Assembly (NCBI GenBank): GCA_017554105.1
Contig: JAFZIY010000031.1
Coordinates: forward strand, 62,001-126,000
DNA: 64,000 bases
Direction: 5' to 3'
Source: Prevotella sp.
GTDB lineage: Bacteria; Bacteroidota; Bacteroidia; Bacteroidales; Bacteroidaceae
Of the stretch, positions 1 through 64,000 are shown piece by piece. The position numbers and the translations under genes are program-made. Below the pieces are notes generated by a model that did not search any database, had not been told where the DNA came from, and worked only from the letters and a program-made list of their open reading frames with translations. Each line of letters starts with the position of its first letter. Position 1 is the stretch's first letter.

Positions 1-1
1 C

Positions 2-682
2 ATCCCGAACCTCGTGCTGAACATTCTCTTCGGATGGAGTTTCTGGCGCATTGACGACCTCACGTTCTGGTTCATACCCGCCATCATGGCGCTCTATCTC
101 ATCGTTCCGTTCTACATCCGCCTCATCCTCCGCCACCCTACGTGGCGGTGGCTGCCCGTGGTGGCAATGGTTTGGGCTGTGATGGTGCAGTATTATCCTC
201 CCGTCCACTCGCTTGTGGGACATGTGGAGATATTCTGGAGCCGTATTCCCATTTTCCTTTTGGGCATCAACTGCGGACTTCTGGTTGCCGAGAAACGCTC
301 TATGGAGGGTTCCGCCCTGTGGCTCCTGCTACTCACGCTGGTGCTCAGCCTCGTGATGTGTCTTGAGTTCGAGGAGTCGTGGCGCGGACGTTTCCCACTC
401 TTCCTCGAGCGCATGGTGTACATTCCTCTTGCCATTTCGATCTCTCTTCTACTATCCCACTGGCTCGAGAAGGCGCCCCACTGGTTGCTGCGCGGCATGG
501 CTTTCGTGGGCATGCTGTCGCTTGAGGCATACCTGATACATCTGCATTTCATCCTTGTAAACGTACAGAAATACCACCTCGGTTATGTCCTCACGGCGCT
601 CATCACCATCGTTGTCTCGCTCGTCCTTGCCTACTTACTGCATCATTTAGTGGCTTTCATCACCCGTTTTTTACCGAGATGA
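2..682 (+). CDS. Acyltransferase-3-like membrane protein (3' part only)
   Basis: The reading frame is open at the left edge, so the N-terminal part and start lie outside the window; 226 residues are visible. They are almost wholly hydrophobic, with several membrane spans, short basic loops such as RHPTWRW, and a late segment SLEAYLIHLHF that resembles the last conserved block of acyltransferase family 3 (O-acetyltransferases of surface sugars). Family membership is inferred from this block and the span pattern; the catalytic N-terminal His region is not in view. The polysaccharide genes downstream fit a role in modifying an envelope glycan at the inner membrane. It could also be another polytopic membrane protein. 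Confidence 0.6.
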   Translation: MPNLVLNILFGWSFWRIDDLTFWFIPAIMALYLIVPFYIRLILRHPTWRWLPVVAMVWAVMVQYYPPVHSLVGHVEIFWSRIPIFLLGINCGLLVAEKRSMEGSALWLLLLTLVLSLVMCLEFEESWRGRFPLFLERMVYIPLAISISLLLSHWLEKAPHWLLRGMAFVGMLSLEAYLIHLHFILVNVQKYHLGYVLTALITIVVSLVLAYLLHHLVAFITRFLPR

Positions 683-725
683 CAACTTTTTAACCACTAC
701 GATGATATTATTTCATAAAAAAATG

Positions 726-733
726 TAACTTTG
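726..733 (+). promoter_or_regulatory. Bacteroidetes -7 promoter box for the UbiA gene
   Basis: TAACTTTG is an exact match to the TAnnTTTG -7 consensus of Bacteroidetes. The next start codon (747) is 13 nt on, so the 5' leader would be under 10-15 nt. Confidence 0.6.
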
Positions 734-746
734 CACGCGTGGAGAT

Positions 747-1631
747 ATGAAAATGAAGGAAATATTCCGACTGATACGACCTAAGCAATGGCTGAAGAAC
801 TTGTTTGTTTTCCTGCCTATGTTCTTCGGCGGTGCTCTCACCGACAGCAAGGCCTTGCTGCCGACGATAGCCACGTTCTTCGCCTATTGCTTTGTTGCCT
901 CCTCGGTATATTGCTTCAACGACATCGTTGATGTTGAGGCCGACCGCCGCCATTCGGTGAAACGCAATCGTCCGATAGCCTCGGGTGCCATCTCCATTCA
1001 GCAGGGCTACGGTCTCATGGTGCTGATGTTCATGCTGGGAATAGTGCCGTTGCTGTTTATCGGAGCGGCATGGTATAAGGTGGCGCTGGTGCTTTTGGGC
1101 TATTACATCCTTAACATCTGCTATTGCGCCCGTCTGAAGCAGTATGCCATTGTCGATGTTTGCGTGGTGGCTTTCGGCTTTGTTCTCAGGCTTCTCGCAG
1201 GCGGCTTCGCAGCGGGTGTGCCACTTAGCAAGTGGATTGTTATGGTGACTTTCCTCCTCACCCTGTTCCTCTCGTTCGCCAAGCGGCGCGACGACGTGGT
1301 GCGTATGGAGGCTACCGGCATCGCACCGCGCAAGAACACCATACGCTACAACCTCACCTTTATAAATCAGGCCATCACCATCACGGCAGCCGTAACGCTG
1401 GTGTGCTACATCATGTACACCGTATCGCCGGAGGTGGAGGCACGTACTGGCAGCCAATACATCTACCTCACGTCGCTGTTTGTGCTGATAGGACTGCTCC
1501 GATACATACAAATCACGGTGGTCGACAAGAAGAGCGGCGACCCCACGAAGATAATGCTGACCGACAGATTCATGCAACTCGTGGTGCTCGCATGGGGCAT
1601 CATGTTCCTCATTGCTATATACTTGATGTGA
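747..1631 (+). CDS. UbiA-family prenyltransferase (phosphoribosyl-polyprenyl-phosphate synthase type)
   Basis: 294-residue inner-membrane protein with about eight or nine spans. The first Asp-rich motif NDIVDVEAD is at residues 58-66, a second conserved Asp lies near residue 137, and AKRRDD at 178-183 resembles the loop of decaprenyl-phosphate phosphoribosyltransferases, which join PRPP to a polyprenyl phosphate. That reaction starts the lipid-linked ribose/arabinose donor pathway known from mycobacteria. The HAD phosphatase that would remove the 5-phosphate follows immediately. The subfamily call rests on the N-terminal RPKQWLKN and KRR motifs and on this neighbour; a quinone- or haem-type UbiA is less likely. 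Another ATG at 753 gives nearly the same product and sits better behind the GGAG at 741-744. Confidence 0.75.
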   Translation: MKMKEIFRLIRPKQWLKNLFVFLPMFFGGALTDSKALLPTIATFFAYCFVASSVYCFNDIVDVEADRRHSVKRNRPIASGAISIQQGYGLMVLMFMLGIVPLLFIGAAWYKVALVLLGYYILNICYCARLKQYAIVDVCVVAFGFVLRLLAGGFAAGVPLSKWIVMVTFLLTLFLSFAKRRDDVVRMEATGIAPRKNTIRYNLTFINQAITITAAVTLVCYIMYTVSPEVEARTGSQYIYLTSLFVLIGLLRYIQITVVDKKSGDPTKIMLTDRFMQLVVLAWGIMFLIAIYLM

Positions 1632-1638
1632 TAAGCCT

Positions 1639-1668
1639 ACCCCCATCCCCTCCCAAAGGGAAGGGAGG
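1639..1668. repeat. G/C-rich REP-like palindrome
   Basis: A run of C-rich sequence followed by CTCCCAAAGGGAAGGGA sits between the UbiA and HAD genes. It has the CCCTCCC-spacer-GGGAGGG design seen at many other spacers of the window. Confidence 0.55.
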
Positions 1669-1702
1669 TCGGATGTATTGTGATAAAAGTATAATTTGAA
1701 TA

Positions 1703-2293
1703 ATGGAGATTCATGCCTTCGACTTTGACGGAACGCTGACACGGAGCGACTCGCTGCTCGGCATAATACGCCATCAGCGCGGCACATCCGGACTGATGCG
1801 CGTGCTCATTATGCATGCACCGAAACTGCTGATGATGAAGGCTGGACAGTATCCCAACTGGAAAGTGAAGCAGAAGGTGTTCCGTATGTGCTTCGGAGGA
1901 ATGACGCTGGACGACTTCAATGCTCTCTGCGAGGACTATGCACGGAAGCAAAAGGGCATACTGAGGACCGACGGCATGCAGCGTGTCGACGAGGCATTGC
2001 GACGCGGGTGCAAGGTAGTGGTCATCAGTGCGAGCATCGACAACTGGGTGTGTCCGTTCTTCCAAGGACGCGAGGGCATTGAGATTGCAGGCACGCAGAT
2101 AGAAGTGGTTGACGGAAAACTCACCGGGCGCTTCCTCACACGCAACTGCTACGGCAGCGAGAAGGTGGCGCGACTGCTCGAACTCTACCCCGACCGCAAG
2201 TCGTATCGTCTTGTAGCCTATGGCGACAGCCGTGGAGACCGCGAACTGCTTGCCTATGCCGACGAGGCGCACTACCGCGAGTTTAAAAAGTAA
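1703..2293 (+). CDS. HAD-IB family phosphatase (phosphoserine-phosphatase-like)
   Basis: 196 residues with all HAD motifs: DFDGT at 7-11 (nucleophile D7, acid/base D9), the Ser motif VISAS at 107-111, Lys154, and the metal-binding GDSRGD at 174-179. There is no signal peptide, so it acts in the cytoplasm or at the inner membrane face. Coming straight after the UbiA gene, it is best read as the enzyme that dephosphorylates polyprenyl-phosphoryl-5-phosphoribose. In some bacteria the two activities are fused in one chain; here they are separate neighbours. The substrate is inferred from context, and the family call itself is firm. Confidence 0.8.
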   Translation: MEIHAFDFDGTLTRSDSLLGIIRHQRGTSGLMRVLIMHAPKLLMMKAGQYPNWKVKQKVFRMCFGGMTLDDFNALCEDYARKQKGILRTDGMQRVDEALRRGCKVVVISASIDNWVCPFFQGREGIEIAGTQIEVVDGKLTGRFLTRNCYGSEKVARLLELYPDRKSYRLVAYGDSRGDRELLAYADEAHYREFKK

Positions 2294-2297
2294 AAAG

Positions 2298-3734
2298 ATG
2301 AAGAAATATCTGAGAATGCTGAAAATAAAGAAAGAGGAGATGCCACTCGTAGGTATCCTCCTCGTCATCTTCACTGCGCTGCATGTCCTTGTGGTGCGCC
2401 GTTTCTGGGAGGCATTCTCGCCGTTGGGCAAAGACTACTGGTGGCTTTACGTGGGTAAGTTCGACATTTCAGGCTTCGACCCCATCACATACTCGGTGCT
2501 TTCCCAGTGGGATGCGCGCTATCAGGTCTACCGTCACCCATTGCTGGCATTCTTCGCGTGGATTCCCTCGCAACTGAATCAATGGCTGATGGGCACGCTT
2601 GGCATGAATCCCGTACAGATAATCGTGGCCGTCATACTGCTCGCATGCCTCGTATATGGTGCCGTTTTCCTGTTCCGCATCTTCCGTGAGCACATCGGTC
2701 TGGGCAAGTTCGACTCTACTTTGCTCGCCCTTCTCACATTCTCCTTCGCGTATATCCTGCTCTCCTACATCTGTCCCGACCACTTCGCGGTATCGATGAC
2801 AGTGCTGATAATTACGCTCTATGCCGCAGGCAAGAAGATGAAAGAGGGGACGCGTTTCAAGATTTGGCAGACAGTCATACTGTTCCTTGTCACCGCAGGC
2901 ATCACCCTGAGCAACGGAATAAAGACGTTCATCGCGGCATTGTTCACCAACAAACGACATTTCTTCCACCCTGTCTATTTGCTTCTGGCAGTGATATTGC
3001 CGTCTGTCGCCATCTGGTTTTTTGCCCGATGGGAATACCAGTTCTATGTCTTCCCACGCGAACAACAGCGCAAACAGATAAAGGCTCAGCGCGCGGCAAA
3101 TGCCGACCGCAAGGCATATCGCCGCTTCTGCGACACCATAGCCATTGCCGACTCCGCCAAACGAAGGGCAATGTTCGACTCCATTCAGGCTGTCAAGGCA
3201 AAGAAACGCAAGGCTGAGGAGGCAAAGAAACCCGTCTTCGCACACCAAGGCAAGCCTATCGCAAAGGGTGAGTTCACCAGTTGGACCGACATAACGACGT
3301 CGCGATGGGACACCATGATAGAGAACCTTCTTGGCGAATCGATACAGTTGCACAAGCAACACCTGCTGGAAGACACGCTGCGAAAGCGGCCCGTCATAGT
3401 GCGCTACGACCATATCTACAACTATGTCGTGGAGGCATTGCTCGTGCTTCTCTTCGTCATCGGCATCTGGTGCGGTCGTCGGAGCAGGTTCCTGTGGCTG
3501 TGCCTCGCCTTCATACTGCCTGACATAGCCATCCATCTGGTGCTCGGCTTCGGCATCAACGAGGTGTACATCATGTCCGCACACTGGCTCTTCGTGCTAC
3601 CCATTGCCCTGTCTTTCGCCTTCAGGGAGCTCAAAGGCAAGTGGGTCGTAACGCTGCGTGCCGTCACCGCCCTGCTGATGCTCTACCTATTTATATATAA
3701 TCTATGGCTGACAACCAACTTCTTGATTAATTGA
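2298..3734 (+). CDS. Polytopic membrane protein of unknown function in a glycan cluster
   Basis: 478 residues, starting at ATG 2298 four bases after the HAD stop, so the two are probably co-translated. There are hydrophobic spans in the N-terminal half (about residues 18-35, 98-125, 135-160, 170-190) and at the C-terminus (about 375-475). A highly charged loop of roughly 100 residues rich in Lys, Arg, Ala and Glu separates them (about 270-365). The general shape recalls GT-C type glycosyltransferases or other polyprenyl-sugar-using enzymes, but I can name no catalytic motif. It may belong to a Bacteroidales-specific DUF family. Position suggests work with the phosphoribosyl lipid made by the two genes before it. 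Confidence 0.6.
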   Translation: MKKYLRMLKIKKEEMPLVGILLVIFTALHVLVVRRFWEAFSPLGKDYWWLYVGKFDISGFDPITYSVLSQWDARYQVYRHPLLAFFAWIPSQLNQWLMGTLGMNPVQIIVAVILLACLVYGAVFLFRIFREHIGLGKFDSTLLALLTFSFAYILLSYICPDHFAVSMTVLIITLYAAGKKMKEGTRFKIWQTVILFLVTAGITLSNGIKTFIAALFTNKRHFFHPVYLLLAVILPSVAIWFFARWEYQFYVFPREQQRKQIKAQRAANADRKAYRRFCDTIAIADSAKRRAMFDSIQAVKAKKRKAEEAKKPVFAHQGKPIAKGEFTSWTDITTSRWDTMIENLLGESIQLHKQHLLEDTLRKRPVIVRYDHIYNYVVEALLVLLFVIGIWCGRRSRFLWLCLAFILPDIAIHLVLGFGINEVYIMSAHWLFVLPIALSFAFRELKGKWVVTLRAVTALLMLYLFIYNLWLTTNFLIN

Positions 3735-3797
3735 CAATTGAGAATTGATAATTGATAGGTAAGACAAGCATTCTAAATGCGTAATTCATAATTCCAA
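3731..3797. repeat. AATTGAn heptamer array with inverted end
   Basis: The spacer before the flippase starts with heptamers of the form AATTGAC/AATTGAG/AATTGAT, passes through a short non-repeated core and ends in TAATTCATAATTCC, roughly the inverted unit, directly before the flippase start. Confidence 0.6.
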
Positions 3798-3798
3798 A

Positions 3799-5238
3799 AT
3801 GGATTCACTAAAGGAGAAAACCGCAAAAGGACTGTTCTGGGGAGGGATGAACAACACTGTGCAACAGTTGTTGGGATTCATCTTCGGCATCGTCACCTTG
3901 CGCCTTCTGACACCGCAGGACAATGGTATGATGGCCATCATCGCCATCTTCTCGCAGGTGGCTACGGTGCTTCAGGACAGTGGTTTCCGCTCCGCCTTGG
4001 TGAACATCAAGGAACCGACACACCGCGATTACAATGCAGTGTTCTGGTTCAATATACTGATGGGACTGCTGATGTATCTCATCTTGTTCTTCTGCGCACC
4101 GCTCATCGCGAAATACTACCACACTCCCGAACTGACATGGTTTAGCCGCTACGCATTCCTGAGCATTATTCTCGCGAGCCTCAACACCGCACAGTCGGCA
4201 TGGCTTTTCAAGAACCTGCGCGCCAAGCAACAGGCAAAGGCTGCTATGATAGCGGTATTGCTGTCGGGCATCGTGTGTATCGTGATGGCGTGGAAGGGAT
4301 TTGCCTACTGGTCACTTGCCACCCAGGGGCTGGTGTTCATAGGTGTCTATATGCTCATGAACTGGCATTACAGTCCGTGGCGCCCCACGTTCACGTTCGA
4401 CTTCACACCCATCAAAGGCATGTTCCGCTTCTCGGTGAAGATGCTCATCACGACAATAGTAGAGCGCGTCAACGTCAACATAATGAACATCCTGCTCGGT
4501 CGCTACTTCTCAAAGCACGATGTGGGCATCTATAACACCGCCTACAACTGGAGCCAGAAGGGTGCATCGCTGGTACAGGGCATGGTGGCGCAGGTGGCGC
4601 AACCTGTGTTCTCGGGGCTTCAGGACGACCATGTGAGACAACTACGCGTGCTCCGCAAGATGATTCGTTTTGCCGCCTTCGTGTCCTTCCCGCTGATGTT
4701 CGGACTGTCGCTCGTCGCCGAGGAGTTCATCGTTGTCACGATAACAGAGAAATGGTTGGGCAGTGCCATGCTGCTGCGGGTGCTCTGCATCGCCGCCGCT
4801 TTCAGTCCGCTGAGTACTGTCTTGTCGCAATACATAGTGAGTCGGGGGCGCAGTGGTATCTATCTCGGATGCACGTCGGTGCTCTGCGCACTGCTCATCG
4901 GCATGATGCTTGTACTGCATAGCAAGGGCATCGACACGATGGTGTGGGCATATACGGCACTCTTTGTGGTGTGGTTCTTCGTGTGGTATTTCTTCGTAAA
5001 ACGACTGTCAGGCTATAGTCTGTTCCATCTTTTCAAAGACACTGTACCCTTCCTCGTCATTGCCGCTGTTGTAATGGTGTTCACAGGATGGGTAACCGAC
5101 ACTGTGGACTCACTCTTGCTGCGACTTCTTCTGCGCATTTTCATCGCCGCTTCCATCTACTTCATTATCATGCGCACGCTTCGCGTCAAGATACTCGACG
5201 AGTGTCTTGAGTTCATTAAGAATAAATTCAGGAAATAA
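3799..5238 (+). CDS. Wzx-like polysaccharide flippase (MOP superfamily)
   Basis: 479 residues, hydrophobic throughout, with about 12-14 spans. The N-terminus (KTAKGLFWGGMNN, then LRLLTPQDNG) is typical of the TuaB/WzxC-type polysaccharide biosynthesis family, which moves undecaprenyl-linked sugar repeats across the inner membrane. It lies downstream of the UbiA-HAD-membrane protein set and beside glycosyltransferases, which supports a capsule, O-antigen or exopolysaccharide role. The gene ends at a hairpin shared with the convergent glycosyltransferase. The exact substrate cannot be read from the sequence. Confidence 0.85.
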   Translation: MDSLKEKTAKGLFWGGMNNTVQQLLGFIFGIVTLRLLTPQDNGMMAIIAIFSQVATVLQDSGFRSALVNIKEPTHRDYNAVFWFNILMGLLMYLILFFCAPLIAKYYHTPELTWFSRYAFLSIILASLNTAQSAWLFKNLRAKQQAKAAMIAVLLSGIVCIVMAWKGFAYWSLATQGLVFIGVYMLMNWHYSPWRPTFTFDFTPIKGMFRFSVKMLITTIVERVNVNIMNILLGRYFSKHDVGIYNTAYNWSQKGASLVQGMVAQVAQPVFSGLQDDHVRQLRVLRKMIRFAAFVSFPLMFGLSLVAEEFIVVTITEKWLGSAMLLRVLCIAAAFSPLSTVLSQYIVSRGRSGIYLGCTSVLCALLIGMMLVLHSKGIDTMVWAYTALFVVWFFVWYFFVKRLSGYSLFHLFKDTVPFLVIAAVVMVFTGWVTDTVDSLLLRLLLRIFIAASIYFIIMRTLRVKILDECLEFIKNKFRK

Positions 5239-5244
5239 AAGAAC

Positions 5245-5273
5245 CGGATAATCCAGACATTTCGGATTATCCG
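5245..5273. terminator. Hairpin between convergent genes
   Basis: CGGATAATCC (5245-5254) pairs with GGATTATCCG (5264-5273). On the minus strand the stem is followed by GTTCTTTTATTT, so it should end the glycosyltransferase transcript; the plus-strand tail is poor in T. Confidence 0.6.
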
Positions 5274-5281
5274 TAAGCCTA

Positions 5282-6334
5282 TTATTTAGCCATTCGCTTT
5301 AGTACAAGCGACATCTCACGCGTGCATTGACGAATGTTATATATGCGCTCGGCAAGACCTCTTCCGCGTTCTCCCATCTTTTTCGCCGCTTCGGGATGCT
5401 CGGCGATGTATCGAATGGCACTCTCCCATCCCGCGACATCACCGTAATCGACAAGTATTCCACATCCTTCGGCCTCGATGTCCATAGGCATCTGAGGGTT
5501 GCGTGTGCAGATGATGGGCACTCCAAGGGCAAGAGCCTCGACGACGGTGGTCAGTCCTGTGGTGTAGTTTGTCGGCTGACAGCATATAACAACGCATGCC
5601 GAGCGGTTCACTTCCGTCGTCAGTTCATCTATTATAAGACGGTCGTTAAAGGTCACTGCTATGTTCTCGCGTCGCTCTATGGCTCCTATTATCTTCTCGT
5701 AGTCGTTGCCCAGATAACTCCTTATCGAGAAAATGCGCAACGGAAGACTGGTATTGTTAAAGGCAGAAATCAGCGTTGGCATGTCGCGACGCTCCATTCC
5801 CGACGAGACAAAGCCACTACGCTCCGTCGGATGCTCACTGATGAAACGGTCGTAATAGTCGATGTCGGCTCCCCAATGCACCATGTGCATCCGTTCAGGA
5901 CGTGCCTTCACAGATTGCTTCGACATTTCCATTATGGTATCTGAGAACATGAACATCTGATCGATGCCACGATAATAAAGGCGGGCGACACGCTCCCGAA
6001 GCCAACCGCTGGCTTTCACTATCGGCTGATGATGCCAGATGCAGATGGGATGACGGTATATGCCGAGGGCACGCAGCATGATGAGCAGTTCGAGTCCACG
6101 ATGCGACGTGCCGTAGAGCACATCATAATGCTCACGACAGCGCATCACCTGCCATGCCACACGTAGCATGCGTATCAGGCGGTTATTCTCCTGACGATGC
6201 TGATGCATCACAACGTCTATGCCGTTTTCGGCAAAACATGTGACACCATAGAGCAAATGGGAGGGATAACGGCCTCGTTTCCACTCACTAATTATATGCT
6301 CTGCATCCTGCGTATGATAATAATAAATCTTCAT
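5282..6334 (-). CDS. Glycosyltransferase family 4 (GT-B fold)
   Basis: 350 residues from ATG 6334. The open frame runs further upstream, but the -7 promoter box at 6351-6358 rules the longer start out. The C-terminal half shows the retaining GT-B donor site with Glu in VVEALALGVPIICT and a nearby CQPTNYTTGLTTV block. The N-terminal domain starts MKIYYYHTQDAEHI. No membrane span, so a cytoplasmic enzyme or one attached to the inner membrane. Sugar donor and acceptor are unknown. It is divergent from the licD operon and convergent with the flippase, so it is probably a further step of the same surface glycan. Confidence 0.8.
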   Translation of the reverse strand: MKIYYYHTQDAEHIISEWKRGRYPSHLLYGVTCFAENGIDVVMHQHRQENNRLIRMLRVAWQVMRCREHYDVLYGTSHRGLELLIMLRALGIYRHPICIWHHQPIVKASGWLRERVARLYYRGIDQMFMFSDTIMEMSKQSVKARPERMHMVHWGADIDYYDRFISEHPTERSGFVSSGMERRDMPTLISAFNNTSLPLRIFSIRSYLGNDYEKIIGAIERRENIAVTFNDRLIIDELTTEVNRSACVVICCQPTNYTTGLTTVVEALALGVPIICTRNPQMPMDIEAEGCGILVDYGDVAGWESAIRYIAEHPEAAKKMGERGRGLAERIYNIRQCTREMSLVLKRMAK

Positions 6335-6350
6335 TTCGCTCTTCTGCATG

Positions 6351-6358
6351 CAAAAATA
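6351..6358 (-). promoter_or_regulatory. -7 promoter box for the GT4 gene
   Basis: On the minus strand this reads TATTTTTG, an exact TAnnTTTG match. It lies 16 nt before ATG 6334 and overlaps a more upstream ATG, which therefore cannot be the start of this transcript. Confidence 0.55.
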
Positions 6359-6403
6359 ATATAATTTCATAGAACGACAAAGGGAATAATGAAAATAAAG
6401 TCT

Positions 6404-6411
6404 TAACTTTG
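6404..6411 (+). promoter_or_regulatory. -7 promoter box for the licD operon
   Basis: TAACTTTG ends only 8 nt before the licD start codon at 6420, so the mRNA should begin within a few bases of the ATG. Confidence 0.6.
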
Positions 6412-6419
6412 CAGTTGGT

Positions 6420-7253
6420 ATGAACAGAACATATAACACCGGAGAGACCGACGAGAGCCTGCGCAGAGAATATAACCCTGAGGGCTCGGTGATGAGGAAG
6501 GCACAGATGAGAATGCTCGACATGCTGCTCTATTTGCAGGATGTCGGACAGAAATGCGGTGCCCATCCACGTCTCGATGGTGGTTCCGTGTTGGGCAGTC
6601 TGCGTCACGGAGGCTTCATACCATGGGACGACGATGCCGACATGGTGGTGAGTCGCGAGGACTATAAGAAGATTGTGGATTACTTGGAGCAGCATCCTCA
6701 TCCGCAGTATGTGGTTCAGACCAACCGCACCGACAAGGGTTACTATAAGGAATGGGCAACACTGCGCGACCTGAAGAGCGAGTATATCTCGCTTGAAAAG
6801 GAGGGAAGCCGCGACTGGCGGGCACACCAGGCAATGAAATACAAGGGACTGCACATCGACATCTTCCCCTATGAGCCCTATATGATACCATGGTTGCAGC
6901 GGCTGGCGGCAAAACTCTCATGCGGCGTGAATTTCGACTTGGCTGGTCGTTACCCTCTTTTGGCACAGTGGGGATACGACATTCTGCACTACATAGTGTT
7001 CCCCGTGTTCCGCATTATCGGAAGAGTGTTCGGCTCACGCGACAGTTTCATGCACTCGTACGGTGCCTGGTTCTACGAGCAGAACCCTCGTCACGCCATG
7101 CTGCCACATAAAACCATTGTCTTCGAAGGTCACACCTTCGAGGGTCCTGCCGACCCCGAGGAACTCTGTCGCATAGCCTATGGCAACTACATGGAACTGC
7201 CGCCACGGGACAAGAGAAACAGACATAACACCGAAATCAAGATAACCGAATAA
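6420..7253 (+). CDS. LicD-family phosphotransferase
   Basis: 277 residues. The LicD signature is clear at about residues 53-83: DGGSVLGSLRHGGF, then IPWDDDADMVV, then the R-x-D-Y end. LicD proteins are nucleotidyltransferase-fold enzymes that move phosphocholine, or in the fukutin/FKRP branch phosphoribitol, from a CDP donor to a sugar. The next gene encodes an IspD-like cytidylyltransferase only 7 bp away, so the substrate is likely a CDP-linked alditol or similar polyol rather than choline; no choline kinase or choline cytidylyltransferase is visible. Likely cytoplasmic, acting on a lipid-linked glycan. Confidence 0.85.
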   Translation: MNRTYNTGETDESLRREYNPEGSVMRKAQMRMLDMLLYLQDVGQKCGAHPRLDGGSVLGSLRHGGFIPWDDDADMVVSREDYKKIVDYLEQHPHPQYVVQTNRTDKGYYKEWATLRDLKSEYISLEKEGSRDWRAHQAMKYKGLHIDIFPYEPYMIPWLQRLAAKLSCGVNFDLAGRYPLLAQWGYDILHYIVFPVFRIIGRVFGSRDSFMHSYGAWFYEQNPRHAMLPHKTIVFEGHTFEGPADPEELCRIAYGNYMELPPRDKRNRHNTEIKITE

Positions 7254-7260
7254 TTAATAT

Positions 7261-7980
7261 ATGAACATCGCAGCAATATTCGCAGGTGGCTCTGGTGTCA
7301 GGATGCACACCAAGTCACGCCCGAAGCAGTTTCTCGAACTTAATGGGAAACCGGTAATAATCTATACTCTGGAACTTTTCGACAACCATCCTCAAGTGGA
7401 TGCCATCGTTGTGGCATGCATCGACTCGTGGATTCCATTCCTTGAGAAGATGATTCGCAAGTTCGAGATAACCAAGGTAGTGAGCATCGTGCCAGGCGGA
7501 GAGACAGGACAGGACTCCATCTACAACGCACTTGAGGCTGCCGAGGGCATCGCCGACGGGAAAGAGGCAACGGTAATGATTCACGACGGGGTGCGTCCGT
7601 TGATTACAGAACAGACCATCACCGATAACATCAGAACCGTTGAGGAGTTCGGGTCGTGCATCACCTGCGTGCCGGCAACAGAGACTTTCGTGGTGAGTCA
7701 GCAAGACGGATCACTCGAAATCCCTGAACGAGCCAACTCTCTTATTGCCCGTGCACCCCAGAGTTTCCGACTCAGCGATATAATGAAAGCTCACCGTAGG
7801 GCGATAAGCGAGGGACGGCACGACTTTATCGACTCATGCACCATGATGAGCCACTACGGTTTTCAACTGAAAACCATCATCGGACCAATGGAGAACATCA
7901 AGATAACCACACCGACAGACTTCTTCATTCTACGTGCCATGGTGGAAGTACACGAGAATCAACAGATATTCGGTTTTTAG
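7261..7980 (+). CDS. IspD/TarI-like cytidylyltransferase for a CDP-polyol
   Basis: 239 residues with AGGSGVRM at 8-15 and PKQFLEL at 21-27 (CTP-binding loop), HDGVRPLI in the middle and [11 protein letters not shown] near the C-terminus, all typical of the IspD/TarI family. A second, more canonical IspD is encoded at 13.3-14.1 kb beside recG, so this copy is probably specialised. TarI/Bcs1/human ISPD relatives make CDP-ribitol from ribitol 5-phosphate and CTP. Close coupling to licD and an SDR gene supports a CDP-activated polyol or sugar for surface glycan decoration. The exact substrate cannot be decided from sequence. Confidence 0.75.
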   Translation: MNIAAIFAGGSGVRMHTKSRPKQFLELNGKPVIIYTLELFDNHPQVDAIVVACIDSWIPFLEKMIRKFEITKVVSIVPGGETGQDSIYNALEAAEGIADGKEATVMIHDGVRPLITEQTITDNIRTVEEFGSCITCVPATETFVVSQQDGSLEIPERANSLIARAPQSFRLSDIMKAHRRAISEGRHDFIDSCTMMSHYGFQLKTIIGPMENIKITTPTDFFILRAMVEVHENQQIFGF

Positions 7981-8028
7981 GAGTATCCCTCCTATTACTG
8001 AACTTGCAATACCTAAAACCAAAATAAC

Positions 8029-9039
8029 ATGCAAACAGAGAACTATTCCGCTCCCAAGGAGGAGATAAGGAAGAGTCTTCAGGGACAATCCTTCATCGTA
8101 ACTGGTGCCACAGGACTCATCGGCTCGTGCCTCGTACGTAGGTTACAGGAGTTGAATCGCGCTGAAGGGCTGGGCATCCACGTCATCTGCGTGGTGCGTA
8201 ACGTGGCGAAGGCAGAGGCTATGTTTGGCAAGGAAAGCGACGAGATAAGTTATTACGAATATGACTTCGCCTCTGACAAGCCATTCTGTCCGCCTCAACA
8301 TGCCGACTATCTGGTGCATCTCGCTGCACCCACGGCATCGAAATACTTCGTTGAGCAGCCAGTGGAAACATTCTGCACCACACTGTTTGGCACCCAACAG
8401 GTGCTGCGCTATGCCGAACAACAGGGAAAGCAACTAAAAGGAATGCTCTATGTCTCTACTCTTGAGATGTACGGAACAGTGCTCGACGACAGCAAACCAC
8501 TGACGGAAGACTGTCAGGGCTACCTTGACCCGATGCAGGCACGTAGCAGTTATCCTATGGCCAAGCGCGCGGCAGAGTGCCTGTGCCATGCCTATAGCGC
8601 GGAACATGGGGTGAGGGTGATGACCGCCCGACTTGCGCAGACATTCGGAGAGGGAATCACAGAGAATGATAATCGAGTATTCGCACAGTTCGCACGCAGT
8701 GCAAGGGCTGACGAGGACATCGTGCTGCATACAGAAGGTAAACTGTGCCGATGCTACTGCTACACCGCAGATGCAGTGGAGGCGATGCTCTATATTCTGC
8801 TGCGTGGTGAGAGTGGCATGGCTTATAACGTGGCAAACGAGGACACATACATCTCAATACGCGACATGGCAGAGATGGTATGCCGTGAGTTCGGCAAGAA
8901 GATGAAGGTGAGAATAGAACTGAAAGAGGGCATGGGATACTCGCCCACCACTTATCTACGTCTCGACACCTCAAGACTTAAGGCCTTGGGATGGCGCCCG
9001 ACACATAATCTGAAGGAGATGTTTGCATCAATAATATAA
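8029..9039 (+). CDS. Extended SDR: NAD-dependent sugar epimerase/dehydratase
   Basis: 336 residues. The Rossmann motif GATGLIG is at 26-32, the SDR active site has Ser143/Thr144 and the Y-x3-K pair Tyr175/Lys179, and the C-terminal substrate domain is of the length of extended SDRs such as UDP-glucuronate decarboxylase or GalE. It follows the IspD-like gene by 48 bp and precedes a likely glycosyltransferase by 19 bp, so it probably supplies or modifies the activated sugar/polyol used by LicD. Classical ribulose-5-phosphate reductases (the TarJ or Bcs1 partner) belong to other branches, so that exact role is uncertain. Confidence 0.8.
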   Translation: MQTENYSAPKEEIRKSLQGQSFIVTGATGLIGSCLVRRLQELNRAEGLGIHVICVVRNVAKAEAMFGKESDEISYYEYDFASDKPFCPPQHADYLVHLAAPTASKYFVEQPVETFCTTLFGTQQVLRYAEQQGKQLKGMLYVSTLEMYGTVLDDSKPLTEDCQGYLDPMQARSSYPMAKRAAECLCHAYSAEHGVRVMTARLAQTFGEGITENDNRVFAQFARSARADEDIVLHTEGKLCRCYCYTADAVEAMLYILLRGESGMAYNVANEDTYISIRDMAEMVCREFGKKMKVRIELKEGMGYSPTTYLRLDTSRLKALGWRPTHNLKEMFASII

Positions 9040-9058
9040 TTCTCCCTAACTCCCCCAA

Positions 9059-9943
9059 ATGTCAAATATAACCGATACACTGTTTCACGTTTACGACCGC
9101 CGCGACATCAGCAAATGGGAACATGAGCCGCAACTATCGCGAACTATATATGGTGTATATCATGTATATTGCATCGAGGGGTGGCAACGTCTGGTATCAA
9201 GACAGGTGGAAAACCTGAAGCGTGACGGGCTACTGGATGCCACGAAAACGCTTTTCGTGAGTTGTATCTCGAAAAACGACAATGACATTGACGAACTGAA
9301 ACGTATTATCGGCAGTCAGAAAGTGGAGATAATATCGTTCTCTAACGATGCCCACAGATATGAGTATCCTGCCCTGGAGAAAGTATTGAGCCTCTGTCGT
9401 GAGGGCGATTGTCTCGTCTATTACTTCCACACCAAAGGAATCAGTTATCAGAGTGTGAATACCAACGACAGTCTTTTCCGTGGATTTCAGGCTAAGATAG
9501 AGGCATGGAGGGAAATGCTTGAGTACTTCGTGTTCACAAAATGGCATGTGGCGGTGAACGTATTGAACGAAGGCTACGACCTCTACGGGTGCTATCGCTG
9601 GCCACCACGCGACTATAAGATGTTCTCTGGTAATTTCTGGTGGATTAACTCCGACTACGGGAAACAACTGCCAGACTTTAATGACGAGGTGATTGCCAAA
9701 GACCGTTTCTACTCTGAGGTATGGCCAATGAGCAAGGACGGACGCGTATTCTCCCCATTCGAGACCATCGCCGACTTGTATTTTGTGCGTATGCGACGCT
9801 CCATCTATGCATCAGAAAAACCGAAACTTTGCGACACCGTTCCTTTTGTGCTCACATATAACTGGCGGAAGTTTCTGAAACATGCCTTCGGATATAGTTA
9901 TAAGGTACGATGCCAGAAACGGTTTCAGCAACTAAAAGACTAA
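9059..9943 (+). CDS. Probable glycosyltransferase of a surface-glycan operon
   Basis: 294 residues, soluble, no signal peptide. I cannot assign it to a named family with certainty. Features that recall short inverting glycosyltransferases are VYHVYCIEGWQ at the start, the YYFHTKGIS segment near residue 120, and the aromatic block KMFSGNFWWINSDYG near 185-200. It is the last gene of the licD operon and ends at a strong hairpin, so it probably adds a sugar to the glycan that carries the phosphopolyol. A conserved hypothetical protein of another type remains possible. Confidence 0.55.
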   Translation: MSNITDTLFHVYDRRDISKWEHEPQLSRTIYGVYHVYCIEGWQRLVSRQVENLKRDGLLDATKTLFVSCISKNDNDIDELKRIIGSQKVEIISFSNDAHRYEYPALEKVLSLCREGDCLVYYFHTKGISYQSVNTNDSLFRGFQAKIEAWREMLEYFVFTKWHVAVNVLNEGYDLYGCYRWPPRDYKMFSGNFWWINSDYGKQLPDFNDEVIAKDRFYSEVWPMSKDGRVFSPFETIADLYFVRMRRSIYASEKPKLCDTVPFVLTYNWRKFLKHAFGYSYKVRCQKRFQQLKD

Positions 9944-9980
9944 AAAAAAGCCTCCCTGCATAACGCTGGGAGGCTTTGTC
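9943..9980. terminator. Bidirectional intrinsic terminator
   Basis: GCCTCCC (9950-9956) pairs with GGGAGGC (9968-9974). The plus-strand tail is TTTGTCGTT; on the minus strand the stem is followed by eight T, making it strongest for the M23 peptidase transcript coming from the right. Confidence 0.85.
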
Positions 9981-9997
9981 GTTATTCTTATTGCGAT

Positions 9998-10966
9998 TTA
10001 GGAATATCTCAGGATTTGACCAACCTTAACACGCATGTTCTTTCCAATGTGGTTAAGACGGCAGAGGCGCTCAATGCTCACGCCACGCTTGCGGGCAATG
10101 CTGTAGAGTGTTTCGCCTGCAACAACCTTATGATAGCGCACCTCTCCACTTGCTGATGATGCCTGTGGACGTGGCTGCTCCTGCTGACGCACTGGCTGTG
10201 CTGAAGCCTGTGGGTTGCCTGTTGATGCTACACTTGGACCGGCGTCCTTGCCACGCAGACGGTTTGCAGTGTCGCTCTCGCGCTCGTATGAGTGCTTGCG
10301 GAATACATAATAGTCGTCGGTAACGTCCTGGTTGCGGAAGTCAAACATCAAAGCAGGGTTAAGGGCAACGCCGCAAAGACGTGTCTCAAAATGCAAGTGA
10401 GAACCAGTACTACGGCCAGTATTACCACCAAGACCGATAGGATCACCAGCACGAACATTCTGATTCTCTGAAACGAGATGCTTTGACATGTGTCCGTAAA
10501 TCGTCTCCAGTCCGTTGTTATGACGTATTACAACATAGTTACCATATCCATTTGCCTCATAGCGTACGACACGTATCTTGCCGTCGAAGGCCGCGCGGAT
10601 GGTGTCACCAATATAAACCTTAATGTCGAGACCCTTGTGCATACGACCCCAACGACGTCCGAAGTTACTTGTTATGACGCGACTTGGTGTCGGCATACAG
10701 AAATGACGCAGGTCGATGCGGAATGAGTCGGGCAACTCTGTGGCACGATGTGCATACTTGTTGCTCCACTCGTTGTAGAGTTGTGCTGATGGGTTTGAAG
10801 CCATCTCGCGTTCTGCTATACTACGCAGTGCTACTGTGTCCACTGCTTTCATCTTACGGTCAACCGGTGCCTGGAATGCAACAATATCCTGTGCCATTGT
10901 TGGAATGGCAGAAAGTGCGAGCACGGTTGAAACTGCTAAAGTCTTTATTGTTCTATTAAATCGCAT
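9998..10966 (-). CDS. Secreted M23 peptidoglycan endopeptidase with LysM domain
   Basis: 322 residues. A signal peptide (about 1-25, ending TMAQ) is followed by a LytM/M23 domain with zinc ligands His110 and Asp114 (HKGLD) and His192, and catalytic His159 and His190 (GHM, HLHFE). After a Gln/Pro/Ser-rich linker the C-terminus carries a LysM peptidoglycan-binding domain (about 278-322). It should cut peptide cross-links of peptidoglycan in the periplasm during growth or division. All metal and catalytic residues are present, so it should be an active enzyme rather than an EnvC-like activator. Confidence 0.92.
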   Translation of the reverse strand: MRFNRTIKTLAVSTVLALSAIPTMAQDIVAFQAPVDRKMKAVDTVALRSIAEREMASNPSAQLYNEWSNKYAHRATELPDSFRIDLRHFCMPTPSRVITSNFGRRWGRMHKGLDIKVYIGDTIRAAFDGKIRVVRYEANGYGNYVVIRHNNGLETIYGHMSKHLVSENQNVRAGDPIGLGGNTGRSTGSHLHFETRLCGVALNPALMFDFRNQDVTDDYYVFRKHSYERESDTANRLRGKDAGPSVASTGNPQASAQPVRQQEQPRPQASSASGEVRYHKVVAGETLYSIARKRGVSIERLCRLNHIGKNMRVKVGQILRYS

Positions 10967-11065
10967 AATCGAATTTATAGTTTAACACAAGAGGAAATGA
11001 CAAAAACTCCTTTCAACAAAAGCATTTCGGCCAATAAAAGCCTATCATTTCCCAAAAAGTCGCTG

Positions 11066-11073
11066 CAAAGATA
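11066..11073 (-). promoter_or_regulatory. -7 promoter box for the M23 peptidase gene
   Basis: Minus-strand TATCTTTG, an exact TAnnTTTG match, predicts a leader of about 95 nt before ATG 10966. Confidence 0.55.
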
Positions 11074-11133
11074 ACGATTTATTTTCTATCTTAGTGTGTG
11101 CGTTAACATTTTTATTGTGTTTTTAATAAATTC

Positions 11134-11213
11134 AGTTGACGAGTTAACAAGTTGACAAGTTGACGAGTTGCTTGTTTTCAAGATATATTACAATTAACTC
11201 GTCAACTGAAATA
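11134..11213. repeat. Array-core-inverted-array element, copy 1 (GTTGACnA family)
   Basis: Four AGTTGAC(A/G)-like octamers are followed by a core containing CTTGTTTTCAAG and ACAATTAACT and then by the inverted unit CTCGTCAACT. The core matches the reverse complement of the element at 51142-51246. The right end touches the recG stop codon. Confidence 0.75.
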
Positions 11214-13334
11214 CTAACTTATCGCTCCCCAGTTGACATTTGTCTTGCGTAGTGCGGCAAGGCGAGACCATAGTAATTGGTTTTCTGTCTTGTTGCATTC
11301 CGGGTCGTCATCGATAATGCGCTGTGCCTCGTCACGTGCGAGTTGCACGAGTTGTCCGTCACGTGCGATGTCGGCAATCTTAAGGTCGAATGCCATACCA
11401 CTCTGCTGTGTGCCCTCCAAGTCACCGGGACCGCGCAACTTAAGGTCGGCCTCAGCAATGCGGAAACCATCGTTGGTGTCGCACATTATGTCTATTCGTT
11501 TTCGTGTATCTGATGTCAAGGCACGCTTCGTCACTAGAATACAATACGACTGGTCGGCACCTCGTCCTACCCTGCCACGCAACTGATGCAACTGTGACAG
11601 TCCGAAGCGCTCGGCATTTAGGATAACCATCACAGAGGCATTGGGCACATTGACACCCACCTCGATAACCGTTGTAGCCACCAATATCTGTGTCTCGCCC
11701 TTGACGAAGCGTTGCATCTCAGCCTCTTTCTCCGCGGATTTCATCTGTCCGTGAACCTTACTCAGTCTCATATCGGAGAACACCTCACACAAACGACAAA
11801 ATCCTTCCTCGAGGTTTTGCAGGTCCATCTTCTCACTCTCCTTTATCAAAGGGAACACGATATATACCTGCCTGCCCTGCCTTACCTGCTGACGAATACC
11901 ATTGTAAAGGCTCGTTGTCTGGTCTTCATACTTATGAACGGTATGCACTGGCTTACGTCCGGGCGGCAGTTCGTCAATCACACTCACGTCAAGGTCACCG
12001 TAGAGGGTCATCGCCAGCGTACGGGGAATCGGTGTGGCGGTCATCACAAGCACATGTGGTATGCCTGTTTTCTTTCCTTCCTCAGGTGCTGCCTTACTCC
12101 ATAGTTTCGCCCTTTGCGCGACGCCAAAGCGGTGTTGCTCGTCAACAACGACAAAACCGAGACGCGCAAACTGCACGGTATCCTCTATCACGGCATGCGT
12201 TCCAACAAGAATCTGTACCTCTCCAGTAGTAAGTCCCTCAAGGATTTCCTTGCGTTTCTTACCTTTCACCATACCTGTAAGCAGTTCCACGCGCACTGGC
12301 ATGTCACCAAGAAACGCCTTGATTGTGGCAAGATGCTGCTCAGCGAGTATCTCCGTTGGTGCCATGATGCATGCCTGATAGTTATTGTCTATTGCTATCA
12401 GCATTGACATCAGCGCCACAAGGGTCTTGCCAGAGCCGACGTCTCCCTGAAGCAGACGGTTCATCTGACGCCCCGACACCATGTCGGTGCGTATCTCACG
12501 AATCACCCTTTTCTGTGCATTAGTAAGCGAGAACGGCAGGTGACTGTGATAGAACGTGTTGAACATCTCCCCCACTCTAGTGAAAACAAAACCGCTATAC
12601 TTGCGCCGTTGGTCGGAAGCATAGCGCAGGATGTTCAACTGTACATAGAAAAGTTCCTCGAACTTGAGTCGCTGACTGGCATGACTCATCTCGTCGGCGT
12701 TCTTCGGATAGTGGATATGTCGCAATGCCGTGTCGCGCGTTACCATCCGAAGTCGGTTCACGATGAACGGCGGCAGCGTCTCAGGTATCTCCTGCTGAAT
12801 GCGTTCAAGCATGCTCTTGGTGATTTTCTCCATAGCATGAGAAGTCATTCCCGCCTTCTTCATCTTCTCCGTGGTATTGTAGTATGGCTGCATTCCCATC
12901 GTGGAGAGTTCCACATCCTTCGCCAAGTCAATCTCGGGATGAACGAACTGATATCGTCCGCCATACATCGTGGGCTTCCCAAAGATGATATACTGAGTCG
13001 CCACCTTCAGGTTCTTTGTGAGTTGTTGGGCACGAGCGAACCACACGATATCGACATATCCCGTGCCATCAGTGAAATGTGCCACGATGCGTTTCTTGCG
13101 TGCTCCCATGCTGAATTCCTCGAAATCGACGAATTCTCCCATTATCTGCACAAACGGCATCTCACCATTTAGTTCGTTGATATGGTAAATCTTCGACCTG
13201 TCAACGTATTTGTAAGGGTAGTATTCCAGCAGGTCACCGAATGTCTCGATGCCCAGTTCCTTCTTCAGCAGTTCCTTCCTATGAGGTCCCACGCCAGGAA
13301 CGTACATTATGTCTTGCTGGAAAATGTCAATCAC
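11214..13334 (-). CDS. recG: ATP-dependent DNA helicase RecG
   Basis: 706 residues, full length for the family. An N-terminal wedge/OB domain is followed by two helicase lobes: Walker A GDVGSGKT near residue 296, the DExH-type box DEQH near 396, [10 protein letters not shown] as motif III, and the C-terminal QLRGRVGRG (motif VI). RecG remodels stalled replication forks and branched DNA. The start is GTG at 13334, overlapping the ispD stop by GTGA, so the two genes are translationally coupled; this start keeps the conserved [12 protein letters not shown] region. Its stop codon lies at the edge of a dispersed repeat element. Confidence 0.96.
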
Positions 13335-14056
13335 TTGTCGTCTTCCTTGTCATGTTCTGCCAGCACCTCCGCAATCTTCAAGTCGAAAGGTGTGGTTATC
13401 TTGATGTTCTCACGATTTCCTTCAACCAGCGTGATACGGGAAAGTTCAATGTTGAATGTTGAATGTTGAAAGTTAAAATATGCCTCAACTACCGATGCGT
13501 CGTCGGTGAAACCGTCATTATATGGTTGACGATAGGCTCTCTTGTGCAGTTGGATGTCAAAAGCCTGCGGTGTCTGAACAAGGCGATAGTCGCCGCGTGG
13601 CACCGTGACTCCCTCCGGCTGGGCAGGTGTCACATGGCGCAATGTCTCGATGACAGGAGTGACCGGCACTGCAGAACCTGTCCTCCGCGCAGTGTCATAG
13701 CACCGTCTGATAACCTCAACACTAGGGAATGGGCGCACCCCGTCGTGAACAGCCACAACACCCTCAGCATCGTCGGGAATCAACGCCAGTCCATTGCTTA
13801 TAGAATGGAAACGCGTCTCGCCACCATTGGCTATCTGATAGTCCTCCCTGAAGTCATACTCTTCACATAGTTTCCGCCAATAGTCTTGCTGACTCTCTGG
13901 CAACACGAGTATTATCTTCAGCGCATCACTATATTCGCGGAACCGCCTGATGGTGCGCATCAGTATCGGGATTCCGCCCACTGGGAGGAACTGCTTCGGA
14001 ATATCGGTACCCATGCGCAGGCCTTTGCCGCCGCCGAGTATTATGGCATAGTCCAT
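13331..14056 (-). CDS. ispD: 2-C-methyl-D-erythritol 4-phosphate cytidylyltransferase
   Basis: 241 residues with [11 protein letters not shown] near the N-terminus, [15 protein letters not shown] in the middle and [10 protein letters not shown] near the C-terminus, the canonical IspD set. It makes CDP-ME from CTP and MEP in the non-mevalonate isoprenoid pathway, whose ispF and dxr genes also lie in this window. Between the DDASVVEA block and [11 protein letters not shown] is an extra stretch of about 12 residues ([12 protein letters not shown]) encoded by a heptamer repeat array; other IspD proteins pass directly from one block to the other. Activity is probably kept, since the insert falls in a loop before the last motif. 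Confidence 0.9.
13444..13478. repeat. Heptamer array inside ispD
   Basis: Five consecutive 7-bp units (GTTCAAT, GTTGAAT, GTTGAAT, GTTGAAA, GTTAAAA) lie in frame within the ispD coding region and encode an extra loop. Confidence 0.85.
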
Positions 14057-14112
14057 TGAGTTAGGAGTTAGGGGTTAGGAGTTAGAAGTTAGGAGTTAGG
14101 AGTTAATGGCTG
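14057..14112. repeat. GTTAGGA heptamer array directly before ispD
   Basis: Six or seven AGTTAGG/AGTTAGA units abut the ispD start codon and are followed by a second array of the AATTATC/AATTGTC type (about 14113-14142) that reaches into the end of the DJ-1 gene region. Confidence 0.8.
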
Positions 14113-14126
14113 TCAATTATCCATTA

Positions 14127-14696
14127 TCAATTGTCCATTAAATGAACGAATCTCATTCCCTCTGCCACCGCATGCGATGTCTCGGCATCAACAAGGCGCT
14201 CGAGCAGTGAGTATGCATAAGGGAGTGCAGCAGCAGGTCCCTCACCGGTGGTGATGTTACCATCAACGGTGAACAATTCGGCGGTATATTCCGCACCAAG
14301 AAGTGTCTGCTCGAAACCAGGATAGCATGTGGCACGACGACCGTTAAGCAGTCCGAGACCGCCCAACACCAGCGGAGCAGCACAGATAGCAGCAATCATC
14401 TTTCCCTTCTCTGCCTGTCGCAGCAACGCCTCCTTCACACCCGCATGGTCGTTAAGGTTGACGGCTCCCGGCATACCACCTGGCAACATCAGCAGGTCGG
14501 CATCGTCAAGCATCGGCTCGGCTTCCTCGAAAGTGAGGTCGGCATGCATCTTAACACCATGAGCCGACTCCACGATATCACTGCCCGTGATGCTCACTGT
14601 CTTTATATCAACACCCCCACGACGCAGCACGTCAACAGGAATCAAAGCCTCGATATCCTCGAAGCCATCAGCCATAAATTGGAAAACTTTTGCCAT
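14127..14696 (-). CDS. DJ-1/PfpI-family protein (YajL-like)
   Basis: 189 residues. The nucleophile-elbow Cys105 sits in AAICAAP and the partner Glu16 in GFEDIEALIP, matching the DJ-1/YajL branch. The PGGMPGA loop and the late GEGPAAALPYA segment complete the fold. Members act as protein or nucleotide deglycases or chaperone-like redox proteins in the cytoplasm; which activity this one has cannot be told from sequence. It is transcribed away from nadK, ahead of ispD and recG, with a repeat-filled gap of about 70 bp before ispD. Confidence 0.88.
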   Translation of the reverse strand: MAKVFQFMADGFEDIEALIPVDVLRRGGVDIKTVSITGSDIVESAHGVKMHADLTFEEAEPMLDDADLLMLPGGMPGAVNLNDHAGVKEALLRQAEKGKMIAAICAAPLVLGGLGLLNGRRATCYPGFEQTLLGAEYTAELFTVDGNITTGEGPAAALPYAYSLLERLVDAETSHAVAEGMRFVHLMDN

Positions 14697-14745
14697 GATT
14701 TATCAATTTTGTTGTTAGATTTATGTTATTTCAATTAAAAAACAT

Positions 14746-14753
14746 TACCTTTG
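14746..14753 (+). promoter_or_regulatory. -7 promoter box for nadK
   Basis: TACCTTTG matches TAnnTTTG exactly. It overlaps a possible TTG codon at 14751 and so places the true nadK start downstream at ATG 14853, with a leader of about 95 nt. Confidence 0.55.
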
Positions 14754-14852
14754 CAGATAATTGGCAACCACGCCACACGGCGAGATACCGCACCGCAAAG
14801 ATACAAAAACTTTGCTAAACGGCAAAAGGTTAGTCACGAAAGTTTAAAATAT

Positions 14853-15731
14853 ATGCAACAACGACGGTTACGATTCGCCATATTCGGGAACACCTATCAG
14901 CCCAAGAGTGCCGAGGCAGTGAGCAAATTCCTGCACTGCGTGGCACAGCATGGGGGTGAGGTGTGCATAGAAAGGGAGTTCCATAAGTATCTCTCACGAA
15001 ACCATGACCTCGCCATCGATGCCGCAGAGGTGTTCAGCGGCACCTATTTCGATGCCGATTTCGTGGTGTCTATTGGTGGAGACGGTACGTTGCTGAAGGC
15101 TGCCAACTATGTCGGAGCACGCCAACTGCCTATCATCGGAGTGAACACCGGGAGGCTGGGATTCCTTGCCGACACCACGGCAACAGAGATAGAGACCACT
15201 ATTGACGCTATCTTCGATGGTAATTTCACCACTGAGGAGCATGCAGTCATCGAGGTAAAGGGCGACATCTCGGGCAGTCCGTTCGCACTGAACGATATCG
15301 CCGTACTGAAACGTGACAACGCATCGATGATTTCTATCAAGGCATCCATCAACGGTGAGTATCTCACTACATATCAGGCCGACGGTCTGATAGTGTCGAC
15401 ACCAACGGGATCCACAGCCTATTCCCTCTCCAACGGCGGACCGATAGTGGCTCCACAGTCGGGCATCATCTGCCTTACTCCTGTGGCACCGCATAGTCTT
15501 AACGTGCGACCGATAGTGATTCCCGACACGGCAGAGATAACTCTCTCGGTGGAGAGCCGCTCACATAACTTCCTCGTTGCCATCGACGGACGGTCAGAGA
15601 AATGTCTTGAGGGCACCGCACTCACCATCCGTCGCGCTGCCCATACCATAAGAATATTGCGACTCTTCGGCAGAAACTACTACTCCACCCTGCGCGAGAA
15701 GATGATGTGGGGAAGGGACAATAGGAGTTAG
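14853..15731 (+). CDS. nadK: NAD kinase
   Basis: 292 residues from ATG 14853. The conserved GGDGT is at 75-79, NTGRLGFL at 98-105, and the TPTGSTAYSLSNGG block in the middle binds substrate. It phosphorylates NAD to NADP in the cytoplasm. The length and the N-terminal FAIFGNTYQ fit Bacteroidetes NadK; the open frame upstream of 14853 runs through the promoter and is not coding. The last three codons and the TAG stop fall within a heptamer repeat (AGGAGTTAG), so the array after the gene supplies its end. Confidence 0.95.
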   Translation: MQQRRLRFAIFGNTYQPKSAEAVSKFLHCVAQHGGEVCIEREFHKYLSRNHDLAIDAAEVFSGTYFDADFVVSIGGDGTLLKAANYVGARQLPIIGVNTGRLGFLADTTATEIETTIDAIFDGNFTTEEHAVIEVKGDISGSPFALNDIAVLKRDNASMISIKASINGEYLTTYQADGLIVSTPTGSTAYSLSNGGPIVAPQSGIICLTPVAPHSLNVRPIVIPDTAEITLSVESRSHNFLVAIDGRSEKCLEGTALTIRRAAHTIRILRLFGRNYYSTLREKMMWGRDNRS

Positions 15732-15806
15732 GAGTGAAGAGTTAGAAGTTAGGAGTTCTTGCCTTGCAAGCGCCCCTGCGGGTCGAGCGAGGAATTAGGA
15801 GTTACA
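15722..15806. repeat. GTTAGGA heptamer arrays around a GC-richer core
   Basis: Units of the AGTTAGG/AGTTAGA type run from the nadK stop to about 15757. A core with CTTGCCTTGCAAG and GCCCCTGCGGGTCGAGC follows, then GGAATTAGGAGTTA resumes before the ABC transporter gene. The CTTG-n-CAAG word at the core start recalls the core of the 11.1 and 51.2 kb elements. Confidence 0.7.
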
Positions 15807-15825
15807 ACTGTTCAACTATATAAGA

Positions 15826-17496
15826 ATGAAAGTAAAGGAACTGCTTAAAATGGAGGACAGCCGCTACCCAGTGCGACAGATATTGCGCTGGCTGTGGCGT
15901 GCATGGCGCGGCAATCGCCTGCAGGCGTGCCTCAACGCCATACTGGGACTGGTTGGCGTTGCCGTCAGTCTGTCACAGGTATGGGCGGTGCAGCATGCCA
16001 TTGACGTGGCAGCACATACCATCGACGGTTCTCTTTACTGGGCAGTGGCACTCATGGGTGCGCTCATTCTTTGCGACTTCGCCCTCCACATAGCAAGTAT
16101 CTGGGTGCGTAACATACTCGGAATACGAGCACAGAACCGCATGCAACAGCGCATGCTCGACAGAATACTGCGGTCAGAGTGGCATGGCAAGGAGCGTTTC
16201 CACAGCGGTGACGTAATCAACCGACTCGAAGGCGACGTCAGCAACGTGGTGGGATTTCTCACAGAGACCATCCCCAGCACGCTCTCCGTACTGGCATTGT
16301 TCCTCGGTGCCTTCTTCTATCTCTTCTCGATGGATGCCCTGCTGGCTGTACTCATCATCGTCATGCTGCCGATATTCATCCTTGTCAGCAAGGTTTATAT
16401 AAAGCAGATGCGCAAACTGACACGCAAGGTGCGCGACAGCGACTCCAAGGTGCAGAGCGTTCTGCAAGAGACAGTGCAGAACAGGATGATCATCAAGACT
16501 CTCGAGAGCGACTCCTTCATGGTGGGCAAGCTGGAGAACACACAGAGCGAACTGCGCCACAACGTGGTGAAACGCACTATTTTCTCTGTTCTCTCCAACC
16601 TTATACTCAACTTCGGATTTGCCCTTGGCTATCTCATTGCGTTCCTCTGGAGTGCCATGAGGATGTATAACAACACCTTGTCATTTGGTGGAATGACCGC
16701 CTTCTTGCAACTGGTGGCAAAGATACAGGGACCTGCACGCTCGCTGACAAAACTCGTCCCGGCATTCGTAAGCGTATTCACCGCTGCCGAACGACTCATG
16801 GAACTGGAGGAGAATCCACTCGAAGAGCAGGGCGACCCGATAGAGATGGACAGTCCGTGCGGTGTGCGTCTTGATGATGTTTCCTATGCTTATACCGATG
16901 AAGACGGCGACGTTGTGAAGAACCTAACGTTCGATTTCTTCCCTGGTTCATGCACCGCGATACTCGGTGAGACGGGTGCTGGAAAGACGACACTGGTGCG
17001 CATGATTCTCGCACTCATAAAACCGAGAAACGGCAACGCCGTTATATATAATAAGGAAGAAGAGAAGCCGCTGTCACCATTGCTGCGATGCAACTTCGTT
17101 TATGTGCCACAGGGCAACACGCTGCTCAGCGGAACGATACGCGAGAACCTCCGTCTGGGACGTGTGGAAGCCACCGAGGAAGACATGAACGAAGCGCTCA
17201 AGCAGGCTTGCGCCGACTTTGTGTTCTCACTGCCGCAGGGCATCGACACCATCTGTAGCGAGAGTGGAGGTGGACTGAGCGAAGGACAGGCCCAGCGCAT
17301 CGCCATCGCCCGTGCACTCCTTAGGAAGGGAAGCATCATGCTCTTCGATGAGGCTACAAGTGCACTTGACCCCGACACCGAACGACAACTACTAAAGAAC
17401 ATACTTGAGAAACGCGACAAGACGATAATCTTCATCACCCACCGTCCTGCCGTTGTAGATTATTGCGACCAGACATTGCACATTGAGAAAATCTAA
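15826..17496 (+). CDS. ABC exporter, fused permease and ATPase (MsbA-like)
   Basis: 556 residues: an N-terminal six-span type I exporter domain (about 25-315) followed by a nucleotide-binding domain with Walker A GETGAGKTT at about 382-390, signature LSEGQ near 484 and Walker B IMLFDEATSALD near 504-515, plus the switch His in FITHRPA. It should work as a dimer exporting a lipid, peptide or drug from the inner membrane. Nothing in the context fixes the substrate. A repeat-rich spacer separates it from nadK. Confidence 0.9.
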   Translation: MKVKELLKMEDSRYPVRQILRWLWRAWRGNRLQACLNAILGLVGVAVSLSQVWAVQHAIDVAAHTIDGSLYWAVALMGALILCDFALHIASIWVRNILGIRAQNRMQQRMLDRILRSEWHGKERFHSGDVINRLEGDVSNVVGFLTETIPSTLSVLALFLGAFFYLFSMDALLAVLIIVMLPIFILVSKVYIKQMRKLTRKVRDSDSKVQSVLQETVQNRMIIKTLESDSFMVGKLENTQSELRHNVVKRTIFSVLSNLILNFGFALGYLIAFLWSAMRMYNNTLSFGGMTAFLQLVAKIQGPARSLTKLVPAFVSVFTAAERLMELEENPLEEQGDPIEMDSPCGVRLDDVSYAYTDEDGDVVKNLTFDFFPGSCTAILGETGAGKTTLVRMILALIKPRNGNAVIYNKEEEKPLSPLLRCNFVYVPQGNTLLSGTIRENLRLGRVEATEEDMNEALKQACADFVFSLPQGIDTICSESGGGLSEGQAQRIAIARALLRKGSIMLFDEATSALDPDTERQLLKNILEKRDKTIIFITHRPAVVDYCDQTLHIEKI

Positions 17497-17526
17497 AAGC
17501 ACCCCACTAACATCGTAAGAAGCCAC

Positions 17527-17790
17527 CTTTCGCAATCCGAAAGGATATCAATCGCACCCTAAATCATCACCTTTCGCAACCTCAAAGGACATCTTTCGGA
17601 CTGCGAAAGCATATCTTTCGCATGGCAATCCTGCCAGGTTTACTCACCAATTCTGCCAGGTTTGGTCTGCAATCCTGCCAGGTTTACTTTGTAATTTCGC
17701 CGGATTTACTCAGCAATCATTGGTTAAGAAGACTCACCACAACCTTAAACGTCGAAACACATTTGGTCAAACGTCGAAGTTGATTTTGAA
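17527..17790. repeat. 22-bp lattice array, locus 1 (12 units, three families in one phase)
   Basis: This 368-bp gene-free stretch is built of 12 consecutive 22-bp units. CTTTCG opens the units at 17527, 17571, 17593 and 17615, mostly with a matching CGAAAG to form a hairpin. From the fifth unit TGCCAGGTTT straddles the unit border (around 17636, 17658, 17680), with a weaker copy at 17702. AAACGTCGAA opens units 17747 and 17769. All three families keep the same 22-bp phase. Confidence 0.85.
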
Positions 17791-17815
17791 CATGCCCCCT
17801 CTTTTCATACCTTTG
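17785..17815 (+). promoter_or_regulatory. Promoter of the small secreted protein gene
   Basis: TTTG (17785-17788), 19 bp, then TACCTTTG (17808-17815): both halves of the Bacteroidetes promoter with standard spacing. The leader would be about 45 nt. Confidence 0.7.
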
Positions 17816-17864
17816 CAATGTCAGAAGACAAAACAGAGTATTAACAATTTAAAAAGTTAAGTAT

Positions 17865-18227
17865 ATGAAAAAGGTTATTATCGCCCTCGTGGCAATGTTC
17901 GTGATTACAATGAGTGCTAATGCACAGAGTGACAACAACAGTAAGGTGACATTCGACCGTATAAGCAGCTATCTGGAACTCAGAGTTGACCAGGTGGAAC
18001 CTGTGAAGACGGCAATGGCTCAGTTCTCAAGTTCGGTGGAATCCATCTATCAGATGAAAGATGCCTCCAAGATTGGTGAGGCATGGGAGAAGATTCAGAA
18101 TCGCCACAAAGCAACAATGAAGAAGATTCTGAATGAGAAACAATACAATAAGTACGTTGAGATGCTCGACCTAACTGCTAAAAACAATGCTGAACGGATG
18201 ATGAGCGAGGCTACGGCTGCTCAATAG
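17865..18227 (+). CDS. Small secreted helical protein, unknown function
   Basis: 120 residues: a cleavable signal peptide (about 1-21, ending ANAQ) and a mature part of roughly 100 residues that is polar, charged and probably all-helical (EKIQNRHKATMKKILNEK, LDLTAKNNAERM). The size and helical pattern recall periplasmic CpxP/Spy-type proteins, but I see no LTxxQ-type motif, so this is only an analogy. It has its own promoter after the 22-bp lattice and is followed by a second small secreted protein and a two-component system, which suggests a link to envelope stress sensing. Confidence 0.6.
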   Translation: MKKVIIALVAMFVITMSANAQSDNNSKVTFDRISSYLELRVDQVEPVKTAMAQFSSSVESIYQMKDASKIGEAWEKIQNRHKATMKKILNEKQYNKYVEMLDLTAKNNAERMMSEATAAQ

Positions 18228-18349
18228 TAGCCAAGGCTGAGGAATTAGGAGGGAGCAGGTTAGTGACTTTGGACACATTCAAGCGACTTGTTCCCCCGAT
18301 TCTTGTATAAAAAAGGACAAAGTATTATTAACAATATAATGGAATAGTT

Positions 18350-18727
18350 ATGAAAAAAATGCTTTTTGTGTTGATGATGTTCATGGTAGGCACAGTATCA
18401 TTCGCTCAGACAAATAATGAGGATTTATTCATTGGCAAATGGAAGTTATTAGTAGATGGATTACCCACTGGTGATAAAGAAATGCTCCTCATCATTTTAA
18501 AGAACGAGGAAGGCCAGTTAGAAGGCGGTTTTGGCCGTATGGACGGCAGTGAATTTGCCGAACTAACTGATATTATCATCAAGGATAGTTCACTACAGGT
18601 ATTCTTTGACGTCAAAGGTTTCCATCTTTCTATTAACCTTAGCCGGAAGGAAGATGGAAACTTCACGGGCAGTTTCATGAATATGTTTGATTGCAAAGCT
18701 ACTAAAATTGAAGAAAAAAAGGAATGA
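18350..18727 (+). CDS. Small secreted lipocalin-like protein
   Basis: 125 residues. The signal peptide is about 1-19 (ending SFAQ). The mature part starts with EDLFIGKWKLLVDG, reminiscent of the GxW opening of lipocalin-like beta-barrel proteins, followed by alternating beta-type segments and a single Cys near the end. The function is not recognised. Its leader contains AGTATTATTAACAAT, much like the sequence before the preceding gene, so the two may be expressed alike. A promoter for the sensor kinase starts right after its stop. Confidence 0.55.
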   Translation: MKKMLFVLMMFMVGTVSFAQTNNEDLFIGKWKLLVDGLPTGDKEMLLIILKNEEGQLEGGFGRMDGSEFAELTDIIIKDSSLQVFFDVKGFHLSINLSRKEDGNFTGSFMNMFDCKATKIEEKKE

Positions 18728-18728
18728 G

Positions 18729-18760
18729 TTTGGTCTTTTGATTACTTAATCATATCTTTG
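18729..18760 (+). promoter_or_regulatory. Promoter of the sensor-kinase operon
   Basis: TTTG (18729-18732), 20 bp, then TATCTTTG (18753-18760). Only 8 nt separate the -7 box from ATG 18769, so the mRNA should have a leader of just a few bases. Confidence 0.65.
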
Positions 18761-18768
18761 CATACGAA

Positions 18769-19773
18769 ATGAAGAAGATACAAGGAAAAGACATCTGGTT
18801 GTTGGCGGCGCAATTGCTGCTGCTGTCACTCATTATGCTCTCACCGGGACTCATCAGCTATATCAGCAGTAAAGACGGCGAGTTGGCCGTTCGATCAATC
18901 TGGATATCGCTCAACTGGCTTGGTCCTATGGTGGTCGTCTATCTTCTGAACTTCTATTTCTTCATCCCCCAGATGTGGTATCGGCGCCGTTTCTGGCAGT
19001 TTTCCGTCGCAAATGTTGTGTTGATAGTTTTGTGCAACCTGCACCTTATCAGTAATGACATCAGCAATCTGCCCAAAGATGTTCAAGCAGGCTTTTCTTC
19101 GTTCATGATGATCTCATTCCTACTTTGTCTGATGGCTATAGGCATCGCATTGAGCATCCGTTATCTGATGCGGCAGAGCGAAAGGAAACAGAAGGAGGTG
19201 GAGGCCGAACTGGCGTGGCTGAAGAACCAGATTAATCCCCACTTTCTCTTTAACACGCTGAACAACATCTCGAGTCTGACGCAGATAGATGCCGATGAGG
19301 CTCAGGATGCCGTGATGAAGCTGAGCGACCTGCTGCGCTATGCCCTCTATGAGTCAAACAAAAATAAGGTGCCCATCAGTGGCGAAGTGGAGTTTATGCG
19401 CAACTATATCGAGCTGATGAAACTGCGCTGCAATGATATGACCAGCGTTAATTATCAATTAGAAGTTATCAATTATCAATTAGAAGTGGCTCCGCTGCTT
19501 TTTATTTCCCTGATTGAGAATGCCTTCAAACATGGTGCCAACAGCAATGCCCCAGCCATTATAAACATCCGTCTGACAGAGGAAAACCAACGACTGACGT
19601 TTGTCTGCGACAACACCAACAATCCCAAGCCCACCAAGGACCGCAGCGGCTCGGGCATTGGAATTGAGAACACCCGTCGCCGTCTCGACCTGCTTTATGG
19701 CGGACGTTACGAGTGGCAACAAACCATCACGCCCGACAATATCTATCACGTTAAAATAACCCTTAAGCTATGA
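18769..19773 (+). CDS. LytS-type sensor histidine kinase
   Basis: 334 residues: four predicted membrane spans in the first 140 residues, then the His_kinase domain with the phosphoacceptor His in LKNQINPHFLFNTLNNIS (about 150-165) and a degenerate ATPase domain with ENAFKHG and GSGIGIENTRRRL. It should phosphorylate the LytTR regulator whose gene overlaps its stop by 4 bp. The segment VNYQLEVINYQLEV before APLLFISLIENAFKHG contains a perfect 7-residue duplication encoded by a heptamer array at 19450-19487; relatives carry only one copy of such a segment. Confidence 0.9.
   Translation: MKKIQGKDIWLLAAQLLLLSLIMLSPGLISYISSKDGELAVRSIWISLNWLGPMVVVYLLNFYFFIPQMWYRRRFWQFSVANVVLIVLCNLHLISNDISNLPKDVQAGFSSFMMISFLLCLMAIGIALSIRYLMRQSERKQKEVEAELAWLKNQINPHFLFNTLNNISSLTQIDADEAQDAVMKLSDLLRYALYESNKNKVPISGEVEFMRNYIELMKLRCNDMTSVNYQLEVINYQLEVAPLLFISLIENAFKHGANSNAPAIINIRLTEENQRLTFVCDNTNNPKPTKDRSGSGIGIENTRRRLDLLYGGRYEWQQTITPDNIYHVKITLKL
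19450..19487. repeat. Heptamer array inside the sensor-kinase gene
   Basis: The 17-mer AATTATCAATTAGAAGT occurs at 19450-19466 and 19471-19487, 21 bp (three heptamers, seven codons) apart, in frame. Confidence 0.85.
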
Positions 19774-20501
19774 GACCGCTGACATGTATCATTGTAGATG
19801 ACGAGCCTCTGGCCGTTCGTCTGTTGGAGTCGTATGTGGAAAAGACACCCGACCTGCGTCTACTGGGTTCATTCACCGACTCCATCAACGCCCTCAATGC
19901 GGTGAAGGAACAGAAGCCCAATCTTCTGCTTCTCGACATACAGATGCCTAATATGGACGGCATGGAACTGGCTCATAGTCTCACAGCCGATACACGCGTT
20001 GTCTTCACCACAGCGTTCAAGGAGTATGCCTTCGAGAGTTATGAGGTGAATGCCCTCGACTTCCTGCTGAAGCCTGTCCGCTATAATAAGTTCCTCGCGG
20101 CTGTCGAGAAAGCCTTCCAGTGGTTTGACCATCAGTCTGCCGACACCGCTGACTCTGCTCCTTCCAACACTCCTTCAACACTGTTTGTCCGGGTCGATGG
20201 CGAGTGGCGTAACATCCCTATCAGTCAGATTACCTATGTCAGTGGCATGAAAGATTACGTATTATTCTATCTCGACGGAGAGAAGAAACCTCTCATCTCA
20301 CATCTGACGATGAAATCAGTTGAGAGTATGTTGCCAGCAGACAAATTCCTACGCGTGCATCGCAGTTACATCATAGCAGTTGATAAAATACAGAGAGTAG
20401 ATCGTAATGACTGCATATACATTGGCGATGAAATCATACATGTCCCCGATGGCTATTTAGCCTCCTTCAGGACTTTCATCGAGAAACACAGTATTCGCTG
20501 A
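19770..20501 (+). CDS. LytTR-family response regulator
   Basis: 243 residues. The receiver domain has IIVDDEPL near the N-terminus, phosphoacceptor Asp in LLLLDIQMPNMDG and the conserved Lys in LKPVRY. The C-terminal LytTR DNA-binding domain (about 135-243) shows ITYVSGMKDY and FLRVHRSYII. It overlaps the kinase gene by ATGA, so they form a coupled two-component pair. Targets are unknown; the two small secreted proteins just upstream are the obvious local candidates. Confidence 0.93.
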   Translation: MRPLTCIIVDDEPLAVRLLESYVEKTPDLRLLGSFTDSINALNAVKEQKPNLLLLDIQMPNMDGMELAHSLTADTRVVFTTAFKEYAFESYEVNALDFLLKPVRYNKFLAAVEKAFQWFDHQSADTADSAPSNTPSTLFVRVDGEWRNIPISQITYVSGMKDYVLFYLDGEKKPLISHLTMKSVESMLPADKFLRVHRSYIIAVDKIQRVDRNDCIYIGDEIIHVPDGYLASFRTFIEKHSIR

Positions 20502-20503
20502 CG

Positions 20504-21175
20504 TTAGAATCCGTTGCCGTTCCATTTGATTACCTTGTCTCTGTCGGACGAGAAGTCGTTATACTTGATGTCGCGACCTACCTTGGGAAGTTTGACGAAG
20601 ATTTCGGTTTCATCGGCCTCAGGTGGGTACGATATGCCCATTTTGTCGTATATCCTCTTTACAACGTCGAAACGGGGCGTGAGCGTGCCTTTAGCGGCGT
20701 TGTATTCGTAGAAGGCAATCATACAGTTGGCAAATATTTCGCCATCAATCTCGATGCTTACACCAAAGAGTTTGTTGCCGTTAGGTAGGTTCCAATATAC
20801 GGCTTGGAGGATTTTTTTTCTGGTGATTGTGTCGCCTTTTAAGAAGTTGCCGTCCACTTCTGCAATCATCGTCCACGAGCCGTATATTTCAATGAAGCCG
20901 TTCTGGGGGGCGTAGTCAACTTTGTAGTTGTAGAGACCTTGGTTTTTGGTGTCGCCAGTCTTTTTGTAGGTGTCGAAGATTTCCACAAACTCGTTTGGAA
21001 ACTCCTTGCCCCACGCCAAGAGTAGTTTTTCTACGACTGGAGCCTGCGAGTTGGGGACTGTGATTGTCTTCTGCCACGTGTCGCGTAGTTCATCCACGTA
21101 GTCATCGTACAGTTGTGCACTTGCGGTGATTGTTGCAAGTACTGTTAACAATGCGATTGCCAGGATTTTTTTCAT
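20504..21175 (-). CDS. Secreted protein of unknown function
   Basis: 223 residues from ATG 21175, chosen because it opens a clean signal peptide (MKKILAIALLTVLATITASAQ); the upstream extension lacks one. The mature part is mixed alpha/beta with many aromatic and charged residues (YKVDYAPQNGFIEIYGSW, LFGVSIEIDGEIFANCMIAFYEY). I recognise no domain. It should be periplasmic or surface located. It converges on the LytTR gene with only 2 bp between stops and stands before the GH53 gene on the same strand, though with its own leader. Confidence 0.6.
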   Translation of the reverse strand: MKKILAIALLTVLATITASAQLYDDYVDELRDTWQKTITVPNSQAPVVEKLLLAWGKEFPNEFVEIFDTYKKTGDTKNQGLYNYKVDYAPQNGFIEIYGSWTMIAEVDGNFLKGDTITRKKILQAVYWNLPNGNKLFGVSIEIDGEIFANCMIAFYEYNAAKGTLTPRFDVVKRIYDKMGISYPPEADETEIFVKLPKVGRDIKYNDFSSDRDKVIKWNGNGF

Positions 21176-21262
21176 CTCGTTTTTCTTTAAATGGTTGGTA
21201 TTTAATGCATGTTCAATGTGAATGTCATTTAACATCATCACCTGATGCAATATGATTGTTGC

Positions 21263-22525
21263 CTATTTCCAAATCACCTTTTTGCCATTGATGATATTCA
21301 CTCCGCGTCGTGGAGCAGATAGTTTCTGGCCACTGAGAGAATAGACGCGTGACTGGGTGTCGGATGTTGGGTTATATGTGATGCCGTCAATGCCCGAGGT
21401 GCCAACGAAGTCCTTTAGTGAGGAGAGTGCAGAGTATGCCTTTCCCGTCTGGTTATCGAACAACCCGGCATTATACCAGTTATCGGTGACACGCTGTGTT
21501 GACCAGTCCAGTCCGTATTCGTTTGCCTCCATCATCCACCAGAAAAGTCCTTTCACCTTCGGATGTGTGAGCAGTTTCGCTATCAGGTCATCGGTGAAAG
21601 CCTTCTGTCCTGCGTCATTGATAGGATAGGTTGCCGAGAGGTCATATGTGACATCGCTGGGTTGCCAGTCGTGGTAGTATCCCACCTCCACTATCATTAT
21701 GTCTTTATCGGTGAAATTTGTTTCCATAGCTGTCAGCGCACTCTCAAGTTGCGTGAGGTTACCGTGCCAATATGGGTAATAACTTAGTCCGATGATGTCG
21801 TAGTCAACACCAGCAGTCTTCATGTCGTTGTAGTAAGCTTTCAAGTAGTTTATGTTCGCCACACGCTCCGTGTGAAGGATAATCTTTGCCGAGGGACATA
21901 TCTCACGACATGCCTCTCCTGCCTTCTTCAGCAGTGAGAAGAACCGTGACGCATTGGCACTCTGCCCTGCGTAGTATTTCTTCCATGTGGATGATGATGC
22001 CGAGCGGCCTGCCCACAGCATGCCGTAGCTTATCTCGTTGCCTGTCTGAATGAAGTCGGGAGCGGCACCGTAGGCCACCATCTGCTCCAATACCTCCTTG
22101 GTGTATTCGTATATCTTGTCCTGCAACTGTGCGTCGGTGAGCGAAGTCCATGAGTATGGAGTGAATTGTTCGGCAGGGTCAGCCCATGAGTCGCTGTAGT
22201 GGAAGTCGAGCATCAGCTTTAAGCCCGCATCCTTTATGCGCTTGCCCAGTGCCTTAACATAGTCGAGGTCCTGGCATACGCCCTCGCCTTTATCGTCAGA
22301 TGGAGCCTTCGAGGGGTCAACGAAGAGACGCACGCGCATGGCATTCATTCCCTCGCTCTTGAAGAACGTGAGCAGATCGGTTATCGCATTACCATTGTGG
22401 TCGAAGTATTTCGCGCCATGCTCCTCATACTTTGTAAGCAGCGAGATGTCACCACCGGCATAACGTTGGGCATTGGCGACAACAGCCATTGCCACCATAA
22501 TCATCGTAAGTAGTAGTTTTTTCAT
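21263..22525 (-). CDS. GH53 endo-beta-1,4-galactanase, T9SS cargo
   Basis: 420 residues from ATG 22525 (ATG 22531 is equally possible); the frame upstream runs into the promoter. A signal peptide ending VANAQ is followed by a GH53 barrel with acid/base Glu164 in TGNEISYG and nucleophile Glu280 in IVEVGYYHDW. It cuts beta-1,4-galactan of type I arabinogalactan, a pectin side chain. The last 35 residues (VYSLSGQKL, then GVNIINGKKVIWK) resemble the Prevotella-type C-terminal signal of type IX cargo, which fits the porU/porV genes at 33-38 kb, so it is probably displayed on the cell surface. Confidence 0.9.
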   Translation of the reverse strand: MKKLLLTMIMVAMAVVANAQRYAGGDISLLTKYEEHGAKYFDHNGNAITDLLTFFKSEGMNAMRVRLFVDPSKAPSDDKGEGVCQDLDYVKALGKRIKDAGLKLMLDFHYSDSWADPAEQFTPYSWTSLTDAQLQDKIYEYTKEVLEQMVAYGAAPDFIQTGNEISYGMLWAGRSASSSTWKKYYAGQSANASRFFSLLKKAGEACREICPSAKIILHTERVANINYLKAYYNDMKTAGVDYDIIGLSYYPYWHGNLTQLESALTAMETNFTDKDIMIVEVGYYHDWQPSDVTYDLSATYPINDAGQKAFTDDLIAKLLTHPKVKGLFWWMMEANEYGLDWSTQRVTDNWYNAGLFDNQTGKAYSALSSLKDFVGTSGIDGITYNPTSDTQSRVYSLSGQKLSAPRRGVNIINGKKVIWK

Positions 22526-22571
22526 TGTCATAAGTATATTACCTGTTAAGTGTTTGTTTGATAAGATAGGG

Positions 22572-22579
22572 CAAAGATA
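22572..22579 (-). promoter_or_regulatory. -7 promoter box for the GH53 gene
   Basis: Minus-strand TATCTTTG gives a leader of about 40 nt before the signal-peptide start. Confidence 0.55.
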
Positions 22580-22590
22580 ACTATTTTTCC

Positions 22591-23739
22591 TCAAACTTTC
22601 TTTATTTTTTGAAGAAAAAAACTCAGCAGCATCGACATTGCGAAGGCACAGAAGACATAAATCACAAGACCTCCATATATCTCACTTCTGCGATAATGGC
22701 CGATTATAAGCTCACGGGCAAGAGGGTGCATCACGAAGATGGCTGCCGACAAAGCACCCACCCAGGCAGCGGGATTGAGCAACCATGAGGGTAGAAGGCG
22801 CACCGTACTTACCGCACCGATGACGATGAAGACAGGAACCCACAGCCAACTGTGGAACCAGAAACCGCCGATGAGCACCACCAGAGCAGAGAGTAATGCC
22901 ATCGAGACGTAACCCATACTCGGCAGTTCCCTACCCCATCGTGCGTATGCTATGCCCATGACAAAGGGCAGGACACCGCCGATGAAGTTGTAGCGCACGA
23001 AGTTCAGCACGTCACTACCAGCCGCATTAGCAGCCCACTCTATTGCCCAGCATATCACGACGGTGACAACAAGCACCTGCCAATTACGCCAGCGGTTATA
23101 CAACAGTATGTATAGGGCATAGAGCTGAAGCATCAGTCCGAAGAACCAGTATGGTCCGGGCTTTATCACTTGGTCGGGATGGGAATACACGAAGTTTATC
23201 ACCATCGTCAGTTGTGCCAGCACCCTGTCGATGCTATACACCTCCGCACCATTGTTGTTGCGCAGGAAATATACCGCCACAAAAACGACATAGCCTATTA
23301 TCATCAGGCGGAAGAGTTTTATAAAATGGCGCTTCATGAAGGAAAAAAGCCCCTCCCCTGCCCTCCCCTGGGGGCGGGAGTACGTCATGTGTGTATTGTC
23401 ACTCAGCTTCTTCTCGTATTTCTTCACCAGTCCGAAACCACTGACGAAGAGGAAGACGGGCACACCATAATGTCCGAAGAAGGAGAAGAAATGTATGAAA
23501 AGGTCGGAATCGAACGATGACAACTTATCCCAGAACTGCACCGGACGAGCCGCGTCGAACGTGTACTCGTTCTCCTTCACCGCAAAACCGAGCCAGTGGC
23601 AGTAGTTATGCAGCATAATGCCGAGTATGGCGATGCCACGCAGCGCCGCCGACTCAGACATGGTGAGTAGACTAAGGCCCCTCTCATTCCCCCCTGAGGG
23701 GGATGAAGTATGTGTGTCAGGTGATTCGTTCGGTTTCAT
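22591..23739 (-). CDS. Acyltransferase family 3 membrane protein
   Basis: 382 residues with about ten spans. The motif RGIAILGIMLHNYCHW near residue 35-50 holds the family's catalytic His, and the C-terminal SAAIFVMHPLARELI is the last conserved block. Such proteins O-acetylate surface sugars at the inner membrane. Two stretches are encoded by G/C-rich REP-like repeats: residues about 8-23 (SSPSGGNERGLSL) and a loop near 121-132 (YSRPQGRAGEGL). Both lie outside conserved blocks and look like repeat insertions that kept frame. The first could also mean the true start is the downstream Met (LLTMSESAALRG). Confidence 0.8.
   Translation of the reverse strand: MKPNESPDTHTSSPSGGNERGLSLLTMSESAALRGIAILGIMLHNYCHWLGFAVKENEYTFDAARPVQFWDKLSSFDSDLFIHFFSFFGHYGVPVFLFVSGFGLVKKYEKKLSDNTHMTYSRPQGRAGEGLFSFMKRHFIKLFRLMIIGYVVFVAVYFLRNNNGAEVYSIDRVLAQLTMVINFVYSHPDQVIKPGPYWFFGLMLQLYALYILLYNRWRNWQVLVVTVVICWAIEWAANAAGSDVLNFVRYNFIGGVLPFVMGIAYARWGRELPSMGYVSMALLSALVVLIGGFWFHSWLWVPVFIVIGAVSTVRLLPSWLLNPAAWVGALSAAIFVMHPLARELIIGHYRRSEIYGGLVIYVFCAFAMSMLLSFFLQKIKKV
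23345..23383. repeat. G/C-rich REP-like palindrome inside the acyltransferase gene
   Basis: CCCCTCCCCTGCCCTCCCC followed by TGGGGGCGGGAG matches the design of the intergenic palindromes of this window but is in frame within a coding region. A second, shorter one (CCCCCCTGAGGGGG) lies at about 23688-23703 near the start of the same gene. Confidence 0.65.
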
Positions 23740-23753
23740 TATATATATGATAA

Positions 23754-25613
23754 TTATTTAACTCCTTGACTCCCTAGTTTATCGTAATCCGTGGTAAGCT
23801 TCAATATTCGCGGACGCTCGTCATCGTAGTCGTCGCTGAGGATGTCGAGACGCGAACGGTACCACTTGGTATGTATTCCCGCCAGACGGAGCAGCGTATG
23901 GGGCAAGGCATCAATCATATAGCGCAGCGTCGATGCATTGCGCAGTTTCTCCACGATGTCGGGATGTGCCTCGCGGTATCTCTCGGAGAACCAGAACCAC
24001 ATCGGGATATCAAACTCCTCGTGAGCCAGACGTGCCGTAATCTCGGTACTGTGCATGCGTCCGAAGAAGTGAACATCACCGCCATAGCACTCTTCGCCGT
24101 GGTCGGGGACATATATAACGATGGCATCATCGTCCTCGAAACGCTTCACTATCTCATCCATAATGGAGTCGTTATAGAGCAGCGCGTTGTCGTAGTCGGC
24201 CATCACCTGGCGCTCCTTCTTCGTGAATCCCTTGCGCTGGTAGTCGTTGAGCGTGAAATGCTTCTGATTCTTCGGTACTCTCGAAGCATAGTGCACGTGC
24301 TGACCTTTGAGGTGAAGGATAATGAGGTTATGCTCCTTGTTGGCTTTCCGCAGACGGTCATAGTCGCTCAGCACACCGTCGTCGTAGTCATGCAGGCTCT
24401 CGTTGCGCGTGTCGAACATCGCACTGCTCAGTTCCTTATTGTTCAGGAAGAAGCCTCCACTGAAGTCATATACCTCCTCTTTCGCTTGTGGCAGGAACTG
24501 GTTGGTGATGAAGGTGACATGATAGCCCGCGTCACGGAACAGTTCTGGGAACAGGGGATAGTCGCACCACTCGTCCTTGTCGCCCACGGCATACATCGAG
24601 AACATCTGCTTGAAGACATAACTTGTGAGGTTCCACGACGACACAGCATCCTCCATCTTTATCAACTCTCCCTTCTGCTCGCGCTCCAACTGTCGCGGTG
24701 CGGTGGCTTTCTCATAGCCATAGAGTTGGGAATGATGGCGGTTGTAACTCTCGCCGATTACAAGCACTATGTTTGGCGAGGTGAAACTGCAACTGTCAAC
24801 CTTCGCTTCCTTGATACCATCGATGAGACGCGTCACCTGCTTTGATGTCAGGTGATTGGCATAAACGCTGAACGCAAAGCGGTAAATGGGAAGATAGAGG
24901 TTGGCGCGGGTCTTCACTTCCGTCAGTTCATGTTCCACGTCACCGATGTTATCGTATGACATCAGCCTGTGTTCCGCACGCTTGTTGTCCCAGCATGCGG
25001 TAAGGCAATAGATGAAGAAGACCGTGACGGCAAGCGAGAGGAAAGGCACCAGTGTCGTGGACAGACAGCAACTCCTCGATGCCGAGAACATACCTTTAAG
25101 GATGCCTTCATCGTCCTGCTCACGTTTTTTTCGTATGTGGGAACGCCATGCCAAAAAACCTCCGATGATTAAGTTTACCAGCAATACAAGCAACACCCAG
25201 CCGAGACGTCCTGAAAGAAGGTCCCAACTGAAATACGACCTGAAGAACTCCGATGCCTCTCCACTGTTGGTCTCACCCACAAGCAATAGCATGGTGGGGG
25301 TCAAAGTGGAGTCGAACTTCACGAAACAATATACGTCAACTATGGCAATGGCATAGAAAATGACATACAATACAAGCCGTACCCAGCGACGAAACCGCTC
25401 GGGGATGAGTGCCAAAAGTGCACATACAACATATACATCCACAAAAAGTTCCTGCCACCAGAACTCATAGACCTGAGCACCACGACGCTCAGGAAGTACG
25501 GCATATGTGCAAACCGTACCCAGAATGAACATCATCACGAAGAACAAAGGATTCCTCGTAATGGGCAAAAGGGGCAAGGCAAGCAAATTGTTTATCTTCT
25601 TCAACATCTTCAT
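23754..25613 (-). CDS. EptA-like phosphoethanolamine transferase (sulfatase fold)
   Basis: 619 residues from ATG 25613; an upstream ATG at 25655 lies before the promoter box. Five N-terminal spans (to about residue 190) lead to a periplasmic alkaline-phosphatase-type domain with VLVIGESYNRHH, the nucleophile region (Ser where many EptA enzymes have Thr), and later metal-binding blocks HLKGQHVHY and YVPDHGEECYGGDVHFFGR. It probably puts phosphoethanolamine on lipid A or another glycan. Substrate is inferred from the family. It sits beside an acyltransferase gene, again pointing to envelope decoration. Confidence 0.85.
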   Translation of the reverse strand: MKMLKKINNLLALPLLPITRNPLFFVMMFILGTVCTYAVLPERRGAQVYEFWWQELFVDVYVVCALLALIPERFRRWVRLVLYVIFYAIAIVDVYCFVKFDSTLTPTMLLLVGETNSGEASEFFRSYFSWDLLSGRLGWVLLVLLVNLIIGGFLAWRSHIRKKREQDDEGILKGMFSASRSCCLSTTLVPFLSLAVTVFFIYCLTACWDNKRAEHRLMSYDNIGDVEHELTEVKTRANLYLPIYRFAFSVYANHLTSKQVTRLIDGIKEAKVDSCSFTSPNIVLVIGESYNRHHSQLYGYEKATAPRQLEREQKGELIKMEDAVSSWNLTSYVFKQMFSMYAVGDKDEWCDYPLFPELFRDAGYHVTFITNQFLPQAKEEVYDFSGGFFLNNKELSSAMFDTRNESLHDYDDGVLSDYDRLRKANKEHNLIILHLKGQHVHYASRVPKNQKHFTLNDYQRKGFTKKERQVMADYDNALLYNDSIMDEIVKRFEDDDAIVIYVPDHGEECYGGDVHFFGRMHSTEITARLAHEEFDIPMWFWFSERYREAHPDIVEKLRNASTLRYMIDALPHTLLRLAGIHTKWYRSRLDILSDDYDDERPRILKLTTDYDKLGSQGVK

Positions 25614-25630
25614 TATCACTATTTTCGCCG

Positions 25631-25638
25631 CAAAATTA
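25631..25638 (-). promoter_or_regulatory. -7 promoter box for the EptA-like gene
   Basis: Minus-strand TAATTTTG, an exact consensus match, lies 17 nt before ATG 25613 and fixes that start over 25655. Confidence 0.55.
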
Positions 25639-25698
25639 CTGCAACTTTGCCACACGACAAAATTTTATCGCATTTTTCTCCATTCTAACCCATTCCAT

Positions 25699-25846
25699 AC
25701 TCCGCTAATTAACGCGAATAAAAACGATAATACAAACAAGTTATTTACGTTTTAAAACTCCGCTAATTAACGCAAATGAAACGATAATAAATTAGAGTAT
25801 TTTTATAATTTGCGTGTAATTTGCGGTAATTTGCGGCGACGAAAAA
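25699..25846. repeat. Direct and inverted GCTAATTAACGC repeats
   Basis: ACTCCGCTAATTAACGC occurs at 25699 and 25757 (58 bp apart), each followed by an A-rich GATAATA stretch. Towards the GT2 gene the inverted theme TAATTTGCG appears three times (about 25807-25840). No gene is seen here. Confidence 0.6.
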
Positions 25847-25849
25847 AGA

Positions 25850-26638
25850 TTATCGGCGAGAGCGGAAGATGAACTTCGCGTGCATAAGGAGTGTTGTGAA
25901 GAGACCATAATGGCTGCGCATTACGGCGAAGCGTTCCTTTAGGGAGTCACGATGATGCAGGGTTGTCTGGCCCTCACGCAGGTAATGTGCCACCACCTGA
26001 TGCACATTGACCAGAGGGAGACTGCTGCGCTCAGCTGCTTTCATGACGTTGATGCACCAGTCAACATCCGATGAGTAGCGGTATTTCAGATTGAACGGTG
26101 TGCGCTTGGCGATATCGGTACGGGCATAGAATGCCTGATGGCACACCAGCATGCCGTTCTTAAACGAGTGCCATGACAGTTGCTCGGGCACTGAAAGATG
26201 GCGCGGACCAAGGTATTTGCCTTCGTTATCATAGATGTCAGTGTCGCCATAGAGCACGGCAGGCAGCGGATTCTGCTCCGCCTCCAGTTCCATGAGCCGC
26301 GCCTTCGTCACTATCTCGCTGAGCGTCTCAGGCGAGGCGAAGGTATCACCGGCATTCATAAAGATGACGTATGTACCCGTGGCACGCTCCAGTCCTTTGT
26401 TCATGGCATCGTAAAGACCACCGTCAGGCTCCGACTTTATCATCACCTGATGACCGTTATGTGCCTCATCAGACTGCTGGCGGTATTGTTCGGCAATGCT
26501 GACGGTATTGTCTTTCGACGCACCATCGACGATAACATGCTCCACATTACGCCATGTCTGACTGAGAACACTGTCGAGCGTGCGCTGCAACACCGCCTCC
26601 GCGTTATATGTTATGGTTATTACACTGAAGGTTATCAT
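25850..26638 (-). CDS. Glycosyltransferase family 2
   Basis: 262 residues from ATG 26638 (a GTG at 26641 is adjacent). Typical GT-A opening SVITITYNAEAVLQRTLDSVL, then IVDGASKDNTV, the donor-site SEPDGGLYDAMNKG and the FMNAGD metal-binding region. A soluble inverting enzyme of the WcaE-like type. It follows the GT4 gene with only 6 bp between, so they are an operon and probably add successive sugars to a surface glycan. Donor and acceptor are unknown. Confidence 0.87.
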   Translation of the reverse strand: MITFSVITITYNAEAVLQRTLDSVLSQTWRNVEHVIVDGASKDNTVSIAEQYRQQSDEAHNGHQVMIKSEPDGGLYDAMNKGLERATGTYVIFMNAGDTFASPETLSEIVTKARLMELEAEQNPLPAVLYGDTDIYDNEGKYLGPRHLSVPEQLSWHSFKNGMLVCHQAFYARTDIAKRTPFNLKYRYSSDVDWCINVMKAAERSSLPLVNVHQVVAHYLREGQTTLHHRDSLKERFAVMRSHYGLFTTLLMHAKFIFRSRR

Positions 26639-26644
26639 CACCGC

Positions 26645-27892
26645 TTATTGTTTCAATGATTTGTAAATACTGATGTACTGCTGTGCCACGACGTTCTCGG
26701 AATATCGGTCAATCACCTCGCTACGCAGGCTTTCACGGTCGATATGATTGTCAAGGGATGCCCATAGGATGCCCTCTGCGAGACTCACGGGGTCTTTCCA
26801 CCGTGCGAGATAACCGTTCTCCTGATGGCGGACTATGTCCGTCTGTCCACTGTTGTCGAACGTAACAGGAAGGCAACCACATGCCAATGCCTCGATGAGC
26901 GTCTGTCCAAAGGTCTCGTACAACGACGAGGAAACGACGCAGTTGGCAGCGGAATACATCATGGAAAGATTATCGTCGCCCTCCACATACCCATTATATA
27001 TATAAGGTACGGGCACCTGCTGAAGTATCGTATTGTCCTTAATGCCGCCAAAAAGCAACAGGCAGAGGTCGTCCTTGGCTATCTTTCCCGTATCGATGAT
27101 ATGTCGCAGGGCATCGCAGAGATAACCGAAGCCCTTGATAGGATTATCGATGCGGGCGGCTCCGTACATCACTACATAGCGACTCTTGATACCAAGGCGA
27201 TGACGGGACTCATCACGTGGGAACAGTTGGAAGCGTGAGAGCGACAGCACATTGGGTACAACACTGACAGCACAGTCACGCAATAGCGTACTCTGGAGCG
27301 CCTCATCCCACAACCAATGACTTACTGCCACAAAGCGCACATGTGCATCACGTAGTATCTCCTGTTTCTTAAGGAACACCTTACGCGACAAATCGCCATC
27401 ATGGGGGAAGCGCAGGAAGGGACAGTTTCCGCACTGTTCGGTAAAGCGACGGCACTCATGGGCATAGTGACAAATTGCCGTAAGTTGCCACATGTCGTGC
27501 ATGGTCCACACCACCGGCTTACCACTTTGCAGTATCTTGCGTATGTTCCCAAGCGACAGCATGCCCTGGTTTATCCAGTGAAGGTGTATGATATCGGCAT
27601 CCTGGAATGCCTTGGTGCGTGTTATGTCCTGACCGGTGTTGGCTATAGAGACAGTGAAAAGGTTCTTCCGCGAGAAGAGATTGGAGGCGAAGATGCGCAG
27701 ACGTTCCCACAGGAAGTTCCACTTCTGGCACCATCTTCCAGGCATCTGAACTACGAAAGAGTCGTCGGTGAGCCGCTCACGCACGAGCATCCGCGCCTCA
27801 ACACCATTGTTGTTGAGAGCCTCAACCAGACGCCGTGCAGCCACAGAGGCTCCACCGCTGACATCACTTGTACTGACAATGAGTACCTTCAT
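26645..27892 (-). CDS. Glycosyltransferase family 4
   Basis: 415 residues from ATG 27892, set by the promoter box at 27901-27908; the frame extends to 27943 but that part is upstream of the promoter. The N-terminus MKVLIVSTSDVSGGAS is the GT-B acceptor-domain opening. A four-Cys cluster (CHYAHECRRFTEQCGNCPF, about residues 132-150) may bind zinc and is seen in one branch of GT4 enzymes. The C-terminal SLYETFGQTLIEALACGCLPV carries the E-x7-E type motif. First gene of an operon with the GT2 gene. Confidence 0.85.
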   Translation of the reverse strand: MKVLIVSTSDVSGGASVAARRLVEALNNNGVEARMLVRERLTDDSFVVQMPGRWCQKWNFLWERLRIFASNLFSRKNLFTVSIANTGQDITRTKAFQDADIIHLHWINQGMLSLGNIRKILQSGKPVVWTMHDMWQLTAICHYAHECRRFTEQCGNCPFLRFPHDGDLSRKVFLKKQEILRDAHVRFVAVSHWLWDEALQSTLLRDCAVSVVPNVLSLSRFQLFPRDESRHRLGIKSRYVVMYGAARIDNPIKGFGYLCDALRHIIDTGKIAKDDLCLLLFGGIKDNTILQQVPVPYIYNGYVEGDDNLSMMYSAANCVVSSSLYETFGQTLIEALACGCLPVTFDNSGQTDIVRHQENGYLARWKDPVSLAEGILWASLDNHIDRESLRSEVIDRYSENVVAQQYISIYKSLKQ

Positions 27893-27900
27893 ATTGCTGA

Positions 27901-27908
27901 CAAAGATA
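27901..27908 (-). promoter_or_regulatory. -7 promoter box for the GT4-GT2 operon
   Basis: Minus-strand TATCTTTG, 8 nt before ATG 27892, predicting an almost leaderless mRNA. Confidence 0.6.
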
Positions 27909-28045
27909 CTTCTAATTTGCGTAAAAAACAAAAAAAAGTGCATTTGGGATGCTGTTTGCGCACACAGTTTGTTGATTTACGTCAAGAAAAGGGCTAAAAG
28001 TAACAAAAAGAGACTCTATTTGTTGCGTGGAATTGAAAATCGTCA

Positions 28046-28053
28046 TACCTTTG
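28046..28053 (+). promoter_or_regulatory. Promoter of a short intergenic transcript
   Basis: TACCTTTG with TTTG about 20 bp upstream (around 28019-28025): a full Bacteroidetes promoter not directly attached to a coding gene. Confidence 0.6.
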
Positions 28054-28057
28054 CATC

Positions 28058-28252
28058 GTCAAAAGGTTAATAGATTGTTTAGGTTAGTAGTAATAGATTT
28101 AGGTTTTTAGTTATTAAATTTAAGGTAAGTTTTTCATGATTGTTAAGGATGACAAAGAGAGCCGTGAGGCTGTCTTTTGATTCAGAAAGGATTTTTAGTT
28201 AAACATATTTTTTACACGCTACAGCTCGCTGAGAGTTGTAGCGTGTTTTTTT
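28058..28252 (+). ncRNA. Candidate small RNA between a promoter and a terminator
   Basis: The region between the two genes (27893-28429) has no coding frame of note. It starts with a promoter at 28046-28053 and ends at a strong intrinsic terminator at 28214-28252, defining a transcript of about 195 nt. An internal small hairpin AGCCGTGAGGCT (about 28160-28171) followed by GTCTTTT could be an early terminator. It may be a free sRNA or the attenuated leader of the C10 protease gene, which however has its own promoter at 28369. Confidence 0.45.
28214..28252 (+). terminator. Intrinsic terminator before the C10 protease gene
   Basis: A perfect 10-bp stem, ACACGCTACA (28214-28223) with TGTAGCGTGT (28237-28246), is followed by a run of seven T. 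Confidence 0.9.
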
Positions 28253-28368
28253 CATGGCAGTTCGCCAATACATGCAGAACAACATAGCGCAGTCACCTAT
28301 TCCCCGCTCCAAATTCTTAAAAAATTAAAAAATAGTTCTGCAGAATGAATAATGTAAAAAAATAGCCA

Positions 28369-28376
28369 TACCTTTG
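28369..28376 (+). promoter_or_regulatory. -7 promoter box for the C10 protease gene
   Basis: TACCTTTG, exact match, with a leader of about 50 nt before ATG 28430. Confidence 0.55.
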
Positions 28377-28429
28377 TATCTCCTTTGGAGAAATAACTAT
28401 AGACCCTACGTAACTAAGTACAACCAAAT

Positions 28430-31400
28430 ATGAAAAGAACTTTTATCATCTTTTTGTCTTTCATCATGGCAATTGCTGTGATGGCAGGCGATGTGACGCC
28501 TGGAGAGGCTTTGCAACAGGCTCAGAGCTTCATCCAGAATCATAAAAGCAGAGTTAAACAAGCATCCGGCACGACAACAGCACCACGCCTGACTATGGTC
28601 AAGCAGGTGAAAGGTCTCTACGTATTCAACGTGGAGAAAAACGGAGGTTTCGTCATCGTCTCCAACGACGACCGCACCATTCCTATTCTCGGGTATAGCG
28701 ACAGCGGTGCCATAGACCCTAACAACATGCCATCCAACATGCTGGCATGGCTACAGGGATATGCCGATGAGATTGCATGGCTGCAACAGCACAGCAGTAC
28801 CGTTATCGCGCCAGCGAGTACCGACGTTCCACGCCGTGTGGGCTCGCACGTCACCACACCCATTAGCCCATTAGTGACCACCACATGGGACCAGGGGGCA
28901 CCGTACAACAACCTATGTCCTAAATATTCTGGCAATAACAGGTCTGCTACAGGCTGCGTGGCAACAGCTATGGCTCAGGTAATGAACTACCACCAATGGC
29001 CACAGTCGGCTACGACAGCTATACCCGGCTACACATCGTACAGCTACAAATTGAGCTTGTCATCACTACCTGCCGTCACCTTCGACTGGAACAACATGCA
29101 GAACAGTTACTCTAGCAATGCAACTGGCGCTGCTGCCGATGCCGTTGCCACGCTGATGCAGTATTGCGGCTACTCGGTAGAGATGGACTACGGTCCCTCG
29201 TCGGGTTCCAATACCGACATGGTGGCTGCCGCTCTCAAGGAATACTTTGATTATAACACCACTACAACACAGTTTGTGTCGCGCAGCATGTACACCGCTG
29301 CCAAATGGGCTGACCTCATATACCATGAGCTGGCCAATGGACGTCCTGTTGTCTATGGAGGCATGTCGTCGGGCGGCGGACATGAGTTCGTGTGCGACGG
29401 CTACAAGTACGAGAACAGCACCGACCTTTTCCACATCAACTGGGGTTGGAGCGGTACCAGCGATGGCTACTTCGTCCTCTCGGCACTTGACCCTGACGAG
29501 CAGGGAATCGGTGGCAGCAGTTCGGATGACGGCTTTAACTACGGACAGGATGCCGTTATCGGTATTCAGCCGTCAACAGGCACAGGAGACATTGCTGATA
29601 TAACACCCAATGTCGTCAACCTGACGCTGAACAGCATGACACCAAGTATCAATCCTGCTTACACTAATATGCAGGTGGACATCACGCTGAACATCACCAA
29701 CAACAGCACGGACGACTACGACGGTGACATCTGGCTCGGCCTTAAATACTCATCAGACGATTACGCACTCCTTGAAGGCAGCAACTTCGTAATTCCTGCT
29801 GGAGAGACAAAAGATATTGTCATTCCATTCACGCCTACTGCGACTGGCACCTACAATCTGGTATTCTTCCTGCCCAATAGCATCGGCTCATATTCTACGG
29901 ACGGAGTGGTGCAAACCACACTCACGGTCGAAACACCGACGACCAACCAATACGTTCCAATATATGGACTCTACTGTGACGAATTCAGTAGGAGCCAGTT
30001 CATCATTCCGGCAGCAAATTTGGAGAATATGCTTTATTCCAATCTCAATGGAGTGACGTTCTATGCCACGGACGGGTCTGTCAGCTGGGGCAATGCAAGG
30101 TTCGATGTTTATCTGAGCGAGGTGTCGGGAACCACCATTTCTGAACTCGAAGACTGGAGTTCGTTAAATAAGGTTTATTCAGGAAGCCTGTCCATCAGCG
30201 ATGGAAAGATGGTAGTCACCTTCGATGATTCTTACCAATATCAGGGCGGCAACCTCTTGGTAGGTATCAACCAAACAGATAAGGGCAGTTATGTAGCATG
30301 CAACTGGATTGGCTCTGTAGCCAACGGTGCTTCTTTAGGTGGATACAACTCTAGCGTCATCCAAAGAAACTTCCTGCCCAAGACCACCTTTGACTTCACA
30401 CCAGGCGAAGCTCCTGACGTGGCAAAACCTACGGACCTTACCGTCAACTACTCAGGCGGTACAACTGCCGAGGTAAGTTGGAGCAGTACGGAGAGTGCAT
30501 GGGATATTGACGTTAACGGCATCGTGACGGAGGATGTCACCAATCCCTACACCCTAACCGATCTTGAATTAGCCACTACCTATACTGTAAAGGTACGTGC
30601 CAAGAAAGGCAGCGAGGTAAGCGAATGGTCTAATCCCGTTACCTTCAACACTGACTTGGCTGATGAAATGTGCCAAATTTCTTTTAAACTTACCGACAGT
30701 TACGGCGACGGTTGGAACGGTGCTACCATTCAGGTAGTGGACGCCCTCACGGGCATTATTATCGGCACTGTGACCAACACTAATGAGGCAGGGGCAAATG
30801 AGGCACAGACCTATCTTATGGATGTTCCCAACGGGCGTGACATCAACTTCGTATGGATGAGCGGAAGCTATGACAGCGAATGCTCATACGAGGTATATGA
30901 TGCGTATGACGATGTAATCTTCTCTGGCAGTGGAGCCATGAACACGGTCACCTACCATGTTGATTGCAGTGCACTCCGAAAACCAGCCAACCTTACTGCT
31001 ACACCGTCATATACGTCAGCCACAGTCAACTGGACGGGCTCCGCAGATGGATATGACCTACGTTACAGAATGATAAAAGGATTCCATTATGGCTTCGAGA
31101 CGGCTGCCCCATGGGCTGTAGATGACTTCGCTCCTTGCACTACATACGATGGTGATGGCCAAGAAACATATTACTTCAGTAGTTGGTCATTCACCAACCA
31201 GAGTTACAAAGGTGCGTGCATCGCTTTCCAGAATGACAATGATGGATCCGATTTCATGAATGCCCATAGCGGAAATGCCTTCGGTGTGATGTTCAATCCA
31301 CTCGACCAATCCACTGCCAACGATTGGCTAATACTCCCGGAAATCACTATTCAAGAAGGTGACGAGTTCTCTTTCTGGGCGAGGGAAATTACCGACCAAT

Positions 31401-32488
31401 ATGGTGCAGAGATCCTCAACATTGGTGTGTACGGTGACACAGATGGTACATTCGCATCAACGATTAAGGAGAATCTTAACATCTCACAAACAGTTTGGAC
31501 TAAGTATACATATCCACTGACAGAATACGTAGGTCAGACTATACGATTGGCTATTAACTGCGTCTCTACGGACGTCTTCGGTGTCATGCTTGATGACATT
31601 TTTGTAGGCAACCCCAACGATGTTGACGAATGGACTACTATTGAGAATGTCACCCCGCCATACGAAATCACTGGATTAAACGAAGAAACCACGTATGAAG
31701 TCCAAGTGCTCAGTGACTACGGCAGTGAAGGTAAGAGTAACTGGTGCGATCCTGTTCTTTTCACTACGCCTAAGGGTATACTCCTGAACAGTAAGGCAGA
31801 CAACAGTGAAACCATTGAAAAGTACGACAGCAAGACAACAAACGTTATGCTCTCCGGACATACCTTATATAAGGACAGTTATTGGAACACGCTTTGTCTA
31901 CCGTTCGCGATGACTGCCGAACAGGTGACGGAACAACTGGCACCGAAGATTCTGAAGACGCTTAGCAGTGCATCCTTCGCAGACGGTACGCTGACACTCA
32001 ACTTCGCAGATGCCACCACGATTGAGGCTGGTAAGCCATACATCATCAAGTGGGATGTCGATGACGACATAACAAATCCGACTTTCATGGATGTCACTAT
32101 CAGCAATACGACTTCCGACATCAATGCTGGCGTGGTTACCTTCAAGGGACTCTATGCTCCGGTGATCTATGCCGCTGGCGTAGTTGACAAGAGCGTCCTC
32201 TTCATGAAGGGTGATGACGCACTCTACTATCCAAACGGCTCAGGTGTCACCAACATTGATGCGTTCCATGCCTACTTCATCCTGAACGGCATCACCGCTG
32301 GCGATATTATCGAACAGGAAGGTCGCATCGTACTAAACTTCGATGATGAATCCACAAGTATAAGCCTCATCTCCAATCCGGGTGAGGAGAGTGATTCATG
32401 GTACACTATCGATGGCCGACGTCTCAACGGCAAGCCGACCAAGAAGGGTATTTACATCGTGAATGGCAAGAAGGTGGTAATAAAGTAA
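28430..32488 (+). CDS. Secreted C10 (streptopain-like) cysteine protease, multidomain T9SS cargo
   Basis: 1352 residues. The order is: signal peptide (about 1-20, ending VMAG); a SpeB-type propeptide with VFNVEKNGGFVIVSNDDR; a C10 domain with catalytic Cys176 (ATGCVATAMAQ) and His318 (GGGHEFVCDGY); beta-sandwich regions; at least two fibronectin-III-like domains (near 665-740 and 860-890 onward); a cleaved-adhesin/choice-of-anchor-J-like domain (about 880-1070); and a C-terminal signal ending KKGIYIVNGKKVVIK of the type used by type IX secretion. It should be a surface or released protease, held inactive until the propeptide is cut. PorU and PorV, encoded just downstream, would process it. 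Confidence 0.9.
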   Translation: MKRTFIIFLSFIMAIAVMAGDVTPGEALQQAQSFIQNHKSRVKQASGTTTAPRLTMVKQVKGLYVFNVEKNGGFVIVSNDDRTIPILGYSDSGAIDPNNMPSNMLAWLQGYADEIAWLQQHSSTVIAPASTDVPRRVGSHVTTPISPLVTTTWDQGAPYNNLCPKYSGNNRSATGCVATAMAQVMNYHQWPQSATTAIPGYTSYSYKLSLSSLPAVTFDWNNMQNSYSSNATGAAADAVATLMQYCGYSVEMDYGPSSGSNTDMVAAALKEYFDYNTTTTQFVSRSMYTAAKWADLIYHELANGRPVVYGGMSSGGGHEFVCDGYKYENSTDLFHINWGWSGTSDGYFVLSALDPDEQGIGGSSSDDGFNYGQDAVIGIQPSTGTGDIADITPNVVNLTLNSMTPSINPAYTNMQVDITLNITNNSTDDYDGDIWLGLKYSSDDYALLEGSNFVIPAGETKDIVIPFTPTATGTYNLVFFLPNSIGSYSTDGVVQTTLTVETPTTNQYVPIYGLYCDEFSRSQFIIPAANLENMLYSNLNGVTFYATDGSVSWGNARFDVYLSEVSGTTISELEDWSSLNKVYSGSLSISDGKMVVTFDDSYQYQGGNLLVGINQTDKGSYVACNWIGSVANGASLGGYNSSVIQRNFLPKTTFDFTPGEAPDVAKPTDLTVNYSGGTTAEVSWSSTESAWDIDVNGIVTEDVTNPYTLTDLELATTYTVKVRAKKGSEVSEWSNPVTFNTDLADEMCQISFKLTDSYGDGWNGATIQVVDALTGIIIGTVTNTNEAGANEAQTYLMDVPNGRDINFVWMSGSYDSECSYEVYDAYDDVIFSGSGAMNTVTYHVDCSALRKPANLTATPSYTSATVNWTGSADGYDLRYRMIKGFHYGFETAAPWAVDDFAPCTTYDGDGQETYYFSSWSFTNQSYKGACIAFQNDNDGSDFMNAHSGNAFGVMFNPLDQSTANDWLILPEITIQEGDEFSFWAREITDQYGAEILNIGVYGDTDGTFASTIKENLNISQTVWTKYTYPLTEYVGQTIRLAINCVSTDVFGVMLDDIFVGNPNDVDEWTTIENVTPPYEITGLNEETTYEVQVLSDYGSEGKSNWCDPVLFTTPKGILLNSKADNSETIEKYDSKTTNVMLSGHTLYKDSYWNTLCLPFAMTAEQVTEQLAPKILKTLSSASFADGTLTLNFADATTIEAGKPYIIKWDVDDDITNPTFMDVTISNTTSDINAGVVTFKGLYAPVIYAAGVVDKSVLFMKGDDALYYPNGSGVTNIDAFHAYFILNGITAGDIIEQEGRIVLNFDDESTSISLISNPGEESDSWYTIDGRRLNGKPTKKGIYIVNGKKVVIK

Positions 32489-32511
32489 GAATAACCACCA
32501 TTCCATAACAA

Positions 32512-32563
32512 TTCCGGCATCAAGAAGGTTCTCCCTTTCTTGATGCCGGAACTGTTTTTTTTA
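32512..32563 (+). terminator. Strong intrinsic terminator after the C10 protease gene
   Basis: TTCCGGCATCAAGAA (32512-32526) pairs with TTCTTGATGCCGGAA (32537-32551), followed by a run of T. It also lies just beyond the end of the convergent ispF fusion gene. Confidence 0.92.
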
Positions 32564-32575
32564 TATGTTTTTGTA

Positions 32576-33499
32576 TTACTTCTCTATCAACACTGTGGCG
32601 AAGGCAGACATTCCTTCCTCGCGGCCTGTGAATCCTAAACGCTCGGTAGTGGTTGCCTTTATGGAGATGTTATCCTCGTCGGTATCCATTATCTCGGCAA
32701 GACAAGCCTTGATTGCTGGCACATGAGGGTTTATCTTCGGACGTTCCGCACACACCGTAGCATCAAGATTTACGAAGTGGTAGCCCTTAGTGGCAATGAG
32801 TTTCATCGTATCACGCAGTATTATCTTGCTGTCCATGCCGTCAGTCTCGTCGGAGGTGTCGGGCCAATGGTAGCCGATGTCACGCATATTTGCAGCCCCA
32901 AGGAGAGCATCGCAGATAGCATGTATCAGTACATCGGCATCACTATGTCCCAGCAATCCCACACTGTGAGGAATCTTTATGCCGCCCAGCCAAAGGTCAC
33001 GGCCCTCCACCAATTTATGCACATCGTAGCCGAAGCCAACACGGATGCAACCCACCCTATGCCCCTCCCTAAGGGATGGGTTTATATCAGACTTTGCATC
33101 TTTTTCTTGAATATTGGTGGGCTGAATAGTTATCAGATAATCATCTATTGTCTCAAGAACTAAATCTATACCTCCAGTAACTTCCTCATTCTTAAATCTT
33201 AATATGGTATAGCCTTCTTCAGACAACCTCTCTGAACGTTCTTTATCTTTCCCTGGTTGTTCACCTTCGAAATGATATCCTCCGTCTATTTCTATTATCA
33301 GTTTCTTTTCAAGACATACGAAATCAGGAATATATCCAAATATAGGATGCTGTCTTCTGAAATGGAACCCTGTTTTATTTCTATCAAGATAGTTCCATAA
33401 CAACGCTTCCGCTTCCGTGGGATTGTTCCTCATTTCACGCGCTTTCTCCAGCAACAATCTGTATGTCGCGCCATCTGTTGTCTCGTAACCGTGTTTCAT
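32576..33499 (-). CDS. ispF: DUF559 nuclease-like domain fused to IspF
   Basis: 307 residues from ATG 33499. Residues about 1-125 are a DUF559/Vsr-like domain (NPTEAEALLWNYL, FHFRRQHPIFGYIPDF, KLIIEIDGGYH, LSEEGYTILRFKNEEV) with the Asp and Glu of a PD-(D/E)xK-type site. Residues about 150-307 are a full IspF (2-C-methyl-D-erythritol 2,4-cyclodiphosphate synthase): GFGYDVHKL, GGIKIPH, GLLGHSDADVLIHA, and KATTTERLGFTGREEG. The linker (NPSLREGHRVG) is encoded by a G/C-rich palindrome. IspF alone is usually near 160 residues, so the nuclease part is an addition. A GTG at 33055 could start IspF by itself. Confidence 0.9.
   Translation of the reverse strand: MKHGYETTDGATYRLLLEKAREMRNNPTEAEALLWNYLDRNKTGFHFRRQHPIFGYIPDFVCLEKKLIIEIDGGYHFEGEQPGKDKERSERLSEEGYTILRFKNEEVTGGIDLVLETIDDYLITIQPTNIQEKDAKSDINPSLREGHRVGCIRVGFGYDVHKLVEGRDLWLGGIKIPHSVGLLGHSDADVLIHAICDALLGAANMRDIGYHWPDTSDETDGMDSKIILRDTMKLIATKGYHFVNLDATVCAERPKINPHVPAIKACLAEIMDTDEDNISIKATTTERLGFTGREEGMSAFATVLIEK
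33062..33080. repeat. REP-like palindrome in the DUF559-IspF linker
   Basis: CCCCTCCCTAAGGGATGGG, one mismatch from a perfect palindrome, lies in frame exactly at the border between the two domains. Confidence 0.7.
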
Positions 33500-33517
33500 A
33501 ATAGTCAAAATAAACTA

Positions 33518-33582
33518 CCCTCCCTAAGGAGGGGTTAAGAAAACATTCGGAGGTGTTCCAACCCTCCTCCCTTAGGGAGGGG
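33518..33582. repeat. Two REP-like palindromes before the DUF559-ispF gene
   Basis: CCCTCCCTAAGGAGGGG (33518-33534) and CCTCCCTTAGGGAGG (33566-33580) lie between the fusion gene and porV; each is a near-perfect palindrome. Confidence 0.75.
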
Positions 33583-33593
33583 ATGGAGGTGGA

Positions 33594-34772
33594 TTACCTC
33601 CTATGGAACAAGTCCTTGATTCCGTCCATATCGAATGTAAGGGAGAAGCGAAGCGTCTGGTCGAGAGGGTTACTCTTAGCCGTTGCGATGACATATCCAG
33701 CATCGAGTGAGAACACACTCATGCGGAATCCGGCACCGACGGTGAAGTACTTACGGTTACCCTTGTTCTCACTCTCATGGTGATAACCGGCACGAACAGA
33801 GAACTGGTCGTGGTAGGTATACTCAGCACCTACGCTCCATTGTATCTCCTGCAGTTCCTCGCTGAATCCTCCTGGCGCATCACTGAAACTCTTGAATATT
33901 CCGCTTATTGACGATACGTCGTAGTATTCACGCTGAACGCGGTCGTCATAGTCGGATGTTGACTCTCCCTCGTTAATCTTCGGATAGGTAGGAACAAGCA
34001 GTTTGTTGGCATCAGCGGCTATTGAGAAACGGTTATACTCGTCTATTGGCACCATGAGCGATGCACCCAGACGCAGGTTCGTAGGTATGAACTCGCTGCG
34101 ATCATCACCTCCGAAACTAATCTTTGAACCGATATTACTGATGTTCATACCCAGACCGAGCTGGCACTCACGCGAACCGAGGTTGATATAGTTCTGATAA
34201 TAGAGTGCGATGTCTGCCGCGAAGGCAGAGCCAGGAGACGTGTCTTCGCTGTAGTCGTAGGTAAGGTCACTGTAAATCCAGCGCACACCAGCAGCCAGAG
34301 AGAACTTCTCGCTAAGCATAAGAGAGTATGCCACGTCGAGAGAAAGCTCGTATGGCTTGATGGTCATGCCGTCGTCGGCAGTGATACTACTACCCATTAT
34401 CACCTCACCAAGTGAGAAATAGCGCAGCGAACCACTGACTGCAGAATAGTCACCGATGCGGTAATAGCCTGCCATATACGCCAGGTCCATGTCGTTAACG
34501 AGTTGACGGAGCCACGGGGTATAGTTCAGTGACACTCCCGCACGACTGATATTGAACGGGTATTTCGCAGGGTTCCAGTATTGCGAGTTGACATCAGGGT
34601 CGGTGGCAGCACCGACGTCACCCATACCTGCCGCACGAGCATCAGGAGCGATGCTCTGTGATGTTACCGATGTATTCACGGGATTGAACATGTTCTTCTT
34701 GTCCTGAGCACTGACGCTGACGGCAAAGAGAACAGCCAAAGCGATGAAAATTATTCTTGATTTCTGGTTCAT
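33594..34772 (-). CDS. porV: Type IX secretion outer-membrane protein PorV (LptO)
   Basis: 392 residues from ATG 34772, which opens the signal peptide MNQKSRIIFIALAVLF...SAQ; the upstream extension has none. The mature protein begins with the PorV-typical blocks TSQSIAPDARAAGMGD and SQYWNPAKY and then shows amphipathic strands of a FadL-like 14-strand barrel. PorV receives cargo from the translocon, keeps it at the outer membrane and works with the sortase PorU. The porU gene lies directly upstream with 64 bp between, the usual arrangement in Bacteroidetes. Confidence 0.93.
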   Translation of the reverse strand: MNQKSRIIFIALAVLFAVSVSAQDKKNMFNPVNTSVTSQSIAPDARAAGMGDVGAATDPDVNSQYWNPAKYPFNISRAGVSLNYTPWLRQLVNDMDLAYMAGYYRIGDYSAVSGSLRYFSLGEVIMGSSITADDGMTIKPYELSLDVAYSLMLSEKFSLAAGVRWIYSDLTYDYSEDTSPGSAFAADIALYYQNYINLGSRECQLGLGMNISNIGSKISFGGDDRSEFIPTNLRLGASLMVPIDEYNRFSIAADANKLLVPTYPKINEGESTSDYDDRVQREYYDVSSISGIFKSFSDAPGGFSEELQEIQWSVGAEYTYHDQFSVRAGYHHESENKGNRKYFTVGAGFRMSVFSLDAGYVIATAKSNPLDQTLRFSLTFDMDGIKDLFHRR

Positions 34773-34836
34773 CTTGTGAAGTTTTTTGTGGTGCACAACC
34801 TTGCACACCATTAATAATAACTCTATTATCCTGTTT

Positions 34837-37800
34837 TTATTGTATTATGATGAGTTTCTTTGCCTTCGATACCTTGTTGCTGCCATCGGCACTGATGCGC
34901 ACACGATAGAGATATACGCCCGTCTGCAACTTCTCGCCGCCGTCGATGGTAAGGTTCCAGTCCACGGTATATGTGCCGGCAGTGGCCACTCCCGTGTCGC
35001 TGTATGTCCAGAGGTGGCGTCCACTGATGTCGAAGATGTCGATAAAGACATCGAGGTTGTTGCCCGTGTAGTCGTGGTTGACGATGAAAGTGGTCGTCGT
35101 AGAGGCGGGATTCTCCGTGCAACTGACACTGTACAGCGTAGGCTCAAGTCCGCGCACCACATTGAATGTCAGCTCGGCTACAGAGGAATTGTTCAGCACG
35201 TCCCATGCGCGGAACCTCAGTTTATGCTGTCCTGCCGGCAGTTCAGGTATCGCATAGTGAGTCGTACCACTGGTATATGACCCGAAGTCGTACTCGAAAT
35301 TATCGTTAAGGATATATGTCTTCGACATGTCTCCGTCGATAACGAGTTCCAGGTCGTGACCAATGCCGTTGCCCGTGGTGTTTATTCCGTCCTTATCGCT
35401 TATCTGCGCCACGAAGTACGGGGTGGCATTCACGTTGCCGCCATTGGTGAACGACGGGCTATTGAGGTAGCAGAATATTGACGGTCCGATAGAGTCATTG
35501 CCTGCGGTCTCCGTTCCTCCGAGCGTGAACTGCTCGGTGCTGCCGTTTGCAATCTCCGTCCTAGCGCTGTTGATGGCATAGATGTTTATCATTCCCTGAC
35601 CGTCGGTGTAGTTGATGTCCATAGGAACGGCGAACGAGAAGGAGAACTTACCGTTGGAAACACTGTCGGAGCCATTGAACAGAGTCTTTGTACGGTCGTA
35701 GAAGGTGAATGCCTTATCGGCAGTGGGTTCCTGTTTCTTGCATACCACAAGAGCCTTGCTGTCGCGCACCGTGGCAGTCATCTGACCATTGAACGCCGTT
35801 TCCGTTGCCCCGTTCCGCTCAATATGTCCTTCCACCTTCGCAACACTTCCTGCCTTCAGTGTAGGCATGGTACCTGATGAGATGTCAACACCGTTTATCT
35901 TGTCCACCACCACGCTAAGCGTCGGCAGTTTCAAGGCAAGGGCGGGGTCGCCGAGCAACGAATACTGCAGTTTATTGGCAGTACGGTCCTTTCCCGATGT
36001 TATCAGTTCGTTCTTTGCCAGTCGCTGTGCCTCGCCGAGGGTGTTCGGCTTGCCGTTGGTGTAGCCAAGCGCATATTTAAGGAAGGCAAGATTTATCACC
36101 TTGTTGCGGTTTACGAACACCGTTCGCGTTGTACCATAGAAGGCGATGGCACCACCCTTGCGGTTGAATATTGATGCCTCACCGATGTTGTCCTCAACAC
36201 CGTCGAAGGGAGCAACGTTACATGAGGCGGTAATCCATAGCGGAAGACCTGCATTGGTGGCTGTCTCGAAGTCACTGAGTCTCATCACTCCCTCATGGCT
36301 CAACTGCCATGCGCTGCCGTGGCCGCAATAGTCCATCACCAGCGCACCACGGCTCTGCTGCTGCAGGATGTCGGCCGTGGCACCAGGATAGGTGACTCCC
36401 GTGGAACTGCTCTGTCGCTGGTAAGCATCCCACATGACGCGGCGCACCACCATTCCCGGCTGCTGTGCCTCGGTCTGCTGTGCCGCGTCCTCAGAGTCTT
36501 CCATGTGTATGTTGTTGTTGCCATCGTCACCCATGAACATCACTACGTTCTGCCATGCCCCGGCATTCTCATTGTTAATATAGTTGATGGTCTTGTCAAC
36601 CATTATCTTTGCCTCGTTCTCATTCCGGGCAGGGATACGACCCACTGCAATGTCGTGCTTGTCTGAGCCAAGGAGGTCGGCTCCCTCGCCGTCGTCGAGC
36701 AAGCAGAAGAAACCGTCGTCAATATAGCAATAGGTGTCGCTGAACGAGTTCTCGCTCTCATAACAAAGCAGGAAATCGTCAACGGAATACGTTGACATAT
36801 CACTGATGTTCATACGGTTGTCCCATACGCAGTCGCCGAAGAGCAGCAGATATCGCGGCATCTCGTCCTCTGTCTCCGCCCTGTCATACAGCATCTTCAT
36901 GTATCTGCGATAGGCATTGGCATCGGGAGTGCCCGATGAGAACTCATTATACAGTTCGTCTGCCGGCACCACCTTCACCGTCATGGTGTCGTGCTGCTCG
37001 TGGAAGGTCTTCAGTCTCTGTGCCTGGGTGTTCAGTATTCCCGATGTGGGAACAATGATTACCATGTCGATATTACGGTCGGCGTGCAGGTTCTGGTTGG
37101 TGATATTATATACATACTCTGCCTGTGGGAACGCTGATGTGGCAAGCGACGGTGCCGGAGCAGGCTGGTCGGTGTGCAGTGATATATAGTCGAGACGTAT
37201 CGGACCGCCACTCTTCGGCGTTATCTTCACGCTGTTCTCGTCTTTCAGCGAATACACATTGAATGTCTTCAATCCAGAATTTCCCTCGTCATAAGATGAC
37301 AGCGAGATGGTTATGGTGCCTACCACGGAGTCGTTCACCGCCACCTCTGCCGTTGAGTTATTGCCCGCCGATATCACCACCTTCATCAGTCCTACATCCG
37401 AGGCACCCTTGCGTGCTATGGTGTATGTCTTGTCCGAGCCGAGATTTATCGGGGTGTTCTCAAAGAGGTTGCGACCACCACGGAACCATGCATAGTTGTC
37501 TATCTCATGAAGCGCATTGTAGTCGTCGGCCTTGGGATAGTTCTCCGCGAGGAACTCGTCTGCCGAGACGGTTAAAGGTGTCTCATCCGACTGTGTTATG
37601 AAATAATACCCATAGTCGGAATAGGGGTTGCGCACCCTCACATTCGAGGCGTCCCACGACACGGGACCCTGCGCATAGAAGAGTCGCTTGCCGTCGACGT
37701 TGCATGTGGGAACCTCCTTCAGGTCGTCAAGAGCCACGAGGTCCTCTGCCACGAGTTTCTCGTTCTGCAATGCACCACCATAACCATAGATTTTCACCTT

Positions 37801-38418
37801 GTCGAGATTGCTGAATCCCGCACGCTTTATTACGGCGTCGGTGAGTTGGTGTATGCCTGTCTTGCTCACCTTTATCTTCGCCCAGTTGCCCGTGGCGAGC
37901 ACTGAGTTCTCGGCATAGCGCTGGGCATTATGTGATGAGTGACGGGTGTTGGGTGATTGGTGTTGGGTGTTAGGCGACTGTACTTTATGCCCTCTCAGTG
38001 TCCATTCCTTTTTGAAGGGATTGGGAGTGGCCACCACGCGCAGCATGAAACTCACGAGTTTCTGGTACTTCCCGTTGCGGTACACTATCGGGGTGAAACC
38101 TGTTTCCAGCACACCCTGCTTGCGCTCCACCGCAACATGCGTTTCCATCTCGGGCATTTCCCCCGGCATCTCAGCCGAGATTAGTTTATATTTCATGATG
38201 TCGTTCGGTGACATGTCTATAAACTCAGGATAGTCTATCTCTACGGTGTAAGTGGTGTCCCTGAAGCTCTCGCCTAACTTATGCCTGAAAGAAAAATACG
38301 GCAGCACCGAGTCTATCCTGACCTCCTCTGCAGTCAGGTTGAAGAAACGATTCTGTGCCGATGCCGTAACCACCAGCATCAGCAAGAACAACAGTGAAAG
38401 TATTCTTCTTTTAGCCAT
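34837..38418 (-). CDS. porU: Type IX secretion sortase PorU (C25 peptidase)
   Basis: 1193 residues: signal peptide (about 1-21, SAQN), N-terminal beta domain, and a C25 gingipain-like domain with catalytic His in VMDYCGHGSAWQ and Cys in WITASCNVAPFDG. C-terminal Ig-like domains follow, ending in a CTD-like segment (TGVYLYRVRISADG, then AKKLIIIQ). PorU removes the C-terminal signal of T9SS cargo and attaches it to A-LPS, or releases it. Residues near 150-165 (SPNTQHQSPNTRHSSHNAQ) are low complexity and are encoded by a heptamer array at 37927-37980, an insertion relative to what the rest of the domain suggests. Confidence 0.93.
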   Translation of the reverse strand: MAKRRILSLLFLLMLVVTASAQNRFFNLTAEEVRIDSVLPYFSFRHKLGESFRDTTYTVEIDYPEFIDMSPNDIMKYKLISAEMPGEMPEMETHVAVERKQGVLETGFTPIVYRNGKYQKLVSFMLRVVATPNPFKKEWTLRGHKVQSPNTQHQSPNTRHSSHNAQRYAENSVLATGNWAKIKVSKTGIHQLTDAVIKRAGFSNLDKVKIYGYGGALQNEKLVAEDLVALDDLKEVPTCNVDGKRLFYAQGPVSWDASNVRVRNPYSDYGYYFITQSDETPLTVSADEFLAENYPKADDYNALHEIDNYAWFRGGRNLFENTPINLGSDKTYTIARKGASDVGLMKVVISAGNNSTAEVAVNDSVVGTITISLSSYDEGNSGLKTFNVYSLKDENSVKITPKSGGPIRLDYISLHTDQPAPAPSLATSAFPQAEYVYNITNQNLHADRNIDMVIIVPTSGILNTQAQRLKTFHEQHDTMTVKVVPADELYNEFSSGTPDANAYRRYMKMLYDRAETEDEMPRYLLLFGDCVWDNRMNISDMSTYSVDDFLLCYESENSFSDTYCYIDDGFFCLLDDGEGADLLGSDKHDIAVGRIPARNENEAKIMVDKTINYINNENAGAWQNVVMFMGDDGNNNIHMEDSEDAAQQTEAQQPGMVVRRVMWDAYQRQSSSTGVTYPGATADILQQQSRGALVMDYCGHGSAWQLSHEGVMRLSDFETATNAGLPLWITASCNVAPFDGVEDNIGEASIFNRKGGAIAFYGTTRTVFVNRNKVINLAFLKYALGYTNGKPNTLGEAQRLAKNELITSGKDRTANKLQYSLLGDPALALKLPTLSVVVDKINGVDISSGTMPTLKAGSVAKVEGHIERNGATETAFNGQMTATVRDSKALVVCKKQEPTADKAFTFYDRTKTLFNGSDSVSNGKFSFSFAVPMDINYTDGQGMINIYAINSARTEIANGSTEQFTLGGTETAGNDSIGPSIFCYLNSPSFTNGGNVNATPYFVAQISDKDGINTTGNGIGHDLELVIDGDMSKTYILNDNFEYDFGSYTSGTTHYAIPELPAGQHKLRFRAWDVLNNSSVAELTFNVVRGLEPTLYSVSCTENPASTTTTFIVNHDYTGNNLDVFIDIFDISGRHLWTYSDTGVATAGTYTVDWNLTIDGGEKLQTGVYLYRVRISADGSNKVSKAKKLIIIQ
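37927..37980. repeat. Heptamer array inside porU
   Basis: On the plus strand the units read GTGATGA, GTGACGG, GTGTTGG, GTGATTG, GTGTTGG, GTGTTAG in register of seven; the tract is in frame and codes for the SPNTQHQSPNTRH repeat. Confidence 0.85.
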
Positions 38419-38446
38419 ATATCTTATTAATAACTTGTCTACTTGT

Positions 38447-38480
38447 CTCCCCTCCCCAGGGAGGGGTCGGGGTGGGCCCC
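38447..38480. repeat. G/C-rich REP-like palindrome between porU and the FAH gene
   Basis: CCCCTCCCCAGGGAGGGG followed by TCGGGGTGGG; it touches the stop of the FAH-family gene and fills the 61-bp spacer. Confidence 0.65.
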
Positions 38481-39097
38481 TACTTCACATTAAACTCCAT
38501 TACCTTGCGGTCCTCGAGATACCCTGTCAGATGGTCGTCAATCTTGACCGGTCCCACTCCCGCAGGAGTGCCTGTGTAGAGTATGTCGCCTGTCTTCAGC
38601 GTGAAGAACTGGCTGATGTAACTTATGAGCCTGTCCACCTTGAACAACATGTCGCTCGTGCATCCCTCCTGAACGGTCTTTCCGTTGATGTCGAGATGGA
38701 AATGCAGTGCCTGGATGTCAAGGAACTTCTCCTTCGGAATCCACTCTCCTATGGCGGCGGCACCGTCGAAGCCCTTGCACAGGTCCCACGGCTGACCGGC
38801 ATCGCGCAGACGACGCTGGAGGTCACGCGCCGTGAAGTCTATTCCCACCGTCACCGCATCGTAGTAGCGATGGGCGAACCTCTCGGGGATGCTCTTGCCC
38901 AAACGGCAGATACGCACCACCATCTCGGTCTCGTAGTCTACTCGTCCGAGGTGGTCAGGCACGAAAAACGGCTTCCCGTCTTTCAGCAACGATGAGTCGG
39001 CCTTGGTGAAAATCACCGGCTCCTCTGGTATATATAACGCACCATCGAGTTCTTTATTGTGCTGTGCGTAATTCATTCCTACTGCAAAGATCTTCAT
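38480..39097 (-). CDS. Fumarylacetoacetate hydrolase (FAH) family protein
   Basis: 205 residues, the short single-domain form of the family. The VGMNYAQHNKEL opening, the EEPVIFTKADSSLL segment, the metal-binding DYETEMVV block and the late GDILYTGTPAGVGP are diagnostic. Members hydrolyse or decarboxylate acylpyruvates and related diketo acids (YcgM/FAHD1 type) with a divalent metal in the cytoplasm; the substrate here is unknown. It has a promoter of its own and leads into porU, so read-through into the secretion genes is possible. Confidence 0.9.
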   Translation of the reverse strand: MKIFAVGMNYAQHNKELDGALYIPEEPVIFTKADSSLLKDGKPFFVPDHLGRVDYETEMVVRICRLGKSIPERFAHRYYDAVTVGIDFTARDLQRRLRDAGQPWDLCKGFDGAAAIGEWIPKEKFLDIQALHFHLDINGKTVQEGCTSDMLFKVDRLISYISQFFTLKTGDILYTGTPAGVGPVKIDDHLTGYLEDRKVMEFNVK

Positions 39098-39128
39098 CGC
39101 CTGATTGTTTATAACGTTCTACTGGGCG

Positions 39129-39136
39129 CAAAGTTA
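39129..39136 (-). promoter_or_regulatory. -7 promoter box for the FAH gene
   Basis: Minus-strand TAACTTTG, exact match, about 31 nt before ATG 39097. Confidence 0.5.
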
Positions 39137-39192
39137 CAAATATTTTCTTATAAACGCCACCCCATTTGCTGATATATCATTGTGCGTGACAT

Positions 39193-39233
39193 AAAAAAAT
39201 CGGGCGAAGACCGTTTGTAAGTCTTTCGCCCGA
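39193..39233 (-). terminator. Terminator of the rplM-rpsI-rpsB-tsf operon
   Basis: On the minus strand TCGGGCGAAAGAC pairs with GTCTTCGCCCGA (loop TTACAAACG, one-base bulge) and is followed by seven T. Confidence 0.9.
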
Positions 39234-39265
39234 CCCATTATGATCGGTCAGTTAATTGCCGTTTA

Positions 39266-40264
39266 TTAGTCAGCAACCAATGTGAAGCGCTTGAAGTCAA
39301 CAACCTTCAGGTCCTTGTCCTGTGCAGCGAGCCACTGTGAAACTGTAGCCTTGTCGCCGTCACCGAACTGGAACTCCTGGTCAACGAGGCAGTTCTCCTT
39401 CAGGAACTTAGCCACACGACCCTTTGCGATGTTCTCCACCATCTGTGCAGGGAGGTTAGCAGCCTTCTCGGCAGCGGTCTTCTCGCGGATTTCCTTTGCC
39501 TTGTCAGCCTCCTCGCGTGTGAGCCAACCCTTAGCGATGTTCGACTCGATGTGGTCGTCGCTGTCAACGAGGTTAGCGTTGATGCCAGCCTTCTTGAGTG
39601 CAGCCACAACAGCCTTCTCCACCTGCTCTTCCTTGGTCTTCTCTACAGCAACCTTGTACTCCTCGTCGAGAATGTTCTGTGGAACGCTCTCAGCGTTAAG
39701 AGCCACTGGCTTCATGGCAGCCACCTGCATTGCCACCTTGTGACCTGCGTCGGTAGCCAGTTTGTTGGTCTGTACCATGGTGCAGAGGGTGTGCTTGCCC
39801 ATGTGGTCGTACACCTCGATGTTGTCGCCCTCGAGTACGAGGTAGCCGTCGAGTTCCATCTTCTCACCAGTGATACCTGAGCGCTGTGTCACAGCATCCT
39901 GAGCCTTCTGACCATCAGCGAGCACCAGTTCCTTCACCTCGTCGAGAGTCTTAACCTTTGCTGCGATGGCAGCGTCGAGGATAGACTGTGTCAGGGCGAT
40001 GAAGTCAGCGCCGTTGGCAACGAAGTCGGTTTCACACTTCAGTGCGAGGGTTGCAGCGAAGCCGTCAACACTCTTCACGAGAACACAACCATTGGATGTC
40101 TCACGGTCGCTACGCTTTGCAGCGATAGCCAGTCCACGCTCGCGGAGCAGTTCCTTCGCCTTGTCGAAGTCGCCCTCAGCCTCGGTCAGAGCCTTCTTAA
40201 CGTCAGCCAGACCAGCACCTGTCATAGCGCGCAGTTTCTTGATATCTTCTATAGAAATAGCCAT
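39266..40264 (-). CDS. tsf: Elongation factor Ts
   Basis: 332 residues. The N-terminal UBA-like segment IEDIKKLRAMTGAGLADVKKAL and the EF-Tu-contacting block KCETDFVAN are canonical. It exchanges GDP on EF-Tu during translation. Length fits the Bacteroidetes form, which is longer than that of E. coli. It is the last gene of the ribosomal protein operon, 40 bp after rpsB and before a strong terminator. Confidence 0.97.
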   Translation of the reverse strand: MAISIEDIKKLRAMTGAGLADVKKALTEAEGDFDKAKELLRERGLAIAAKRSDRETSNGCVLVKSVDGFAATLALKCETDFVANGADFIALTQSILDAAIAAKVKTLDEVKELVLADGQKAQDAVTQRSGITGEKMELDGYLVLEGDNIEVYDHMGKHTLCTMVQTNKLATDAGHKVAMQVAAMKPVALNAESVPQNILDEEYKVAVEKTKEEQVEKAVVAALKKAGINANLVDSDDHIESNIAKGWLTREEADKAKEIREKTAAEKAANLPAQMVENIAKGRVAKFLKENCLVDQEFQFGDGDKATVSQWLAAQDKDLKVVDFKRFTLVAD

Positions 40265-40304
40265 AATTCTTTAAACTATAATCTTTAAACTTTAAACTAA
40301 ATTA

Positions 40305-41213
40305 TTATTCTGCTGCTGGAGCCTCTTCAGCCTCTGCAGGTGCCTCTGTCTCCTCTGCTGCGGGAGCCTCAGCCTCTTCTGCTACAGGAGCCTCCTCTAC
40401 TGGAGCCTCTTCTGCTGCTGGAGCCTCTGCCTGCTCGTCCTTGCGCTGACGGCGCTGACGGCGTGGCTTAGCGTCCTCTGCCACCTCGCTCTGCTCCTTT
40501 GCTGCCTTCTCGTCGGCACGCTCAGCCTTGCGCTCAGCGAGACCTTCGTTGATAGCGTCGCAGCAAGCAGTGAGGATTACGTCGATAGAGTCCTTGGCAT
40601 CGTCGTTAGCAGGAATCATGAAGTCGATGTTCTTCGGGTCGCTGTTGGTGTCAACGATAGCGAACACGGGGATACCCAAGCGCACTGCCTCGCTCACTGC
40701 GATGTGCTCCTTCATAACGTCGATAACGAAGAGTGCAGAAGGCAGACGTGTAAGGTCAGCGATAGAACCGAGGTTCTTCTCGAGCTTAGCACGCTGACGT
40801 GTAATCTGCAGCATCTCGCGTTTTGAGAGGTTAGCGAATGTACCGTCGTTAATCATCTTGTCGATGGTAGCCATCTTCTTCACAGCCTTGCGGATGGTTG
40901 GGAAGTTGGTGAGCATACCGCCCGGCCAGCGCTCGATAACGTAAGGCATGCTGATGCTTGTAGCCTTCTCAGCCACGATGTCCTTAGCCTGCTTCTTAGT
41001 AGCGACGAAGAGGATTTTCTTTCCCGACTTAGCGATCTGCTTCAGTGCGTCAGCAGCCTCGTCAATCATCACTACAGTCTTGTTAAGGTCTATAATATGG
41101 ATGCCATTGCGCTCCATGAAGATGTAAGGAGCCATTGCTGGATTCCATTTGCGCTTGAGGTGACCGAAGTGGCAACCTGCCTCAAGCAGTTGGTCAAAGT
41201 TTGTTCTTGCCAT
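40305..41213 (-). CDS. rpsB: 30S ribosomal protein S2 with acidic C-terminal tail
   Basis: 302 residues. The N-terminal 225 residues are a standard S2 (FDQLLEAGCHFGH, KWNPAMAPYI, FVATKKQAKDIV, RWPGGMLTNF). The rest is a low-complexity tail: a short basic piece (PRRQRRQRK) followed by about 50 residues of Ala/Glu/Pro repeats (EEAPVEEAPVAEEA). E. coli S2 stops near 241 residues; extended acidic tails are common in Bacteroidetes. Role of the tail is unknown. Follows rpsI across a repeat-filled spacer and precedes tsf. Confidence 0.96.
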   Translation of the reverse strand: MARTNFDQLLEAGCHFGHLKRKWNPAMAPYIFMERNGIHIIDLNKTVVMIDEAADALKQIAKSGKKILFVATKKQAKDIVAEKATSISMPYVIERWPGGMLTNFPTIRKAVKKMATIDKMINDGTFANLSKREMLQITRQRAKLEKNLGSIADLTRLPSALFVIDVMKEHIAVSEAVRLGIPVFAIVDTNSDPKNIDFMIPANDDAKDSIDVILTACCDAINEGLAERKAERADEKAAKEQSEVAEDAKPRRQRRQRKDEQAEAPAAEEAPVEEAPVAEEAEAPAAEETEAPAEAEEAPAAE

Positions 41214-41275
41214 TTTTGCTTTAATTTTGTTTGTTGTTTACTTTCTTTTTTAATTCTTGTTAGAATCAGCCACTG

Positions 41276-41397
41276 GGTAATTGAAAATTGACAATTGATA
41301 ATTGACAATTCAAGTCTCAGCGGTTTAGATACTAAACACCCTCTGATAACTGCCAACTGATAATTATCCATTATCAATTGTCAATTATCAACTGGAT
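41276..41397. repeat. AATTGAn heptamer arrays in inverted orientation around a core
   Basis: Units such as AATTGAC/AATTGAT (41279-41313), a core of about 45 bp, then the inverted units AATTATC/AATTGTC (41358-41392) fill the spacer between rpsI and rpsB. Confidence 0.75.
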
Positions 41398-41398
41398 A

Positions 41399-41785
41399 TT
41401 AACGCTTGCTGAACTGGAAGCGACGACGAGCCTTTGGCTGACCTGGCTTCTTACGCTCAACAGTACGGCTGTCGCGTGTGAGGAATCCCTGATCCTTCAG
41501 AGCCTTCTTGTCATCAGCATTAATCTTAACCAGTGCACGAGCGATGGCAAGGCGCAGAGCCTGGCTCTGACCAGTGAAACCACCACCGTCGAGATTAGCC
41601 TTGATGTCATACTTCTCTGCCACCTCGAGGAGGTTCAGCGGCTGCTTAACCACATACTGGAGAATTGCAGAAGGGAAATATGCCTCAATATCCTTCTTGT
41701 TTATAATTATCTTGCCTGTTCCTTCGCTTACGTAAACGCGTGCTATAGCACTCTTACGGCGACCTATTGCATTAACTACTTCCAT
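41399..41785 (-). CDS. rpsI: 30S ribosomal protein S9
   Basis: 128 residues. MEVVNAIGRRKSAIARVYV at the start, NLDGGGFTGQSQALRLAIARAL in the middle and the basic C-terminal tail ending RRRFQFSKR, which reaches the P-site tRNA, are all canonical. It follows rplM by 13 bp, as in most bacteria, and so shares the rplM promoter and any control acting on that leader. Confidence 0.97.
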   Translation of the reverse strand: MEVVNAIGRRKSAIARVYVSEGTGKIIINKKDIEAYFPSAILQYVVKQPLNLLEVAEKYDIKANLDGGGFTGQSQALRLAIARALVKINADDKKALKDQGFLTRDSRTVERKKPGQPKARRRFQFSKR

Positions 41786-41798
41786 TTTTCCTTATTCT

Positions 41799-42260
41799 TT
41801 ATTTGTACTGATTAATATCAATTGCCTTTGGCTTCTGTGCCTCGTGTGGATGCTCAGTGCCCTCGTAAACATAGAGATTGTCGAGCAGAGCGCGGCCCAG
41901 ACGACCCTTTGGAAGCATACCCTTTACGGCATGGCGGATGATACGGTCAACACCACCCTTGCGAGCACGCAGCTGTGCAGGAGTGTTGAAGCGCTGACCA
42001 CCAGGATAGCCGGTGTAACGGGTGTAAACCTTGTCAGTCTCCTTCTTGCCAGTGAAGATAACCTTCTCGGCATTGATGATAATAACATTGTCGCCACAGT
42101 CAACATGAGGTGTGAACGTTGGCTTGTACTTACCGCGAATCAACTTCGCTACCTTAGAGCAGAGACGTCCCACTACCTGGTCGGTGGCATCGACGATCAC
42201 CCACTCTTTCTGTGCTGTCTCCTTGTTGATGGAAACAGTCTTGTAACTTAAAGTGTTCAT
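41799..42260 (-). CDS. rplM: 50S ribosomal protein L13
   Basis: 153 residues with the canonical blocks WVIVDATDQVVGRLCSKVA, YKPTFTPHVDCGDNVIIINA and the MLPKGRLGRALLDNLYVYEG segment. First gene of rplM-rpsI-rpsB-tsf. The promoter box is at 42468-42475, giving a leader of about 200 nt that can fold extensively and may carry operon control. Confidence 0.97.
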   Translation of the reverse strand: MNTLSYKTVSINKETAQKEWVIVDATDQVVGRLCSKVAKLIRGKYKPTFTPHVDCGDNVIIINAEKVIFTGKKETDKVYTRYTGYPGGQRFNTPAQLRARKGGVDRIIRHAVKGMLPKGRLGRALLDNLYVYEGTEHPHEAQKPKAIDINQYK

Positions 42261-42294
42261 GTAATTTGAAATTATTACTTAAAACGTTTTATAA

Positions 42295-42462
42295 ATGCCG
42301 GATATGTCGCCATCCGATTGCGCCTGGCTTCACGCACCTGGGAGCGAGCAGACTCTCCGCCTGCCAGTGAACCACCGATTCTCAAACCGCAATGACCTCT
42401 GTTGTTGGTGACTGCTATTTACACAGTGGCTCTGGGGGTTCTAAGGCCCCTCCAAAATTTGT
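42295..42462 (-). ncRNA. Structured leader RNA of rplM (or a separate ncRNA)
   Basis: On the minus strand nested helices can form: 42389-42394 with 42317-42322 (ATTGCG/CGCAAT), 42367-42373 with 42326-42333 (GGTTCAC/GTGAAGCC, one bulge), 42364-42367 with 42338-42341, and 42361-42364 with 42348-42351. A 5-bp hairpin CGGAT/ATCCG lies near 42299-42316, and a GGGG/CCCC hairpin near the 5' end. It begins at a clear promoter and no ORF is present. An L13-type autoregulatory leader is the simplest reading; a 6S-like RNA is an alternative. Confidence 0.5.
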
Positions 42463-42467
42463 GGGTG

Positions 42468-42475
42468 CAAAGATA
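42468..42475 (-). promoter_or_regulatory. -7 promoter box of the rplM operon
   Basis: Minus-strand TATCTTTG, exact consensus, about 210 nt before the rplM start. Confidence 0.6.
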
Positions 42476-42563
42476 CTTCTTTTATTCCTAATAATATGCG
42501 CAAGGCAAAAGTAGAACAAAAGATTTATATTTATTTAACATTAAGAGGGCTGGCAAGGTGGGA

Positions 42564-42660
42564 TAAAAAAGAAAAAGCCGATGGAAATGGCGAGGTTAGT
42601 ACTCACTCCATTCCTACGCAATGTAATCCTACATTTAGTCGTACTACATTGGGAGCGGCT
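42564..42660 (-). terminator. Long multi-stem hairpin after nadD, probably a terminator
   Basis: On the minus strand AGCCG (42660-42656), CTCC (42655-42652) and CAATGTA (42651-42645) pair with TACATTG (42625-42619), GGAG (42609-42606) and CGGCT (42580-42576), followed by TTTTCTTTTTT. The gene-free stretch 42476-42692 holds this element and nothing else I can name; a possible frame on the plus strand is treated as chance. Confidence 0.5.
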
Positions 42661-42692
42661 ATTTCTGATGCAAATTTAAGGGGATTATTTGG

Positions 42693-43271
42693 TTATCCAA
42701 AGAAAAGACAGTTTTCTTTAATGAAATTTATGACTTTAGGATGGAGGTAGCGGCGCACACTCTTGCCTTCAGATACGAGTTGGCGCACAAGAGTGCTGCT
42801 CATGTTATAGAGTCGGGTCTTTACGATGCGTACGTTAGGCGGCAGCGTGGTCTCGTCAACGGGGTAACCGTCGCGCGGATATATCACGACAGAGTAGTTG
42901 GCAAGTATGTCACTGCTGTTGCGCCACCGGCTGAAGAGTTGCCAGTTGTCGGCTCCGATAATCAGCGTGAAGCGGTGCTGCGGATAGTCTTTGCTGAGAT
43001 GCTGCAACGTGTTCCACGTGTATGACGGTCGCGGCAACTGAAACTCATAGTCACTTGCCACGAGGCGTGGCTCCTCCTCGAGGGCGAGCCGCGCCATCTC
43101 AAGGCGAAGGTTGTCATCGAGCAGTGACGACTGGGGCTTCAACGGGTTCTGCGGCGACACAAGAAACCACACCTCATCGAGCCGCGCCTTGCGCAACAAC
43201 TGACGCGCCAGTGCGACATGTCCTTTATGGATGGGGTTGAACGAACCGCCGAAGAGACCAATAGTTGCCAC
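42693..43271 (-). CDS. nadD: Nicotinate-nucleotide adenylyltransferase
   Basis: 192 residues. GLFGGSFNPIHKGHVALA carries the nucleotidyltransferase signature (HxGH), and the C-terminal ISSTxxR-type block appears as MSSTLVRQLV. It adds AMP to nicotinate mononucleotide in NAD synthesis, one step before the NAD that nadK (14.8 kb) phosphorylates. The start must be GTG 43271: the codon just before it is TAA, formed by the heptamer array that fills the gap from gmk. Ends before the hairpin at 42564-42660. Confidence 0.95.
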   Translation of the reverse strand: MATIGLFGGSFNPIHKGHVALARQLLRKARLDEVWFLVSPQNPLKPQSSLLDDNLRLEMARLALEEEPRLVASDYEFQLPRPSYTWNTLQHLSKDYPQHRFTLIIGADNWQLFSRWRNSSDILANYSVVIYPRDGYPVDETTLPPNVRIVKTRLYNMSSTLVRQLVSEGKSVRRYLHPKVINFIKENCLFFG

Positions 43272-43311
43272 TTAGGAGTTAGAAGTGAGGAGTTAGGAGT
43301 TAAGAGGTAGT
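43272..43311. repeat. GTTAGGA heptamer array between gmk and nadD
   Basis: Units AGTTAGA, AGTGAGG, AGTTAGG, AGTTAAG fill the gap. They supply both the TAA stop of gmk and the TAA directly before the nadD GTG start. Confidence 0.8.
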
Positions 43312-43926
43312 GTGATTTTTCTCTCCTCCCTTTGGGAGGGGAAGGGGGTGGGGTTGTTGTAGAAACTCGCTTATTATCGTGTACGCCTCTTCCTCTGCTG
43401 TACTGAGGTCGTCGTTGACCACTACGCAGTCGAACTTCTCGGCAAACGAGAGTTCAAACTCCGCACGCTGGAGTCGCTGCTCTATCACCTCGGGGGCATC
43501 GGTGCCACGCTTCTCCAGACGCTCACGAAGCGCCTCAATCGAAGGAGGCTGGATGAAGACACTGAGCGCACGTTCACCATAATGTTGCTTTATGGCACAT
43601 CCGCCCTTCACGTCAACGTCGAACACTACGTTCTGCCCTGCCTCCAACTGCCGCTCCACCTGAGCCTTGAGCGTGCCGTAGAAGCGGTCTTCATATACCT
43701 CCTCATACTCCAGGAACTCGTCGTTGGCGATGCGCTGGCGGAACTCCTCGGGCGTGAGGAAGAAATACTCCACTCCGTTCTGCTCTGTTCCACGAGGCTG
43801 ACGACTGGTGCATGAGATACTGAAGGCGAGTGACAGTTCGGGGTGTTCTGTCATCAGCCAGTTGATGATGGTGCTCTTTCCGCTCCCGCTGGGAGCAGAG
43901 AAGATAATGAGTTTCTTGTCGTTCAT
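43300..43926 (-). CDS. gmk: Guanylate kinase
   Basis: 208 residues. P-loop SAPSGSGKST at 9-18, SCTSRQPRGTEQNGVEYFFL (GMP-binding) and VDVKGG are canonical. It makes GDP from GMP. The core ends near EEAYTIISEFL (about residue 190); the last 18 residues (QQPHPLPLPKGGEKNHTTS) are encoded by a G/C-rich REP-like palindrome plus a heptamer array and look like a read-through tail, not part of the fold. Near-consensus promoter TACTTTCG lies only 5 nt before the start. Confidence 0.95.
   Translation of the reverse strand: MNDKKLIIFSAPSGSGKSTIINWLMTEHPELSLAFSISCTSRQPRGTEQNGVEYFFLTPEEFRQRIANDEFLEYEEVYEDRFYGTLKAQVERQLEAGQNVVFDVDVKGGCAIKQHYGERALSVFIQPPSIEALRERLEKRGTDAPEVIEQRLQRAEFELSFAEKFDCVVVNDDLSTAEEEAYTIISEFLQQPHPLPLPKGGEKNHTTS
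43319..43357. repeat. REP-like palindrome encoding the gmk C-terminus
   Basis: CTCCTCCCTTTGGGAGGGG plus AGGGGGTGGGG; the palindrome is in frame and encodes PHPLPLPKGG. Confidence 0.7.
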
Positions 43927-44011
43927 GGCTGCGAAAGTACTAAAAAAGTTTGTAACATCACGTTTTTTTCTCCTTTTTTTTGAGTTGTAATGGAATAAAA
44001 AAGATTTTTAT

Positions 44012-44019
44012 TACCTTTG
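44012..44019 (+). promoter_or_regulatory. -7 promoter box for the plug-domain protein gene
   Basis: TACCTTTG, exact match, 25 nt before ATG 44045. Confidence 0.5.
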
Positions 44020-44044
44020 CGACATAATTACTAACAGAACAATA

Positions 44045-46084
44045 ATGGATACTGTCATAAAGAGGATTCTTTTCGCTGCGCTCCTTATGGTTGTTGCGTT
44101 TTCTGCCAAAGCACAAGACGAGCAGACTATTATCAACAGGATAATAAGCCAACTGCGGATGTTCCCTCAGGAGAAGACCTACACCCACACCGATGCCGCC
44201 GACTATGCGCCCGGCGACCGTATATGGCTGAAGGTGTATGTGGTGAACTCGCTCAGTCACGAGCCCGTCAGCGAGAGCCTCTATGCCTATGTCGAACTGA
44301 TATCGCCGCAGGAGACGGTAGAGGCAAGGGCAAAACTGCTGTGCCGTGACGGTATCTATGCCGGCTATATCGACATCCCGGAGACGGCGGAGAAGGGGCA
44401 TTACAGCGTACATTCCTACACCGACCTCTCGAGTAATGCGACAGACTACGACAGTTACACCCATGTCTTCATCGGCAGGAAAGGAAACACTAAGGGGAAG
44501 AAAAGTCAGAGCAAGGAGGACGTAAGCAATGCCGTTGCCGACGACAACGCACCGCTGCGGTATGCGAGGAACGGCAATCGCATCACTATCTCGACGACGC
44601 TTCCCGACAACGCGCTGACGCTGCTGGTGCACTGCCGTGCCTACCCCATCGCCATCTCTCCTATCAGCGCCGACCACCCTGTGGTGATGTCGAGCGACTC
44701 GCTGCCCGAGGGCGTCATCTCGATGCTGCTGCTCGACCGTCGCCTGAACGTCAAGGCAGAACGCCTGATGCTGTCGGTGAACGGCAGTGAGCAATGTCCG
44801 CTGACGGTCATCGCTGACAAGGCAAGATATAGTCCAAACGACTCGGTGACGCTGACACTGAAGGCTCCCGCACTGCATGAGGGCGAGAGTGCCGACATCT
44901 CCATCAGCGTCACGGGCACCACCCTGTCACACCGCCACCGCCCCTCGTCCATAGTGTCGAGTCTGCTGCTGGCAACGGACATGAAGCAGAGGGTTGATGC
45001 GAACGGACTGTTCACCACCGACACCCGTCGTGCCGACATGCTGCTTGCCAATGAGCAGTGGACACGCTACGACTTCGGTCGTCTGCTGCACGGTCACTAT
45101 GCGAAGCCGAAATACGAATGTGAGACCACGAATACCATTAACGGCAGGGTAAAGGCACTGTTCCGAAGGCGTCCCATCCCCGAGGCGAAGGTCGATCTCA
45201 TCTCACCGCAGGCAGGATGCCTCGCCTCGACGACTGCCGACATGGAAGGACGGTTCTCATTCCCCGGCATGGACCATCCCGAAGGCACACAATATGTGAT
45301 GCATGCCCTGGATGCCAACGGCAAGGGACGTGTGGAGATTGTCATCGACAACAAGAAACGTCCCGCCTTCCATGCACCCCACTACGAGGAATACGAAGAT
45401 ATGGAAGGCGAAAGTTACGTGATAGACAACGACACGCTGATGTACCTTGATGGTATAATGCTCGAGAACGTGGAAGTCACGGGAAAGCAGCGCAAAACGG
45501 GAAACAACGGTGCGTTCGCCTCGGTTTCCGACTATTCGTTCAACGAGAGCAAGATAGAGCAACTGGGTGTGACGAGCATCTACGAACTGCTGTACCGCAT
45601 CCCCAGCCTGCGCATCGAAGGCAACAAGTGCTACATCCGCACGGCATCCTCCATATATACCAACAGACCGGCTATTATCGCCGTCGATGGCAACATCATC
45701 CCCGATGAGTTCAGCGTCGACGTCATCCCTATGCACGACGTGGCGCGCGTCGATGTGTTCAAGCCCGGCAGCAGCGTGCTGTGGGGAGTGGAAGGCGGCG
45801 GCGGTGTCATCAGCGTGACAACGAAGAAAGGAAACTACAGGATGAGCAATGTCAAGGAACCTGTGAACCAGGTGAAGATAGCACCTCTGGGCTTCCAGCC
45901 GCCATCCGACTTCTTCAGCATGTCGGGACGTCGCAAGACGCTATATTGGAATCCCAACATCACCACCGACCAGATAAGGCTCAGCGCCTCTGACACCCCG
46001 GGAGACTGTCATGTGGTCATCGAGGGCGTCACCAGCGAGGGACGTCTTATTCACAAGGAATTTGACATCAAGGTGGAATACTGA
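44045..46084 (+). CDS. Secreted MG2-like protein with a TonB plug domain but no barrel
   Basis: 679 residues. Signal peptide about 1-24 (FSAKAQ). The N-terminal part (about 30-125) resembles the MG2 macroglobulin-type domain (EKTYTHTDAADYAPGDRIWLKVYVVN), then comes a region of beta domains, a carboxypeptidase-regulatory-like segment (NGRVKALFRRRPIPEAKVDLIS, about 363-430), and a TonB receptor plug domain (about 480-600: VTSIYELLYRIPSLRI, PAIIAVDGNIIP, VARVDVFKPGSSVLWG). The chain stops after a short tail, so the outer-membrane barrel of true TonB receptors is missing. Such plug-only proteins occur in Bacteroidetes; their partner and substrate are unknown. Confidence 0.75.
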   Translation: MDTVIKRILFAALLMVVAFSAKAQDEQTIINRIISQLRMFPQEKTYTHTDAADYAPGDRIWLKVYVVNSLSHEPVSESLYAYVELISPQETVEARAKLLCRDGIYAGYIDIPETAEKGHYSVHSYTDLSSNATDYDSYTHVFIGRKGNTKGKKSQSKEDVSNAVADDNAPLRYARNGNRITISTTLPDNALTLLVHCRAYPIAISPISADHPVVMSSDSLPEGVISMLLLDRRLNVKAERLMLSVNGSEQCPLTVIADKARYSPNDSVTLTLKAPALHEGESADISISVTGTTLSHRHRPSSIVSSLLLATDMKQRVDANGLFTTDTRRADMLLANEQWTRYDFGRLLHGHYAKPKYECETTNTINGRVKALFRRRPIPEAKVDLISPQAGCLASTTADMEGRFSFPGMDHPEGTQYVMHALDANGKGRVEIVIDNKKRPAFHAPHYEEYEDMEGESYVIDNDTLMYLDGIMLENVEVTGKQRKTGNNGAFASVSDYSFNESKIEQLGVTSIYELLYRIPSLRIEGNKCYIRTASSIYTNRPAIIAVDGNIIPDEFSVDVIPMHDVARVDVFKPGSSVLWGVEGGGGVISVTTKKGNYRMSNVKEPVNQVKIAPLGFQPPSDFFSMSGRRKTLYWNPNITTDQIRLSASDTPGDCHVVIEGVTSEGRLIHKEFDIKVEY

Positions 46085-46146
46085 TAATCCTAAATGGTTG
46101 TACTTGAGTATTTTATGTGATTGTTTGAATTTATCGTACAAAAATG

Positions 46147-46177
46147 TTTGTCATATCGACAATAATTCTTATCTTTG
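46147..46177 (+). promoter_or_regulatory. Promoter of the lipoprotein gene
   Basis: TTTG (46147-46150), 19 bp, TATCTTTG (46170-46177): a complete Bacteroidetes promoter, about 34 nt before ATG 46212. Confidence 0.75.
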
Positions 46178-46211
46178 CGCCGCAAATCATGTAACAAAAC
46201 CAAAACACTCT

Positions 46212-47336
46212 ATGAAAAGAATTTTTATCGCTTTTGCGGCCATGATGATGCTGGCCTGCACTCCTGGGAAATCGGGAGAGGTGTCTTCTAAAAATGACGG
46301 AGCCCAGGACGTCTATGTATTCGGATATGAGAGAGACTCCACCTCCATTAGTGACGAGTATCCTGAAGGGAAATCCATCGTCGTGTATTGGAAGGACGGA
46401 AAGTCTTATGTTATCTCCGAAGAGACGGGAGTACCCGAAGGCTACGACGAGTTCTCACCCATGGACATGATGATTGTCGACGGCAACCGCGTCTATCTTG
46501 GTGCTGCTTCACGCAAAGGGTCGGACGACTCCGACTTGTTCATCTACGAGAAAGGCAAGTTCTCGAAAATCATGTCACACGAGGGATGCAATGGTTTGCG
46601 CCTTTGCTATGTAGGCGGCAAGATAAAGATGATAGGATGCGTTGAGGCAAGAGGCGAGAACAATGCCCTTATAGAAACACCCGCAATATGGGACATGGAC
46701 GGCAACTGCACGAAAGTGGACATGGGCGAGTACACCAACTGCAACCTCAACGACATAGCAGTATCAGGTGATGACTGGTATGCCTGCGGCAGGGTATATG
46801 GCGAAGACATCTGGCATGGTGTAGGTGCGATATGGAAGAACGGCAAGTTGTCCACCTATCCCGCACCCGACAATGGCATCACGATGTTCGGCTTCACCGC
46901 AATAGGCGTGTCAGGCAGTGACGTTTACACCACTATGGTATCTGGAAAGACCAAGGGCGACGATAACTGCGGCATCACCCTGTGGAAGAACGGCAAGGTG
47001 GAGACGGAACTGGTGAAGCCTCTCAATCTTCCTATGACCGAGTGTATCGCCATCGACGGCAAGGACGTATATGTGGGAGGATACAACGAGAAGATGGTTG
47101 ACGAGGAGAACCGCGTAATGATTGGCTCGCCAAGCATCTGGAAGAACGGAAAACTGATGGACATCGACAAGATGGACGAGATGGGAAGAATAGCATCCAT
47201 CGCCGTAAGCAACGGTAATGTATATGCCACCGGAGACCATGTCTTCTCAGGCGCATTATGGTCGAACGGCAAGATGACTCTTCTGCCTGGCGCCGACGGC
47301 GAGGGCACGGCAGTGAAGGTGCTTATCGGACGTTGA
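46212..47336 (+). CDS. Lipoprotein with beta-propeller-like repeats, unknown function
   Basis: 374 residues from ATG 46212, the first Met that gives a signal peptide; the frame upstream overlaps the previous gene and the promoter. The lipobox is MLACT (Cys18). The mature part has repeated blocks of the form IWKNGK.....GxDVYxxG (AIWKNGKLST, TLWKNGKVET, SIWKNGKLMD, ALWSNGKMTL), about 45-55 residues apart, suggesting a beta-propeller with six or seven blades. It is probably on the periplasmic side of a membrane or on the surface. No enzymatic motif seen; binding or sensing is possible. Confidence 0.7.
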   Translation: MKRIFIAFAAMMMLACTPGKSGEVSSKNDGAQDVYVFGYERDSTSISDEYPEGKSIVVYWKDGKSYVISEETGVPEGYDEFSPMDMMIVDGNRVYLGAASRKGSDDSDLFIYEKGKFSKIMSHEGCNGLRLCYVGGKIKMIGCVEARGENNALIETPAIWDMDGNCTKVDMGEYTNCNLNDIAVSGDDWYACGRVYGEDIWHGVGAIWKNGKLSTYPAPDNGITMFGFTAIGVSGSDVYTTMVSGKTKGDDNCGITLWKNGKVETELVKPLNLPMTECIAIDGKDVYVGGYNEKMVDEENRVMIGSPSIWKNGKLMDIDKMDEMGRIASIAVSNGNVYATGDHVFSGALWSNGKMTLLPGADGEGTAVKVLIGR

Positions 47337-47360
47337 CGATAAACGTTGAGAGATAAAAAG

Positions 47361-47398
47361 TTGAGGGTTGAGCGATAACAGAAACGCTCAACCCTCAA
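47361..47398. terminator. Bidirectional hairpin between convergent genes
   Basis: TTGAGGGTTGAGCG (47361-47374) pairs with CGCTCAACCCTCAA (47385-47398), 14 bp perfect. On the minus strand the stem is followed by CTTTTTATC. CCACCTT heptamers follow on the right (47399-47437) up to the yicC stop. Confidence 0.75.
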
Positions 47399-47436
47399 TT
47401 CTTCTACCTTCCACCTTCAAAATTCCACCTTCCACC

Positions 47437-48315
47437 TTATAGTGCATTAAGCACCTGCTCCTTTATCTGCTCCAGTTCGTCCTTCATCTTAACGACGATG
47501 TTCTGCATCTCAGCGAGATTACTCTTCGAGCCGGTGGTGTTTATCTCACGTCCCATCTCCTGTGCGATGAAGCCGAGTTTCTTTCCCTGGCAGTCGTCCT
47601 GCTCCATTGTCTCGCGGAAATAGCGCAGGTGGTTGGCAAGTCGCTGTTTCTCCTCGCTGATGTCGAGTTTCTCGATGTAGTATATCAGTTCTTGCTCAAG
47701 GCGGTTCTTGTCGTAGTCCACCTCGGGAATGGAACTCAGTGCATCAACGATACGCTGGCGTATTTTCTCCACTCGCATCTTCTCATACGGCTCGATGCTC
47801 TGTAACAGGGCTGCGATATTGTCTATCTTCTCAGTGAATTTCTTCTGTAATGCGGCACCCTCCTGACGGCGGAATTCCACAACGGCGTCGATAGCCTGGG
47901 CGAGTGCCTGCTGCACTGCCTCCCACTCCTCGTCGCTCAACGTCTCCACCTCGGTCTTGGCGAGCACGTCAGGCATGCGCATCAGCGTTGGGAGAACCAT
48001 ATCTGAGTCGATGTCGATGTCCAGTTTGTCCGCTATTGCCTTCATCTGGTTGTAGTAGTTCTCAACCAGGACGGCGTTTATAGGTGTGGCGTCCACGTTC
48101 TCATCCTTCTCGACCCACACATTGATGTCCACCTTTCCCCTGACAAGGGCTGTGGATACCCTCTGACGCATCTCCATCTCCTTCTCGCGATAGAGCGGTG
48201 CAATGCGCGCGGAGAGGTCAAGAGCCTTGGAATTCAGCGACTTGATTTCAACGTTTATCTTCTTCTCCTTGTAGGTGACAACGGCCTTGCCGTAGCCTGT
48301 CATTGACTGTATCAT
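47437..48315 (-). CDS. yicC: YicC-family protein (endoribonuclease-like)
   Basis: 292 residues. MIQSMTGYGKAVVTY at the start and the C-terminal EMGREINTTGSKSN block are the two family signatures. E. coli YicC is reported as a ribonuclease involved in small RNA turnover; the role here is inferred from the family. Cytoplasmic, no signal peptide, standard length. In many genomes it is next to gmk; here gmk lies about 3.5 kb away with two unrelated genes between. A -7 box TACTTTTG is at 48341-48348. Confidence 0.9.
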   Translation of the reverse strand: MIQSMTGYGKAVVTYKEKKINVEIKSLNSKALDLSARIAPLYREKEMEMRQRVSTALVRGKVDINVWVEKDENVDATPINAVLVENYYNQMKAIADKLDIDIDSDMVLPTLMRMPDVLAKTEVETLSDEEWEAVQQALAQAIDAVVEFRRQEGAALQKKFTEKIDNIAALLQSIEPYEKMRVEKIRQRIVDALSSIPEVDYDKNRLEQELIYYIEKLDISEEKQRLANHLRYFRETMEQDDCQGKKLGFIAQEMGREINTTGSKSNLAEMQNIVVKMKDELEQIKEQVLNAL

Positions 48316-48340
48316 AACTGTCTTTCACGTTAATTTTTTG

Positions 48341-48348
48341 CAAAAGTA
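48341..48348 (-). promoter_or_regulatory. -7 promoter box for yicC
   Basis: Minus-strand TACTTTTG, exact TAnnTTTG match, 25 nt before ATG 48315. Confidence 0.55.
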
Positions 48349-48393
48349 CTATTTTTTCTGGAAAAATGAGTAATTTTGCAGAATTATTAAGAC

Positions 48394-48401
48394 TATCTTT
48401 G
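48394..48401 (+). promoter_or_regulatory. -7 promoter box for tsaB
   Basis: TATCTTTG ends 5 nt before ATG 48407, giving an almost leaderless mRNA; a second box TAATTTTG at 48371-48378 would give a leader of about 22 nt. Confidence 0.5.
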
Positions 48402-48406
48402 AATTT

Positions 48407-49096
48407 ATGTCGTGTATTTTAAGCATTGAGACGAGCACAGACGTCTGTTCTGTGGCGATGAGCGAGAATGGTCAGTGCATATTCAAGAAGGAAGATCACA
48501 GCGGTCCGAACCATGCCGTAAGCCTTGGAGTATATGTCGATGAGGCACTGTCGTTCACCGATAATCACGCCATACCACTGGGTGCTGTGGCTGTTAGTAG
48601 CGGCCCTGGTTCCTACACCGGACTTCGCATCGGCGTCTCGATGGCAAAGGGGATATGCTACGGACGTGACGTGCCACTGCTCTCGGTGCCTACTCTCGAA
48701 GTGATGGCCGTGCCGGTACTGCTCAACCACGAGATTGAGGATGACGCACTGCTGTGCCCTATGATTGACGCACGACGCATGGAGGTGTACTCCGCAATCT
48801 ACGACCGTGCACTGAAACAGCAACGCGAGATACGCGCCGATGTTGTCGACGGTGACACCTATCGCGAGTTCCTCGACCAACACCCGGTATATTTCTTCGG
48901 CAACGGTGCTGCGAAATGCATGGAGACGATAAACCATCCCAACGCTCACCTGATAAAGGGCATCGAGCCATTGGCAAAGTATATGTTCCCCTTGGCTGAA
49001 CGGAAATGGGTGCAGGAGGAGTTCGAGGACGTGGCATACTACGTGCCGTTCTATCTCAAGGACTTTGTGGCAAAGATGCCGAAGAAAGTGTTATGA
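48407..49096 (+). CDS. tsaB: tRNA threonylcarbamoyladenosine biosynthesis protein TsaB
   Basis: 229 residues. ILSIETSTDVCSVAM at the N-terminus and VSSGPGSYTGLRIGVSMAKGICYG are the TsaB signatures of the ASKHA fold. It is the dimerisation and scaffold partner of TsaD in forming t6A37 of ANN-decoding tRNAs. Standard length and no odd residues. Its TGA stop directly abuts the GTTAGGAGT array that runs to the next gene, with which it may form an operon. Confidence 0.93.
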   Translation: MSCILSIETSTDVCSVAMSENGQCIFKKEDHSGPNHAVSLGVYVDEALSFTDNHAIPLGAVAVSSGPGSYTGLRIGVSMAKGICYGRDVPLLSVPTLEVMAVPVLLNHEIEDDALLCPMIDARRMEVYSAIYDRALKQQREIRADVVDGDTYREFLDQHPVYFFGNGAAKCMETINHPNAHLIKGIEPLAKYMFPLAERKWVQEEFEDVAYYVPFYLKDFVAKMPKKVL

Positions 49097-49148
49097 GTTA
49101 GGAGTGAGGAGTTAGAAGTTAGAAGTTAGGAATTAGGAGTGAGGAGTT
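49097..49148. repeat. GTTAGGA heptamer array between tsaB and the DUF4290 gene
   Basis: About seven units of the AGTTAGG/AGTGAGG/AGTTAGA type begin at the tsaB stop codon. Confidence 0.8.
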
Positions 49149-49168
49149 GAATATAAACAAGACGAGAT

Positions 49169-49780
49169 ATGAATATTGAAGGACTTGACTACAACACGCA
49201 ACGTGAGAAACTTGTGATGCCGGAATATGGCAGGGAAGTGCAGAACATGGTCGACTATGCCATGACTCTGGAGTCGAAACAGGAACGTCAACGCTGTGCC
49301 AACACCATCATAAAGGTGATGGGACAGATGATTCCGAAGAACAAGGAGAGCGTCGATTTCGAGCGTAAACTGTGGGACCATCTCGCCATCATGAGTGGTT
49401 TCAAACTCGACATCGACTATCCATACGACGTGTCGGGGGCACTGAAGATTGCCACCAAGCCCGAGCCGATGGAGTATCCCATGCAGGAGATACCCGTGAG
49501 GCACTATGGCAAGATGATGTTCGAACTCTTCGAGAAACTGAAGAGCATGCCTGCAGGCAAGGAACGTGACGAACTGACGCGCCTCACGGCGAACCAGATG
49601 AAGCACAACCTGGCACAATGGAGCCACGGCTCGAGCGACGACGAGAAGATTGCGAGCGACCTCGCACGCTTCACCGACGGCGTGATACAACTCGACCTTG
49701 CCACGTTCAAGTTCGATACTCAGTATCCGCAGAAACAGGCCTCACAGTCACAGCAAGCAAAGAAGAGAAAAAGAAAATAA
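49169..49780 (+). CDS. DUF4290 domain protein
   Basis: 203 residues, soluble. The NTQREKLVMPEYGREVQNMV opening and the KVMGQMIPKNK and WDHLAIMSGF blocks match the Bacteroidetes-specific DUF4290 family as I remember it; no biochemical function is known to me. The C-terminus is a Gln/Lys/Arg-rich tail (KQASQSQQAKKRKRK) that could bind nucleic acid. It lies 14 bp before murA, so probably the same transcript. In other Bacteroidetes it is likewise found ahead of murA and rimM, which suggests a link to growth or translation, but that is inference. Confidence 0.8.
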   Translation: MNIEGLDYNTQREKLVMPEYGREVQNMVDYAMTLESKQERQRCANTIIKVMGQMIPKNKESVDFERKLWDHLAIMSGFKLDIDYPYDVSGALKIATKPEPMEYPMQEIPVRHYGKMMFELFEKLKSMPAGKERDELTRLTANQMKHNLAQWSHGSSDDEKIASDLARFTDGVIQLDLATFKFDTQYPQKQASQSQQAKKRKRK

Positions 49781-49794
49781 CCAATCTATCTGCT

Positions 49795-51141
49795 ATGCAA
49801 TCATTCATTATTGAAGGTGGGCACATGCTTAGCGGCACCATAGTGCCACAGGGAGCAAAGAACGAGGCACTGCAGGTGATATGCGCATCGCTACTCACGG
49901 CAGAGAAGGTGAGGATATGCAACGTGCCGGACATCCTTGACGTCAACAACCTCATCCAACTGCTGCGCGACATGGGCGTGAAAGTGGAGAAACTGGGTGA
50001 TGGCGACTATACCTTCTGTGCCGACGACCTCAACCTCGACTATCTCGGAAGCGATGTCTTCGTGCGCAAGTGTTCCGCGCTGCGAGGCTCGGTGCTTATG
50101 ATTGGTCCGCTGCTGGCGCGCTTCGGCAAGGCCGTGGTGGCAGAACCCGGTGGCGACAAGATAGGACGCCGCCGTCTCGACACTCACTTCCTAGGGTTCA
50201 AGAACCTCGGTGCACGCTTCGAGTTCAACGACACGCGCAACGTATATGAGATACATGCACTGCCTGAGCGAAGTGCCACAGGGGCGCAACACAGCAACTC
50301 CCTGAAAGGGACCTACATGCTTCTCGACGAGGCCAGCGTGACAGGTACCGCAAACATCGTCATGGCTGCCGTGCTCGCCGAAGGTACTACGACCATCTAT
50401 AACGCCGCATGCGAGCCTTACGTGCAGCAACTATGCACCATGCTGAACAACATGGGAGCGCACATCACGGGCATAGGAAGTAACCTGCTGACCATCGAAG
50501 GAGTGACTTCCCTCGGCGGCGCTGAGCATAAGGTGCTGCCCGACATGATTGAGGTGGGCTCGTTCATCGGCATGGCAGCGATGATAGGCGACGGCATCCG
50601 CATCAAGGACGTGTCGCTGCGCAACCTTGGCATCATCCCCGATGCCTTCCGCCGACTGGGAGTGGAGATTATCGCCGACGGCGACGACCTCATTATACCG
50701 CGTCAGCCGCACTATGTTGTCGATTCCTTCATCGACGGCTCGATAATGACTCTTGCCGACGCACCATGGCCGGGACTCACTCCCGACCTCATCTCGGTGC
50801 TGCTGGTAGTGGCGACGCAGGCACGCGGCTCAGTGCTCATCCATCAGAAGATGTTCGAGAGCCGTCTGTTCTTCGTTGACAAACTGATAGACATGGGTGC
50901 ACAGATAATCCTCTGCGACCCCCATCGCGCCGTTGTCGTAGGTCACGATCATCAGAAGCGGCTGCGTGCAGGACGCATGACGAGTCCTGACATCCGTGCA
51001 GGTATCGCCCTGCTCATCGCAGCCCTCACTGCCAATGGCACCAGTCGCATCGACAATATCGGACAGATAGACCGCGGCTATGAGAACATCGAGGAACGAC
51101 TGAATGCCCTCGGTGCACATATCACGCGAGTAGAAAGTTGA
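49795..51141 (+). CDS. murA: UDP-N-acetylglucosamine 1-carboxyvinyltransferase, Cys-to-Asp form
   Basis: 448 residues from ATG 49795 (MQSFIIEGG). It catalyses the first committed step of peptidoglycan precursor synthesis, moving enolpyruvyl from PEP to UDP-GlcNAc. KNEALQVICASLL, the RALRGS-like SALRGSV and the AGIALLIAALTANG block are canonical. In the catalytic loop, where most MurA have GGCxIGxRPVDxH, this enzyme has GGDKIGRRRLDTH: the Cys that fosfomycin alkylates is Asp121. The same swap is known in Mycobacterium and Chlamydia MurA and makes them resistant. The stop TGA is the first codon of a repeat array. Confidence 0.95.
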   Translation: MQSFIIEGGHMLSGTIVPQGAKNEALQVICASLLTAEKVRICNVPDILDVNNLIQLLRDMGVKVEKLGDGDYTFCADDLNLDYLGSDVFVRKCSALRGSVLMIGPLLARFGKAVVAEPGGDKIGRRRLDTHFLGFKNLGARFEFNDTRNVYEIHALPERSATGAQHSNSLKGTYMLLDEASVTGTANIVMAAVLAEGTTTIYNAACEPYVQQLCTMLNNMGAHITGIGSNLLTIEGVTSLGGAEHKVLPDMIEVGSFIGMAAMIGDGIRIKDVSLRNLGIIPDAFRRLGVEIIADGDDLIIPRQPHYVVDSFIDGSIMTLADAPWPGLTPDLISVLLVVATQARGSVLIHQKMFESRLFFVDKLIDMGAQIILCDPHRAVVVGHDHQKRLRAGRMTSPDIRAGIALLIAALTANGTSRIDNIGQIDRGYENIEERLNALGAHITRVES

Positions 51142-51246
51142 GTGTTGAGTTGACAAGTTGACGAGTTGACAAGTAGACAAGTTAATTGTCACCAAGTCTT
51201 GAAATCAAGCAACTCGTCAACTTGTCAACTAAAATACTCGTCAACT
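51142..51246. repeat. Array-core-inverted-array element, copy 2
   Basis: Octamers AGTTGACA/AGTTGACG run from the murA stop. A core with ACAAGTTAATTGT and CTTGAAATCAAG follows, then the inverted units CAACTCGTCAACTTGTCAACT and a last CTCGTCAACT before rimM. Arms are a perfect 21-bp inverted repeat, and the core matches the 11.1 kb element in reverse. Confidence 0.8.
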
Positions 51247-51252
51247 AAAGAA

Positions 51253-51774
51253 ATGATTAAGGAAGAAGAGGTATATCGCATAGGAAAGATAGGGAAACCG
51301 CACGGAGTGAAGGGTGAGGTGACCATGATGTTCAGCGACGATGTGTTCGACCGCGTCGATGCTGAGTATGTGGTGCTGCTCATCGATGGCATCTTCGTGC
51401 CTTTCTTCTTTGAGGAATACCGCTTCCGCACCGATGAGACGGCACTGGTGAAGTTCTGCGACATCGACACCCAGGAGCAGGCACGGGAACTCACCAACTG
51501 TGAGGTATATTTCCCGCGGAGCCTCTCAGAGAGCGACGGCGACAACGTCTCGCTGAGCGAACTGAACGGATACAAGATTATCGACCATATATATAATAAG
51601 GAGATAGGAACCATCTGCGGCATCGACGACAGCACGGCCAACATCCTCTTCGAGGTGAGGACGGCCGACGGAGAGCAACTGCTGATTCCTGCCTCGCCCA
51701 CACTGATAAAGAGCATCGACACCGAGAACCTTGCCATAGACATGGAACTGCCCGAGGGACTGCTCGACATCTGA
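51253..51774 (+). CDS. rimM: 16S rRNA processing protein RimM
   Basis: 173 residues from ATG 51253, just after the repeat element; the frame continues into the repeat but the conserved protein begins at EEVYRIGKIGKPHGVKGEV. N-terminal RimM domain followed by a PRC-barrel domain (LNGYKIIDHIYNKEIGTICG, then LLIPASPTLI). It assists maturation of the 30S head. The trmD partner common in other phyla is absent here; murA precedes and dxr follows 17 bp on. Confidence 0.93.
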   Translation: MIKEEEVYRIGKIGKPHGVKGEVTMMFSDDVFDRVDAEYVVLLIDGIFVPFFFEEYRFRTDETALVKFCDIDTQEQARELTNCEVYFPRSLSESDGDNVSLSELNGYKIIDHIYNKEIGTICGIDDSTANILFEVRTADGEQLLIPASPTLIKSIDTENLAIDMELPEGLLDI

Positions 51775-51791
51775 CAAAGAAACATAAGGAT

Positions 51792-52946
51792 ATGAAGAAA
51801 CAAATAGCCATCTTAGGCTCCACGGGAAGCATCGGCACACAGGCCCTTGAGGTTATCGAGGAGCACAGCGACCTCTATGAGGTGTATTGCCTTACGGCAA
51901 ACAACCGCGTGAAGGAACTGGCAGAGCAGGCCCGTAAGTTCCGACCCGCCGCAGTAGTCATCGCCAACGAGTCGCACTACGACGAACTGAAGTCACTGCT
52001 CAGCGATGTGCCCGAGGTGAAGGTATATGCCGGCACACGCGCCATCGACGAGATAGTGGAGGCCGACCCCATCGACATGGTACTCACGGCGATGGTGGGC
52101 TTCGCAGGTCTCTCACCCACGATACACGCCATCAAGGCAAAGAAGAAGATATGCCTTGCCAACAAGGAGACGCTGGTGGTGGCCGGAGAGCTCATCACCC
52201 AACTGGCAATGGAGAACCACACCCCTATCCTTCCCGTCGACAGCGAGCACTCCGCGATATTCCAGAGCATCGTGGGCGAGGGCGACAACCCCATCGACAA
52301 GATACTGCTCACAGCCTCCGGAGGTCCGTTCCGACTGATGACGAAGGACCAGATAGCACACGTCACCAAGGCCGACGCACTGCGCCACCCCACCTGGGAC
52401 ATGGGAGCGAAGATAACCATTGACTCCGCCACGATGATGAACAAGGGCTTCGAGGTCATTGAGGCCAAATGGCTCTTCGGCGTCGATGCCAGCCAGATAC
52501 AGGTGCTTGTCCATCCGCAGTCGATAGTCCACAGTGCCGTGCAGTTCTGCGACGGTGCCGTCAAGGCACAGCTCGGCGTGCCCGACATGCGCCTCCCGAT
52601 ACAGTATGCTTTCTCGTTCCCCGACCGTCTGACACTCACCGGCAAGCGCCTCGACCTCTTCAAGCATCCGCTGGAGTTCTTCGAGCCCGACCTTGAGAAG
52701 TTCCGTTGCCTCGCTCTCGCCTTCGAGTCGATACGTCGAGGCGGTAACATGCCGTGCATCGTGAATGCAGCCAACGAGATAGCCAACCGCGCCTTCCTCG
52801 AAGACCGCTGCTCGTTCCCGCAGATAGCAGAGACGATAGAGCGCACCATGCAGCGCGCCACATACAATGCCAACCCCGACCTGGACGTGTACTTCGAGAC
52901 CGACCGCGAGGCAAGGGCGATAGCAAGCGAACTGCTGAACGTATGA
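51792..52946 (+). CDS. dxr: 1-deoxy-D-xylulose 5-phosphate reductoisomerase
   Basis: 384 residues. NADPH-binding ILGSTGSIGTQALEV at the N-terminus, ANKETLVVAGEL, the metal-binding LPVDSEHSAIFQ, and GGPFR and MNKGFEVIEA blocks are complete. It makes MEP, the substrate of IspD (13.3 kb); IspF is at 32.6 kb, so three MEP-pathway steps lie in this window at separate sites. Grouped with rimM and rseP on one strand with short gaps. Confidence 0.96.
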   Translation: MKKQIAILGSTGSIGTQALEVIEEHSDLYEVYCLTANNRVKELAEQARKFRPAAVVIANESHYDELKSLLSDVPEVKVYAGTRAIDEIVEADPIDMVLTAMVGFAGLSPTIHAIKAKKKICLANKETLVVAGELITQLAMENHTPILPVDSEHSAIFQSIVGEGDNPIDKILLTASGGPFRLMTKDQIAHVTKADALRHPTWDMGAKITIDSATMMNKGFEVIEAKWLFGVDASQIQVLVHPQSIVHSAVQFCDGAVKAQLGVPDMRLPIQYAFSFPDRLTLTGKRLDLFKHPLEFFEPDLEKFRCLALAFESIRRGGNMPCIVNAANEIANRAFLEDRCSFPQIAETIERTMQRATYNANPDLDVYFETDREARAIASELLNV

Positions 52947-53004
52947 TAATAAGCAAAGGATAATATAAACATTAAAAACATTTTAATCAAAGAAGTCATA
53001 AACA

Positions 53005-54411
53005 ATGGAAGAATTCTTAATCAGACTGCTGCAGTTCATGCTGGCAATCTCACTCCTGGTGCTCCTTCACGAGGGAGGGCACTTCTTCTTCGCAAAACTT
53101 TTCGGCGTGAGGGTAGATAAGTTCTACCTCTTCTTCGACCCCTGGTTCCATCTTTTCGAATACAAGCCGAAGAAGTCCGACACCACCTACGGCATCGGAT
53201 GGCTTCCACTCGGAGGCTACTGCAAGATAGCGGGAATGATAGACGAGAGTTTCGACACCGAACAGATGAAACAGCCGGCACAGCCGTGGGAGTTCCGCAC
53301 GAAGCCCACATGGCAGCGACTGCTAATCATGATAGGCGGTGTCCTCGTCAATTTCCTCCTCGCACTGTTCATATACGCCATGGTACTCTTCGCCTGGGGC
53401 GACTCCTACTTCAAGACCAGCGACCTCACCATGGGATGGAAGTTCAACACCGAGGCAAAGAAACTGGGATTCCAGGACCACGACATCCTCGTGGGATACG
53501 ACGGCAAGGAGTTCGGGAAGTTCAATGTCGATGTCTATCGCCACATAGCAGACGCACAGACAGTACAGGTAATACGCAACCAGAGCGACTCCACGGGCAA
53601 GGTCATCGACAGCAAGAAGATAGACATTAAGATGCCCGAAGGCATGAGCCTGCTCACCATGCTCAAGGACGAGCCCGTCTTCGCACGTCCCTTCGTGCCG
53701 GCAGAGATCGACAGCGTGCTGCCCCAGTCACCAGCCATGAAGGCAGGAATAAAGAAGGGCGACCGCCTGGTGGCCATCAACGGCAAGCCCATCGACTCAT
53801 GGAACGAGTTCAACTACCAGCGCGGAGTGCTTGTCGACATGCTCGCAACAGCCAAGACACCAGCTGACTCCATGAAGGCGAGAAACGCCGATGTAGTCAT
53901 CGAGCATGCAGACACCAAGGCAACAGACACCCTAAAGGTAGTCCTGACGCCCGAACTGTTGCTCGGCGTGACACAGACCAGTATCGCCACCTACTATAAG
54001 CCCACTGAGGTGAAGTACGGCTTCCTCGAGAGCCTTCCTGCCGGAGTGGCCTACGGATGGAACACCCTGAAGGGATATGTCAGCGACCTGCGCTATGTCT
54101 TCTCAGCCGAAGGAGCCAAGTCGCTCGGTGGTTTCGGTGCCATAGGCAGCCTCTTCCCACCCACATGGGACTGGCATTCGTTCTGGCTGATGACGGCCTT
54201 CCTGTCCATCATCCTCGCCTTCATGAACATCCTGCCCATCCCCGCACTCGACGGAGGTCACGTACTGTTCCTTCTCTACGAGATGATAACGGGTCGCAAG
54301 CCGTCGGAGAAGTTCCTTCTCTATGCCGAGTACTTCGGTTTCGGACTCCTCATCCTCCTCATGATTGTCGCCAATCTCAACGACATCCTGCGCTGGTTAG
54401 GGTATATGTAA
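53005..54411 (+). CDS. rseP: Site-2 metalloprotease RseP
   Basis: 468 residues. The zinc site HEGGH is at 22-26 in the first span and the second metal motif LPIPALDGGHVLF near 410-422. Two PDZ-like regions lie between (one with LPQSPAMKAGIKKGDRLVAI). It cuts membrane-anchored regulators such as anti-sigma factors within the inner membrane. The 58-bp gap after dxr contains no clear terminator, so it is probably in the murA-rimM-dxr transcript, as in many bacteria where rseP follows dxr. Confidence 0.95.
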   Translation: MEEFLIRLLQFMLAISLLVLLHEGGHFFFAKLFGVRVDKFYLFFDPWFHLFEYKPKKSDTTYGIGWLPLGGYCKIAGMIDESFDTEQMKQPAQPWEFRTKPTWQRLLIMIGGVLVNFLLALFIYAMVLFAWGDSYFKTSDLTMGWKFNTEAKKLGFQDHDILVGYDGKEFGKFNVDVYRHIADAQTVQVIRNQSDSTGKVIDSKKIDIKMPEGMSLLTMLKDEPVFARPFVPAEIDSVLPQSPAMKAGIKKGDRLVAINGKPIDSWNEFNYQRGVLVDMLATAKTPADSMKARNADVVIEHADTKATDTLKVVLTPELLLGVTQTSIATYYKPTEVKYGFLESLPAGVAYGWNTLKGYVSDLRYVFSAEGAKSLGGFGAIGSLFPPTWDWHSFWLMTAFLSIILAFMNILPIPALDGGHVLFLLYEMITGRKPSEKFLLYAEYFGFGLLILLMIVANLNDILRWLGYM

Positions 54412-54431
54412 ACGATACATCATATAATATT

Positions 54432-54459
54432 ATAGGGGAGAAGCGAACTTCTCCCCTAT
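54432..54459. terminator. Bidirectional intrinsic terminator
   Basis: ATAGGGGAGAAG (54432-54443), loop CGAA, CTTCTCCCCTAT (54448-54459), then TTATTTG. It serves both rseP and the convergent nitroreductase gene. Confidence 0.88.
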
Positions 54460-54472
54460 TTATTTGTTCTGA

Positions 54473-55009
54473 TTAGTAGATTTTCATTATCTCATCGAGA
54501 GGTTTCCGAGGTGGACGGGCAGGGTCGGCAGAGCGTTTGCCCACGGCGATGACATCGACGATAATCTCGTTCTCAGGGATATTCAGTTCACGGCGCAGTC
54601 CCTCGGCATCACGGAGTCCCATGACAAGCGTGTCGAGTCCCAGTTCGGCGGCCTTCAGCATAAGCAGCATGTTGTGCAGACCGGCATCGTAAATGCCCCA
54701 GCCGTTGCCCAGTTCGTTGTTCGGCTCTCCCTCAAGGGTGTACCCTGCGATGTCCTTCACGAAGGTGACTACGACAAGGGCCTTCGACCCCTCCACACGA
54801 CTGGGATTGGTACTGAGCAGGCACTGCTGCACTGCCTTGAACTTCTCATCGGTGAAGGCGATGTGATAGCGTGTCGTCTCCTGGTTCTTCCACGACGGAG
54901 CCTCCTGTGCGGCACTCACTATCTGCCGTAACTCGTCCTCCGTAACCACTGCCTCTGCATCGTAGTTCCTGATGCTGCGGCGTCTCAACATTATTTCATC
55001 AAGTGTCAT
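54473..55009 (-). CDS. Nitroreductase-family flavoprotein
   Basis: 178 residues. RRSIRNYDAEAV at the start and the AAQEAPSWKNQETTRYHI block are FMN-binding motifs of the small nitroreductases, and GLDTLVMGLRDAEGLRREL is the usual C-terminal region. Works as a dimer reducing nitro or quinone compounds with NAD(P)H; the natural substrate is unknown. Promoter box TATTTTTG (minus strand) at 55063-55070 gives a leader near 50 nt. Confidence 0.9.
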   Translation of the reverse strand: MTLDEIMLRRRSIRNYDAEAVVTEDELRQIVSAAQEAPSWKNQETTRYHIAFTDEKFKAVQQCLLSTNPSRVEGSKALVVVTFVKDIAGYTLEGEPNNELGNGWGIYDAGLHNMLLMLKAAELGLDTLVMGLRDAEGLRRELNIPENEIIVDVIAVGKRSADPARPPRKPLDEIMKIY

Positions 55010-55062
55010 GATAGTATTTGTTTAGTATTCGATGTTTTGTCGTCATTGCGCATTTCACGCTA

Positions 55063-55070
55063 CAAAAATA
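55063..55070 (-). promoter_or_regulatory. -7 promoter box for the nitroreductase gene
   Basis: Minus-strand TATTTTTG, exact TAnnTTTG match, in the divergent gap with the GH3 gene. Confidence 0.5.
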
Positions 55071-55162
55071 CTAATTTATTTTGAAATTGCTTCTCTTTTC
55101 ATATAATATATTTTGTAAAGATTCGTTATTTATATAATTAATCATCATTCTACAGAACCGCT

Positions 55163-57841
55163 ATGAAACAATTATTATTCGCGATGGCGCTGCTATGCTG
55201 CACCGCTGTCAGTGCACAAGACTACAAAGACCGTACTTTATCGCCTGAGAAAAGGGCGCAAGACCTAATCAGCCGACTCACAATAGAGGAGAAGGTGGCG
55301 TTGATGCAGAACAATGCCGCTGCCGTGGAACGTCTCGGAGTGAAGCCCTACGAGTGGTGGAACGAGGCATTGCACGGTGTGGCACGTGCCGGCAGGGCTA
55401 CCGTTTTCCCGCAGGCGATAGGTATGGCTGCCAGTTTCGACGCTCCGTTATTATATAGCGTGTTCTCCGCCGTCAGCGATGAGGGACGCGTGAAGAACCG
55501 CATCGCAAGGGAGAAGGGCTCACGACTGCGCTATCAGGGACTGACGTTCTGGACTCCGAACATCAACATATTCCGCGACCCACGATGGGGACGGGGACAG
55601 GAGACTTACGGAGAAGACCCCTTCCTGACAAGTATCATGGGACAGGCCGTTGTCTGCGGACTGCAAGGCACGCCGTTCCTCACGCCCGACGAGGAATGGG
55701 ATTACAACACGCAACGCCAAATACCCATCACCCCAAACAACCAAACGACTCTCAAATCCCATGCCTGTGCCAAGCACTTCGCAGTGCACAGCGGACCAGA
55801 GTGGAACCGTCACACATACAACGCGGAGAACATCAACCCCCGCGACCTCTACGAGACTTATCTGCCAGCCTTCAAGGACCTCGTCCAGAAAGCACATGTG
55901 CAGGAGGTGATGTGCGCATACAACCGTTATGAGGGCGACCCATGCTGCGGCAGCGACCGTCTTCTCACACATATACTGCGCAACGAGTGGGGATATGACG
56001 GACTGGTGGTGTCGGACTGCGGTGCCATAGACGACTTCTATCGCAAGGGACACCATGAGGTGACGACATCGAACGTCGAGGCCTCGGCAATGGCAGTGCT
56101 CAGCGGTACCGACCTGGAATGTGGACAGAGTTACAGGGGACTGGTGGAGGCGGTGCGGAAAGGACTGATAAAGGAGAGCGACATCGACCGTTCGCTGATG
56201 CGACTGATGAAGTCACGCTTCGAACTCGGCGAGATGGACGACACTTCGGAATGGGACCTCCTGCCCGACTCGCTGCTCGACTGCAACAGTCATCGCCAAC
56301 TGTCGTTGCAGATGGCACGCGAGAGTATCGTACTGCTGCAGAACAAAGGCATCGCATCACTGAGCAAGGGTGAGGCTCTGCTGCCGCTGACTAACGAGAA
56401 ACTGCAGGCGCTGGCATCACAACTCGGACTGAGTCAGACCGCCCGCATCGCAGTAATAGGACCCAATGCCAACGACTCCGTGATGCAGTGGGGCAACTAC
56501 AACGGCTTCCCAGAGCATACCGTGACACTGCTCGAGGGGATGAGGAACGTCTTCGGGGAAGACAGGATAATCTACGACTTCGCTTGCGACCGCACCTCGA
56601 CGGATATCTTCAACTCGCTCTTCGACAAGTGCCACAACACCATGGGCAATGGTTTCAAGGCGACATACTATGCCAACCAGGACTTTGAAGGCAGTCCGGC
56701 AGCAACTGCCCACTACCCCACGACATTCCAACTGACCACCGACGGTGGCACTGCCTTTGCCGCCGGCGTGCCCATCGATGACTTCTCGGTTGTCTATGAG
56801 ACGACATTCACTCCCGACCATCAGTGCAACGTGGAGTTCTTCCTCACGCTCTGGGGTGCTGCAGAACTGCGCATCAACGGTGAGACGGTGGCAAAGGAGG
56901 AGCGCAGGAACAACGGAAGGAAGTCGTTCTACACGCTGAATGCCGAGCAGGGGAAACGCTATGATATACAGTTGCGCTATCAGAACAGGCGCGGCGTGAG
57001 CCGACTGACATTCAACATGGGCGAGTTTGTGCCGTCATCAACAGAGCAACTGCTCACCAAGGTGGCCGATGCCGCAGTGGTGGTGTTCGCCGGCGGCATA
57101 GCACCGAGTCTTGAGGGCGAGGAGATGGCAGTGGATATCGAGGGCTTCAAGGGCGGCGACCGCACCGACATACAGTTGCCACGGGTGCAGCGCGAGGTGC
57201 TTGCGGCACTGCACAAGGCTGGCAAGCACGTGGTGTTTGTGAACTTCTCAGGCTCTGCCATCGGTCTTGTTCCTGAGACAGAGAACTGCGACGCCATCGT
57301 GCAGGCATGGTATCCGGGACAGGCAGGAGGCACTGCAATAGCCGAGGTGCTGACAGGCAAGTATAACCCTGCCGGCAGACTGCCCGTCACCTTCTATCGC
57401 GGCATAGAGCAACTGCCCGACTTCGAGGACTATAGCATGAAGGGACGCACCTACCGTTACATGCAGTCGAAACCGCTGTTCTGCTTCGGTCACGGACTGA
57501 GTTACTCGCAGTTCGAGTACGACAAGCCGGTAATCAAGGACAACGTAGTTTCCGTAAAGGTGAAGAACGTAAGCAAGACGGACGGCGAAGAGGTGGTGCA
57601 ACTCTATCTGCAACGCCCCGACGACAGTCAGGGACCACTGAAGACGCTGCGCCGTATTCAGCGAGTGAAGATTGCGGCAGGCAAGAGCGCCACCGTTAGT
57701 TTTGTCCTTTCGAACGAGACATTCAACTGGTGGGACAGCGAACACAATGCAGTGCGTCCGCTGAAAGGCAGATACAACATCCTCATAGGCGGTTCTTCAG
57801 ACGACAATATGCTGAAGAAGACAGAATATGTCTTAAGGTAA
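55163..57841 (+). CDS. Secreted GH3 beta-xylosidase/glucosidase with PA14 domain
   Basis: 892 residues. Signal peptide about 1-19 (AVSAQ). The GH3 N-terminal barrel has NEALHGVARAG and the nucleophile Asp285 in GLVVSDCGAID. The C-terminal GH3 domain is split by a PA14 domain (about 490-625), and the protein ends with the FnIII-like domain (VKVKNVSKTDGEEVVQLYL). The WWNEALHGVA and CGAIDDF forms are those of xylan 1,4-beta-xylosidases, so release of xylose from xylo-oligosaccharides in the periplasm is likely; beta-glucosidase activity cannot be excluded. No T9SS tail is present. Confidence 0.9.
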   Translation: MKQLLFAMALLCCTAVSAQDYKDRTLSPEKRAQDLISRLTIEEKVALMQNNAAAVERLGVKPYEWWNEALHGVARAGRATVFPQAIGMAASFDAPLLYSVFSAVSDEGRVKNRIAREKGSRLRYQGLTFWTPNINIFRDPRWGRGQETYGEDPFLTSIMGQAVVCGLQGTPFLTPDEEWDYNTQRQIPITPNNQTTLKSHACAKHFAVHSGPEWNRHTYNAENINPRDLYETYLPAFKDLVQKAHVQEVMCAYNRYEGDPCCGSDRLLTHILRNEWGYDGLVVSDCGAIDDFYRKGHHEVTTSNVEASAMAVLSGTDLECGQSYRGLVEAVRKGLIKESDIDRSLMRLMKSRFELGEMDDTSEWDLLPDSLLDCNSHRQLSLQMARESIVLLQNKGIASLSKGEALLPLTNEKLQALASQLGLSQTARIAVIGPNANDSVMQWGNYNGFPEHTVTLLEGMRNVFGEDRIIYDFACDRTSTDIFNSLFDKCHNTMGNGFKATYYANQDFEGSPAATAHYPTTFQLTTDGGTAFAAGVPIDDFSVVYETTFTPDHQCNVEFFLTLWGAAELRINGETVAKEERRNNGRKSFYTLNAEQGKRYDIQLRYQNRRGVSRLTFNMGEFVPSSTEQLLTKVADAAVVVFAGGIAPSLEGEEMAVDIEGFKGGDRTDIQLPRVQREVLAALHKAGKHVVFVNFSGSAIGLVPETENCDAIVQAWYPGQAGGTAIAEVLTGKYNPAGRLPVTFYRGIEQLPDFEDYSMKGRTYRYMQSKPLFCFGHGLSYSQFEYDKPVIKDNVVSVKVKNVSKTDGEEVVQLYLQRPDDSQGPLKTLRRIQRVKIAAGKSATVSFVLSNETFNWWDSEHNAVRPLKGRYNILIGGSSDDNMLKKTEYVLR

Positions 57842-57845
57842 CAGG

Positions 57846-58439
57846 TCACTCCCAGACGATAAGCTCGCGTGGAAGGGTGATGAGTTTCAGGCGCAGATAC
57901 CATATACGGGCGGACGACTGCACGTGTTTCTTGGTGTGGCTCGACACGATATAGTAACTTGCGGAGTAACTGTCCATCATCTTCAGGAAAGCGTTCTTTA
58001 TGCGCGAGCACTTCTCGTTGATGGCATTGTCAAGGGGATTGACGAGACGCGACACGCTCTCCTCCAATTTTTCGGGGTCGAGGTTGGGTGCAACGGCAGC
58101 GTAGTAGAACCGCAGTTCATCACGATAGTCCTGCAAATGCTTGAACTCTATGCCCTCAGGATGGGCGAGGAAGAGCAGATAGACCGCCTTGTGCACGGGC
58201 TGGATGTCCACCTCACGGTTACCATAATCCATAAGGATGAAGCGGAAATCCTCCGTGATACGCAGTCGGCTGAGGGTAGGCCGTGCCGACTCGATGCGCA
58301 GTTCCTCGAGCAACGGCGCACCAATGGCATGCAGAAGGAGGTCGGTTCTGCCCTCCATCTGCAGGTCCTGCACAAGCGCTTTCAGCGTTTCGGCTTTCTC
58401 CTCGGCGGTAAGTATCCTGTCTGCTTCGTCTCTGTTCAT
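57846..58439 (-). CDS. Unknown protein coupled to ftsZ
   Basis: 197 residues from ATG 58439, which overlaps the ftsZ stop as ATGA. A longer frame starts inside ftsZ, but the coupled ATG is the better start. Soluble, mostly helical and charged (NRDEADRILTAEEKAETLK, then LQDYRDELRFYYAAV). The middle contains the beta-type segment FRFILMDYGNREVDI and a late helix INEKCSRIKNAFLKMMD, followed by SYYIVSSHTKKHVQSSARIWYL. I recognise no family. In many bacteria genes after ftsZ are lpxC or a GatB/YqeY-like gene, and this is neither. Tight coupling suggests co-production with FtsZ. Confidence 0.65.
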   Translation of the reverse strand: MNRDEADRILTAEEKAETLKALVQDLQMEGRTDLLLHAIGAPLLEELRIESARPTLSRLRITEDFRFILMDYGNREVDIQPVHKAVYLLFLAHPEGIEFKHLQDYRDELRFYYAAVAPNLDPEKLEESVSRLVNPLDNAINEKCSRIKNAFLKMMDSYSASYYIVSSHTKKHVQSSARIWYLRLKLITLPRELIVWE

Positions 58440-59758
58440 TCGTCTTCCTGCAAAAAATCCTCTGCTCTCTTGCCCAATTCTCCTGCTCTCTTGCCCAGCC
58501 ACGACTTCCACTTGTCAAGGATAGTAGGCTGTGGCGGGTTTTGTCTCTCTATAGTTTCTGGCTCTTTCGTCTCTTCCTTCTGAGGAACAGGCGGCGGCGC
58601 TGTCGTTGTTTCTGTTGGTGTTTCACTTTCCTGCGATGGTGTCTCAGCAAGTTCAACAGACTCTGGCTCGGGCTTTTTATCCTTCTTACGCGACTTATAG
58701 AGAAGTGGGATAAGACTCTCGAAATACTCGTCGTCCTTCTCTTGCGAGGCATCTTTGCGCTTGCTGTCGTCCATCCCGTCGGTATTGATGCTGTCCATGC
58801 CCGTTGCAAGGATTGTCACCTTGGCGTCCTCGCCCAGCGACTCATCGGTACTGGTTCCCCAGATAACCTCGATGTTGGGATCCAGTTGGTCGAAGAAGTC
58901 GTCGATGTCCTGCATCTCGTTGATGATAATAGGACACGACTCACTGCCATAGATATTGAAGAGGATGCGCTTGGCACGTCCTATATCGTTGCCATAGAGC
59001 AGCGGTGAGTCGAGGGCATCGATGATGGCACGCTCCACACGATGGTCACCGCTGGCACGTCCCATCGCCATTATCGCTCCACCTCCGTTCTTCAGTGTTG
59101 TCTCCACGTCGTGGAAGTCGAGGTTGATGTTACCCTCACTGTGTACCGTTATCAGTTCCGAGATTCCCTTCACTGCGTCTTTCAGTATATTGTCTGCACG
59201 CTCGAAAGCCTCCTTCAGTGATATCTTCGAGTCGCTATAGACATCACACAGCCGTTCATTGTTCACTATGAGCAGCGCATCGACGTGCTTACGCAGTTCC
59301 TCGACACCGCGCAGAGCCTTTATTATCTTGCGCTTGCGCTCGAAGTAGAATGGAATGGTGACCACGCCGACGGTGAGTATTCCCGCCTCCTTTGCCACCT
59401 TAGCCACTACAGGGGCAGCACCAGTACCCGTTCCACCACCCATTCCAGCAGTGATGAACACCATCTTGGTACCGTCGTCGAACAGATGGCGGATGTCCTC
59501 GATGTTCCTTTCTGCCTCCTTTCGTCCCACTTCAGGCTTGGCACCCGCGCCAAGTCCCTCGCCCAGTTGTATCTTCACTGGTATGGGAGAGCGCGACAGC
59601 GACTGGCTGTCGGTGTTGCAGACGGCGAAAGTGACGCCCTGCACACCTTCTTTATACATGTTACGGACGGCATTCTGACCGCCTCCGCCAACACCTATCA
59701 CCTTGATAATGTTCTGCGACAGGTCGTCTATGGGTCCAAAATCTATAAGGTCTGGCAT
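58436..59758 (-). CDS. ftsZ: Cell division protein FtsZ
   Basis: 440 residues. IKVIGVGGGGQNAVRNM at the N-terminus, the tubulin signature GGGTGTG at about 106-112, and the T7-loop NLDFHDVETTLKNGGGAIMAMG are canonical. The globular part ends near residue 320. It is followed by a variable linker rich in Glu, Pro, Thr and Lys and by a C-terminal peptide (PTILDKWKSWLGKRAGELG) different from the E. coli-type FtsA/ZipA-binding tail, as usual in Bacteroidetes. The promoter box is at 59827-59834, and a heptamer array occupies the leader between it and the start. Confidence 0.97.
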   Translation of the reverse strand: MPDLIDFGPIDDLSQNIIKVIGVGGGGQNAVRNMYKEGVQGVTFAVCNTDSQSLSRSPIPVKIQLGEGLGAGAKPEVGRKEAERNIEDIRHLFDDGTKMVFITAGMGGGTGTGAAPVVAKVAKEAGILTVGVVTIPFYFERKRKIIKALRGVEELRKHVDALLIVNNERLCDVYSDSKISLKEAFERADNILKDAVKGISELITVHSEGNINLDFHDVETTLKNGGGAIMAMGRASGDHRVERAIIDALDSPLLYGNDIGRAKRILFNIYGSESCPIIINEMQDIDDFFDQLDPNIEVIWGTSTDESLGEDAKVTILATGMDSINTDGMDDSKRKDASQEKDDEYFESLIPLLYKSRKKDKKPEPESVELAETPSQESETPTETTTAPPPVPQKEETKEPETIERQNPPQPTILDKWKSWLGKRAGELGKRAEDFLQEDE

Positions 59759-59761
59759 ATT

Positions 59762-59803
59762 ATAGTTAGGAGTTATGAGTTAGGAATTAGGAGTTATGAA
59801 TTA
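59762..59803. repeat. GTTAGGA heptamer array in the ftsZ leader
   Basis: Units AGTTAGG, AGTTATG, AGTTAGG, AATTAGG, AGTTATG, AATTATG lie between the ftsZ promoter and start and are therefore transcribed into the 5' leader. Confidence 0.75.
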
Positions 59804-59826
59804 TGAGGTTTTCCTTGTTTTGCCTG

Positions 59827-59834
59827 CAAAGATA
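59827..59834 (-). promoter_or_regulatory. -7 promoter box for ftsZ
   Basis: Minus-strand TATCTTTG, exact match; leader about 65 nt. Confidence 0.6.
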
Positions 59835-59903
59835 GGAAAGATTTCGCGATTGGACAACTCTCCGCAAGGCTTGCGAGGTTGTAGTTGTAATATTATATTT
59901 TTT

Positions 59904-60033
59904 GACCCCGCCCCTGCCCCTCCCCTACAGGGGCGGGGAAACGTTAGGGAAGGCTCCATTACACAATACCTAATATCCATCACCCTTTTTTGTTGTCTCC
60001 CCGCCCCTCAAGGGGAGGGGCAGGGGTGGGGTC
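59904..60033. repeat. BIME-like inverted pair of 35-bp REP-like units
   Basis: The 327-bp gene-free stretch 59759-60085 holds the ftsZ leader and this element. Unit 1 (59904-59938) and unit 2 (59999-60033, inverted) match at 32 of 35 positions. Each has a GACCCC(G/A)CCCCTGCCCC head and a short palindromic tail ending GGGGCGGGG. They flank 60 bp of ordinary sequence. Confidence 0.85.
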
Positions 60034-60085
60034 AGGAATCACACTACTCATTGCAGGGTCACAAACATATATTCCACTTCTATCT

Positions 60086-63000
60086 TTATGCATTCTGTAT
60101 GTCGTCGATGAGTTGCCTGAAGATGGCATTACGGCATATTGTCTGGCGGTTTCCCGTTATTATCAGTTGTTTCCGTGCCCTCGTCAGCGCCACGTTCAGT
60201 TTGCGGTCGATGGTCATGCCGTCTTCCTCGAAGCAGTTGGCGGTGAGGAAATCGAGTTGATAGGGATTCTGGATGGTGAACGAGTAGATGATGACATCAC
60301 GCTGCGAACCCTGATACCGCTCCACTGTGTCGATGGAGATCTGCTCCAACGGTGGAATACCAAGCGTCTCTATCTCACGCCGTATTACTGCTATCTGGTT
60401 GCGGTAGGGCACGATGACACCCACTGTCTGCTGCGGTGAGAAGTCGTCGCGATGCTCCTCGTATATGCGTTTCAGTTGGTCACGCACGATGACTGCCTCG
60501 CTTATGTTCACCTTGTCCGACCGTCCCGGCTCCCGACAGTCGTCAGAGGGTATGTAGATGACGCGCCGGTGTGGGTCGGAAGGTTCGGTCTGATGTGGCA
60601 CTGGCACCGGAACAATGTCCTCACGGGAATAGAACATGCGACAGGGAAAGGCAGCGATATCAGGGTGCATGCGCCCTTGCTTGTGCAAGATGCCCACGAA
60701 CTGCTCCCTGCCGGCACGCCGCTCTATTCTCAGCAGACGCTCAAACAGACTGTTACGGCAGTTGTCGAGGCATATATCCCGCAGGCTCTGCTCCTCCACC
60801 CTACTGTCGTTGATGCTCTGTTGCACCACTGCCGGCAGTTGTTTATGGTCGCCGATAAGGATGAAGCGACAGCCTCCCTTAATCCCTCCTGGGGTGGAGA
60901 CTCCCGTTTGTCCTTCCTGTGGGTGATTATTGGCAGCGAGTTGACTCAGCAGTCCTATGATGTCAGGCTCCAGTATCTGACTTGCCTCATCGACGATGGC
61001 GAGCGAGAAGTGTTTCTGACGTATCAGTTCCTCTTGTGACGACATTGTGGTGGTGGTGCCAACGATGACTCTTGTAGAGTTAAGAGCGGAGAGTTGAGAG
61101 TTAAGAGTTGGCAGAGTTCCCACTGCATTTACAAAGAGACGGTCGTGGAAACGCGTGTCGCAGCGGTATGGCGACCCTATCCTGAGGTAGTCGATGGCGG
61201 CATCGGTGAGCATGGCGCATATCTCATCGACGGCGCGGTTGGTGTATGACATCAGGAGGATGGCATTCTTCGGTGAGGCAGCTAGTTCGCCTTCGACGAA
61301 ACTTCGCATTGCTCGTGAGGTCTTGCCTGTGCCCGGTGGTCCCACGAGAAGGAAATAGTCTTGTGCCGAGAGGGCGCGGGCGGTGAGGTCGTCGGCATTC
61401 TCGCTGCTGGCTGCGATGACATCGCAGCATACCTGACGGGGCTCACGCTGTGCCAGCAGCAGGTCGCGGAAGGGCTTGGGAGAGGTGATGAAACTGTGCA
61501 GGGCGTGTATCTTGGCTTTCTGCGAGAGGTCGCCAGGGGCGTGCTCCACCGCAAAGACGCCTTCTTTTTCGGGCACAAGGACGTTCGGGTTCTGCTGTCC
61601 GTCTGTCAAGGCGATGGTGATTTCGGTACTTGACAATTCCTTCAACGCACCCTTGAAGAGAATGCTGCGGCGCACATCGGGCTCATCTTCGTACTCATAA
61701 AGATAGACCGAGTCACCACGACGGAAGTTAGGTAGGAAGTCGTCACCCTGACTTGGCACCGCCAGCGTTATGAGGTCGTAGCCCCGATACGGCTCACTCT
61801 TCTCCTTTTTCGTAATCGTGAGGTCGGTGTATATGTTTCCTGTCTCGCGCTTTTCGGCAAGAGGCATGTTCCAGAGGTCGGCAGCCGACGAGCCGATGCC
61901 TTCCTGCAAACCCAGCCGTGCCACCCTCTGCTCACGGAAAAGGAATGTCATCATACGGCAGAAGTAGTCCTTCTCCAGTGGCGAAAGGCTGTGCAGAGGG
62001 TCGAGGAGGTTGCGCAACTGCGGCAGGGTATATCTTATGTAGAGCGTGTCATTACACCTGTTCTCGTTCAATTGTTGTGGGGTGAGCAACGGCAAGACGG
62101 TCTCGAAACCACGCTCCGCTATCGTCATATCCATCGTCACCATGCGGTTGCGCAGTTTGATGGCCTCGCGGAACAGTTCCCTATAGAAGTTCAGCGCCAC
62201 CAGTCCCTTGTCGGCAGGATACTTGGAGTAGAGCAGGTGCATGTTCACCTTACTGTTCCCCAGTTGGAAGTTATACCGAAGCACACCATAGTAGAGCAGC
62301 ATCTGAACGTAGTTTTCCTCCAGTTGCACACCATGTTTCCCGCTCGTGCCCGTCTCGATGTTCCAGTTCTTGCCCGACTTCTGCTCCACCAGCACCGTCA
62401 TGTCGGTGCTCATAAGGTCGACACGTCCCGAGATACCGAGTTGCTCGCAGACGAACGAGGGCTCGAGCAGTGCCTTGTCGGTGTCCAAGGGGGCCACATC
62501 GTCGTTCTTCAGGACGTCTATCGCCTCACGGATATTCATCGACTGCTGACGTGCGTCGGCAGTGAACATGGCACCATCGAAACCCTCGCAGGTGCAGAAT
62601 CCCAATGCCTTGTCGCGGAAGTTATGGCGTATGGTCTCCTCGATGGTAGTCTCGGGTGAGTTGATGGTGTCGTCGAGCACCGCACTCGCAAGATTACCGA
62701 GCAGTATGGGCTGTGTTATCACAGGCGGTCCGAGCCGTTTCACGATATAGTTCAGCGGACTCCGTCCGTATTTTGCGAAGCAAGAGGCGATGGTACTGAT
62801 GTCGATGAGGAAATCAGGTTCTATGACAATGAGTGACGGTTGCAGGTAATGCAGTCCCTCCTTGTCACCACGCGACGAACGACTGTCGAGCAAGTTGACC
62901 TGCATTCCGGGACGGAGAATCTTCTGCAGGTAGCGCAGATGCTCTGCCGAAAGGTCCACCATGAGTTGCCTTCCGCCACCGATATCATCGGCCGTGGCAG

Positions 63001-63478
63001 AGAACGACGTGTTCTCCACACTGTCTACGATGCACCTGACGTATGGGTATTTCTCGCGCTTCGCCTCCTCCTGCTGTGCCAGTTTCTCGCTTGTAGTCTG
63101 CGGTACCATGCCTATTATCGTGCCGGGGATGTCTTTATTGAAGACGGCGGAGATAAAGATGCAGAGCGCACGCACGTCAAAAAGCAACTGCTCTGGAGAG
63201 ATTACATTCGTGCTATTGCTGTGGCGGCGCATCGACTGAATGTCTATGACATCACTGATGCTGATGCTATGTCGCTTGCAGAGATAGTCAACCTGCGAGA
63301 AGAGGTTACCATACGCCTGGCGGGTGTCGGCAATTCCTGCGGCACATGCCATGACCAGCGTCTCGTGCATGTGGCGCAGCAGTTTCGGACAGAGTGACAT
63401 ATACTCCTCCATCCCATTGGTGTTGCGCACGGCATGGGCAATCTCCGTTGCCCTACTAAATAGTTCTTCTGCAGTCAT
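60086..63478 (-). CDS. DNA2/NAM7-like superfamily I helicase with nuclease-like N-terminal region
   Basis: 1130 residues. The C-terminal helicase has Walker A GPPGTGKTSRAM near 712-720, DEAS (IVDEASQILEPDI) near 825, GDHKQLPAVV, and motifs IDTVERYQGSQRDVIIYSF and LNVALTRARKQLII (V and VI). The middle region (about 300-420) contains RVDLMSTDMTVLVEQKSGKNW, which resembles a PD-(D/E)xK (Cas4/RecB-like) site, so a helicase-nuclease as in eukaryotic Dna2 is plausible. Two short inserts are repeat-encoded: TLNSQLSALNS (heptamers, 61077-61111) and HPQEGQTGVSTPGGIKGG (G/C-rich, about 60883-60935). Role in DNA repair or defence is open. Confidence 0.82.
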   Translation of the reverse strand: MTAEELFSRATEIAHAVRNTNGMEEYMSLCPKLLRHMHETLVMACAAGIADTRQAYGNLFSQVDYLCKRHSISISDVIDIQSMRRHSNSTNVISPEQLLFDVRALCIFISAVFNKDIPGTIIGMVPQTTSEKLAQQEEAKREKYPYVRCIVDSVENTSFSATADDIGGGRQLMVDLSAEHLRYLQKILRPGMQVNLLDSRSSRGDKEGLHYLQPSLIVIEPDFLIDISTIASCFAKYGRSPLNYIVKRLGPPVITQPILLGNLASAVLDDTINSPETTIEETIRHNFRDKALGFCTCEGFDGAMFTADARQQSMNIREAIDVLKNDDVAPLDTDKALLEPSFVCEQLGISGRVDLMSTDMTVLVEQKSGKNWNIETGTSGKHGVQLEENYVQMLLYYGVLRYNFQLGNSKVNMHLLYSKYPADKGLVALNFYRELFREAIKLRNRMVTMDMTIAERGFETVLPLLTPQQLNENRCNDTLYIRYTLPQLRNLLDPLHSLSPLEKDYFCRMMTFLFREQRVARLGLQEGIGSSAADLWNMPLAEKRETGNIYTDLTITKKEKSEPYRGYDLITLAVPSQGDDFLPNFRRGDSVYLYEYEDEPDVRRSILFKGALKELSSTEITIALTDGQQNPNVLVPEKEGVFAVEHAPGDLSQKAKIHALHSFITSPKPFRDLLLAQREPRQVCCDVIAASSENADDLTARALSAQDYFLLVGPPGTGKTSRAMRSFVEGELAASPKNAILLMSYTNRAVDEICAMLTDAAIDYLRIGSPYRCDTRFHDRLFVNAVGTLPTLNSQLSALNSTRVIVGTTTTMSSQEELIRQKHFSLAIVDEASQILEPDIIGLLSQLAANNHPQEGQTGVSTPGGIKGGCRFILIGDHKQLPAVVQQSINDSRVEEQSLRDICLDNCRNSLFERLLRIERRAGREQFVGILHKQGRMHPDIAAFPCRMFYSREDIVPVPVPHQTEPSDPHRRVIYIPSDDCREPGRSDKVNISEAVIVRDQLKRIYEEHRDDFSPQQTVGVIVPYRNQIAVIRREIETLGIPPLEQISIDTVERYQGSQRDVIIYSFTIQNPYQLDFLTANCFEEDGMTIDRKLNVALTRARKQLIITGNRQTICRNAIFRQLIDDIQNA
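61077..61111. repeat. Heptamer array inside the helicase gene
   Basis: GAGTTAA, GAGCGGA, GAGTTGA, GAGTTAA, GAGTTGG: five units in register, in frame, between the Walker A region and the VIVGTTTTMSS block. Confidence 0.85.
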
Positions 63479-63495
63479 TTACGTGTTGTTTTGTC

Positions 63496-63671
63496 GTCGT
63501 TTGTTTTTACCAAAGTCACCACCTGTTTTTGGTAAACGTGTTACCAGCCGTTGGTAACATTCCTACCAGCCATCGGTAGGCTCCCTACCAGGCACTGGTA
63601 AGCTCCCTACCAGCCGTTGGTAGCATCATTACAAGCCACCTGTGACATTTTTGGTAGCGGTTTCCTACTTT
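63496..63671. repeat. 22-bp lattice array, locus 2 (hairpin units)
   Basis: The gap between the helicase and the nucleotidase-like gene is filled by 22-bp units starting at 63518, 63540, 63562, 63584, 63606, 63628 and 63650. Most carry TACCA near the start and TGGTA near position 13-17, forming a hairpin around GCC(G/A)T. The last unit overlaps the end of the next gene. Confidence 0.85.
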
Positions 63672-64000
63672 CCGTTTAGTCGTGAGAAGTACTCCATTAT
63701 CTCATCCCAGGTCTTGAAAGTGTCACTTCCGAGAGGGATGACGGTACCCATAAAAGCCACCCCTTGCTCCCCCCTGGTGGGGATAATCATAAAGTCACCG
63801 AGAAGCAGTTGGGGCTGGTTGGTGAAGATAATGTGGTCGTATGCAGGCACACCGATGATGTCTTTCAGCCACGACTGCACGTCGGCGCACTGCTCTGCAT
63901 CGTAGTTGGGCGACGGTGCGACGATGAAGAGGCTGTAGGTCTCAATGAGTTGTCGGAACGCCTTGCGTGCCGATGGCTGCTGGTTGCCCTGCCTGTCGCG
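63665..64000 (-). CDS. 5'(3')-nucleotidase-like HAD protein (3' part only)
   Basis: The frame is open at the right edge, so only the C-terminal 111 residues are visible. VPAYDHIIFTNQPQLLLGDFMI, then GTVIPLGSDTFKTWDEIMEYF, resembles the end of NT5C-type 5'(3')-deoxyribonucleotidases, where the KsLLxGDxLIDD block is followed by a loop and a GsexFxxW motif. The loop between the two blocks (PTRGEQGVAF) is encoded by a G/C-rich REP-like palindrome (63762-63785) and is probably an insertion; the acidic pair expected after GDFMI is not obvious. The catalytic N-terminus is outside the window. Confidence 0.55.
   Translation of the reverse strand, partial: RDRQGNQQPSARKAFRQLIETYSLFIVAPSPNYDAEQCADVQSWLKDIIGVPAYDHIIFTNQPQLLLGDFMIIPTRGEQGVAFMGTVIPLGSDTFKTWDEIMEYFSRLNGK

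Follow-up and report, generated by a model that had tools for sequence, protein, structure and literature searches.

In a window of 64,000 nt from Prevotella sp. contig JAFZIY010000031.1, which is the whole stretch of DNA analyzed here, two independent elements abut in the region between an ABC exporter gene (15826-17496) and a small gene (17865-18227). Units 1 to 9 of the 22-bp series at 17527-17790 belong to a class of intergenic arrays found in the Prevotella group, in which the spacing is about two helix turns and the sequence varies by species. Units 11 and 12 are a predicted LytTR-type operator of the downstream operon, which is independent and conserved, has a geometry as published for such sites, and matches them closely. 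For the arrays, the chances are about evenly balanced that they are platforms for a putative DNA-binding protein assembling on half-sites one helical turn apart.

The 22-bp periodicity at 17527-17790, which had been claimed in a first-pass annotation of the window, was found to be genuine. In an autocorrelation of the region the top lag was 22 with a match of 0.529, lags 44 and 66 were likewise elevated, and none of 2000 dinucleotide shuffles (mean, 0.254; standard deviation, 0.028) reached this value at any lag from 5 to 66. The lag-22 match was 0.53 for units 1 to 5 and 0.62 for units 5 to 9, each exceeding all 2000 shuffles, and 0.455 for units 10 to 12, a value reached by 7 of the 2000 shuffles. 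From unit 1 to unit 9, adjacent units were identical at 10, 13, 14, 10, 13, 17, 14, and 11 of the 22 positions, and units 11 and 12 at 15 of 22. Unit 10 (17725-17746, no strand assigned) was rejected as a member of the repeat, as its identity to units 9 and 11 is at chance level (6/22 and 5/22, respectively). The annotation had described 12 continuous units; this was upheld for units 1 to 9 and for the pair 11 and 12, and the layout is nine units, then an unrelated 22-bp spacer, then the pair. A CRISPR array was also rejected for the 22-bp units, which are imperfect and contiguous and have no unique spacers between near-identical repeats. A search of 17500-17860 for a plasmid or phage origin gave no match at 1e-5. 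The closest relative by exporter identity (94%) is UBA4330, whose contig stops 30 bp past the exporter; in Prevotella koreensis, Prevotella sp. OH937, and SUG1800, neither the array nor the operator was seen by eye in the ~430 bp past the exporter.

The three sequence themes of the annotation, CTTTCG...CGAAAG, TGCCAGGTTT, and AAACGTCGAA, were located where it had placed them. The palindromic character of the first two had been half seen, and the full dyads can now be defined as CTTTCG-N5-CGAAAG (theme D) and AATCCTGCCAGGTTT (theme C). Theme D occupies units 1 to 5 (17527-17636), unit 2 being degenerate and unit 5 a hybrid, and theme C extends from the rest of unit 5 to unit 9 (17627-17724), with a TTTCG variant in unit 8 and a degenerate end of unit 9; neither part has an assigned strand. 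Units 1 to 9 have eight symmetry axes at which 7 or more of 10 positions pair (17535-17700, no strand), and all of them lie on a single 11-bp lattice that spans the change of theme, with those of theme D at 17535, 17601, and 17612 and those of theme C at 17634, 17656, 17667, 17678, and 17700. The proposal that three families share one phase was not supported: a common phase holds for the two themes of units 1 to 9; units 11 and 12 are an independent operator behind an unrelated spacer and cannot be said to share the phase, as there is no common landmark between the motifs.

Units 11 and 12 have the structure AAACGTCGAA-N12-AAACGTCGAA, with two 10-bp copies (17747-17756 and 17769-17778, plus strand) that are separated by 12 bp and begin 22 bp apart, and a putative promoter lies just downstream. 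Its elements, also on the plus strand, are TTTG at 17785-17788, 6 nt past the second copy, and TACCTTTG at 17808-17815, 59 bp past the start of the first ACGTCGAA, which we take to be -33 and -7 boxes according to the Bacteroidota promoter consensus. The following genes on the same strand (17865-20501) form one apparent operon, whose membership we infer from gene order. It comprises two genes for small proteins (17865-18227 and 18350-18727), both with a signal-peptide-like start by eye and no Pfam match, a sensor kinase gene (18769-19773; PF06580, 7.8e-28), presumably of the LytS type, and a gene for a response regulator with a LytTR domain (19770-20501; PF00072, and PF04397 with 3e-15).

According to the accessible text of PMC4847170, LytTR sites consist of two direct or inverse repeats of 9 to 11 nt with 11 to 13 nt between them, and units 11 and 12 fit this rule in repeat length and spacing. 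They also sit immediately before the putative promoter of the apparent operon, which encodes a LytTR regulator. They differ from the operators described in the accessible sources in that they carry AAACGTCGAA rather than ACCxCTTA-like repeats, and in that the second copy ends 6 nt before the putative -33 box; in autoregulated LytTR operons the repeats are mostly 12 bp apart and lie ~10 bp before the -35 box (PMC6193735, accessible part). A further difference from the LytTR systems listed there is the operon partner, a two-component kinase. The LytTR response regulator of the operon would probably bind the two copies in units 11 and 12 and act at the promoter just downstream, and the site makes an operator of a Prevotella two-component system accessible to testing.

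The conservation of this element was followed through relatives of the first gene of the operon. Of 299 genus genomes, 28 contained such a relative (E ≤ 1e-10), which made 30 loci, including three in a single genome. A GTCGAA pair at an exact spacing of 22 bp was present upstream of the gene at 28 of the 30 loci, and at 27 of these 28 a -7-like box followed 59 to 60 bp further on; the distance of 33 given for locus L082 reflects an earlier chance match taken by the search pattern. At L068 and L071 the pair lies ~520 bp upstream and not immediately before the gene. The pair was missed at L078, where one copy is altered, and at L086, which has a single copy. Two loci (L002 and L003) have kept the pair and are missing units 1 to 9. 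In the source genome the full pair is unique, and at 3 mismatches it recurs at three further places versus one for a reversed control. Three LytTR proteins were found in this genome. On contig 24, the paralogous LytTR operon carries a direct repeat of its own, two copies of TTGGTCGAAAG spaced at 22 bp, in front of promoter-like boxes (by eye), and no GTCGAA pair was present within the 20-kb stretch around the third LytTR gene on contig 17. The contig 24 locus (L102, 16080-16500) also carries an array with another theme (theme A) ~170 bp upstream of the first gene.

The intergenic scan for a 22-bp period that the first-pass annotation had proposed led to arrays well outside the locus. An array was called when at least 28 of 44 positions matched, at lags of 12 to 59. 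In 842 kb of the source genome (27%; 40 stretches including the window), 26 non-coding arrays with lag 22 were called in 22 of the 40 stretches, plus one in coding sequence. Lag 22 was the highest non-coding lag of this genome; lag 44 gave 15 arrays, and the other lags, multiples of 7 excepted, gave 0.77 on average and 5 at most. As at the locus itself (0 of 2000), the 22-bp signal was not reproduced by shuffling: 20 rounds with the non-coding segments of the source genome gave no lag-22 array. Lag 23 gave none and lag 21 gave seven, which we read as 7-bp repeats, and a strong match at 21 or 23 occurred in none of the 26 arrays. A second array of the class, with the theme TTACCA-N5-TGGTAA (theme B), lies in the window at 63542-63638 (no strand assigned).

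Beyond the source genome, 400 kb of genome G016 contained 14 arrays at lag 22 and 16 at lag 44, the latter count stemming in part from separate 44-bp repeats. At three loci of this genome (L054, L056, and L058) such 44-bp tandem arrays, a separate repeat, are rich in CCCCTCC and reach nearly nine copies. Seven further members of the genus (18 stretches) gave 9 lag-22 arrays, with higher counts at lags 14 (11) and 16 (10), and three of these seven members (G019, G198, and G158; 8 stretches) gave none. Non-coding arrays were absent from two stretches of one other genus of the same family and from 40 stretches of other families, namely 20 from seven genomes of the order, 8 from three of the class, and 12 from four of the phylum; one coding lag-22 match each was found in the other-genus set and in the set from other families of the order. 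We also analyzed the best 80 of 130 candidate named loci that surround the exporter gene (1.48 Mb); the titles of 79 of them give Prevotella, Prevotellaceae, or genera that were split off from Prevotella, and the remaining title is Bacteroidales bacterium. These best 80 contained 64 lag-22 arrays in 41 loci. Counts were also raised at lags 14 (31), 16 (22), 24 (16), 40 (16), and 32 (14), which we read as mostly multiples of 7- and 8-bp repeats.

These counts bear on the explanation that the arrays are ordinary minisatellites without function, whose shared period is a coincidence. It is true that short 7- and 8-bp tandem repeats are also common in the source genome and its relatives, and by eye a few of the 113 arrays, such as L281, resemble ordinary repeats. 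A single sharp period over many species largely contradicts this explanation, however, as the 26 lag-22 arrays of the source genome stand against the low counts at the other lags that are not multiples of 7, and the named loci have 64 where the runner-up lag (44 left aside) has 31, so that we regard it as extremely improbable. We found no description of a 22-bp Prevotella repeat in the literature covered, which is weak evidence because preprints and most subscription papers fall outside that coverage.

The building blocks of the arrays are 11-bp half-units that alternate in orientation: like-oriented copies are 22 bp apart, and inverted copies lie between them on a continuing 11-bp lattice. 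The consensus unit was circularly palindromic with p<0.05 in 57 and with p<0.01 in 32 of the 113 arrays, and 56 had no significant dyad in this automatic test, which used automatic array borders, so that arrays palindromic by eye (window 63520 and L088) fall short of significance. In 65 arrays the strongest axis coincides with a base pair, in 12 it falls between bases, and the other 36 lack one. Of 93 further axes that had 8 or more of 10 pairs, 89 were displaced from the strongest one by a multiple of 11, a result only partly independent of the period, as a 22-bp period with one dyad forces dyads every 11 bp within a theme. A change of theme provides an independent test of the lattice. Across five composites of themes C and D, which like their borders were chosen by eye (axis threshold, 6/8), six of nine theme D axes were on the theme C lattice, compared to about 1 in 22 per axis for random phase. 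The lattice was kept in four of the five, including the window array, with L035 as the exception; the expectation that themes do not drift freely in phase held for the two array themes in these four and failed in one. An array of genome G187 (L180, 2022-2288) has three themes by eye, and 11 of its 15 axes share one phase, one of these being in the last part, which is weak support for a lattice across themes. The idea that something holds 22 bp constant as the sequence changes is borne out by units 1 to 9, by four of the five composites of the source genome, and by the arrays of many Prevotella-group species.

Four themes were distinguished by eye in the source genome: theme A, AACAATnTTATTAACTTTGTTC; theme B as given above; theme C, AAACCTGGCAGGATT and AATTTCGGCGAAATT; and theme D, CGAAAGGTG-CCTTTCG. 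With at most one mismatch, theme B had 70 sites in the genome versus 11 for a reversed control, and a C-like theme of P. koreensis had 234 matches versus 2 for the control. All close spacings were multiples of 22 among the sites listed, namely 28 of 28 in P. koreensis, where 100 of the 112 forward matches were listed, and 29 of 29 in the source genome, where 50 of the 70 sites were. On contig 1 of P. koreensis (G423), forward theme sites were denser at 1.0 to 2.0 Mb (60 of the 100 listed), and a gene with a dnaA domain lies at 2.33 Mb. Themes are common to arrays within a genome more than between genomes: the best-matching array was from the same genome in 62 of 86 cases (expected, 8.2), and in 25 of 46 (expected, 0.77) when the source genome and G016 were left out. 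As the named-locus arrays of one genome lie within ~22 kb, their sharing of themes is local sharing.

The main rival to the platform reading is that the arrays are selfish or mutational products: an ancestral 22-bp palindrome spread between loci and grew by slippage and fold-back copying of its arms while the themes drifted by mutation, with no protein reading it; we consider this possible, yet doubtful. The homogeneity of themes within genomes agrees with it, and fold-back copying would preserve palindromes while the sequence changes. Theme A has similar, inverted-looking flanks at several loci, and at L029 (~18500-18560, contig 15 of the source genome) a solitary theme A unit, adjacent to a theme D array, is enclosed in a longer imperfect inverted repeat and looks like a one-unit form of the element (both by eye). 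No common flanks were seen by eye for themes B, C, and D. What copying and drift leaves unexplained is the exact 22 in every theme of many species, with no strong 21 or 23 in the source genome and listed close spacings that are all multiples of 22. Units of one theme at different loci diverge outside the core (by eye), which also speaks against it, and cores persist at one orthologous position: in P. koreensis and OH937 an array lies between the same two conserved blocks and the CGAAATTG cores are kept, and the DNA immediately to its left barely aligns (one pair, by eye). In SUG1800 no array was called between these blocks.

The genomic position of the arrays does not favor promoters, unlike that of ordinary operators. 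For the 106 of 113 arrays that have two flanking genes, 25 convergent, 18 divergent, and 63 co-directional gaps were observed, compared to 15.2, 26.7, and 64.1 expected, and 41 of the 63 co-directional arrays are closer to the upstream stop than to the downstream start. A selfish palindrome would agree with a position that disfavors promoters. The excess in convergent gaps and the proximity to upstream stops could also be read as arrays acting as RNA, that is, as transcribed hairpins that terminate transcription or shield messenger ends. We regard this as very improbable, as on the presumed transcribed strand of the 63 co-directional arrays no wobble signature was detected at the axes (53 G-T versus 49 A-C mismatches; excess of either in 15 versus 15 arrays, with 33 ties), a hairpin requires no 22-bp lattice, and Rfam gave no match with E up to 1 in the window at 15000-21000.

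Position likewise counts in the question of whether every 22-bp unit, including those of the arrays, is a site of a LytTR-type regulator or of an oligomer with a LytTR-like fold. Units 11 and 12 are such a site by type, LytTR operators naturally have a spacing of ~22 bp, as do same-orientation copies in the arrays, and both direct and inverse repeats are described for LytTR sites in the accessible text of PMC4847170. In addition, the theme D half-unit GTCGAAAG is similar to the operator repeats, and RemA, which has a LytTR-related domain and has been suggested to wrap DNA, binds repetitive regions (PMC8481266, accessible part). The arrays, however, are not favored at promoters, their inverted copies lie 11 bp apart from axis to axis on a continuing lattice and not as one pair, the other themes have no resemblance to the operator by eye, and the LytTR proteins of the source genome number only three. 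We consider it very improbable that all units are sites of this kind.

A linked conserved gene, which the annotation had suggested to look for, was not found: among 49 proteins beside the 26 arrays of the source genome (open reading frames of at least 110 amino acids; those of more than 3600 nt or absent on one side were excluded), no Pfam family occurred in more than two, among the 25 of 101 families listed. A Y1 transposase (PF01797) was present in 5 of 6 genomes in which arrays were seen and in 6 of 18 without (Fisher p 0.06), which is in line with a selfish element. A strict dependence on Y1/RAYT transposases is disfavored by genome G003, in which five arrays lie within 60 kb and no Y1 match was obtained at a completeness of 99%, a point that also weighs against the selfish explanation; overall, the Y1 counts speak neither clearly for nor clearly against a part of these transposases. 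Taken together, the results on context, neighbors, wobble, and Y1 point to a symmetry at the DNA level that is read by a geometry-bound agent and not by an ordinary promoter regulator.

In the platform reading, each 11-bp half-unit would serve as a half-site for a sequence-specific DNA-binding protein that dimerizes and then extends into chains, with successive subunits one helical turn apart on the same face of the DNA. The fixed geometry of the subunits would hold 22 bp constant, and a shift in the specificity of the protein between species would alter the theme genome-wide and together. The arrays might then act as nucleation platforms for chromosome organization, silencing, or the marking of intergenic boundaries. 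Several results count against this reading: about half of the arrays have no significant dyad and one of five composites is off the lattice; no recurrent flanking family was seen, and convergent gaps are favored and divergent ones disfavored; the flanks of theme A suggest a copied element and Y1 is commoner in array genomes; and G019, G198, and G158 are without arrays, with lag 22 not being the top lag in the 18 other stretches of the genus. The up to four themes per genome (by eye) would require several proteins or one loosely specific protein. A more far-reaching form, which we put forward tentatively as the less probable one, is that a fast-evolving chromosome protein polymerizes on the 11-bp dyad lattice at up to ~100 intergenic platforms per Prevotella-group chromosome, a number extrapolated from the 26 arrays in 27% of the source genome. 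Geometry would be kept and specificity would turn over, as a bacterial counterpart of rapidly evolving centromere-like or boundary DNA. If a protein reads the arrays, they would mark a system for chromosome organization or silencing in a major group of bacteria of the gut and mouth, and array DNA could serve as bait for direct recovery of the cognate protein.

A repeat class whose definition rests more on geometry than on sequence is easily overlooked by homology searches, and the arrays share features with several known systems. REP and BIME elements are palindromic, have many intergenic copies, and form species-specific families. The arrays resemble them in being intergenic, multi-copy, palindromic, and species-specific, and differ from them in their exact 22-bp tandem spacing on an 11-bp lattice, with several themes sharing one geometry, and, with respect to REP/BIME associated with RAYT, in the array genome G003 without a Y1 match. 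PINSR of Prevotella intermedia, a 188-bp intergenic high-copy repeat with one consensus that is limited to part of Prevotella, is similar in location, copy number, and restriction to Prevotella; the accessible part of its description does not mention 22-bp units (PMC4755523). The BrickBuilt MITE of Porphyromonas gingivalis has 23-nt direct repeats of one sequence family with a leader and a tail, and 22-nt tandem repeats are mentioned for strain W83 (PMC4596501, accessible part). The arrays share with it tandem repeats of comparable length; its direct repeats inside a MITE with leader and tail and its single sequence family set it apart. Assembly on repetitive DNA, as proposed for the array protein, is described in the accessible texts for RemA, on repetitive and poorly conserved DNA of regulatory regions (PMC8481266), and for BldC, on direct repeats in regulatory regions (PMC5859096). 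Unlike these targets as described there, the arrays are genome-wide and consist of alternating putative half-sites.

A separate repeat class was visible in the same DNA. Runs of 7-bp repeats (GAGTTAG and similar) are located in the window at 14058-14105, 49090-49148, 59760-59807, and other positions, and 7-bp repeats also appear in the sample of the source genome at lags 14, 21, and 28.
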